From the IMG/VR virus record IMGVR_UViG_3300037174_000080, positions 1 to 32,430 of that record: a DNA stretch of 32,430 bases; one strand, 5' to 3'. Made by a program: the position numbers and the translations under genes. Shown one piece after another: positions 1-32,430 of this stretch; position 1 is the first letter of the stretch, and each line of letters begins with the position of its first letter. The DNA is from a virus. The notes under the pieces were generated by a model that was not told where the DNA came from, made no database searches, and worked only from the letters and a program-made list of their open reading frames with translations.

Positions 1-2
1 CC

Positions 3-182
3 ATCATTGTCACGAAGATCGGAATGGTGTGCAGTAACATCCTCATCGCAGCGGCGATCTGGGCTAAGATCTCGCACTCTCTTTCGCCCGCGGGGATCGT
101 GGCAACGGCTCAGGCCATCCAAGCCTCTGACAACCCGCAAACGCAAGTGGAAGTGAACGCGGCGGACACCAGCAAGCAATGA
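3..182 (+). CDS. C-terminal part of a small membrane protein (holin candidate), 5' truncated
   Basis: The frame is open from the window edge and stops at 180-182, so only the last 59 codons are visible. The sequence shows a hydrophobic stretch (SNILIAAAIWAKI) followed by a short polar tail ending DTSKQ. The stop overlaps the ATG of the next gene (ATGA at 179-182), which indicates translational coupling. A small membrane protein directly before a peptidase-like gene and near an endolysin is the usual position of a holin or similar lysis membrane protein, but no family was recognised and the N-terminus is missing. The role is inferred from position only. Confidence 0.6.
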   Translation: MIVTKIGMVCSNILIAAAIWAKISHSLSPAGIVATAQAIQASDNPQTQVEVNAADTSKQ

Positions 183-1009
183 ACTGGCTAACCAACTGGT
201 GGGCGCGGTTCTCAGGACTGCCCCTGCCAGAAACAGGAAAGGACACCATGGGATTCTGTCTCGGAAAACTCCCACCCAAGAAGCTGCTGACTACTCCCGC
301 CTTCGGAGATTTTCTCGATAAGGCGATAACCTGGCCGGCCGTTAAGCCCCGCGGCTGGGAGTATGCGGTCCCGGCTGATAAGCTGGACATCCTTGCCAAC
401 GATGAACTTGGGGACTGCGTTATCGCCGCCATGATGCACTACGCTCAGGAGGAGACGGCGAATACGTCCAACCCGCTGACCCCAACCCGGCAACTGACCA
501 TCGAGGTCTATTCGGCCATCACCGGATACGACCCCAAAGACCCAAGCACAGACCAAGGGACTTGCTGGACCGACGCGCTGAAACACTGGAAGGAATTCGG
601 TATTCCGCTGCTCGACAAGAACGGCAAGGAAGTCATTCATCGGATTCTTGGCTGGGCATCGCTCGATCTAAGCTCTATCGCGCAACAGCGGTACGCCTGC
701 GATCTGTTTGGCGGAACGCTGATGGGGATTCAGTGCCCCAAATCGGCCGAGAACGACACGTCTAACTGGACCTATGTTCCGGACTCTCCTATCGTGGGTG
801 GTCACGGCGTCAACCGCGCCGGCCAAGGTGGAGTAGGCTGGCACATTGGCTCGTGGGGCCTATGGATCAAGGGCACATGGGAGTTTTCGCTAAAGCTCGC
901 GGACGAGGATTACGTGGTAACGACACCCGCGTGGGTTGAATCTGAAACCGGCCAAACGCCTTCAGGAGTAGACTTGAACGGGCTGCTGGCAGCACAGAAA
1001 GCACTTTGA
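179..1009 (+). CDS. Papain-fold (C1/C39-like) cysteine peptidase-like phage protein
   Basis: 276 residues. The N-terminal ~60 residues are followed by the motif LGDCVIAAMMH (Cys80), the classic start of a papain-like helix, and later by GGHGVNRAG (His209) and WHIGSWG, which match the His region and the SWG strand of C1/C39-type folds. The spacing of Cys and His is normal for such a domain. No signal peptide is seen, so it would act in the cytoplasm or be released at lysis or packaged. It is coupled to the preceding membrane-protein gene by ATGA and lies two genes before an exported protein and four before the endolysin. It could help cleave peptide cross-links, process virion proteins, or be an inactive relative. 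Fold assignment is fairly confident; substrate is unknown. Confidence 0.72.
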   Translation: MNWLTNWWARFSGLPLPETGKDTMGFCLGKLPPKKLLTTPAFGDFLDKAITWPAVKPRGWEYAVPADKLDILANDELGDCVIAAMMHYAQEETANTSNPLTPTRQLTIEVYSAITGYDPKDPSTDQGTCWTDALKHWKEFGIPLLDKNGKEVIHRILGWASLDLSSIAQQRYACDLFGGTLMGIQCPKSAENDTSNWTYVPDSPIVGGHGVNRAGQGGVGWHIGSWGLWIKGTWEFSLKLADEDYVVTTPAWVESETGQTPSGVDLNGLLAAQKAL

Positions 1010-1018
1010 GGAAAAACC

Positions 1019-1204
1019 ATGAATGAAGAAGGCATTAGTATCCCTGAGCCATCAGTCGAATATGTTCTAAAAATGAGCCCGCATTTGCGCGATTACTTGT
1101 TATTTCTTCTCCAAGCGCAACCAGAAGGCGAAGCGCAATGCCTTTTCCGCTCACTGGAAAACGGAGAAATGGCAATTTACGAACCACCTAAGGAGCAGCC
1201 ATGA
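1019..1204 (+). CDS. Hypothetical small acidic protein
   Basis: 61 residues, preceded by a GAGGAAAAACC ribosome-binding region immediately after the peptidase-like gene. The stop overlaps the next start (ATGA at 1201-1204), so it belongs to the same late operon. The middle segment (LRDYLLFLLQA) is amphipathic to hydrophobic but too short and charged at the flanks for a clear membrane helix. No family recognised. The tight coupling on both sides is the main reason to accept it as a real gene. Confidence 0.65.
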   Translation: MNEEGISIPEPSVEYVLKMSPHLRDYLLFLLQAQPEGEAQCLFRSLENGEMAIYEPPKEQP

Positions 1205-1770
1205 AACGCATCATCCTGATTTGCACCATCCTTGCCATGAGCATTCCCGCCGTGGCGCAGGTCCAAGCTGGCGGCACAGCCTCCGCAGTCTACTACCAGC
1301 ACGGCTGGAGCATGGGCACGGAACAGACGCAGCAATTCCCCGTCTTCTACGGCGGCGCATCGAAGAACCAGATTGTCAGCTTCGGAACGCGGGAAGTCAT
1401 CGTGCCGACCGTGTTCGAGCTTTACGGGGGACTGGTGAACTACCAGCCTGACCTGACGGCGCTTATGCAGAAGCTAAACTTCGATCCGAACGCGGTGAGC
1501 CTGAGCATTGACTTCGCCGGCGGTGTGGCCACTCTTCCAAGCGGTACCACAAAACCTGGAGTCGAGGGGCGCCTCAACTTTCAGATCGCTCTCACGCCCG
1601 CAACTTCCTTCACGGGCGGATATGCTGGCGGAGGACTCATTGGACAGGATCAGTTCTACACCATCAGCGCGGGACTGTCGCACCAGCTTTTTGGAACTCC
1701 GAGCGCTACACCGAGCGCTGCGAAAAAGGCATTCAACAGGGTGTACGCGCTGAAGCATCGCGCGCAGTAG
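1201..1770 (+). CDS. Exported hypothetical protein with Sec signal peptide
   Basis: 189 residues. The N-terminus is a typical Sec signal: KR, a hydrophobic core (IILICTILAMSIPAV) and a probable cleavage after AVA-Q near residue 20. The mature part is Gly/Ser/Thr/Ala rich with alternating hydrophobic residues, suggesting a beta-rich periplasmic or outer-membrane associated protein; the pattern ending in the GGYAGGGLIGQDQFYTISAG region resembles strands of a small beta barrel. It sits between a peptidase-like gene and the endolysin, so a role in the periplasm during late infection or in modifying the host envelope is possible. No named family recognised. A Rho-independent terminator follows at 1797-1835. 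Confidence 0.72.
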   Translation: MKRIILICTILAMSIPAVAQVQAGGTASAVYYQHGWSMGTEQTQQFPVFYGGASKNQIVSFGTREVIVPTVFELYGGLVNYQPDLTALMQKLNFDPNAVSLSIDFAGGVATLPSGTTKPGVEGRLNFQIALTPATSFTGGYAGGGLIGQDQFYTISAGLSHQLFGTPSATPSAAKKAFNRVYALKHRAQ

Positions 1771-1796
1771 TTCACCCCGCGTGTGCGGGACTAACA

Positions 1797-1835
1797 GGCG
1801 GCTCGGTCACTCAAACAGCCGGGCCGCCGCCTTTT
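1797..1835 (+). terminator. Rho-independent terminator within the lysis block
   Basis: Ten-base stem, GGCGGCTCGG (1797-1806) with CCGGGCCGCC (1819-1828), fully paired if one G-U is allowed, loop of 12, then GC and CTTTT. It lies between the exported protein and the next small membrane gene, so it would reduce rather than abolish expression of the endolysin pair. Confidence 0.65.
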
Positions 1836-1846
1836 GCGAGGCACCC

Positions 1847-2116
1847 ATGATCACCCAAACATTTACAGGCATCACGCCTGAGCGCTGGCAGGCCATCAAA
1901 CAGGTCATGCACTCCGACGCCGGCCTGACCATCGACAGCGAGGACGGTAGCGATTCCTCCCATGGCATCAACTTCTCATGGCTGTTAGCCGTTCCTGTGC
2001 TGACCGTCACGATCACGGTGCCCGTATTCAGCTGGGCGCTCAAACTGGCCGGATTCCACTGTGAGCAGGACGTGATGAATGCGTTCGCCAAGAAAATTGA
2101 GGGAATCCCGCAGTGA
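1847..2116 (+). CDS. Small single-span membrane protein next to endolysin (spanin/holin-type candidate)
   Basis: 89 residues from the ATG at 1847, which follows a GCGAGGCACCC stretch; longer upstream frames would run through the terminator and are rejected. The protein has a polar N-terminal half and one strong hydrophobic stretch (FSWLLAVPVLTVTITVP... region, about residues 47-68), then a short tail. Its stop overlaps the GTG start of the endolysin gene (GTGA at 2113-2116), so the two are co-translated. Position suggests a lysis membrane component, but the topology does not match a named holin family. Confidence 0.62.
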   Translation: MITQTFTGITPERWQAIKQVMHSDAGLTIDSEDGSDSSHGINFSWLLAVPVLTVTITVPVFSWALKLAGFHCEQDVMNAFAKKIEGIPQ

Positions 2117-2622
2117 GTTCATTCGACATCTGCTTTTCGTTCGTTTTGCCCAATGAGGACTTTGACCCGCCGCGCTACGAGATTGTCGCCGATCCCGTGC
2201 ACGGCGTAGATCCTAGTGCCAAGGCAATCTCCGGTATCAATTCGCACTTTTGGGCGGCAGACTTCGCCGTGATTGCAGCCATCCCTCAGCCTCAGCGCGG
2301 GCCAGCCGTCGCAGCCTTCTATCAAAAGAACTTCTGGGGCCATTGGTTAGGATCGCTCATATCCAACCGTATCGCCGCCATGACGCTAGACGCCTCTGTG
2401 AACCAAGGCGCAGGCTGGGCGGTACGTTTCCTGCAAGGGGCCAGTGGCGCGACCGTAGACGGGGCCTGGGGGCCTGACACGGTAGCTTCTGCGAACGCCG
2501 CCAATCTCGATTATCAGGTTGGACGGTTTATCGAACTCAGAGAAGATCGGTATAGAGAGGTCGGAGGCCCATCGCTGCCCGGCTGGCTTGCGAGAGCGGC
2601 TAAGATTCCAAATTTTACATAA
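2113..2622 (+). CDS. Endolysin, GH108-type N-acetylmuramidase-like
   Basis: 169 residues, near the usual length of GH108 lysozymes. Visible family features are an N-terminal FDICFSFVLPNEDFDP segment with Glu15 where GH108 has its catalytic Glu, AFYQKNFWGHW (the Y..YW region), the LDASVNQGAGWAVRFLQ helix, and VDGAWGPDT, the peptidoglycan-binding turn shared by this family. The GG after the catalytic Glu of typical members is replaced by DF, a divergence worth noting. It starts with GTG overlapping the previous stop. Expected to hydrolyse the glycan backbone of peptidoglycan at lysis. It is the last plus-strand gene before a strong terminator. Confidence 0.8.
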   Translation: MSSFDICFSFVLPNEDFDPPRYEIVADPVHGVDPSAKAISGINSHFWAADFAVIAAIPQPQRGPAVAAFYQKNFWGHWLGSLISNRIAAMTLDASVNQGAGWAVRFLQGASGATVDGAWGPDTVASANAANLDYQVGRFIELREDRYREVGGPSLPGWLARAAKIPNFT

Positions 2623-2659
2623 AGAAAGGGGCGCGGCGGAACTGCCAGAGCAAAGAGAA

Positions 2660-2685
2660 GGCCCCCAGTCAGCGGGGGCCTTTTT
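2660..2685. terminator. Strong, probably bidirectional terminator between convergent operons
   Basis: GGCCCCC (2660-2666) pairs perfectly with GGGGGCC (2674-2680) around a 7-base loop and is followed by TTTTT on the plus strand. Read on the minus strand the stem is followed by TTCTCTTT, so it can also stop the leftward operon whose last gene ends at 2696. It separates the lysis block from the leftward operon. Confidence 0.88.
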
Positions 2686-2695
2686 ACGTGTCTGT

Positions 2696-2902
2696 TTAGC
2701 GAATGTAGGGATGTCCGAGACCGAATCCGCCTGCGCCCGCGAGTGGCAGCAGAAGATAGATAAGCCAAATACAGAAGATGACCACAATCACAACGCGGGC
2801 AATCTGTGCGAATGGCGCCGGGAGCGGGATCTGCGTGAAAATCCACCAGATCAACCCGAAGATGATGCACATTACGAGAACGGTGATGAGCAGTCCGAGC
2901 AT
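2696..2902 (-). CDS. Two-span small membrane protein (holin-like candidate)
   Basis: 68 residues from the ATG at 2902, chosen because GAGGT lies seven bases upstream; a longer frame exists but lacks a site. Nearly all of the protein is hydrophobic: one helix at about residues 2-23 (LGLLITVLVMCIIFGLIWWIF), a short polar turn containing PLPAPF, and a second helix at about 34-53 ending in a Gly-rich tail. Similar two-helix proteins with an IWWI and PLPAPFA turn recur in phage and prophage genomes, generally unannotated. It is the terminal gene of the leftward operon. A class II holin topology fits, but function is not shown. Confidence 0.72.
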   Translation of the reverse strand: MLGLLITVLVMCIIFGLIWWIFTQIPLPAPFAQIARVVIVVIFCIWLIYLLLPLAGAGGFGLGHPYIR

Positions 2903-2996
2903 GGGGTATACCTCGTTTCTAGTATAAGCGCAAGGGATGCGGGGATGGATGTGCATATTTGCTCAGCACACATGCGCGTCAGTGCGCGGCGGCTTG

Positions 2997-3314
2997 CTAC
3001 AGTTTCAGCGCGTCCATTCCCTCGTCTAGAGTGGTCACGCGCCGGTATTTGTGGCCGAACAACTCAACGCGCTGCCTGAACTCGTCCTGTGCAATCGCAC
3101 GTTCCTTCTGCGTAGTTCCCTTGGGCGTCTTCGTCTCCACCCACAATACCCCTCCGCCGCGCGGAAACACGAGCAGGTCCGCAGTTCCCTCCGGGCATAG
3201 GTGAATCCAGTGCTTGCCCTTCTGGAGCTTTCCCACGGGCATCCTGAACGCGAGGGCGCCGGCTTCCTCGTACATCTTGCGCAGCGGCCCTGTCAATTCA
3301 CTCGTCTCGCTCAT
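2997..3314 (-). CDS. VRR-NUC domain nuclease
   Basis: 105 residues from the ATG at 3314, which overlaps the upstream stop (ATGA) and has AGGAG upstream. The PD-(D/E)XK-type core is visible: PEGTADLLVF (Asp46), VLWVETKTPKG (Glu60 and Lys62) and a following QDEFRQRVELFGH helix with the Q typical of VRR-NUC proteins. The whole protein is essentially this one domain. Such stand-alone VRR-NUC enzymes are common in phages and cut branched or structured DNA; a Holliday-junction or repair role is plausible. It shares the leftward operon with the exonuclease module at 7777-9287. Confidence 0.85.
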   Translation of the reverse strand: MSETSELTGPLRKMYEEAGALAFRMPVGKLQKGKHWIHLCPEGTADLLVFPRGGGVLWVETKTPKGTTQKERAIAQDEFRQRVELFGHKYRRVTTLDEGMDALKL

Positions 3315-3550
3315 CCGTTGCTCCTGGTGGCGCTGGGCTTTGCCCAATACGCGACTATTTCAACTTTTCGCAGAGGCAGATTCAATTCTTTAGCCAATTC
3401 CCTCTGATAGACAAGCGCGGCCAAGAGGCCTCCTGTAAGCAGGGCTTTTAATTCCGCCGCGGCCTTGGGACTTTTGCGCACAAATACCCCGCAGACGACG
3501 TCTGGATGATCGGGGGAGGATCGGAACTCTCTACTTATCGCGTCAGCCAT
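3311..3550 (-). CDS. Hypothetical protein, coupled to VRR-NUC gene
   Basis: 79 residues from the ATG at 3550 (AAGGAAC upstream). The stop overlaps the nuclease start. The protein is mixed alpha/beta in appearance, with an Ala/Leu-rich helix (AAAELKALLTGGLLAALVYQRELAKEL) followed by a short strand. No family recognised. Translational coupling suggests a stoichiometric or functional link with the VRR-NUC nuclease, but that is inference. Confidence 0.65.
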   Translation of the reverse strand: MADAISREFRSSPDHPDVVCGVFVRKSPKAAAELKALLTGGLLAALVYQRELAKELNLPLRKVEIVAYWAKPSATRSNG

Positions 3551-3572
3551 TCGTGTTCCTTTCTGGCGGCGA

Positions 3573-3896
3573 TCACAATACACCCCATAGCACCTTGAAT
3601 GCGTAATGGATCGACTGATCTTGGTTGAATGTCAGTTTCCCGTCGCACTTGGCAAAGTCTGTCCAGAAGTGAACGACGAACTCAAGCGAGGCGAAGGTTA
3701 CAGACTGCGTGATGAGATAAACCATTCCAGCATGGATCATGGCATGGGCAAACATACACTGATACCAAGGAACGCGGGGAAGCGGGTTACGGTGGTTCTT
3801 CCCCTTGGCCAGAAAATTCCCTTGGAGCGGATAATCGCAGAGCGCGTGGCCAGCGAAAAGCAACAGGATTCTACTTAAGACCGCGTTCGATACCAT
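3573..3896 (-). CDS. DUF3307 family membrane protein
   Basis: 107 residues from the ATG at 3896, which has GGAGG six bases upstream. It shows the DUF3307 pattern: FAGHALCDYPLQ near the start, K...N...P...W......AHA.IHAGMVYLIT, then VVHFWTDFAKCDGKL and FNQDQSIHYAFKVLW at the C-terminus. Hydrophobic segments alternate with His/Asp-bearing turns, so it is an inner-membrane protein with conserved polar residues in or near the bilayer. DUF3307 proteins are frequent in phages and conjugative elements; their reaction is not known to me. It overlaps the upstream coiled-coil gene by 26 bases. Confidence 0.78.
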   Translation of the reverse strand: MVSNAVLSRILLLFAGHALCDYPLQGNFLAKGKNHRNPLPRVPWYQCMFAHAMIHAGMVYLITQSVTFASLEFVVHFWTDFAKCDGKLTFNQDQSIHYAFKVLWGVL

Positions 3897-4356
3897 CCAT
3901 AGCCTCCTGCACCGAAATCTCGCCGATTGCATTGATAATCGGACGCGCTTTCTTGAACCACCAATCGCTCACCGGCCCCGTCGCCTTGTCCAGCGCGGCC
4001 CGCAGTTGGGTGAGTTCGCGTTCGAGAATCTTTTCGTGATCGCTGGTCCAGATCATGCTGCCCCCGGAAAAGTCCGCTGAAGCTACTAGCTTCTCCAGTC
4101 GGTCAGCTTCCGCCTTCGCCGCGTCCCGCTGTTCTTTCAGCGAACCTATAGCCGTGTGCGCGGCTATTGCCATGTTCACGATGCTCCCGCCGGGTGCCAG
4201 CGCTCCCAGAATCTTTATGACTTCGTCGGACTCGCGTGTCGCCACGTCGAGATCCTTGGTGAGGGCGTCAAGCTTTTCGTGCAGGTCTATGGCATAATTG
4301 CAGCAGCAATTATCAAATTCGTCTCTCGCCACGTCTCTTTTCTCTTCGTCTGTCAC
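3871..4356 (-). CDS. Coiled-coil hypothetical protein
   Basis: 161 residues, GTG start overlapping the upstream stop (GTGA at 4353-4356) with AGGAGG upstream. The sequence is largely helical and charged, with two stretches of heptad character (residues ~27-50 and ~70-130, e.g. LKEQRDAAKAEADRLEKLV and LERELTQLRAALDKA). A Cys triplet (NCCCNY) lies near the N-terminus. No family recognised. It is part of the run 3871-5563 in which three genes are linked by four-base overlaps, so the three products are probably made together. Confidence 0.68.
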   Translation of the reverse strand: MTDEEKRDVARDEFDNCCCNYAIDLHEKLDALTKDLDVATRESDEVIKILGALAPGGSIVNMAIAAHTAIGSLKEQRDAAKAEADRLEKLVASADFSGGSMIWTSDHEKILERELTQLRAALDKATGPVSDWWFKKARPIINAIGEISVQEAMDGIERGLK

Positions 4357-4694
4357 CGCATCTCCTCCTTCATGCCGCGCTTCAGTTCGGCGAGGGCGGC
4401 TTTTTCCCTAGCAAGAATGCGTCTCATGGGGATAACGCCGCCGTATTCAGTCCCCAAAGGCTCCTGCCAAAATCTCAGGCACCCCTCACAGATGCGAATC
4501 TCTTCCTCCACCTGCCGAATCTGCTCGAGGCGCTGGCGGGTGAACTCGGCGGCATATTTCCAAGCCACCAATTCTTTCTCAAAACCTTGGAGGTCTACCG
4601 GCCAATTTCCGGGGCGAAGAGCGATGCTGAATCCCGTAAATGTACTCACTTCAACCCTTTTCCACACACTCCGCACATACATCTCGTCTGTCAT
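4353..4694 (-). CDS. Hypothetical helical protein
   Basis: 113 residues from the ATG at 4694, which overlaps the stop of the upstream gene (ATGA at 4691-4694) and has AAGGAG upstream. The N-terminal 40 residues look globular (VEVSTFTGFSIALRPGNWP); the rest is helical and charged, with one Cys pair region (IRICEGCLRFW). The first residues (MTDE) and ribosome-binding site closely resemble those of the downstream gene at 4356, a local sequence duplication. No function recognised. Confidence 0.65.
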   Translation of the reverse strand: MTDEMYVRSVWKRVEVSTFTGFSIALRPGNWPVDLQGFEKELVAWKYAAEFTRQRLEQIRQVEEEIRICEGCLRFWQEPLGTEYGGVIPMRRILAREKAALAELKRGMKEEMR

Positions 4695-5563
4695 CGCATC
4701 TCCTTCTCCACCGTGACCCGCTCTTCCTTGTGCGCATTCAGGCGGGCGAGGACGTCTTTCGTGAAACACTTGTACCAGGACTCATATCCCGGCCATTGCT
4801 CCACTTCATCCTGTAGCGCCGCTGACCACTGCTTGTCACGCTCTGCTTCTATGACAGGACGCGCTGCTGCGAGGGCGGCGGTCATCTGAATACGCTGCAA
4901 TTCATCCGTCCCTACGCTCTGCTGGACGGGCGCGGTGCACTGGGGCACGTTGATCTGCTCGGCTCCGGATGAATTGTTGCCTGCGCTCTGCGCGCCGGCC
5001 TGCGCGGCTTGCTTCTGTGCGTCCATGCGGCTCTCCCATTCGTCTGTGCGATCTCTTCCAAGCTGCTCCTGCGCGGGTGCGGGTTCCGTGCGCTGGGTGG
5101 CGCGTTGTAGCCGGTCAATCTCTGCCGCAATCAATGCCCCGGCCCTGATCAAATCCTGCGGAGGGTTCTTCGGCTTGAACCATTCATCATCCCACGGCCA
5201 GTATTTCTTGAACCACGTCCCTTTTAATGCAGGACCATCATAGGTAGCTTCGAGGGCGTAGGTGACTGCTGCCTCTACCATCTGACCAGCATCGTGTTCG
5301 TCGTCATGCTCAGCGGTCCATTTCTCGGATTCAATCTGGCGCTTGCGTTCCGCCGCGATTAACGCTGCGCCGTCCGTCGCCCCATCCGTGCGCTGGGTCA
5401 GAACAGCCTCGACTGCCGCCTGAGCGGAGTCTCGCCAATCATTTCTGTCATGCTCATTGAGATACACCCATTCGACAGTTTCAATGCGCCGATTAGGGCT
5501 CAATTCACGGTAACGACTGTAGGCCGCTATTGCGGCCCTGTCTACTTCTTGTTCACTCAGCAT
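4691..5563 (-). CDS. Phage protein with AAERKRQI..WTAEHDDEH / WPWDDEWFKP motifs
   Basis: 290 residues, AAGGAG upstream of the ATG at 5563. The protein looks modular. Residues ~1-55 carry a helical module (AAIAAYSRYRE ... WRDSAQAAVEAVLT); ~67-152 carry a motif pair common in phage proteins of unknown function, IAAERKRQIESEKWTAEHDD followed by YWPWDDEWFKP and AGALIAAEIDRLQR; ~155-220 is a low-complexity Gln/Ala/Pro linker; the C-terminus (AARPVIEAERDKQW ... ESWYKCFTKDVLARL) is another helical module. The family is widespread in phages, but I know no established activity. The conserved Glu/His/Asp cluster (AEHDDEHDAG) would suit metal or nucleotide binding, which is inference. Confidence 0.7.
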   Translation of the reverse strand: MLSEQEVDRAAIAAYSRYRELSPNRRIETVEWVYLNEHDRNDWRDSAQAAVEAVLTQRTDGATDGAALIAAERKRQIESEKWTAEHDDEHDAGQMVEAAVTYALEATYDGPALKGTWFKKYWPWDDEWFKPKNPPQDLIRAGALIAAEIDRLQRATQRTEPAPAQEQLGRDRTDEWESRMDAQKQAAQAGAQSAGNNSSGAEQINVPQCTAPVQQSVGTDELQRIQMTAALAAARPVIEAERDKQWSAALQDEVEQWPGYESWYKCFTKDVLARLNAHKEERVTVEKEMR

Positions 5564-5583
5564 CTCGTTTCTCCTTCTCCCGA

Positions 5584-5967
5584 TCAGGGGCGGTGCCTAA
5601 GTTCTAAATAACAAGTTTTGCAGGCGTCCTCGTTGCACTCATCAACTAAAACAGGACATGATGGATCGCTAGGTCGTCTTCCACAGAGACTGCAAATTCT
5701 AACCTTTGACCATCCTCCTTTGGGGCCGCGTATCTGAATTACCATAGAAGTTGGCCGTTCAATAACCGCTCTTCCTGTCGGTCCATATGAACATGACGAA
5801 TCGTCCGCGCGCTGCGCATCTTCAAGGTTCGTGAAGTACTGCCAATGCTTTGTTCCCGCTTTATATCTAAACTCAACACGGAAGGGACAATCCGTTCCGC
5901 GCACACTTTCAGATTGCGCAGCACGTTTCTGCAATTCATTTTCGATGATTAAATAATCGTTCGCCAC
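5584..5967 (-). CDS. Hypothetical protein with C-terminal zinc-ribbon-like cysteines
   Basis: 127 residues, GTG start at 5967 with GGAGGA upstream. The first ~75 residues form a mixed domain containing FRVEFRYKAGTKHWQYFTNLEDAQ; the C-terminal part holds CSLCGRR..DPSC and, after about ten residues, CNEDACKTC, a cysteine spacing consistent with a zinc-binding ribbon. No family recognised. Downstream neighbour in the operon is the three-domain protein at 4691-5563. Confidence 0.65.
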   Translation of the reverse strand: MANDYLIIENELQKRAAQSESVRGTDCPFRVEFRYKAGTKHWQYFTNLEDAQRADDSSCSYGPTGRAVIERPTSMVIQIRGPKGGWSKVRICSLCGRRPSDPSCPVLVDECNEDACKTCYLELRHRP

Positions 5968-5982
5968 CGTCGTCCTCCTTCT

Positions 5983-6002
5983 GCTCCCCGCCTAGCGGGA
6001 GC
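5983..6002. other. Intergenic hairpin
   Basis: GCTCCC (5983-5988) pairs with GGGAGC (5997-6002) around an 8-base loop, in the space between the pentapeptide-repeat gene and the next minus-strand gene. There is no T-tract on the minus strand, so it is more likely an RNA processing or stability element than a terminator. Confidence 0.4.
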
Positions 6003-6715
6003 TACTTCTTCATTCTCAACGCAGCAGCTTTGGCGAACTCAAACGCAGCCACACGCTCTTCGCAGCTTTCTGAGCCATCGTCGGGAAACTCTGATTCGTT
6101 ACTCTTGCGGATGCCTATAATTTCCCAGTCTTCAAGCGACTTCCACAGGCAGCCCATTCGCACCCACCGGGAGCCATCTTGAAAGAGAACGGCGTGGACC
6201 GTGTAGCGATAAAGCCCGGAGAAAATCCGCATCGATTTTATTTTCTTCCCGTTGAGGTTGGCACCGTCGAGGTTGGCACCGTCGAGTCTGGCACCGTCGA
6301 GGTTGGCACCGATGAGGTTGGCACCGTCGAGTCTGGCACCGTCGAGGTTGGCACCGATGAGGTTGGCATTGACGAGGCTGGCACCGTCGAGGTTGGCACC
6401 GATGAGGTTGGCATTGACGAGGCTGGCACCGTCGAGGTTGGCACCGATGAGGTTGGCATTGACGAGGCTGGCACCGTCGAGGTTGGCACCGATGAGGCTG
6501 GCACCGCGGAGGCTGGCACCGCGGAGGTTGGCACCGTCGAGGCTGGCATCGACGAGGTTGGCACCGTCGAGGTTGGCACCGTCGAGTCTGGCACCGACGA
6601 GGCTGGCACCGTTCAAAGACTTCTTCGCAGCCACGGCAGCGGTTATAAGTTTAAACACTGTCTTCGCGCCCTCAAGTGCAAAGATTACTTCGCCAAAAAC
6701 GTTTTTCAGTTTCAT
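6002..6715 (-). CDS. Pentapeptide-repeat protein with C-terminal conserved domain
   Basis: 237 residues, GAGGAGAG upstream of the ATG at 6715. Residues 1-32 are an N-terminal helix with hydrophobic faces; residues 33-157 are 25 uninterrupted pentapeptides of the A(N/S/R)LxG type, which fold as a right-handed quadrilateral beta helix about six turns long; residues ~160-237 form a separate domain (SGLYRYTVHAVLFQDGSRWVRMGCLW ... FAKAAALRMKK). Pentapeptide proteins of the Qnr/MfpA type mimic DNA and bind gyrase, but others act as membrane or adhesion scaffolds. The central array contains a 45-bp higher-order repeat. Modulating a host DNA-binding protein is a reasonable guess, not shown. Confidence 0.85.
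   Translation of the reverse strand: MKLKNVFGEVIFALEGAKTVFKLITAAVAAKKSLNGASLVGARLDGANLDGANLVDASLDGANLRGASLRGASLIGANLDGASLVNANLIGANLDGASLVNANLIGANLDGASLVNANLIGANLDGARLDGANLIGANLDGARLDGANLDGANLNGKKIKSMRIFSGLYRYTVHAVLFQDGSRWVRMGCLWKSLEDWEIIGIRKSNESEFPDDGSESCEERVAAFEFAKAAALRMKK
6245..6619 (-). repeat. Coding minisatellite: 25 x 15-bp pentapeptide units
   Basis: Tandem 15-bp units (plus-strand form GAGGTTGGCACCGTC with substitutions) fill residues 33-157 of the pentapeptide protein. Within it, 6350-6484 is exactly three copies of a 45-bp unit encoding NLDGA-SLVNA-NLIGA, evidence of recent duplication. Because the unit is a multiple of three, other frames stay open too and give spurious open frames on both strands. 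Confidence 0.92.
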
Positions 6716-6758
6716 CTCTCTCCTCTCGCCCGCCCCCTAGCGCGGGGATGCGGGGGTG

Positions 6759-6980
6759 CTAGTGCGTCCATTTTCCAATGCGCAGACATTCAACGATGTG
6801 TTTCGCCCAACCCTGTGAACTGAATTGCTTCCCGTCTTCCATAGTGACTGATTCGCTTTCGTCGCTGTAGAGGACACGTTCAACGACAACTCCATTCAGG
6901 CGAACGACGCCCTCGCCGAGATAGTTAGGGGGCGGAACATCGAGAACATCGCCAGTCAGATCGTTGCGAAAACTCGCCAT
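6759..6980 (-). CDS. Hypothetical small protein
   Basis: 73 residues, GAGGAGG upstream of the ATG at 6980. The composition is that of a small soluble beta-rich domain (VLDVPPPNYLGEGVVRLNGVVVE, SVTMEDGKQFSSQGWAKHIVE). The pattern of a short strand run followed by W-containing helix recurs in phage accessory proteins, but no family is recognised. The C-terminus GKWTH lies 43 bases from the pentapeptide gene start. Confidence 0.62.
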   Translation of the reverse strand: MASFRNDLTGDVLDVPPPNYLGEGVVRLNGVVVERVLYSDESESVTMEDGKQFSSQGWAKHIVECLRIGKWTH

Positions 6981-7028
6981 GCTTCCCTCCTCAGCTACGC
7001 CCCTGGGCGCCGGTTACTGCCGCGTGAT

Positions 7029-7403
7029 CTAGCGTATGAGCGCAGAAAGATAGTCTTTGCGACGGGCGGTTGTGCGCTTCACATTCTCCTCGCATCGCTC
7101 CATTGCCGCTGCAGTTTGAGCCTTGCATAATAGCGTTAATTCAACGGCTTCATTGAGGTCTGCAATTTCGCGGACCTGTTCTGCGCTTAGCGCACCCGCG
7201 ACCGGCTGCGGCTCGGTTGCCTTGACGCGCTTAGTGCCCTTGTCGCTGCGCGGTTTCTTCGCGGGCTTCGGGCTGTTTGCGGGGGTGGGATCTGCTGGGA
7301 CTGCCTGCGCGTGCAGGAGCGCGTTCACCTTCGCCTGCTTCTCCGCCAACTGCTCTTCCGTCATGTTCAATTCGTGCAATGCGTCTTTCTCGGATGTGGT
7401 CAT
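7029..7403 (-). CDS. Hypothetical protein with basic Lys/Pro-rich linker
   Basis: 124 residues from the ATG at 7403 (AGGAG upstream, rather long spacing). Two helical segments, ~1-32 (EKDALHELNMTEEQLAEKQAKVNALL) and ~70-124, flank a basic linker NSPKPAKKPRSDKGTKRVKA. The basic linker suggests nucleic-acid contact. No family recognised. Confidence 0.62.
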   Translation of the reverse strand: MTTSEKDALHELNMTEEQLAEKQAKVNALLHAQAVPADPTPANSPKPAKKPRSDKGTKRVKATEPQPVAGALSAEQVREIADLNEAVELTLLCKAQTAAAMERCEENVKRTTARRKDYLSALIR

Positions 7404-7407
7404 GCGT

Positions 7408-7689
7408 TTACTGCTCCTTCTTGAGACGCTTAATCTGCTTACGAGCCAGATCGAGCTTATGTTGTGTAGCCTGCACTGCAAGTTTCAGATCGTCATCCTT
7501 CGCCCAGTAGGTGCGGCATGGAGAGATGTGCTCGATAATGCAATCAATGGGAGCCCAAACGCTATAGGAATTTGGCTCGGATTTTTTGCCAAGGTAGATA
7601 CCAGTCGGGCGGAAATCCGCTCCATCGAGTTGGTTGTACTGCACTGAGAATCCTGTCGGGAATCTTACGGTTATCATCTGCGTATCCAT
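7408..7689 (-). CDS. Hypothetical protein with C-terminal helix
   Basis: 93 residues, AGAAGGA directly upstream of the ATG at 7689. The N-terminal half is beta-like (MITVRFPTGFSVQYNQLDG, then a WAPIDCIIEHI strand) and the C-terminal third is a long basic helix (LAVQATQHKLDLARKQIKRLKK) with heptad spacing. Similar architecture (short beta unit followed by coiled coil) is seen in phage accessory proteins. Function unknown. A stable hairpin lies just upstream of its ribosome-binding site (7701-7732). Confidence 0.66.
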   Translation of the reverse strand: MDTQMITVRFPTGFSVQYNQLDGADFRPTGIYLGKKSEPNSYSVWAPIDCIIEHISPCRTYWAKDDDLKLAVQATQHKLDLARKQIKRLKKEQ

Positions 7690-7700
7690 TCCTTCTTTCT

Positions 7701-7732
7701 GCGGGCGGCCAGTCTGAGGTCAAGCCGCCCGC
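7701..7732. other. Perfect 9-bp inverted repeat upstream of a minus-strand ribosome-binding site
   Basis: GCGGGCGGC (7701-7709) and GCCGCCCGC (7724-7732) are perfect complements with a 14-base loop. On the minus strand it sits about 12 bases before the ATG at 7689 and just before AGAAGGA. No T-tract follows, so a terminator is unlikely; control of translation or RNase processing of the long leftward transcript is the better guess. Confidence 0.55.
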
Positions 7733-7776
7733 GCTCAGTGCGCCCACGCTGCGGAGGTCAGACAGGGCGCGCGAGG

Positions 7777-8388
7777 TTATGCGGCTTCGTCCAGTAGCCG
7801 GTTAAGCTCCGCAAGCATGTCCACTTGCAAAAGCGCCGCGTTATCGATTAGGAACCGGTCTGCATCCTTTTCGTCAAGTACCCCCAATCCGGCCAGAATT
7901 CGTGGGTCCAATCCTTCTCGTGATGGACGCGCAGAGGCTTGCGTCTCTATCGGCGCCTTCTTAGATACGACTCTGTGCATAACCGTCTCCCATGCCTTCT
8001 TGCGTCCCTGAGGAACGGTGATCGGCATGTCCTCGGCAATGTCGGGCGAACCCCACACGCGAATGCAGTCCAACGTCTCGCGCCCGAACTTGGTTGTGGT
8101 CGGATAGATGGTGACGCGCTTATCGATCCATGAATGCGGGTCCGAACCGAACATGCGATAGAGACAGAAACCGTTCGTCTTGTTGAGGACGAGTTGGAGC
8201 GGGCGCTCCTTGATCTTGACCACCCATTCCGATTTCGTCTTATTGTTCTCGCCGATCAGATCCTCTCCCATGATTTGAATGATCGTGACCGTGACCTTCT
8301 GGCCCTTGAGCATGTCGGCCTTGAGGAACCTGCCTGGATACATCTCGGAATAACTTCCCGGTAACGCTCGTGCTGTTTCGTCTGCCAT
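7777..8388 (-). CDS. Phage DNA-recombination partner, putative ssDNA-binding (OB-fold-like) protein
   Basis: 203 residues, AAGGAG upstream of the ATG at 8388. It begins with a conserved phage pattern, YSEMYPGRFLKADML, then strands KVTVTIIQI, the stretch QLVLNKTNGFCLYRMFGSD, WIDKRVTIYPT and IRVWGSPDI, followed by a linker and C-terminal helices. This family is found beside exonuclease genes in many phages; the five-strand pattern suits an OB fold and a single-strand binding or annealing role. It is directly downstream of the PD-(D/E)XK exonuclease gene, which supports a two-component recombination function. The fold is inferred from the strand pattern only. Confidence 0.7.
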   Translation of the reverse strand: MADETARALPGSYSEMYPGRFLKADMLKGQKVTVTIIQIMGEDLIGENNKTKSEWVVKIKERPLQLVLNKTNGFCLYRMFGSDPHSWIDKRVTIYPTTTKFGRETLDCIRVWGSPDIAEDMPITVPQGRKKAWETVMHRVVSKKAPIETQASARPSREGLDPRILAGLGVLDEKDADRFLIDNAALLQVDMLAELNRLLDEAA

Positions 8389-8441
8389 TTGCTGCTCCTT
8401 ATGTGAGGGCTACGGCTTGCGCCAAGTGTGCCTCTTTGCGA

Positions 8442-9287
8442 TCAATCCTCTTCCATCGCAAACTCGTCTAAACTCTCCGTGTTCTCAGTCGCCCACGCCG
8501 GAATCATGAGGTCCGTTTCTTCCTCGTACTCTGCCGGCCACTTGTTCGTTTCCTCGCAGACGTTCAGGATCGCCTCTAGGTTCTGCCATTCTTCGAGTCC
8601 CTGCAAGATCACGTCCTTGGTGACGCGGTAGACCACGCTTTCATATGGCGGCTTCTTCTCAATCGCCAACAGCTTCATCTTCGGTTCGTGGCCGGTGAGC
8701 GCCTTGTACCCGCTCCAGTACATCGCCATTTTTATGTGATACCCGAGCCGGTACGATTGCGCTCCGAACATGCGCGGCTGGCAGGATACGCACGTCTTCA
8801 AGTCCGCGATCACATGCCCGTCGCAAATCTTGTCCACACGACCTTTGTAGCGGCGACCGCTCACGGGATCGGTCCAGAACATCGATACTTCCATCTTGCC
8901 CTTTGCATCGGCATAGTGGCGTATAGGTGCGTTAACCCGCGCTCCTGTGGCTGTTCCTACCATCGTGTCGCGTTCGGCCTTGGTCACGATCATCTTGTCC
9001 CAATGCGCGGCCCTGAACGCCTCCCACACGCTTCCCCGCCGAACCTTCTCGTTCTCCTCTTCGCCCCACACCGCGAAGTCCCCCACGCGCTCCGGTTCCA
9101 GAATCAGCCGGTGAATAGCCGTTCCTAGCTTCATGGCGTCTGTCGGCGGTTGCGGATGGTCATACATCCATGCGTAGTACATCGGGCTTCTGCGCATGTG
9201 GACCAGGCTCGAACCGTTGAGCGCATCCACTGCCCGATAGTCCTCGAAGTTCATCCCGTAAACGAATCCATCCTCGTGATCGTCCAT
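8442..9287 (-). CDS. PD-(D/E)XK exonuclease (RecE/Cas4-like, phage exodeoxyribonuclease VIII type)
   Basis: 281 residues from the ATG at 9287, chosen for GGAGGAAGC just upstream; the longer frame lacks a site. Motifs of the family are visible: LGTAIHRLILEP (His59), a Glu in GKMEVSMFW (Glu133), GRVDKI (Asp152), VIADLKTC (Asp162 and Lys164), and Y....KMAMYWSGY as the final helix with conserved Tyr. Length and order agree with the RecE C-terminal/YqaJ-like nucleases. Expected to resect linear duplex DNA 5' to 3' to expose single strands for annealing, with the gene at 7777-8388 as partner. Active-site residues are all present. Confidence 0.87.
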   Translation of the reverse strand: MDDHEDGFVYGMNFEDYRAVDALNGSSLVHMRRSPMYYAWMYDHPQPPTDAMKLGTAIHRLILEPERVGDFAVWGEEENEKVRRGSVWEAFRAAHWDKMIVTKAERDTMVGTATGARVNAPIRHYADAKGKMEVSMFWTDPVSGRRYKGRVDKICDGHVIADLKTCVSCQPRMFGAQSYRLGYHIKMAMYWSGYKALTGHEPKMKLLAIEKKPPYESVVYRVTKDVILQGLEEWQNLEAILNVCEETNKWPAEYEEETDLMIPAWATENTESLDEFAMEED

Positions 9288-9408
9288 GCTTCCTCCGTTA
9301 CTTCCCGCGCATCCTACTCCGTGTGAATCTTGCCCCGCCGTTGCCTCTTCAGCCGTGCGCACTATCCAGAGTGCCTCGTAGCAGGGTGTGGGCGGCGGGT
9401 CTCAGGCG

Positions 9409-9807
9409 TTACGCACCTGATGTCAATGTCGATTCCTCATCTTCGCTGAGGAGAGGTTCGCAGCGATACTCTGCAGGCTTCGCGGGGGCGATAAGCTCAC
9501 ACACCGCTGAGCGCTGTATATACACGTTGATGTCCAATCCGGTTGTGTCGTGTCCGATCGTAAGTTGAGTGTCGTCGTACTTTTTGGAGAATGGGCGCGG
9601 CAGCAACTTAACTAGAGCGAGGAACGCGTCCTTGTCTGTGTTATTCCAGAAGTGGATAGCGAAGTAGGGTTGAGGAAGTTCAAGGTCGGGCGCAACTTCA
9701 AGTGCATCCGCCAATATGCGTAAGTCCTTTGCAATTTCGCTTGCTTTAGCTTTTGCCACAGCATCCTCCGATGCGCCCGCTCCAGGGCCGGGTTCTATTT
9801 CAGCCAT
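9409..9807 (-). CDS. Hypothetical protein upstream of the exonuclease
   Basis: 132 residues from the ATG at 9807; the start overlaps the end of the upstream gene by 13 bases and the ribosome-binding site is weak, so coupling is likely. A Gly/Ala/Glu-rich N-terminus leads into a helix (AKDLRILADALEVA), strands around YFAIHFWN, DAFLALVKLL and LDINVYIQRSAVCELI, and an acidic tail. The order resembles small phage proteins with a single alpha/beta domain. No family recognised. About 120 bases without a gene separate it from the exonuclease. Confidence 0.65.
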   Translation of the reverse strand: MAEIEPGPGAGASEDAVAKAKASEIAKDLRILADALEVAPDLELPQPYFAIHFWNNTDKDAFLALVKLLPRPFSKKYDDTQLTIGHDTTGLDINVYIQRSAVCELIAPAKPAEYRCEPLLSEDEESTLTSGA

Positions 9808-10010
9808 GCTTTGATCGCCCACGGAAGAGCTTCCGCAAGCACTTCGACGAGATACCACACCATGCCGATGGCGAGGGTCCAGCGCATCCAACGCGGGAAG
9901 CTCCAGCGAATCTCCGCGTCCTCCAGCACATGTGCGTTTGGCATATCGCGGTCCGGCATCTCTTCGGCGGTGGGCTGCGGGCGGAAACGGGGTTCGTGCG
10001 AGGTGTTCAC
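9795..10010 (-). CDS. Small single-span membrane protein
   Basis: 71 residues, GTG start at 10010 overlapping the stop of the upstream repeat protein (GTGA at 10007-10010). A polar, Pro/Glu/Asp-rich N-terminal half precedes a hydrophobic stretch (WMRWTLAIGMVWYLVEVLAEALPW, residues ~41-64). Likely N-in or N-out single-pass inner-membrane protein. Function unknown. Confidence 0.62.
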   Translation of the reverse strand: MNTSHEPRFRPQPTAEEMPDRDMPNAHVLEDAEIRWSFPRWMRWTLAIGMVWYLVEVLAEALPWAIKAWLK

Positions 10011-11203
10011 GCCTTCACGAACTTTCCAGCCTTGAGCACATAGAACGTATCGGCCTTGATTTTCTTGCCGTCAACTTTTGCAGTTTTGACAGTTTCCACG
10101 TTGCCATCTTTGTCATACTCCGAAAGCACGATCCAGTTGCCTACTGCGGCCCTGGCTTCTCCGCTTTTACCAATCGCCGCTGCAATCGAATTTTTACCCA
10201 TTGCACTTGCGTGGGCAAAGTCGCCGCTGGTGGCGCTGTTGGCGGAGTCGCCGCTGGTGGCGCTGTTGGCGGAGTTGCCGCTGGTGGCGCTGTGGGCGGA
10301 GTAGCCGCTGGTGGCGCTGTTGGCGGAGTAGCCGCTGGTGGCGCTGTTGGCGGAGTCGCCGCTGGTGGCGCTGTGGGCGGAGTAGCCGCTGGTGGCGCTG
10401 TTGGCGGAGTAGCCGCTGGTGGCGCTGTTGGCGGAGTCGCCGCTGGTGGCGCTGTGGGCGGAGTTGCCGCTGGTGGCGCTGTTGGCGGAGTAGCCGCTGG
10501 TGGCGCTGTGGGCGGAGTAGCCGCTGGTGGCGCTGTGGGCAAAGTAGCCGCTGGTGGCGCTGTTGGCGGAGTCGCCGCTGGTGGCGCTGTGGGCAAAGTC
10601 GCCGCTGGTGGCGCTGTGGGCGGAGTTGCCGCTGGTGGCGCTGTTGGCGGAGTAGCCGCTGGTGGCGCTGTGGGCGGAGTCGCCGCTGGTGGCGCTGTGG
10701 GCGGAGTAGCCGCTGGTGGCGCTGTGGGCGGAGTAGCCGCTGGTGGCGCTGTGGGCAAAGTCGCCGCTGGTGGCGCTGTGGGCGGAGTTGCCGCTGGTGG
10801 CGCTGTTGGCGGAGTAGCCGCTGGTGGCGCTGTGGGCGGAGTCGCCGCTGGTGGCGCTGTGGGCGGAGTAGCCGCTGGTGGGAGCACTCTTCGCTTTTTC
10901 GAAGATGAACTTGATACCAAATTCGATTAGCGACTTCCAACTTAGTTCTGCGCCAATCTTGAGCGTCGAGCAGACGCGCTTGCTATCTGCCTCAGTTTGA
11001 TCGCTCACGCCATCCGCCTCAACTTCCGCGTAGCGATTCCCTTGCGCCAATCCGTAGTACGAGAGCGCATCAAGCGGGTTCTCAACGACATGGAAACCCG
11101 AGTTGCAAAGTGAGACTTTGCCCTTATGCGTAAATGTCTCGCCGAGTGCAAACTGATAGTCTCGGCACTTCAAATCCTTATCGAAACCTTTGAATGCCTT
11201 CAC
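10007..11203 (-). CDS. DUF7666-type domain protein with 25 nonapeptide repeats
   Basis: 398 residues from the GTG at 11203, which overlaps the upstream stop (GTGA) and has GGGAGG upstream; a longer frame reads through the upstream gene and is rejected. Residues 1-~105 match the domain KAFKGFDKDLKCRDYQFALG ... LCNSGFHVVENPLDALSYY ... RYAEVEADG seen in many phage and bacterial proteins (DUF7666). Residues ~109-333 are 25 consecutive copies of TSG(Y/D/N)(S/F)A(H/N)SA. The C-terminus (MGKNSIAAAIGKSGEARAAVGNWIVL ... KADTFYVLKAGKFVKA) is a conserved cap. The small-residue array with aromatic or polar positions every nine residues suits a beta-solenoid stalk. Role unknown. Confidence 0.82.
   Translation of the reverse strand: MKAFKGFDKDLKCRDYQFALGETFTHKGKVSLCNSGFHVVENPLDALSYYGLAQGNRYAEVEADGVSDQTEADSKRVCSTLKIGAELSWKSLIEFGIKFIFEKAKSAPTSGYSAHSATSGDSAHSATSGYSANSATSGNSAHSATSGDFAHSATSGYSAHSATSGYSAHSATSGDSAHSATSGYSANSATSGNSAHSATSGDFAHSATSGDSANSATSGYFAHSATSGYSAHSATSGYSANSATSGNSAHSATSGDSANSATSGYSANSATSGYSAHSATSGDSANSATSGYSANSATSGYSAHSATSGNSANSATSGDSANSATSGDFAHASAMGKNSIAAAIGKSGEARAAVGNWIVLSEYDKDGNVETVKTAKVDGKKIKADTFYVLKAGKFVKA
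10205..10879 (-). repeat. Coding minisatellite: 25 x 27-bp units
   Basis: Exactly 675 bases, 25 tandem copies of a 27-bp unit with no spacers. Variation is confined to three codons per unit: TAC/GAC/AAC, TCC/TTT and CAC/AAC; the rest is almost invariant at DNA level. All frames stay open through the array, which gives several long spurious frames on both strands. Confidence 0.95.
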
Positions 11204-11532
11204 CGCGCCGCCTCCCTCACCCACGCCAATATCTGCTGGTGGTACACGCTCAGTAGCACGACCGCAACCACGCCCGCGGTGAACAGCAGTCCAAACGCGA
11301 TCCCGCGAAAGAACAGCACACCATCTGGGCGCACGGTTGGCGCCGGATCTTCGGTGATGCTCAGGCGCTCGGCCACCTGGCGCATGGCCTCCGCCTTCGC
11401 CAGTTCGTATCTCGTAACTACTTCGACGCGGTCGCTCATCTCGGCCAGTTGCGTTAGTTCCCAAGGCGAGATTGTCATCGCGTTTTCATACTGCGCGAGA
11501 ATCCTGTCTACTTCGTCTTGTGTCCGTTTCAT
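11200..11532 (-). CDS. Single-span membrane protein with coiled-coil N-terminus
   Basis: 110 residues from the ATG at 11532, with GGAGGAAAG upstream. The first ~70 residues are charged and helical (KRTQDEVDRILAQYENAM ... RYELAKAEAMRQVAERL), followed by a hydrophobic span (FFRGIAFGLLFTAGVVAVVLLSVY, about 74-98) and a short basic tail. Its stop overlaps the start of the repeat protein. Orientation would place the coiled coil in the cytoplasm. Function unknown. Confidence 0.65.
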   Translation of the reverse strand: MKRTQDEVDRILAQYENAMTISPWELTQLAEMSDRVEVVTRYELAKAEAMRQVAERLSITEDPAPTVRPDGVLFFRGIAFGLLFTAGVVAVVLLSVYHQQILAWVREAAR

Positions 11533-11543
11533 ACTTTCCTCCG

Positions 11544-11639
11544 TTAACCCTTGTGCTTCAATAACATCCGCGATACGCACTCCGCCATAATGGCCACCGC
11601 GAGCGCGAACGCGACTACGGCGGCCTGGAGGGCGGTCAT
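11544..11639 (-). CDS. 31-residue membrane mini-protein
   Basis: Starts at the ATG at 11639 with GGGAG upstream, overlapping the stop of the upstream gene (ATGA at 11636-11639). The product MTALQAAVVAFALAVAIMAE..., with tail RMLLKHKG, is one hydrophobic helix with a basic end, giving N-out/C-in or hairpin-free single-pass topology. Such coupling and a good site argue for a real mini-protein, though it is too short for homology to be judged by eye. Confidence 0.5.
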   Translation of the reverse strand: MTALQAAVVAFALAVAIMAECVSRMLLKHKG

Positions 11640-11824
11640 GCTCTCCCTCTGATCATTCTCGCGCCCTGGTGCACAACCGTCAGGAGGATTGCGTCGGCGA
11701 CAAGTTGCGCGCAATACATAGCGAACGGCCAGTAAGCGCCCACATATGCCACTGCATACGCCCACACGCACTGCGCGAACCATGCGGCGTAGAGGTAGCC
11801 GCATTCCAAGTAGTAGGCGATCAT
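11636..11824 (-). CDS. Aromatic-rich small membrane protein
   Basis: 62 residues. ATG at 11824 overlaps the stop of the upstream gene (ATGA at 11821-11824) and its own stop overlaps the next start. The composition is unusual: many Tyr, Trp, Ala and Cys in two hydrophobic runs (YYLECGYLYAAWFAQCVWAY and FAMYCAQLVADAILLTVV), with a basic tail ARMIRGRA. Probably two short membrane helices. No family recognised. Confidence 0.58.
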   Translation of the reverse strand: MIAYYLECGYLYAAWFAQCVWAYAVAYVGAYWPFAMYCAQLVADAILLTVVHQGARMIRGRA

Positions 11825-12042
11825 TTCGCGGCTCCGGACTGCATGAGACGGTTAATTGTCGCCACCAGCTTAATTGTCGCCACCAGCGCGGCGTTTCGCT
11901 GCTCTAGGAAGGCGTTGCGCTCCTCCAGCACGGCGATTTTCTGGTCGCGCCACTTCACCGCCCCGCGAACGGTGGCGTAGCTGTAGACGCAGCCTTGCTC
12001 ATCTCCCTCTGCGAGCGTCGGCTCCATGCGCGTGTCTGGCAT
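11821..12042 (-). CDS. Short coiled-coil protein
   Basis: 73 residues from the ATG at 12042, which shares one base with the stop of the RHH gene (TGATG); a GTG three bases earlier is an alternative. The C-terminal half is a leucine-containing coiled coil (KIAVLEERNAFLEQRNAALVATIKLVATINRL). Immediate coupling to the RHH protein suggests joint production. A nearly exact repeat of the sequence TTAATTGTCGCCACCAGC near 11852-11886 encodes the VATIKLVATIN part. Confidence 0.6.
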   Translation of the reverse strand: MPDTRMEPTLAEGDEQGCVYSYATVRGAVKWRDQKIAVLEERNAFLEQRNAALVATIKLVATINRLMQSGAAK

Positions 12043-12173
12043 CACTTCGCCGCCGCTGTCAGAATGGATATGAGGAGCGCCCGAAAGCTGATGCCCTGCT
12101 TGACAGCCTTGATCTTCAGGGCCTTGTTTACTTCGTATGGAAATTCTCTGATTTGAAGCGTGTTCGTTTTCAT
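12042..12173 (-). CDS. Ribbon-helix-helix (Arc/FitA-like) DNA-binding protein, 43 residues
   Basis: Starts at the ATG at 12173 and stops at 12044-12042; the next gene starts in the TGATG overlap. The protein begins MKTNTLQIREFPYEVNKAL, with the alternating polar/hydrophobic strand (TLQIREFP) of RHH proteins, then helix A (YEVNKALKIKAVKQG), a turn with GIS, and helix B (FRALLISILTAAA). This is essentially a minimal RHH fold, which would bind DNA as dimers. It is the first gene of the leftward operon and ends 12 bases from a perfect inverted repeat (12185-12209), so autoregulation is likely. Arc-type repressors are known in P22. Alternatives are an antitoxin-like antirepressor; no toxin partner is recognisable. 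Confidence 0.72.
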   Translation of the reverse strand: MKTNTLQIREFPYEVNKALKIKAVKQGISFRALLISILTAAAK

Positions 12174-12184
12174 GGAAATAATCA

Positions 12185-12209
12185 TTGCATAGCTTTCAAT
12201 TCTATGCAA
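12185..12209. promoter_or_regulatory. Operator-like perfect inverted repeat in the divergent control region
   Basis: TTGCATAG (12185-12192) and CTATGCAA (12202-12209) are perfect complements around nine bases. It lies 11 bases upstream of the RHH gene and 73 bases before the first rightward gene, within an AT-rich stretch. The same outer arms with the same 13-base inner gap recur at 15725-15749. A dimeric repressor or activator site for the divergent promoters is the simplest reading. No sharp -35/-10 pair could be assigned. Confidence 0.68.
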
Positions 12210-12254
12210 CACTTATTTTGAATTATTTTTTAGGGATGGGAATCAATGCACCCC

Positions 12255-12269
12255 CGCCCAGTTTGGGCG
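12255..12269 (+). other. Short hairpin just before the ribosome-binding site of the first rightward gene
   Basis: CGCCCA (12255-12260) and TGGGCG (12264-12269) pair around a GTT loop; the site AAAGGAGAG follows directly (12271-12279) before the ATG at 12283. It would be in the leader RNA and may protect or expose the site. The rest of 12174-12282 holds only AT-rich sequence and the operator. Confidence 0.4.
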
Positions 12270-12282
12270 CAAAGGAGAGAAG

Positions 12283-12597
12283 ATGCTCACAGCAATAATT
12301 AATACGCGCTCAAAGGGCCTCATAAAGTGGCCAGCATATGCTGTCAAGGGTCACTGGGCGATTACCGTGCCACTTAAACAGATATGTGGAGCAGAGCCTG
12401 ATTTTACGGCGGACTATGCAATCGTGTCCCATCAGCCAACAGGGTACCGCGTGAGCGCTTGCAAGCGCGCGAAGGATTACACAAAGCGCCTCGAAAGACT
12501 GAATGCCCTGTTTGGTGACTCGAAGACTGTGAAAGGTGTTCTGCGGAAATATGCCAAGTTCTCAAAAGCGGACAAGCATTTTGTGGGCAGAATTTAG
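12283..12597 (+). CDS. Hypothetical small basic protein, first rightward gene
   Basis: 104 residues, strong AAAGGAGAG upstream. The sequence is basic and mixed alpha/beta (AIINTRSKGLIKWPAY ... GYRVSACKRAKDYTKRLERLNALFG ... VLRKYAKFSKADKHFVGRI). Being the first gene after the divergent control region, in the position of an early regulator, makes a nucleic-acid binding role plausible, and the basic C-terminus supports that. No family recognised. Confidence 0.66.
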   Translation: MLTAIINTRSKGLIKWPAYAVKGHWAITVPLKQICGAEPDFTADYAIVSHQPTGYRVSACKRAKDYTKRLERLNALFGDSKTVKGVLRKYAKFSKADKHFVGRI

Positions 12598-12628
12598 GGA
12601 TTTACGTAGTTGACTCCCTAGGAGAGAA

Positions 12629-13699
12629 ATGACTGATTTGAGAGCGCCATTTCCATGGTTTGGCGGAAAATCGAAGATTGCCGAACTCGTGTGGGAGCGA
12701 TTCGGCGACGTCGCGAACTATGTTGAGCCTTTTTTCGGATCAGGAGCGGTTTTGCTCAATCGTCCTTCGGAACCGGGAATTGAGACGGTAAACGATCTAG
12801 ACTGCATGGTGGCAAACTTCTGGCGCGCATTGCAGCACGATCCTGATGCCGTGGCCGATGCCGCCGATTGGCCGGTGAATGAGGCAGATCAGCACGCGCG
12901 GCATTTATGGCTCGTTTCGCAAGAACAGTTCCGCGAACAAATGAAAGTTGACCCGGAGTTTTATGACGCAAAGATTGCAGGGTGGTGGGTATGGGGACAA
13001 TGTATCTGGATTGGCTCGGGCTGGTGCTCGGTGCAGCTCCCGCACCTCGGGAACGCGGGCAGAGGGGTAAACAGGCAGCTCCCGCACCTCGGGGACGCGG
13101 GCAGAGGGGTAAACAGGCAGCGACCGCACCTCGGGGACGCGGGAACGGGCGTACACCGTAAGCTCCCGCACCTCGGGGACGCGGGAACGGGCGTACACCG
13201 TAAGCTCCCGCACCTCGGGAACGCGGGAACGGGCGGCGACGAATGCCTAAGCGACCGCACCTCGGGAACGCGGGAATTTTTGTTTCAGTACATGAACGAA
13301 CTAGCCAAACGATTGCGTCGCGTGCGGGTATGCTGCGGAGACTGGTCCCGAGTTTGCGGCCCTACGCCAACGGTCAAGCTTGGTACTACGGGAGTCTTCC
13401 TCGATCCGCCATACCTTGACGGGCGCACAGATGCCCTCTACAGCACCGATAGCCTCACGGTGGCGCACGAGGTCAGAGAGTGGGCAATCGCGCATGGAGA
13501 CGACGCGCTAATCAGGATTGCGCTCTGCGGATACGAGGGGGAACACGATATGCCGGGATCGTGGGATTGCGTGGAGTGGAAGGCGAGAGGCGGCTATGGT
13601 TCTCAGGGCAAGAACCGCGCCCGCGAGAACTCCTCAAAGGAGCGGGTTTATTTCAGTCCGCATTGCTTAAGATCGGCGCAGGAAAGACTTTTTGCATGA
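12629..13699 (+). CDS. DNA N6-adenine methyltransferase (Dam/D12 class) with internal 14-residue repeats
   Basis: 356 residues, TAGGAGAG upstream. D12-class features are FPWFGGKSKIA (residues 8-18), the SAM-binding motif YVEPFFGSGAVLLN (31-44), NDLD (55-58) and the catalytic DPPY (259-262), and the C-terminal ARGGYGSQGKNRARENSSKERV region. Residues ~136-205, between the SAM motif and the catalytic motif where the recognition domain lies, are five copies of a 14-residue unit (xLPHLGxAGxGVxR). Target sequence unknown. In phages such enzymes protect DNA from host restriction or mark their own genome. The ORF reads through the repeat with no stop. Homologous enzymes with the same repeats are familiar in environmental phages, so the array is a family trait. 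Confidence 0.88.
   Translation: MTDLRAPFPWFGGKSKIAELVWERFGDVANYVEPFFGSGAVLLNRPSEPGIETVNDLDCMVANFWRALQHDPDAVADAADWPVNEADQHARHLWLVSQEQFREQMKVDPEFYDAKIAGWWVWGQCIWIGSGWCSVQLPHLGNAGRGVNRQLPHLGDAGRGVNRQRPHLGDAGTGVHRKLPHLGDAGTGVHRKLPHLGNAGTGGDECLSDRTSGTREFLFQYMNELAKRLRRVRVCCGDWSRVCGPTPTVKLGTTGVFLDPPYLDGRTDALYSTDSLTVAHEVREWAIAHGDDALIRIALCGYEGEHDMPGSWDCVEWKARGGYGSQGKNRARENSSKERVYFSPHCLRSAQERLFA
13034..13275 (+). repeat. 42-bp coding minisatellite inside the methylase, with one out-of-frame copy
   Basis: Five 42-bp units occupy 13034-13243 (boundaries at 13076, 13118, 13160, 13202). A partial sixth copy, CGACCGCACCTCGGGAACGCG and flanking bases (13251-13275), keeps the DNA sequence but is read one base out of frame relative to the others (product ...SDRTSGTREF instead of ...RPHLGNAG). 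The sixth copy matches unit 3 best. Confidence 0.88.
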
Positions 13700-13908
13700 A
13701 CTCTCAACAAAAGGGACATAAGTCCCTGCAGATTTTGCTTGAACGCGGGGCGCAGGTGCATTATGATGGCAGATGTCCTCACTGCGAGCGCGGCGGGCGA
13801 CATCGGGTGCCCTGGCTGATCACCGGGACCGCAAGTGGTGGGGGAAGTCTCTCAGCTTCCTCCACCAGCCTTACTGAGAGAGGGAAGAATGGCAAATCCG
13901 TGGTTTAG
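13696..13908 (+). CDS. Small CxxC-containing hypothetical protein
   Basis: 70 residues from the ATG at 13696, which overlaps the methylase stop (ATGA). It contains CPHCERGGRH, a half zinc-finger motif, near the middle, and a Ser/Gly-rich C-terminus. The 3' end overlaps the replication-protein start by 20 bases in a different frame. Coupling to the methylase supports a real gene, but the low-complexity C-terminus weakens the case. Confidence 0.52.
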   Translation: MNSQQKGHKSLQILLERGAQVHYDGRCPHCERGGRHRVPWLITGTASGGGSLSASSTSLTERGKNGKSVV

Positions 13909-14644
13909 ATTGTATTCGGAATTTTCAGACGATCCTAAAGTGCAAATGATGAGTGAAGCTCTCCAGCGCCGCCTGGTGATGCTGTTCTGTTCCCGCTGTA
14001 AAGATGAAACGTTACATGAAACGGAGCGGGCGTTTCATTGGCGGATAAGTGACGAGGAACTCACTAAAACCAAGGCTGCTTTCATCGAAAAAGGATTCAT
14101 CGATGAAGATTGGAATCTCCTTAATTGGAACCGCCGTCAATTCTTATCAGATAGTTCTACTGATCGTGTTCGCCGCTTTAGACAAACTAAGAAACAGGAT
14201 GAAACGTTACATGAAACGGTTATCCCCGTTACTGTAACGGCACCAGAACAGAACAGAACAGAAACAGAGCAGATACAGAACAGACCAGAAGACACCCCCG
14301 GCAATCAAAGTCCCGATAGCGTAGACACCCGTTGCCTCTCAGAAAGCGTCGGCATCTTCGGGATGAAAGAGCAGGCAGGGATGAACCGGCTCTTGGCGGT
14401 GCACATGAAGGAAACCGGCCGGAACGTCGAGACTGCAATTGAGCACATGATCGCCCGATGGGTGGAATACCAGCAGGCCTCCCCGTTGCTGGAATGGTCT
14501 TACGGATCGAGTTACAAGTTTTTCATGTCTGGGAATTGGGATGCTCCGCAGACCTGGCCGCGTGCGGATGCGAAGTTGAGCCCCAAAGAAGCGGCCCGTA
14601 GAGCATTTGAAGAAAGGGTGTGTGACGACGATGAAGCCCAGTGA
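13889..14644 (+). CDS. Phage replication initiator / helicase-recruiting protein (winged-helix N-terminus)
   Basis: 251 residues from the ATG at 13889 with AGAGGGAAG upstream. Residues 1-~95 match a winged-helix domain common in phage replication proteins (WFRLYSEFSDDPKVQMMSE ... RRLVMLFCSRC ... LTKTKAAFIEKGFIDED..LLNWNRRQ, then STDRVRRFRQ). Residues ~100-150 are a polar linker (PEQNRTETEQIQNRPED), and ~155-230 are a helical DnaD/DnaT-like module (KETGRNVETAIEHMIARWVEY ... SYKFFMSGNW). This order, DNA-binding domain, linker, partner-binding domain, is that of lambda O-type initiators. The gene carries repeats and a palindrome in the linker region that look like an origin. Confidence 0.76.
   Translation: MANPWFRLYSEFSDDPKVQMMSEALQRRLVMLFCSRCKDETLHETERAFHWRISDEELTKTKAAFIEKGFIDEDWNLLNWNRRQFLSDSSTDRVRRFRQTKKQDETLHETVIPVTVTAPEQNRTETEQIQNRPEDTPGNQSPDSVDTRCLSESVGIFGMKEQAGMNRLLAVHMKETGRNVETAIEHMIARWVEYQQASPLLEWSYGSSYKFFMSGNWDAPQTWPRADAKLSPKEAARRAFEERVCDDDEAQ
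14003..14290 (+). other. Candidate replication origin embedded in the replication gene
   Basis: ATGAAACG occurs at 14004, 14016, 14199 and 14211 (two pairs 12 bases apart, in two 22-bp direct repeats at 14003-14024 and 14198-14219) and once inverted at 14031-14038. Directly after follow a DnaA-box-like TTATCCCCG (14220-14228, 7 of 9 to TTATCCACA), the perfect palindrome CCGTTAC-T-GTAACGG (14226-14240) and six CAGAA units (14244-14290, four contiguous). Position inside an initiator gene parallels the lambda ori in gene O. The pattern is seen; function is inferred. Confidence 0.5.
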
Positions 14645-15059
14645 AATGAAAGTGATTTACCAGGAAGCCTGCCGCGCAGCCTCAACCCGGCCGGTTCCAG
14701 ACGACGCGCAAGAGAAGATCTGGCGGCAGACCATGGGCGGCTTCGATGCGGCCGATATCCGCGGCGGCTTGGAAATCTGGTGGCAGACCGAAAAATATCT
14801 TCCCATGCCAGCCGAACTCAAGCCCTTGGCCGAGCGCGCGCGCCTGTCGCGCATTGCGAAGAATAGCGGTCTGAGGGATGAAGTCCGCTGGCGCTGCCCT
14901 GACTGCGGCGTGACCATGACGGGTTTCATAGATCCTGCCGACGATAGGCCCCGCATCTGCCGTGGTACGGCTCGCAATGGGCCTCAGCACGACGCGGCGG
15001 GTAACTCTATTCCCTGTGGCGCGGTGATGAATGAGATTCAGAGGGACAAGGCGTCATGA
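14631..15059 (+). CDS. Replication-associated protein with zinc-ribbon-like Cys (helicase-loader candidate)
   Basis: 142 residues from the ATG at 14631, 14 bases inside the initiator gene; TTG and GTG starts upstream are possible. The first ~80 residues are helical, with the pattern IWRQTMGGFDAADIRGGLEIWW ... YLPMPAELKPLAERARL, which resembles small phage proteins of the G39P/P type that load or regulate a replicative helicase (W, A-helix, then a Pro-containing helix). A Cys-rich C-terminus (CPDCGVTMTG ... CRGTARN ... IPCG) suggests zinc binding. Position right behind the initiator supports this. The stop overlaps the next gene (ATGA). Confidence 0.62.
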   Translation: MKPSEMKVIYQEACRAASTRPVPDDAQEKIWRQTMGGFDAADIRGGLEIWWQTEKYLPMPAELKPLAERARLSRIAKNSGLRDEVRWRCPDCGVTMTGFIDPADDRPRICRGTARNGPQHDAAGNSIPCGAVMNEIQRDKAS

Positions 15060-15232
15060 AACACTTCTTTACGAAAAGCACAGTCGAGGCGTCGATCTAC
15101 TGCAAGAAGTGCGGGAAGGACACAATGTGGGCTGTCAACCGCGGTCGCCCGTCTTACTGCACTGCGTGTTACAACAAAGGCCCTAAAGAGAAAGCGCCAG
15201 AACCGGCGCAGTCGGGAGATTTGTTCGCATGA
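15056..15232 (+). CDS. Small zinc-ribbon protein, 58 residues
   Basis: ATG at 15056 overlaps the upstream stop, and its own stop overlaps the next ATG (15229-15232), so it lies in a coupled run. The protein contains CKKCGKD and, 15 residues later, CTACYNK, a two-CxxC zinc knuckle pair, followed by a Lys/Pro-rich tail. A zinc-ribbon DNA- or protein-binding role is likely; no specific family recognised. Confidence 0.7.
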   Translation: MKHFFTKSTVEASIYCKKCGKDTMWAVNRGRPSYCTACYNKGPKEKAPEPAQSGDLFA

Positions 15233-15540
15233 CCGCTCGCAAAGACCCAGCCAGGCCCCAGAAGGTCGGGTGCAAACTCAACCCCGTGCGGGCTGTGCTC
15301 ATGGCGCAATTTGGGCTAACCTACGCGCAGACGCGCAAGGTCAAAAACATAAAGGTATTACTTGACCAGCTTATGCACTGTGCAGACGATGAGGCGAGGC
15401 GCATAATCCTGCGAACGTCGGCACCGATGCCAGCGCACCCGCCGGTAACATGGCGCGCATCTGCCGCCAAGCCGGTTGTGCGCGCGACCGTGGCGGAAAT
15501 GATGCGGCTGTCGGCGAAGGGGGGGGCGCGAAGGGCATGA
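15229..15540 (+). CDS. Hypothetical basic protein
   Basis: 103 residues, coupled at both ends by ATGA overlaps. It is strongly basic and Ala/Arg rich, with a central helical part (AVLMAQFGLTYAQTRKVKNIKVLLDQLMHC). Likely a nucleic-acid binding protein on composition alone. No family recognised. Confidence 0.62.
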   Translation: MTARKDPARPQKVGCKLNPVRAVLMAQFGLTYAQTRKVKNIKVLLDQLMHCADDEARRIILRTSAPMPAHPPVTWRASAAKPVVRATVAEMMRLSAKGGARRA

Positions 15541-15719
15541 AACCATCGACAACGCCGCAAGCCTACCTCGCCATCCACCAGATCTTTGAGCTGGCCAAGG
15601 CAGAGAAGTATCACAAAACATTAGAGTTAAACGCAATAAAAGCCGCGCGCAAGAAACGAATACTTGCAGAGCAATCCAAGAATGTGCTAGGTTCAACACG
15701 TAATTCGCGCGAAAGGTGA
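15537..15719 (+). CDS. Hypothetical small basic protein, end of early rightward operon
   Basis: 60 residues from the ATG at 15537, overlapping the upstream stop. Helical and basic (AYLAIHQIFELAKAEKYHKTLELNAIKAARKKRILAEQ). Ends just before the non-coding control region at 15720-15977. No family recognised. Confidence 0.6.
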   Translation: MKPSTTPQAYLAIHQIFELAKAEKYHKTLELNAIKAARKKRILAEQSKNVLGSTRNSRER

Positions 15720-15977
15720 TAAACTTGCATCCAATGTGCAACGATGCAAAAGACGTCCACAATCCCGCGAGTGCAAGTCCGCACGACCGTACACTTGGTC
15801 GAGACGCGCGGTGCACTCGTCCTGCACTCTCAGCGCATTGCGATCTACCCGGAGAAGCGGGCGTCGTGAGTGGGTCGCTGAAAGAAGCGCATTGACACGC
15901 TGAAACAAACGCGTTACCGTACCGAATAGAGCTATTTTGCTCTCGTCCTCCGGGCACGCAGCCCGCGACCTCCCAGA
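15720..15977. other. Non-coding control region ahead of the packaging operon
   Basis: 258 bases without a convincing gene. It holds the inverted repeat TTGCAT-N13-ATGCAA (15725-15749), an 8-bp inverted repeat CGAGTGCA (15768-15775) / TGCACTCG (15812-15819) with another TGCACTC at 15823-15829, a perfect -35-like TTGACA (15892-15897) without a good -10 (TACCGT 17 bases on), and a small hairpin AGAGC/GCTCT at 15928-15943. The late promoter probably lies here. Confidence 0.6.
15725..15749. promoter_or_regulatory. Second operator-like site TTGCAT-N13-ATGCAA
   Basis: TTGCAT (15725-15730) and ATGCAA (15744-15749) are separated by 13 bases, the same arms and same total span (25 bases) as the inner-arm geometry at 12185-12209. 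It stands directly after the last early gene and before the packaging operon. Shared control by one regulator is the simplest explanation. The inner bases differ from the first site. Confidence 0.6.
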
Positions 15978-16280
15978 ATGAGCCAAGACACAAGAATCCT
16001 CAATCTCACACGCGGGTTTCGCCTCAAGCGGAATCAAGCCCTGCGCGCCATTGAACAATGTGCGTGCGCCTGGGTAGAAATCAACGTGTCAGTGCGCGAC
16101 TTAACCATCCCAGAATCAATACAGGCGCGCAATAAGCAAGCAGCGGAACGGGAGTTGCTCGACTGCGCTGAGCTTCCAGGAATCACCTTCAAGCCGCCAA
16201 TCGGCGCACAGGCTGCTTACATGATCGAGCGGCGAACGGCATTCGAGGCGGATAAGTTTTATACCGAGGCTATTCAGTGA
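15978..16280 (+). CDS. Hypothetical protein before small terminase
   Basis: 100 residues, weak ribosome-binding site before the ATG at 15978. Helical N-terminal half with AIEQCACAWVEIN and IQARNKQAAERELLDCAEL, then KPPIGAQAAYMIERRTAFEADK. No family recognised. First gene after the control region, three bases before the small terminase gene, so part of the late operon. Confidence 0.6.
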   Translation: MSQDTRILNLTRGFRLKRNQALRAIEQCACAWVEINVSVRDLTIPESIQARNKQAAERELLDCAELPGITFKPPIGAQAAYMIERRTAFEADKFYTEAIQ

Positions 16281-16283
16281 CGT

Positions 16284-16697
16284 ATGGCGATCAAGTGGAC
16301 AGCGCAAATGGTTGCAACCTGTGAGGATGAGATTCTTGCTGGCACTCCTATTGCGCAAATCGCTGAGTTAATTGGCATTAGCGAGCCTAGCTTTTACAGG
16401 CACCGCTTAGAGGACGAAGACTTTGAGAGTGCTATCGCGCGCGCGCAAGCAGCGGCAAGCGAGGCTGAGATTGACCGCACCAACGCGCTAGCTAAGACTG
16501 CAACGGTCGATAACTGGCAACTCGTTCAGTTTCAATGCCGCCAGGCTCAATGGACTGCTGGGAAGCGCAAACCGAAGAAATATGGCGATAAGGTTGAGCA
16601 GTTCATCAGCGGTCCGGGCGGCGGTCCGATTCAGTCTGCAATCAGCGTGGAGTTTGTGAAGACGGGTGACAGTGGAACCGCGCAAAGTAAAGGCTGA
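16284..16697 (+). CDS. Terminase small subunit
   Basis: 137 residues. The N-terminus is a helix-turn-helix of the small-terminase type (EILAGTPIAQIAELIGISEPSFYRHRLEDEDFESAI), followed by a long helix (RAQAAASEAEIDRTNALAKT) and a central stretch (WQLVQFQCRQAQWTAGKRKPKKYGDK) with the WxxGKR-KYGDK pattern common in this family. It overlaps the large subunit start. It recognises packaging sites and stimulates the large subunit. Confidence 0.85.
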   Translation: MAIKWTAQMVATCEDEILAGTPIAQIAELIGISEPSFYRHRLEDEDFESAIARAQAAASEAEIDRTNALAKTATVDNWQLVQFQCRQAQWTAGKRKPKKYGDKVEQFISGPGGGPIQSAISVEFVKTGDSGTAQSKG

Positions 16698-17967
16698 GTT
16701 TCCCGAGAAGCTGGCGCCGCTGTTTGAGCCGCACCCCTACAAAACGCTGTATGGCGGCAGAGACGGGTGCAAATCGTGGTCTATTGCTCGAGCGCTGCTG
16801 ATCATCGGGGCAAACCCAAGCATTCTATGGCCAGGGCGAATGGATGGACCTCGTATCCTCTGTGGCCGCGAAACGATGGATTCCATTCGTGAGTCAGTTC
16901 ATCAGCTCTTGACTGATCAGATCGTGAATTTAGGCCTCGAGGACTTCTACACACCCCTTCAGAGCGAAATCAGGGGTAAGAACGGCACAGAGTTTGTATT
17001 CGCTGGTCTCCGCAAGCAGACAGTCTCGAGCATCAAGTCCTACGAGGCTATCGACATATTCTGGGGAGAAGAGGCAAGCACGGTAAGCCGACGCAGCCTA
17101 ACGATCCTGCTTCCTACTATTCGTAAGCCAGGCTCAGAGATTTGGTGGTCCCTAAATCCTGATCTCGAGACAGACGCGGTCTATCAGGACTTCGTAATTG
17201 ATCCCCCAAAAGGCTCATTCCTTTGCAAGATCAGCTATCACGACAACAACTGGCTCTCAGAAGAATCCAAGCAGAAGATTGCTACCCTCAAGGAACGCGA
17301 CTATGACACATTTCATCACGTATACGAGGGCGCCACACGGTCAACTGTCGAAGGTGCCATATATAAGGCAGAGATTCAGAGAGCTGAGACTGAGGGCCAG
17401 ATACGCGCTGTTCCTTATGATGGAATGCGGCCGGTCGATACGTTCTGGGATCTGGGGTACGCCGACAGAGTAGCGATTTGGGCAGCGCAGCGGACGCCGT
17501 TCAAAATCAAGGTGCTGAGGTATTTCGAGGGCGACCACCAAGCGATTGACTATTACCTGCGCGAGATTCAGACATGGGGCTACGTTCTTGGTACCTGTTA
17601 TCTTCCGTGGGACGGCGGCACAAAGCAGCTTGGCACTGGACGATCAATCGAAGAGCTGATGCGCGCTAAGGGCTTCAAGGTCCAAGTCAACCGGCAGACG
17701 AACGTGGCAGATGGCATCAACGCGGTGCGGACGATATTTCCGCAGCTGTACTTTGACGCGGGGCTCTGTTCGGACGGCCTAGGCTATCTCAGGCGCTACC
17801 AGTGGGGACCAGCCACAGCGTTAGGTGTGCCGCGCAGTCAACCGCTGCACGATGATGCGAGTCACCCAGCAGACGCGCTCCGTACGCTGGCAATGGGCAT
17901 CAAAGAACCGACAGGCCCTAAACCGCAACAGAAGCAAAGACCGGCGCTGGCGTCGGCGTGGAGTTGA
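16666..17967 (+). CDS. terL: Terminase large subunit (PBSX-like)
   Basis: 433 residues (GTG at 16666; GTG at 16672 is an alternative), about the usual length for PBSX terminases. Walker A is YGGRDGCKSW (29-38), Walker B DIFWGEEAS (130-138), followed by the coupling motif region SLNPD (162-166). The nuclease half shows WDLGYAD (Asp262), LPWDGG (Asp316) and HDDASHPADALR (395-406), which supply the acidic metal ligands. It powers packaging of DNA into proheads and cuts concatemers. Neighbours are small terminase and portal-region genes, as expected. Confidence 0.93.
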   Translation: MTVEPRKVKAEFPEKLAPLFEPHPYKTLYGGRDGCKSWSIARALLIIGANPSILWPGRMDGPRILCGRETMDSIRESVHQLLTDQIVNLGLEDFYTPLQSEIRGKNGTEFVFAGLRKQTVSSIKSYEAIDIFWGEEASTVSRRSLTILLPTIRKPGSEIWWSLNPDLETDAVYQDFVIDPPKGSFLCKISYHDNNWLSEESKQKIATLKERDYDTFHHVYEGATRSTVEGAIYKAEIQRAETEGQIRAVPYDGMRPVDTFWDLGYADRVAIWAAQRTPFKIKVLRYFEGDHQAIDYYLREIQTWGYVLGTCYLPWDGGTKQLGTGRSIEELMRAKGFKVQVNRQTNVADGINAVRTIFPQLYFDAGLCSDGLGYLRRYQWGPATALGVPRSQPLHDDASHPADALRTLAMGIKEPTGPKPQQKQRPALASAWS

Positions 17968-17968
17968 G

Positions 17969-18172
17969 ATGGCAAAGTTAGTCGCAGCAGAACGTAATGC
18001 AATTCCCAAGAGCGAGTTTGGGCTCCCCGGATTGCGCAAATACCCCATGCCAGATCGTGCTCATGCCGCGAATGCGAAGGCGCGCGCGACCCAGATGGTG
18101 GCGAAGGGTAAGCTGTCCAGCGGGGCTGCAGCCAAGATCCGCGCCAAGGCGAATCGGCTACTCGGCGAGTAA
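17969..18172 (+). CDS. Small phage head-region protein with YPMPDRAHA motif
   Basis: 67 residues from the ATG at 17969, one base after the terminase stop. It contains FGLPGLRKYPMPDRAHAANAKAR, a motif widespread in small phage proteins near packaging genes (also in DUF6582-type proteins), and ends in a Lys/Ala-rich helix. Function is unknown; conservation next to terminase suggests a virion-assembly role. Confidence 0.66.
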   Translation: MAKLVAAERNAIPKSEFGLPGLRKYPMPDRAHAANAKARATQMVAKGKLSSGAAAKIRAKANRLLGE

Positions 18173-18200
18173 TAACCAGTTTGGTACACAAAGGAGAATC

Positions 18201-18470
18201 ATGGCGAAAGAACATCGCGAAATCAGGCGGATGGAGATTGAACCTGCCGAGAATGGCGGCCATACAATCACTCATCACTACAAGGAGCGGCCGCGTCATA
18301 GCTCGAAGATGGGCGTCATGCCTGGCTATGAAGAGCCGGAGCATCATGTCTTTGGGCCGGCTGAGGGCCACGAGATGCTGGCACATATCGCCAATCATCT
18401 GAGCATCCCTGAGGGCAAAGAGAAGGCCGAGCCTGAGCGGGAAGAGGAAGAAAAGGAGGCCGAAGAGTAA
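18201..18470 (+). CDS. Hypothetical acidic protein (GGHTITHHY family)
   Basis: 89 residues, strong AAGGAGAATC upstream. The first half contains MEIEPAENGGHTITHHYKER, a pattern seen in other phage structural clusters; the C-terminus is a highly charged Glu/Lys helix ending EEEEKEAEE. Function unknown; located between terminase and portal. Confidence 0.68.
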   Translation: MAKEHREIRRMEIEPAENGGHTITHHYKERPRHSSKMGVMPGYEEPEHHVFGPAEGHEMLAHIANHLSIPEGKEKAEPEREEEEKEAEE

Positions 18471-18628
18471 TGGCTTGGACCGCTCCAAAAATTCAGGCCA
18501 TGCTTCTGCACACCGCGGCCCCGAAACTGGCGGAGCCTCCTAAGCTACGGCTGAGCAGTCCCCCTAGTCGCCAACCCTCGCCGCGCGCGGCCGGATCGCA
18601 GGAGCATACCAGCTATGGCGGTCGTTGA
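18470..18628 (+). CDS. Small hypothetical protein, 52 residues
   Basis: ATG at 18470 shares a base with the upstream stop (TAATG); AAAAGGAGG lies about 12 bases upstream. It overlaps the next gene by 14 bases. N-terminal helix (WTAPKIQAMLLHTAAPKLAE) followed by a Pro/Ser/Arg-rich tail. Coupling supports it, but composition is non-specific. Confidence 0.45.
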   Translation: MAWTAPKIQAMLLHTAAPKLAEPPKLRLSSPPSRQPSPRAAGSQEHTSYGGR

Positions 18629-19184
18629 TCTCGGTGGAATCCGCGATGAGGCGGACTTTCTCAAAGCCTCGCTCAAGCGCATGGGCCTGGAGCCGGATAT
18701 TGCCAAAGCAATCGCTCAGATGGGGCGTCTGGTGCGCGATCATAAGCATTTTGAGCGGCTGCTGACCGAGGTAGACGGGGAAATTCGTCAGGAACTATAT
18801 GAATCGCTCCGCCCGCACCTGAGGTTCGAGGCTAAGACCCTTGACTGGTACGTTTCGCAGGCCGGACAACGTGCAGAGCGCGAACAATGGCCCACGCTGG
18901 GTGAAAACGGACACTTGCAGGCGTTCAAGCCCGCCGCAGACGTGTCTTCGACTATCAAAGATGCCGAGAATGCCATCGCTAGGTCACTGGCAGAACGAAC
19001 ACTTACTTTGGTTTGTGGAAAATGCACAAGAACGGGCATCTTTTACGCAGTTGGCGAAGAAACGAACGTCGATGTGATCCTGAAAGCGCGTCGGGATGGA
19101 TGGATTTACGACTTCAAGCATGAACCGCCGCGGGAAATATGCCCTGAATGCCCCACCGCACTGAGAACGACCTCGAATGGCTGA
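18615..19184 (+). CDS. Hypothetical protein with C-terminal zinc-finger-like Cys pairs
   Basis: 189 residues. The first ~120 residues are helical (EADFLKASLKRMGLEPDIAKAIAQMGRLVRDHKHF ... GEIRQELYESLRPHL), and the C-terminal part holds VCGKCTRTG and, after about 40 residues, EICPEC, giving two CxxC pairs typical of a zinc ribbon. It overlaps the portal gene by eight bases. No named family; position suggests packaging or portal assembly. Confidence 0.68.
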   Translation: MAVVDLGGIRDEADFLKASLKRMGLEPDIAKAIAQMGRLVRDHKHFERLLTEVDGEIRQELYESLRPHLRFEAKTLDWYVSQAGQRAEREQWPTLGENGHLQAFKPAADVSSTIKDAENAIARSLAERTLTLVCGKCTRTGIFYAVGEETNVDVILKARRDGWIYDFKHEPPREICPECPTALRTTSNG

Positions 19185-21288
19185 TAAAGATCCCGACCTC
19201 GGTACTGGAAATGACGCGCTGCTGAAGCGTATCCGCGAACGCTACCGCTATGGCATGGAGAAGTGGCGGAAGAACCGTGAAGAGGGCCAGAAGAATATCC
19301 GCTACATCTCCGGAGACCCATGGGATGACGAAGATAAGCTGGCCCGTAAGGGTCGGCCAACTGTTTGCGCGGACGAGCTAAATCAGTACGTCAACCAGGT
19401 GTGTAACACTGCCCGCCAGAACCCCCGCGGCATTAAAGTAGACCCGGCCGGCAATAATGCCACTGACGAGCTGGCAGAGTACCGCGAGAACCGCATCCGG
19501 GCGATTGAATATGGCTGCAATGCGAGCCGGGTCTATATCGGCGGCCTGCAAGGCGCGGTAGAGCGCAATCTGGGCTTCTGGAAGGTCAGCAGGGCGTATG
19601 TGAATGATGAAACCGATGAGCAGGAAATCCTGATCTTGCCGATCATGAACCCAGACGCAGTGCTTATTGATCCTGATTACAAAGAACTTGACGGCTCAGA
19701 TATTGAATGGGCGTTTGAGTTGGACCGGATGCCACTCAACGAGTTTGAGAGAATGTTTCCAGACGCTGAGAAGGTCAGTTTCGCCGCAGCAGACTTTGGG
19801 GAGGACAGCAGTCTCTGGTATGACGGGAAATCGATCCTGATTACCTCTTATTGGGAGGTCGAGTACAAAAAGAAGAAGGTGGGCAAGAAAGAGCGCACTG
19901 TCCAAGCGCGCACGATTTGCCAATATATTACCAATGGGGTCGAAATCTTGCAAAAGGGCGATATCCAGCCTGGGCCGTATATTCCCATTGTGCCAGTGTT
20001 CGGCAAGGAATTATGGATCGAGGATGGCGGCGTCCCTGAGCGCGTACTGTTATCGTTAGTATCCCTGGCGCGTGATCCGCAGAAGGCGCTTGCGTATGTG
20101 ATGAGCGCGATGTTGGAAAATGTAGGCCAGCTTCCCAAGACGACTTACATTGGTGCCAAAGGACAATTTGAGTCAGATTCCGAGGCTTGGGGGACCGTCA
20201 ACACGGTTTTCCACCCCACGATCCAATATGATCCGATTGTGGACCCAGCTAGTGGGCAAACGTTGCCACCTCCGCAGCGCACGCCGCTGACTCCGGACTT
20301 CCAGGCTTACGCTACGGGCGTCGATATCTGTCACCGGGCAATCCAGTCCGCTATGGGCGTGGCGCCGCTACCTACCGCCGCTCAGCGCCAAAATCAAAAG
20401 TCGGGCGTAGCTCTTGAAAAGATCCAGTCCGAGCAAGCGATTGGCAGTTATCACTTGGTGGATGCTTACGACCAGGCAATTAAGCTCACTGGGCGGATTA
20501 TCAACCATTGGCTGAGCGAGACGGACCTGGGCCAGACGACCAAGCCGGTGCGTCTAGCGGACGGAAAGCACAAGTTGGTGCAGATCAATAGCGACGAGCC
20601 TATCGAGGATGGGGATCACACCTACCACTTTCCCATTGAGGACGACAAGGGACGCTATCAGGTCACGATCAGCAGCGGCCCATCTCACGAATCGCAGCGC
20701 GAAGAGGGTTCTGAATTCGTCGATACGTTGATGGGGAACCTGAAGAACCTTCCGCTTGCGCCCCCGCAGATGCAGAAGTTGATGGCGCTAGGTATTCGGC
20801 TGAAGCAGTTAGGGCCGTTGGGGGATCAGATGGCGGATGCGATTGATCCACCGAACCAGGGCGCGCAACAGCAGCAGCAATTTGCGCAATTGCAGGCGCA
20901 ATCTCAGCAGCAAGGAGAGCAGATGCAGAAAATGCAGGCTGTTTTGCAAAAGCTGATGATTGAGCGCGAAGGCAAGGTTATTGAGCAGCAAGGTAAGGCG
21001 CAAGTCGTGCAGATGCAGGAAGCTACCAAGTTAGCTGTAGCTCAGATGAATGCCAGCAAGGATATTCATGAGGGCATTGCTGACCGCGAGATCGATGTTT
21101 ATCAGTTACTGCACGGCTCTGCGCACGAGACGGCCATGCAGGCTCAGGATCAGCAGCACCAGCAGCAGATGGGGCAGCAACAGGTACAGGCCCAGTCGCA
21201 GCAGAGTGCGCAGGATGCGGCGCAGCAGCAGTCCGCGCAGGCCCAACAAGTTTCCGCTACTCCGGCGCAAGGAGAATCAAATCAGTAA
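19177..21288 (+). CDS. Portal protein, P22-like
   Basis: 703 residues, close to the 725 of P22 gp1. Typical P22-portal sequence is visible: RERYRYGMEKWRKNREEGQ near the start, FISGDPWD-like YISGDPWDDED, RPTVCADELNQYVNQVCN (45-95 region), and MNPDAVLIDPDYKELDGSD in the wing. The last ~150 residues are Gln-rich helices (QQQQQFAQLQAQSQQQGEQMQKMQ ...), the barrel-type C-terminus that projects into the capsid. Twelve copies form the DNA channel at one vertex. It follows the small zinc-type gene and precedes the scaffold. Confidence 0.93.
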   Translation: MADKDPDLGTGNDALLKRIRERYRYGMEKWRKNREEGQKNIRYISGDPWDDEDKLARKGRPTVCADELNQYVNQVCNTARQNPRGIKVDPAGNNATDELAEYRENRIRAIEYGCNASRVYIGGLQGAVERNLGFWKVSRAYVNDETDEQEILILPIMNPDAVLIDPDYKELDGSDIEWAFELDRMPLNEFERMFPDAEKVSFAAADFGEDSSLWYDGKSILITSYWEVEYKKKKVGKKERTVQARTICQYITNGVEILQKGDIQPGPYIPIVPVFGKELWIEDGGVPERVLLSLVSLARDPQKALAYVMSAMLENVGQLPKTTYIGAKGQFESDSEAWGTVNTVFHPTIQYDPIVDPASGQTLPPPQRTPLTPDFQAYATGVDICHRAIQSAMGVAPLPTAAQRQNQKSGVALEKIQSEQAIGSYHLVDAYDQAIKLTGRIINHWLSETDLGQTTKPVRLADGKHKLVQINSDEPIEDGDHTYHFPIEDDKGRYQVTISSGPSHESQREEGSEFVDTLMGNLKNLPLAPPQMQKLMALGIRLKQLGPLGDQMADAIDPPNQGAQQQQQFAQLQAQSQQQGEQMQKMQAVLQKLMIEREGKVIEQQGKAQVVQMQEATKLAVAQMNASKDIHEGIADREIDVYQLLHGSAHETAMQAQDQQHQQQMGQQQVQAQSQQSAQDAAQQQSAQAQQVSATPAQGESNQ

Positions 21289-21300
21289 TGAGGTTCAATC

Positions 21301-22368
21301 ATGGACGTAGAACAAGCGGCTCCGTCATCCGCACCGGTAGCAATTGAAATTCCCCGCAGCGGAACCAGCGAGTATGCCGAATGGCGCCTCAGCGGAACCC
21401 TGCCGGAAAAGCCAAGTTCCAAGCCTGAAACTGCGGATACGGCTTCCGCTGACACGTCGAAAGAGACGACTTCCGAGGCTGCAAAGCCTGAAATTGCCCC
21501 CGGCACGGAACCGGGCAAAACTACGCAGGAGTCACGCCGGAAACCCGGCGCGGAAGCTCGCATTGGTGAATTGACCGCGAAACTCAAGCGAATCGAAACG
21601 GAACTGGAAGAAGCGCGCAAGCCTAAATCGACGCAAGCGGAACCGTCACCCGCAAAGGCAAGTGAGCCCGCAGCGCCCCAGACTTACCAGGAATGGCGAA
21701 AAGCCTTCAAGCCTACCGAATGGGCGAACAAGTACGCAACCGACAATCCGCAGGCGACTTGGGAAGACCTTATGGCGGCACAGGCGGACCACCTGGCAGA
21801 TGTGCGGGACCAGTATCGTGAACGTGAGCAGCAAGTTACGCAGTTGCGCCAAACGGTATCTCAGAAGCTCGAAGAGGCCAAAAAGCGTTACCCGGACTAT
21901 GAATCCGTGGCAGCGCCGGTCGTTCGGGAGCTTTTGAAGCCGGATGTTCCGCGCGAAGTGTTTTCGGTAATGAATGATTCTCCAGTTCTGGCGGATCTGC
22001 TCTATACGATTGGTGGAACCGAGGAAAGCAAGGCGGATTTTCTCGCCGCCTGCCGCTCGAATCCCTCTAAAGCGCTGCGTGTTGCCCTGCTGATGGAGCA
22101 GGAGATCATCGCAGAGCTTGCGAAGGGCAAGAGCGCCACGGAATCCACCATACGCAATGAGCAAGGTCAATTTGTAGCGCCAGAACCTAAAGGGTCAATA
22201 ACTCCCGCCAAGAAAAGCCCAGAAAGCGCCTCAGAGCCGCCGATTGAAATCAACCATCGCGGATCAGGGCCAGTCGATGAGACTGGAAGAGCGTTCAAAG
22301 CCGGTGATTTTCGGGCGTTCAAGCGCGCCGAAGATGCCAAAGATATGCGGCGCCGCCGCGGAGCTTAA
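21301..22368 (+). CDS. Scaffolding protein
   Basis: 355 residues between portal and major capsid genes, where P22-like phages have the scaffold. The N-terminal ~100 residues are Pro/Thr/Glu-rich and low in order; a coiled coil (EARIGELTAKLKRIETELEEARK) follows, and the middle and end are helical with charged repeats (QYREREQQVTQLRQTVSQKLEEAKKRYP). The C-terminus is basic (KRAEDAKDMRRRRGA), like the coat-binding end of P22 scaffold. Expected to chaperone prohead assembly and then leave. Identification rests on position and composition. Confidence 0.75.
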   Translation: MDVEQAAPSSAPVAIEIPRSGTSEYAEWRLSGTLPEKPSSKPETADTASADTSKETTSEAAKPEIAPGTEPGKTTQESRRKPGAEARIGELTAKLKRIETELEEARKPKSTQAEPSPAKASEPAAPQTYQEWRKAFKPTEWANKYATDNPQATWEDLMAAQADHLADVRDQYREREQQVTQLRQTVSQKLEEAKKRYPDYESVAAPVVRELLKPDVPREVFSVMNDSPVLADLLYTIGGTEESKADFLAACRSNPSKALRVALLMEQEIIAELAKGKSATESTIRNEQGQFVAPEPKGSITPAKKSPESASEPPIEINHRGSGPVDETGRAFKAGDFRAFKRAEDAKDMRRRRGA

Positions 22369-22371
22369 CCA

Positions 22372-23616
22372 ATGGCAGGCAACAATTTTCTAAATACGCA
22401 ATGGGTATCGATGAAGGTACTGCGCCTCTTGCTCAACAAGCTGGTAGTCGCGGAATACTTCAACCGTTCATGGGAAAAGGACTTCGAAAAGGAATTCGCG
22501 CCCGGCTCCCAGGTAACGGTTAAATTCCCTCAGCGCTTTACGGTGTCCGATGGCATGGGCTACCAACCGCAAGGGATCAACCGTCTGCAAACTGCCGTCA
22601 ATCTCAATCAATGGCTGCAGGTTGCTTTCGAGTGGGACGACTACGAACAGGCTGTCAAGTTGGAGCGTTCGGAGGAGGAACTCGAAGATCAGTATTTCGA
22701 GCCAGCAGCCGCGGCTCTTGCGCAGGAATGCGACTCGCGCTGCGCCAAATGGGCTTACCAGAATGCCAGCATGACCGTGGGTGCTCTCGGAGTTGACCCA
22801 ACCACCGTCCAGACCTACTACCAAGCCCGCCAGCGCCTCGAAGAAAACGCGGCCGGCGTCCTTGGCAAGCGTGCGATGCTGATTTCTTCGAGCATGATGA
22901 CTTCGCTCGGGACCAACATCACCAACATCTTCCACCCTGCCGATGAAATCGATCAGATGTGGAAAGAAGGCACCATCGGCAAGTTGGGCGGCGCGACATT
23001 CTATGAGTCGCAATCGCTCTACTCGCACACGGCAGGCACCTGGGCTGCGTCCGTAGTGGTTTACGGATCAAACCAGAGTGGAACCTCGTTAGTCATCACG
23101 GCCACGGCAGGCGACACCTTCAATGTGGGGGACAAGTTCTCCATCTTGAATGTGAATACCGTTAACCCGATGACTCGCCGCGTTCCTGGCCACGCTACAA
23201 ACAAGGTCTTCACCATCACCCAGGCGCTTACGGCTGCCGGCGGCGTGGGAGCGGACACGATCAATTTCCTGCCCCCGATCTACGGGCCGCCCTCACAGTA
23301 CCAGAACGTGGACGCGCTGCCGGTTAGCGGCGTGGCACTCACTCTCTGGCCTGGAACCACAGCCCCTAATGGGAAGGTCGGCACGGTTGGCCTGAACCTG
23401 ACTCGTGACGCTTTCGCTTTCGTCGGCTCGAAACTGTACTCGCCGAAGGCAGTTGAAGAGAGCGGATCGGCTCAGGACCCCGATACCGGCCTCTCCGTCC
23501 GCAAGGTCAAGGCGTGGGACCCCGTGCGCAGCGTCCAGGTGAACCGCATGGACTCACTTTTCGGCTTGGGCAACCTCTATCAGGATAACGGCGCAGTCGC
23601 CGTGGCAGGAGCGTAA
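22372..23616 (+). CDS. Major capsid protein, P22 coat (gp5)-like
   Basis: 414 residues, close to P22 coat at 430. Its start, NNFLNTQWVSMKVLRLLLNK, and the run VVAEYFNRSWEKDFEKEFAPGSQVTVKFPQRFTVSDG, match coat proteins of P22-like phages; EECDSRC-like AQECDSRCAKWAY and a beta-rich insertion around residues ~225-300 (the I-domain region) also fit. HK97 fold expected. Expressed from a strong site (GGAG) behind the scaffold gene. It forms the shell with scaffold and portal. Confidence 0.9.
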   Translation: MAGNNFLNTQWVSMKVLRLLLNKLVVAEYFNRSWEKDFEKEFAPGSQVTVKFPQRFTVSDGMGYQPQGINRLQTAVNLNQWLQVAFEWDDYEQAVKLERSEEELEDQYFEPAAAALAQECDSRCAKWAYQNASMTVGALGVDPTTVQTYYQARQRLEENAAGVLGKRAMLISSSMMTSLGTNITNIFHPADEIDQMWKEGTIGKLGGATFYESQSLYSHTAGTWAASVVVYGSNQSGTSLVITATAGDTFNVGDKFSILNVNTVNPMTRRVPGHATNKVFTITQALTAAGGVGADTINFLPPIYGPPSQYQNVDALPVSGVALTLWPGTTAPNGKVGTVGLNLTRDAFAFVGSKLYSPKAVEESGSAQDPDTGLSVRKVKAWDPVRSVQVNRMDSLFGLGNLYQDNGAVAVAGA

Positions 23617-23618
23617 CC

Positions 23619-24074
23619 ATGAGCACAATTCCAGCAACAGCCAATTTGCATCCGATTGCTGATTACACCCCGGAGAAGCAGTCACCGAGTTTTTCCGGCC
23701 TGATCAATCAGCAACTTACGCCTACCACGATTATCGGCGCCGGGGTTACGCTGACCCCTGCGCAGATACTCGCAGGCCTTATTCTGCGCGATACCAGCAG
23801 CGGTGCAGTGTCGGATGTCCTTCCGACCGCCGCGCTTTTGGTTCCGCAGATTGAGGCGGCTGCGGTGGGCACAACCATCCGTTTCATGATCCGCAATATC
23901 TCTGCCGGAGCGGGCACCTTGACGCTTTCGGCAGGAACGGGCGGAACATTGACCGGCACGTCAGCCACAAGCCAGATTCCGTATCTCCATCAGGAAGAGT
24001 ACCTGTTGGAAGTTACGGCAATCGGCCAAACCCCGACCTATTCTATTTACGGGCTCGGACTCGTCACGTTCTAA
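23619..24074 (+). CDS. Beta-rich head-associated protein (decoration or head-fibre candidate)
   Basis: 151 residues starting three bases after the capsid gene. The sequence is Thr/Gly/Ala-rich with alternating hydrophobic residues (TIIGAGVTLTPAQILAGLILRDT ... AGAGTLTLSAGTGGTLTG), suggesting a beta sandwich or trimeric fibre. Position directly behind major capsid is typical of decoration proteins. No named family. A terminator follows at 24081-24109, so expression may be uncoupled from the next genes. Confidence 0.62.
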   Translation: MSTIPATANLHPIADYTPEKQSPSFSGLINQQLTPTTIIGAGVTLTPAQILAGLILRDTSSGAVSDVLPTAALLVPQIEAAAVGTTIRFMIRNISAGAGTLTLSAGTGGTLTGTSATSQIPYLHQEEYLLEVTAIGQTPTYSIYGLGLVTF

Positions 24075-24080
24075 GCATTA

Positions 24081-24109
24081 GGGGAGCTTTCGGGCTCCCC
24101 GCCCTTTTT
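24081..24109 (+). terminator. Rho-independent terminator after the capsid genes
   Basis: GGGGAGC (24081-24087) pairs with GCTCCCC (24094-24100) around six bases and is followed by GCCCTTTTTCTT. It would limit read-through from the highly expressed capsid genes into the tail genes; no new promoter is obvious behind it, so it is probably partial. Confidence 0.78.
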
Positions 24110-24202
24110 CTTATGCCAATTCCAGAACCCGGCAGTATTCGTCGATCTAATCTCACGAAACAGCAGCAGCAAGATCAACTTGCTGCGATCTATGGAGTTA
24201 CT

Positions 24203-24649
24203 ATGCCAACTCAGCAGCTGAGCGAGCAGGAAGTTGCTCACATGCGGCAGATTCTTGCCCAGCACGATTCAGAACACAAGCCGATGCAGGTTTTTGACCT
24301 GAACAACCCGCCTAAGGAGCAATACCATTTCCAAAAGTTCCCGATGATGCTCTACGACCATGCAAACAGCCATTCGGCCTACGACGAGGAGCGGCCATCG
24401 CGCGTTGGCATGGGGACTGATACCTTCCATGTGCCAGCAAAGGTTATTACGCTTGTCGTCGAGACTGAGGAGCAGCTTCAGCGGGCGCTGGGAGACGGTT
24501 GGAGTGAAGAAGCGCCGGAATTCCGCGAAATGCCCAACGAGCATTTGTCGGCAAAGCTGGCGGCGGAAGCGGAGAAGGTGCAGGAGCAGATTGACGCACG
24601 GCGCCGAGGCCCTGGCCGGCCCCGCAAGGAAGTAACTGAGGCGGCATAA
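24203..24649 (+). CDS. Hypothetical protein with AT-hook-like basic C-terminus
   Basis: 148 residues from the ATG at 24203, preferred because GGAG lies five bases upstream; a longer frame from 24113 starts inside the terminator T-tract with no site and adds 30 residues. The protein is acidic-to-neutral and has two parts: a central globular section (FQKFPMMLYDHANSHSAYDEERPSRVG ... VPAKVITLVVETEEQLQRALGDGW) and a C-terminal helix ending RRRGPGRPRKEV, an AT-hook-like GRPRK core that could touch DNA. It overlaps the next gene start by one base (TAATG-type). Confidence 0.64.
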   Translation: MPTQQLSEQEVAHMRQILAQHDSEHKPMQVFDLNNPPKEQYHFQKFPMMLYDHANSHSAYDEERPSRVGMGTDTFHVPAKVITLVVETEEQLQRALGDGWSEEAPEFREMPNEHLSAKLAAEAEKVQEQIDARRRGPGRPRKEVTEAA

Positions 24650-25608
24650 TGACCGCCCTGGATATTGTCACAGACGCATTGATGGAGTTGAACGTAGTCG
24701 CCCAGGGGGAGACTGCGCAGCCCGGAGATGCGTCTTTTGGTTTGCGGAAGCTCAATCGCCTACTCGATAACTGGGCTGCGCGGAAGGTCTACATCTACAA
24801 TGTGACTTTCCCGACATTTACGCTGGTTGCCGGTCTATCCCCGCATACGATTGGGCCGAAAGCGCAGATTACTCAGAGTTCGAGCAATGGAATAGTTGCT
24901 ACCTACATCGCGCAGAACAATTTCGTAAATGGGCAGTCGGCCACGATCCCAAACTCCACGAATGGACTCAGCGGGACTGGGAATGTCCAATCGGCAACGG
25001 CAGCAAAGTTCAGTATTCCGCTCATTAGAGCTGCTGTTGCTCTGGCGGCCGATACCGGCAACGCGGTTTTGGCGGGGAGTGCTCTTCCGACCTTCGCCAC
25101 CCCCAACATGGGTCAGCGCCCGCAGCGTATCGAGGCTGCAAGCCTTATTTTGACCGATCAGACGCCTAATGTAGAAATCCCGATAAATATCAGGGATGAC
25201 GACTGGTGGATGAACAATCGCATCAAGGCTCTCGAGAGCAACGTTCCGACCGATCTCTATTATTCGACAGATTTTCCGAACGGAGGGCTCTATTTCTGGC
25301 CTGTGCCGAATTATAACTACGGCGTGCGGCTTGAGATTTGGGGATCAATTCCGCAATTCCCAGCGCTGAACTACGTTTTCAGTCTTCCGCCTGGCTACCA
25401 AGACGCAATCACCATGAATCTGGCGCGCACAATGGCCGGCGCATTCTCTGCGCAGTGGTCGCAGCAGCAGGAGAGCAGTTGGGTTCTGGCCATGAAGGCG
25501 GTCGAATCAAATAATGCCAAGTCGCCACGGGGAGTGACAGGCGATGCCGGGATGCCTGGGATCGGCACTCATGGCGGCTTCAACTATTACGATTCGCTGC
25601 CGAGGTAA
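24649..25608 (+). CDS. Head-tail adaptor, P22 gp4-like, with a beta-rich insertion
   Basis: 319 residues; P22 gp4 is about 166. The gp4-type core is seen at the start (IVTDALMELNVVAQGE.. FGLRKLNRLLDNWAARK) and in IEAASLILTDQTPNVEIPIN .. DDWWMNNRIKAL and PTDLYYSTDFPNGGLYFWPVPNYNYGVRLEIWG. Between about residues 65 and 145 lies extra sequence (NNFVNGQSATIPNSTNGLSG ... AKFSIPLIRAAVA) that breaks the core after TIGPK and rejoins at RPQRIEAA; this looks like an inserted beta domain. The protein seals the portal and joins it to gp10. Confidence 0.82.
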   Translation: MTALDIVTDALMELNVVAQGETAQPGDASFGLRKLNRLLDNWAARKVYIYNVTFPTFTLVAGLSPHTIGPKAQITQSSSNGIVATYIAQNNFVNGQSATIPNSTNGLSGTGNVQSATAAKFSIPLIRAAVALAADTGNAVLAGSALPTFATPNMGQRPQRIEAASLILTDQTPNVEIPINIRDDDWWMNNRIKALESNVPTDLYYSTDFPNGGLYFWPVPNYNYGVRLEIWGSIPQFPALNYVFSLPPGYQDAITMNLARTMAGAFSAQWSQQQESSWVLAMKAVESNNAKSPRGVTGDAGMPGIGTHGGFNYYDSLPR

Positions 25609-25615
25609 CTGACAA

Positions 25616-27133
25616 ATGGCTCGATTTTCATTCTGCGGACCAACGTACCAGTCGCAGTCGATCATCGCTGACTGTCAGCGGACGTTCAACTTCTACCCTG
25701 AAAGCGACGAGAGCGGCCAAGGCAAGTCGCAGATGCCTATGTATTGCACTCCGGGGCTCGCGCTGTTCGTTGAGCTGCCAACAAACCCCGTGAGGGGGCT
25801 GCTGGAGATCAATGGGCGGGCCTTCGCGGTGGGTGGATCGAAGCTCTACGAGATTCTGAGTGGCGGCACAGCCACCGAACTTGGCGACGTGGGGAACGAC
25901 GGCAACCCGGTAACGATGGTCACTAATGGCACAGCCGGGAATCAGGTATGCGTCTGTTCTGCCGGAAACCTTTACGTTTTCAATCTGAAAACCAGTACCT
26001 TTACCATTGTGCCCCCGCTTGAAGGAACGCCTTCCATGGTTGAATGGTGCGATGGATATGGGATCGCGTTGCTGGCTAATTCCAACAAGTTTCAGGTATC
26101 GAACTTGGAAGATATGACAACCTGGAATCCGCTGGGCGTTCAGCAGGTTTCCGTATTCCCCGAGAATGTCGGCGCAATCAAGCAGGCGTTTCGGCAATTA
26201 TTTGTCCTGGGAATTGATGGACACGCGCAGATCTACTACGACTCCGGAGCGAACCAATACACTCCGTTCGATGTAATCTCCGGCGCATTCATGGAACAGG
26301 GCATCAGCGCGCCGAATTCCATATGTGTGCTGGACAATACGCCTTTCTGGATTGGCGGCAACAAAAATGGAGTGGGAATCGCATGGCGCGCGAATGGTTA
26401 TTCACCACTGAGGATTTCAAACCATGCGATAGAAACTGCCTGGGCGACCTATCCGCAGGGCAGCGCGGACGCTGTTGGCTATGCCTATATCGACCAAGGG
26501 CACACATTCTGGGTGCTACGCTTCCCGAGCGCGAACGGCGGCCAGGGAGCGACGTGGGTATATGACGCCGCTACGCAGATGTGGCATGAGCGCGGGTACT
26601 GGATTCAGCAGGGAGTGACGGGATACAGCGCGCATCTCTCGACTTGTCACTGCTACGCTTTTGGACAGCATTTAGTAGGCGATTGGAATAGTGGCAACAT
26701 ATATACCATGTCGATTACCATTCTCGACGACAATGGGAAACCGATTCGCCGCTTCCGCCGCGCCCCGCATATTTCGAGTGAGCAACAGCGTATTTTCCAC
26801 CAGCAGATGCAGATCGATATGGAAGTTGGAGATGGCCCCAGTCCGCCACTTGTAGATGCGAACGGCGATCCCCGCGATCCTCAAGTAATGTTGCGTTGGT
26901 CTGACGATGGCGGCCGCTCATGGAGCAATGAGCATTGGATTGGCGCTGGGCAAGTGGGAACCTATCGCACCCGCGTTCTCTGGAACCGGCTTGGCTACTC
27001 CCGCGACCGTGTTTATGAGATGGCGGTCAGCGACCCGATTACCTGGCGGGTCATAGATGCCTACTTGAAGGCTTCGCCTGGATTTACAGAGCCAACCGAG
27101 CGGTATGCTAAGCAAATCGCAAAGATGACTTAA
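25616..27133 (+). CDS. Packaged-DNA stabilisation protein, P22 gp10-like tail hub
   Basis: 505 residues, close to the 472 of P22 gp10. It begins FCGPTYQSQSIIADCQRTFN with FYPE, and the central part is beta-rich with repeated short strands separated by GG/NG turns (VGGSKLYEI, MVEWCDGYGIALLANSNKF), as in the beta-propeller/barrel of gp10; MTTWNPLG and WVYDAATQMWHERG fit the family. It closes the neck after packaging and holds the tail needle. Good GAGGTAAC site upstream. Confidence 0.85.
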   Translation: MARFSFCGPTYQSQSIIADCQRTFNFYPESDESGQGKSQMPMYCTPGLALFVELPTNPVRGLLEINGRAFAVGGSKLYEILSGGTATELGDVGNDGNPVTMVTNGTAGNQVCVCSAGNLYVFNLKTSTFTIVPPLEGTPSMVEWCDGYGIALLANSNKFQVSNLEDMTTWNPLGVQQVSVFPENVGAIKQAFRQLFVLGIDGHAQIYYDSGANQYTPFDVISGAFMEQGISAPNSICVLDNTPFWIGGNKNGVGIAWRANGYSPLRISNHAIETAWATYPQGSADAVGYAYIDQGHTFWVLRFPSANGGQGATWVYDAATQMWHERGYWIQQGVTGYSAHLSTCHCYAFGQHLVGDWNSGNIYTMSITILDDNGKPIRRFRRAPHISSEQQRIFHQQMQIDMEVGDGPSPPLVDANGDPRDPQVMLRWSDDGGRSWSNEHWIGAGQVGTYRTRVLWNRLGYSRDRVYEMAVSDPITWRVIDAYLKASPGFTEPTERYAKQIAKMT

Positions 27134-27134
27134 G

Positions 27135-27971
27135 ATGACGCAATCTAACACCTTCGTATTAGCTCGCGCCGCTGCCGTCAACCCAGATGGAACCCTTACA
27201 TGGGCCGGATTGCAGACGTTTCTTGTCTGGAACACGCAACTCCAGAATGGGCTAAGTACCGAGGGAAATCTAATTAGCGCCCTCGCGCAACAAGTAGCGA
27301 TCATTGGCAAGCAAGGGACGATTGGCACGATCACGCAGAATATCGATGCAAATGGCGTCATTACTGCTGACGGAATCGATTTCTCCCGCATATATAAGAA
27401 TCAAAATATCGATTACATCGCGGACGGGACCGGTAGCCCGCTTGCGGGCGGTAAGATCGCATTTCTAGCACTCTCGAATCCGCTCACAGGTAATGTTCTG
27501 GAGTGGGATGGAGCGAGTTGGCAGTGGGTAGCGCGCGCTCAGACCCAGGCGCCTACATCTCATGAATGGCTGGCAAGCTACGACCAAGCAACAGGAAACT
27601 TTACCCAATCGCAGCCCGCATTCTCGGATATTAGCGGGACCGCAGCGAAAAGTCAGATAGGGACTGGAACGCCGCTGGCGGGCGAATATGTAGACGGCGG
27701 CACGGGGGCTTGGACCCCCCTTCCGGGCGGATCAGGGCCAAACTTTGCCGACAATGAGATCCTTGCAGGCAGCGGTACGGCGTGGACGTTTGCCAATGCG
27801 CCTATATCCGCGCTTCCGGCTTCGACAAGTGTTCATCTCTACGTGCAGGAATATACCGGTGGTCCGTTTGTTCGTTTGCCGCCGACCGCGATAACTTCGA
27901 TAACCGGCAACACAATGGTAACTGCGGCCTCATGGACGGCTGGGGCTTTGATGGCAGACTACAGGTATTGA
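27135..27971 (+). CDS. Tail-associated hypothetical protein (fibre/needle-region candidate)
   Basis: 278 residues, starting two bases after the gp10-like stop. The N-terminal ~60 residues are a probable helical, coiled segment (FLVWNTQLQNGLSTEGNLISALAQQVAIIGKQG); the rest is Gly/Thr/Ala-rich and beta-like (PLAGGKIAFLALSNPLTGNVLEWDGASWQWVARA ... YVDGGTGAWTPLPGGSGPNFADNE). The C-terminal ~70 residues are Gly/Asn-poor but strand-like (VHLYVQEYTGGPFVRLPPTAIT). Domain order suits a trimeric tail fibre or an adaptor. No named family; position after gp10 supports a tail role. Confidence 0.65.
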   Translation: MTQSNTFVLARAAAVNPDGTLTWAGLQTFLVWNTQLQNGLSTEGNLISALAQQVAIIGKQGTIGTITQNIDANGVITADGIDFSRIYKNQNIDYIADGTGSPLAGGKIAFLALSNPLTGNVLEWDGASWQWVARAQTQAPTSHEWLASYDQATGNFTQSQPAFSDISGTAAKSQIGTGTPLAGEYVDGGTGAWTPLPGGSGPNFADNEILAGSGTAWTFANAPISALPASTSVHLYVQEYTGGPFVRLPPTAITSITGNTMVTAASWTAGALMADYRY

Positions 27972-27982
27972 AGGAGATTTTC

Positions 27983-29134
27983 ATGAAAAAGTTTCTTTCG
28001 CTTCTCGCGATCACCGGCGTCTTGAGTCTTCAGGCTTTGGCGCAGACGGCTAACTACCCTGAAGTGCGGTTGCAACCCTCCTACGCGGCTGACACTGGTG
28101 CCGCCAACGTGCTCACGGCCACGGTGAACAGTTGCCCAGCCGCCTACACCACCGGCATGTTTATCAAGGTGCTACCGCTTCACGCCAATTCGATCACTAC
28201 GCCGACGCTCAACTTCTGTGGCCTTGGCGCAAAGACGATCACCAAGAAGGGTACCTCGGCGCTGGCTGCGAACGATTTGATCACAACTCAGATCGCCACA
28301 TTCATCTACGACGGAACCGACATGGAGTTGCAGAATCCGGCCACAGGAACTGGCTCTGGCGTCGCCTCGTTTACGGGCGATGGAACGGTGGTCACCAACA
28401 GCGGTTCGACTGGGTCCGTGACGATGACCATCTCAGGTACGAGCGGAGGCATCGTCTACTTTTCGAGCAACAGCGCCTGGGGATCGACCGGCCTTCTCAC
28501 GCAATACGGCATCTTGTTAGGAGGCGGAACGGGTGGCGCACCCACATCCACTGCGCAGGGTGCATCGAACATGCCCTTGATCGGGCAGGGAGCCTCCGCT
28601 CCGGTTTGGAGTACGGTTGGGCACCCTTCGAGCTGCGGAACTGGCCAAGTGGTTTACGGTTCGTCGGCAACACAACTCGCTTGTCTCAGCGGCTTCATTC
28701 TGAACAGCAGCGGCGCGGCAACAACCTACGATGGTATTACCACGGCGGGTCTTGGGCTCGTCACCGTTGAAGGTGTTTCAGATAAGACGGCGCAATCTTC
28801 GTCTCTGACCACCCAAAACCTCATCGCTTCTACGGGCGCGGCAGGGCACTACCTTGTCCGTTTTTACCTGGATCAGAACGCGCTCTGCACGACTGGCACA
28901 GGTTCGGTTTACGCAACAGTTAGTTGGACAGATGCAACTGCCGCGCACACGGCGCAGACCATTCCTTTGACGCTCACCAATACCACCATCTCTACGGCTA
29001 GCGGCTTCGTTGATGTTGCGCTCCCTTTCTGGTCGGCTACATCTTCGGCCATCAGTTACACCACCACTTACACAGCTTGCACCAGCGGAACGGGGACTTA
29101 TGACCTTCATGCAGAAGTTGAACGCACTAATTAA
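27983..29134 (+). CDS. Sec-signal protein of the tail region, beta-rich
   Basis: 383 residues from the ATG at 27983 with AAGGAGATTTTC upstream. It starts with a canonical signal peptide: KK, core FLSLLAITGVLSLQAL, cleavage likely after ALA-Q near residue 21. The mature part is Thr/Ser/Gly-rich and beta-like (TANVLTATVNSCPAAYTTG ... GVASFTGDGTVVTNSGSTGSVTMTISGTSGGIVYFSSN ... GGAPTSTAQGASNMPLIGQGASAPVW), reminiscent of the N-terminal regions of tail fibres. The C-terminal domain (ASTGAAGHYLVRFYLDQNALCTTG...VSWTDATAAHTA) is a beta-jelly-roll type often seen at phage fibre ends. Overlaps the next gene by 35 bases. Confidence 0.75.
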   Translation: MKKFLSLLAITGVLSLQALAQTANYPEVRLQPSYAADTGAANVLTATVNSCPAAYTTGMFIKVLPLHANSITTPTLNFCGLGAKTITKKGTSALAANDLITTQIATFIYDGTDMELQNPATGTGSGVASFTGDGTVVTNSGSTGSVTMTISGTSGGIVYFSSNSAWGSTGLLTQYGILLGGGTGGAPTSTAQGASNMPLIGQGASAPVWSTVGHPSSCGTGQVVYGSSATQLACLSGFILNSSGAATTYDGITTAGLGLVTVEGVSDKTAQSSSLTTQNLIASTGAAGHYLVRFYLDQNALCTTGTGSVYATVSWTDATAAHTAQTIPLTLTNTTISTASGFVDVALPFWSATSSAISYTTTYTACTSGTGTYDLHAEVERTN

Positions 29135-30395
29135 GCTCGGTCTGGCGCTGGCCTTGTTTGCAGGGATAGCGCACGCTCAGTCAGCCAATAACGGTTATCC
29201 GTACTCTTCGTTGAGCGGGGCACCGACCGTGAATGCAGCGGCTCAGTATGATGTTCCATATTATTCGGCGGCGGGAACGGTACAGACATTGAGCGGGGCA
29301 GCAATATCCGGTTTCCAGTTCAACTCTACCTCTAGCGCTCCGGCAGCAGCCACCGCAGCACAACTAGGCACCTTGGCCAATATCACTGGGACACAGCTTT
29401 TGTACAGTGCCGGAACAACTTCAGCACTTGCAGGCAGCGCCAACTTGACGTGGTCTTCACCGACACTGACTGTCGGCGTAGCTGGAACCACAACAGGCAT
29501 TCTGAAGCTGTCATCCTCAACTGCTACCGGCAGCGTATCGCTTACTCCAGCGGCGGCGACCTCAGCTTTCATCATGACGGTTCCAGCAGCTACGGACACG
29601 CTGGCCGTGCTAGGAACCGTGCAGACATTTACAGCAGGACCAACTTTTAGCACGACGGCCCCTGTATTTGCAATAGCTCCAATTTTTAATGCTGGTCTAG
29701 TATCCAACGGTGCGGGAAACGGATCGATTGGAGGCACAGCCTCTAACTGGTTCGGCGCCCTCATCCTCGGCGGTGCGACATACTCTGTGACTATCAGCGC
29801 GGCCCCTCCAACCGGAAACCATACTCTCCAAATACCGGCCTTGGGAGGGCCCGACACATTTGCGATTCTAGGGGTAAACCAGACATTCTCCGGTACGAAC
29901 ACCTTTAGTGGGATAACAACGGTAAATAACATTTTGATCAGTAAAAACACAACGGTCATGGCCGCGAACGGTACCACCACCTCCACATCCTTTGCCGCGT
30001 TGACCACGACCAGCTTGGTGATGCAGGCCGTGCCCGCCAGCACCACGCGCCAAGGCGAGTGCGATATTATCTGGGAGACCAGTGCCACCGCCGATACACC
30101 GACCTTTGCGTTGAACACAAGTGCTACCCTGACTGGCCTCTGGATCGCCGGATCACAAACTTATGGCTCTACCAGCACGGTCACGAACTTCCTGCCTGTC
30201 GCGGTAGTCACTTCGGCCACTCAGACAGCTTTCACGGCAGCACTGACCGCAGCAGGAGCCACAACCTTCTACCAAACGCACGTAGCTTTCACCGTGAGCA
30301 CGAACACCAATGCTCAGACGATCACGCTTTATGCCAAGATCAATGCCGGGACTTTAACGGTGCAGGCTGGCAGCAGTTGCGCGTGGTTACCGTAG
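29100..30395 (+). CDS. Sec-signal protein of the tail region, repetitive beta-rich fibre-like
   Basis: 431 residues from the ATG at 29100 (ATG at 29109 is possible). The N-terminus again is signal-like (KLNALIKLGLALALFAGIAHAQS, cleavage after AHA). The mature part is dominated by Thr/Ala/Ser/Gly with short repeats (AGTTSALAGSANLTWSSPTLTVGVAGTTTGILKLSSSTATGS), as in phage tail-fibre shafts, followed by motifs that look like fibre/trimerisation segments (GGTASNWFGALILGGATYSVTISAAPPTGNHTLQIP). C-terminal domain is beta-rich with VQAGSSCAWLP at the end. Tail-fibre-type architecture; signal peptide is unusual for this role. Confidence 0.72.
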   Translation: MTFMQKLNALIKLGLALALFAGIAHAQSANNGYPYSSLSGAPTVNAAAQYDVPYYSAAGTVQTLSGAAISGFQFNSTSSAPAAATAAQLGTLANITGTQLLYSAGTTSALAGSANLTWSSPTLTVGVAGTTTGILKLSSSTATGSVSLTPAAATSAFIMTVPAATDTLAVLGTVQTFTAGPTFSTTAPVFAIAPIFNAGLVSNGAGNGSIGGTASNWFGALILGGATYSVTISAAPPTGNHTLQIPALGGPDTFAILGVNQTFSGTNTFSGITTVNNILISKNTTVMAANGTTTSTSFAALTTTSLVMQAVPASTTRQGECDIIWETSATADTPTFALNTSATLTGLWIAGSQTYGSTSTVTNFLPVAVVTSATQTAFTAALTAAGATTFYQTHVAFTVSTNTNAQTITLYAKINAGTLTVQAGSSCAWLP

Positions 30396-30544
30396 TTGCC
30401 TTCAACTATTGAGCCTGAGCCTGAACGTGCAGTGACGCGGGGACTGAAAGGCAGTGCGTAAGATGCAGATATGGGATCATCCTCCATATCGCTCGGCAAG
30501 ATTATCTCAGCTTCTATATGTGGCCCCAACCTAGAGAGGATTCA

Positions 30545-32430
30545 ATGAAGAAGTTATTCGCGCTTCTCGCTTTCGCATTTGCGGCATCGGCACTCGCACA
30601 GGTTACGGTAGCGCCGTTTCAGACCCCGCGCGCCACCTTCCTTGATCCGAACGGCGTACCGCTGGCGAACGGCTGTATCTTCACGTACTCGGGTGGAACG
30701 TCAACGCCACTAGCGACCTATACCGATTACACAGGTGGCACCGCAAATCCGAATCCGATTCCCCTTGATTCCACCGGCAGCGCTGTGATCTGGCTCAGCG
30801 CCAATGCCTACAAGTTCGTAGGGTTCAGCACAGGCGGCACGAATTGCGCCTCTGGCGTAGAGCAGTGGACTGTTGACCAGATCCAGGGATTCATCGGCTG
30901 CGGTCCGAATACAGGCGTAGTTTGCCCAATCCTCTGGGGCGGCACAGGCGCGACGACAGCGCAGGGAGCTGCAGTCAACATCGTCAACGGCAATCCAATT
31001 GCACCGAGCAGCGTGAACAACGCCAATGTGAACGGCATCATCAACGTTGCCGCCCCGCCCTACAATGCGCTTGGCGACTGCACGGGCTCCGGCTCAACGG
31101 CAGGATGCACGAATAACCACGATGCAATCCAGAGGGCAATCGATGCGGCCTATGTGTCGGGTGCCAGTGTATTCTTTCCATCAAATCCCAGCGCAACGAC
31201 TCAGACTGTCTACTACATCGCAACTGCGATAAATCCTAAGGGTGTGAGCATGTTCGGGCCTCCAGGGGGCAGCGGACCGGGAAATTTCTACCAGTATACG
31301 CTGCCTGTCGCCGTTCGCGGCGCTCCGAGTCAGGACGTGTTCGCGCTGGTGGATGCTGCCGATGGCGGAATCGCGCCGCTTCCTTCGTTCGCCATGCGTG
31401 ATTTCGCAGTGATCGTGGATGACTCGGTGGATGCCTCCGCGAGTTTCCCTTACCGCAAGCCGGGTCGCATTTGCATGGACGTCGTGGCGAATGGTACAGC
31501 GGTCATCACCTCTGCGGCACAGTGCTTGTTTCAACCGGGAGACGCGACCCCTAACCAAGCAATCACGGTCGGCTCGACTACAACCACAATACTTTCCTAC
31601 CAATCCCCGACACAGGTCACACTCGCCACCACAGTTCCGAGTGGAACAGGACTCAATGCCTATATCAGCATTCTTGGGCTCCCTGTCACAGCAACCATCG
31701 GCAACTGCGGTTTCGCATATCCCGATAGAGCGGCGACAGCGCCTTTAGACGCGGGACCTTTCAAGAGCGATTTTACTAATTTTGCTATTGAATCCCTGAG
31801 CAACAGTCAACTAAACACCAGTTGCGGATTCTTCTTTCAGGGCAACGAAGCACCGACCTGGACGCGCTGGCAGAACGTTACTGTGAGCGCTACATGGGGA
31901 TTTTCCTATGTGCCTGAGAGTACCGTGGCCCCAACTGCCTTGATGTGGGCAGGAAACAACGATTTCAACACTTGGCAGAATATCTTTATCGGAGCCAAGT
32001 ATCCGTTCCAGACCTACGCCGCGGGCTTCGGTACGATCTCCGCAATGCAGATTGCCGGAGTGGACGCAGGACCGCAGTTTATTTCATCATTGAGTGTTGA
32101 ATCCACGCCTTCCGACTGGGTGATCGATATTCGGGAGATGGAGCCGGACAGCAGTTGTCCAGCCGCAAACACGGCGCTGCGCTTGTCGGGGTTGAATCAC
32201 ACGCTGGATCGCTTCCAAGCGGCGATGTGCACAAGCAATCCTGGAACGATTCAATGGGATGCCTCCTCCTCAACACTCAAGGATATGTACGTTAACCACA
32301 TCGCGGCCTTCAATGTGACGGGAGACCTTAACTTTTTTACATCGCCGCACGGTGGAAATGCGCTCACGAGCGCTGCGACACCGACCATCACGGGGCGCGG
32401 TAACACGTTTACCACAGCATCATCCTCAAG
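30545..32430 (+). CDS. Tailspike/receptor-binding protein with signal peptide and beta-helix, cut by window edge
   Basis: Open from the ATG at 30545 (AGAGAGGATTC upstream) to the window end without a stop: 628 complete codons. Residues 1-19 are a signal-like stretch (KKLFALLAFAFAASALAQ). Residues ~22-100 are a small domain with RATFLDPNGVPLANGCIFTY ... PLATYTDYTGG..NPNPIPLDSTG, a motif found at the N-termini of many phage tail fibres and spikes. A linker rich in Asn/Val follows, then from ~185 NNHDAIQRAIDAA (AIQ.AI..A), the entry to right-handed beta-helix (pectate-lyase-like) spikes, and YYIATAINPKGVSMFGP. The remainder shows strand-turn periodicity. Likely binds or degrades a surface polysaccharide. 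Confidence 0.85.
   Translation, partial: MKKLFALLAFAFAASALAQVTVAPFQTPRATFLDPNGVPLANGCIFTYSGGTSTPLATYTDYTGGTANPNPIPLDSTGSAVIWLSANAYKFVGFSTGGTNCASGVEQWTVDQIQGFIGCGPNTGVVCPILWGGTGATTAQGAAVNIVNGNPIAPSSVNNANVNGIINVAAPPYNALGDCTGSGSTAGCTNNHDAIQRAIDAAYVSGASVFFPSNPSATTQTVYYIATAINPKGVSMFGPPGGSGPGNFYQYTLPVAVRGAPSQDVFALVDAADGGIAPLPSFAMRDFAVIVDDSVDASASFPYRKPGRICMDVVANGTAVITSAAQCLFQPGDATPNQAITVGSTTTTILSYQSPTQVTLATTVPSGTGLNAYISILGLPVTATIGNCGFAYPDRAATAPLDAGPFKSDFTNFAIESLSNSQLNTSCGFFFQGNEAPTWTRWQNVTVSATWGFSYVPESTVAPTALMWAGNNDFNTWQNIFIGAKYPFQTYAAGFGTISAMQIAGVDAGPQFISSLSVESTPSDWVIDIREMEPDSSCPAANTALRLSGLNHTLDRFQAAMCTSNPGTIQWDASSSTLKDMYVNHIAAFNVTGDLNFFTSPHGGNALTSAATPTITGRGNTFTTASSS

Follow-up and report, generated by a model that had tools for sequence, protein, structure and literature searches.

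In phage P22, Arc and Mnt form a regulatory switch. Arc has 53 residues and CopG has 45 (PMC4803016), and both proteins consist of little beyond the ribbon–helix–helix (RHH) fold. In this fold, also named MetJ/Arc, two helices come after a strand that pairs in a dimer. FitA, an antitoxin of the FitA/VapB kind, is tethered to DNA through FitB (PMC3920265), and the relO operator contains two adjoining 12-bp half-sites (PMC2812701). Small Arc-like regulators of 53–72 amino acids (aa) also occur in type V-K CRISPR-associated transposons, where they are encoded divergently from the adjoining genes, and a leaderless regulator message has been shown for CvkR, with lambda cI and Tn1721 tetR named as further leaderless cases; the passages on the Arc-like V-K regulators state no leaderless message for them (PMC9938897).

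Here we describe a 43-aa protein whose sequence is FitA-like and which resembles Arc in size and, probably, in action, a new and very small member of a familiar type of phage switch. It is encoded in the window, by which we mean the whole stretch of DNA analysed, a complete virus record of 32,430 bases. With the FitA/VapB antitoxins (FitAB, 2bsq; VapB12, 7e4j) it shares the RHH core, as judged by profile and model (29–36% identity in structural alignments), and a repeat in its own promoter region; it differs in lacking a tail to bind a toxin and in that the window shows no gene for a PIN toxin, and unlike FitA it would have to bind DNA without a partner. P22 Arc and CopG resemble it in being little more than the RHH fold and are both among the top structural matches, but identity in the structural alignments is 19–24% and no Arc family is found in Pfam at E values up to 1. 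The Arc-like regulators of type V-K CRISPR-associated transposons are likewise small, carried by mobile elements and divergent from adjoining genes, whereas the window has no cas12k context. CvkR has in common with the window gene the leaderless message that we propose for the latter, but it is a MerR-type regulator. Among the papers surveyed, mainly as titles and beginnings of abstracts, we recognized none on a free-standing FitA-like phage RHH repressor, leaderless or not.

The phage record and its leftward block

According to sequence searches, the window encodes a P22-like portal, a terminase and a major head protein as well as an exonuclease VIII-like protein; no match to a tyrosine integrase was obtained. 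The portal relatives in annotated phages were all (92 of 92) less than 60% identical to the window portal. Leftward frames run from approximately 3573 to 12173 and the rightward block begins at 12283, with a 109-bp intergenic stretch between them. The original prediction placed a minimal RHH gene at the head of a leftward operon of about 20 genes; the 43-codon frame is indeed the first in the run of leftward frames, and the figure of 20 is a fair tally of mechanical frames, but not of proven genes. The genes of the leftward block on which the analysis bears are the following.

12042–12173, minus strand: 43-aa FitA-like RHH gene, stop codon included (Pfam PF22513, E = 3.3e-5; purifying selection relative to the viral locus L006; RHH-like model)
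11821–12045, minus strand: next leftward frame, 74 aa from a GTG that overlaps the RHH stop codon (GTGATG)
8442–9362, minus strand: exonuclease VIII-like gene (phrog_412, E = 2.3e-61; DUF3799, PDDEXK-like)

Neither the 74-aa next gene nor the 104-aa divergent gene had a useful family in Pfam, PHROGs or NCBIfam. The homology of two related loci, L010 and L015, to the window stops at approximately 12285–12305 and restarts at 14629, and the rightward neighbour of the RHH gene is therefore not constant.

Several genes of the record carry tandem arrays. The D12 (adenine) methylase gene at 12629–13699 contains an in-frame 42-bp array at 13033–13235 with 4.8 copies, compared with 5.6 copies in the otherwise near-identical L012, and the sole DNA match in annotated phages, to the DNA adenine methylase gene of Mycobacterium phage prophiGD11-3 (approximately 13137–13241), overlaps this array. 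On the minus strand, the frame at 10007–11464 has a 27-bp array at 10211–10881 (24.9 copies, encoding nine-residue repeats) after a DUF7666 domain (E = 3.3e-33), and a pentapeptide-repeat protein of the leftward block (6002–6715; PF00805, E = 2e-40) is accompanied by a 45-bp DNA array at 6249–6612.

A 43-codon gene under purifying selection

In four near relatives (L002–L005) all 129 coding bases of the RHH gene are identical to those of the window. L006, from a viral contig of 66,681 bases, encodes an RHH protein that is 65% identical over the full 43 residues; here 33 and 34 of the 43 first and second codon positions are identical to the window against 18 of 43 third positions, which places the gene beyond chance, and pN and pS amount to 0.228 and 0.709, respectively. 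Judged by this pattern of substitution, the 43-codon gene is real and under purifying selection, and the span originally predicted, 12042–12209, contains the gene together with the repeat described below. Two longer readings were rejected. A 56-aa reading from the GTG at 12212 would add 13 codons without codon-phase conservation (9, 8 and 11 of 13 identical at the three positions) and would place the entire repeat within the gene. A 47-aa reading that would begin with the ATG at 12185 lacks a start codon at the corresponding place of L006.

A predicted FitA-like RHH core without a toxin-binding tail

The protein matched the Pfam profile PF22513 (FitA-like RHH) with 24.2 bits, short of the curated cut-off of 27 bits, and we therefore term it FitA-like rather than a curated member of PF22513. 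All ten members of alignment A3 matched this profile at E values up to 0.1, and an alignment of ten short relatives matched VapB12 (7e4j) at E = 7.6e-9. PHROGs and NCBIfam returned no useful family for the 43-aa protein. The monomer model (mean pLDDT 86.9) has an extended N terminus followed by helices at residues 13–26 and 30–42. In a structural search with this model RHH chains occupied the top of the list, with Z scores of 5.1 and below; chains of Arc, StnY, VapB12, CopG and FitA aligned over 36–37 residues (Z 3.8–5.1), Arc chains coming first in a tie with CopG, StnY and VapB12. Foldseek returned no match at E values up to 0.001, which we take as a consequence of the very short chain. The profile match, the VapB12 match of the family alignment and the RHH-like model agree with the prediction that the protein is little more than the RHH fold, and the structure prediction proposed as a check on it gave an RHH-like monomer. 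The label ‘Arc-type’ fares less evenly: it holds as an analogy of working and for the leading, though tied, Arc chains, but the search of RHH families with the 43-residue sequence gave the FitA-like match, and none of the Pfam matches at E values up to 1 was to a family named Arc, which makes the sequence FitA/VapB-like.

Stop and start codons that overlap are usual in toxin–antitoxin pairs. The overlap between the RHH stop codon and the start of the next gene, like the FitA/VapB-like sequence, would also suit a remnant of an antitoxin, or the antitoxin of a FitAB/VapBC-type pair whose toxin, unrecognized, is the neighbouring small gene. We consider this very unlikely, given that the modelled protein terminates where its second helix ends, with no tail for toxin binding, that PIN toxins (PF01850) had no match in the window at E values up to 1, with control matches in 10 of 14 genomes, and that the 74-aa next gene is without a family and does not resemble the HNH endonuclease-like gene that follows in L006. 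We favour, as reasonably probable, an autorepressor: a minimal FitA-like RHH protein, free of a toxin, at the head of the leftward early operon.

An inverted repeat over the putative promoter

The features upstream of the RHH gene that would serve such an autorepressor are as follows.

12185–12209, no strand: site 1, perfect inverted repeat TTGCATAG-N9-CTATGCAA, candidate operator, unchanged in L002–L005 and differing in L006 in its left arm (gene strand)
12204–12209, minus strand: −35-like hexamer TTGCAT, which forms one arm of the repeat and ends 30 bases before the ATG; L006, L030 and L152 have TTGACA there
12181–12186, minus strand: −10-like hexamer AATGAT with TGC before it, 7 bases before the ATG; it scores 9, a value that 6 of 240 control frames attain as well

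The perfect inverted repeat expected beside the gene is thus present, 11 bases from the ATG. The prediction that the gene ends within 12 bases of the site is right as to distance, but the end that adjoins the site is the 5′ end of the gene. The repeat alone is weak evidence of anything beyond chance: the window contains 7 perfect repeats with arms of at least 8 bases and spacers no longer than 12, for which 15 shuffles gave a mean of 6.5, and 96 of 3,000 local shuffles placed one in the 109-bp intergenic stretch.

This near-chance rate of repeats with 8-base arms, as well as the difference of one arm in L006, speaks for a reading in which the repeat arose by chance or only belongs to the promoter, and the target of the protein lies elsewhere, in host genes or at other phage sites. 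We judge it unlikely, since conservation of the stretch upstream of the gene exceeds the neutral expectation and the same layout recurs at a second site. Within the 36 bases upstream of the ATG, 26 are identical in L006, a level reached at 1 of 12,132 places of the L006 locus, and this although synonymous sites between the window and L006 are near saturation. Together with the intergenic position, the conserved upstream stretch and the second site make site 1 credible as more than a chance repeat. Because L006 has TTGACAAG in place of TTGCATAG, what is conserved is the other arm and the promoter-shaped frame, not the repeat itself; a shorter TTGCA-N5-TGCAA could be the true operator in L006. 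Exact copies of the site 1 pattern in L009, L013 and L014 were dropped, as the frames next to them are different ones and no RHH gene was seen there.

The window layout, TTGCAT, 17 bases ending in TGC, AATGAT and 7 bases to the ATG, has no ribosome-site motif. In L006, L030, L039, L147/L152 and L146 the corresponding order is TTGACA, 16–18 bases ending in TGn, a −10-like hexamer, 6–7 bases and ATG. A promoter score of at least 11 at 5–8 bases from the ATG was found for 5 of 12 RHH genes and 0 of 240 control frames; the window, at 9, lies below this score, and its layout taken alone is suggestive only. The search that gave L152 and L146 required TTGACA 24–54 bases before the ATG; the two are hence not independent of that hexamer, but the distance to the ATG, left free in the search, was 28, 30, 30, 30 and 33 bases among five distinct RHH genes. 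Three of the nine non-window genes not chosen by TTGACA (L006, L030, L039, L032, L027, L034, L047, L028 and L049) have a score this high; upstream of the RHH gene in L028 and L049 no such layout is present. A further point against the layout is that L006 has AAGGA, which it could use instead as a ribosome site, at the −10 position, and motifs resembling ribosome sites also occur in L032, L027, L034, L047 and L028. By eye, L147/L152 has a perfect repeat of its own over the promoter, GCATTTGTA-N8-TACAAATGC, with arms 17 bases apart as in the window and in another register.

The promoter layout and the upstream conservation, both read from sequence, support the proposal of an operator-like site on the putative promoter of the RHH gene itself. 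As the ATG follows only 7 bases after the −10-like hexamer, the mRNA may start at or next to the ATG and be leaderless. The feature most worth keeping is this fused promoter–operator with a probable leaderless start, common to several of the short relatives.

Proposed mode of action

As the gene starts beside a site over its own likely promoter, the protein most likely turns down itself and the genes that follow. We suggest that the 43-aa protein dimerizes and that its dimers bind the repeat at 12185–12209, where they would occupy two half-sites within 25 bp, a size like that of the two adjoining half-sites of relO (PMC2812701). Because the repeat is superposed on the core promoter, one arm forming the −35-like hexamer and the other abutting the extended −10, bound protein would cover the −35 and −10 regions and block RNA polymerase. 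Repression would then cap the level of the protein and that of the coupled leftward early genes, probably including the exonuclease VIII-like gene, and the message would begin leaderless at or next to the ATG. The protein might also act on the divergent rightward promoter.

Short relatives and their neighbours

Several other short FitA-like RHH genes, mostly viral, have the same promoter layout. Of 14 viral stretches, L025, L026, L029 and L031 were dropped because they are not RHH frames, and L010, L011, L012, L015 and L033 repeat known loci. Among 70 genome stretches we kept L039, L047 and L049 as short RHH genes and dropped L042, L054 and L081 (of antitoxin length or longer) and L080 (early stop); the remaining 63 were judged not to be RHH frames. 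The search with TTGACA yielded 11 stretches, comprising six RHH genes (five distinct), two without an RHH frame (L150 and L153) and three that gave no row (L148, L149 and L151); L146, at 79 aa longer than the others, was used for the promoter count only. Relatives of the RHH protein were not found in annotated phages (E up to 1), in plasmids (E up to 0.1) or, by means of a two-row alignment, in genome contigs. Among bacterial genomes, 27 of 297 in one phylum, counting the centre genome, and 5 of 369 from one class matched the same profile at E values up to 1e-6, mostly through longer frames; the bacterial frames listed all have at least 72 residues between stops, except that of L039’s own genome.

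The RHH gene is followed by an exonuclease-like gene in L152 and L030; in L006, genes for an HNH endonuclease-like protein and for a Sak4-like annealing protein come after it. Counting the exonuclease VIII-like gene of the window, short viral RHH genes lie near recombination genes at four loci, a tally made without a control, and we treat the association as a lead. In L006 the gene after the RHH gene (6168–6548) joins the HNH endonuclease-like domain to a second FitA-like RHH stretch (residues 78–111, E = 4.6e-4). In L047, from a deltaproteobacterial MAG, a 24-bp perfect palindrome, CAATGATAACAT/ATGTTATCATTG, lies at approximately 4255–4280, directly after TTGACA and upstream of a 48-aa RHH gene.

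A second site ahead of the terminase genes

The window has one further site of the same layout, a number reached by chance in 10 of 2,000 shuffles of the rest of the window, and a small frame begins within it.

15725–15749, no strand: site 2, TTGCAT-N13-ATGCAA, the same 25-bp layout as site 1, kept in L012 and L015 and absent in L010
15744–15869, plus strand: possible 41-aa frame, a candidate only, whose ATG falls within the right arm of site 2; read by eye, the frame is open in L015 too

Site 2 is situated after the rightward early genes and before the terminase genes, and three relatives span this junction: in L012 the site is unchanged, in L015 both arms are kept with one change in the spacer, and L010 has a different block. 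A scan for consensus promoters over 15400–16300 gave no promoter-like site; by eye, TGATAAACT directly upstream of site 2 (15717–15725) could be an extended −10.

The original prediction extended control by the RHH protein to the late operon through this second site. As a two-site early/late switch, the protein would act through site 1 to repress the leftward operon and through site 2 to repress the late operon, for packaging and structure. The rarity of the layout in shuffles and the position of site 2 ahead of the terminase genes are consistent with such a switch, as is L015, which keeps both arms and in which homology to the window resumes just before the site. On the other hand, L015 is 93% identical there, so that keeping 12 bases says little, L010 encodes an RHH protein identical to that of the window and yet has no site 2 at the junction, and the scanned region offers no consensus promoter. 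The site itself is real and of the same layout, and late-operon control through it is weakly supported; we put the two-site switch forward tentatively, as possible. Within the autorepressor reading favoured above, action at the second site is the least certain part.

More broadly, the locus could belong to a recurrent, unnamed class of toxin-free FitA-like RHH repressors of 43–54 aa, mainly of phages, in which operator and promoter form one element, the message is leaderless and the gene lies ahead of phage recombination genes, with the protein of the window in addition timing late genes through a second operator. This proposal in its entirety is doubtful. If the autorepressor reading is right, the protein would be among the smallest natural RHH repressors, with 43 residues compared with 45 for CopG and 53 for Arc (PMC4803016), a phage would be using an antitoxin-type DNA-binding core without a toxin, and the fused promoter–operator with its start codon at the transcription start would be a searchable layout for overlooked phage regulators.

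At 4550–4740 of L010 and 3010–3225 of L015 there is another small frame (MQPKTKPV...), preceded by TTGACA and a GGGTGTACCCTAAAAGGG motif. It occupies the place of the window’s site 2 in L010 and lies directly before site 2 in L015, and the region has the appearance of an exchangeable, regulatory-looking block.
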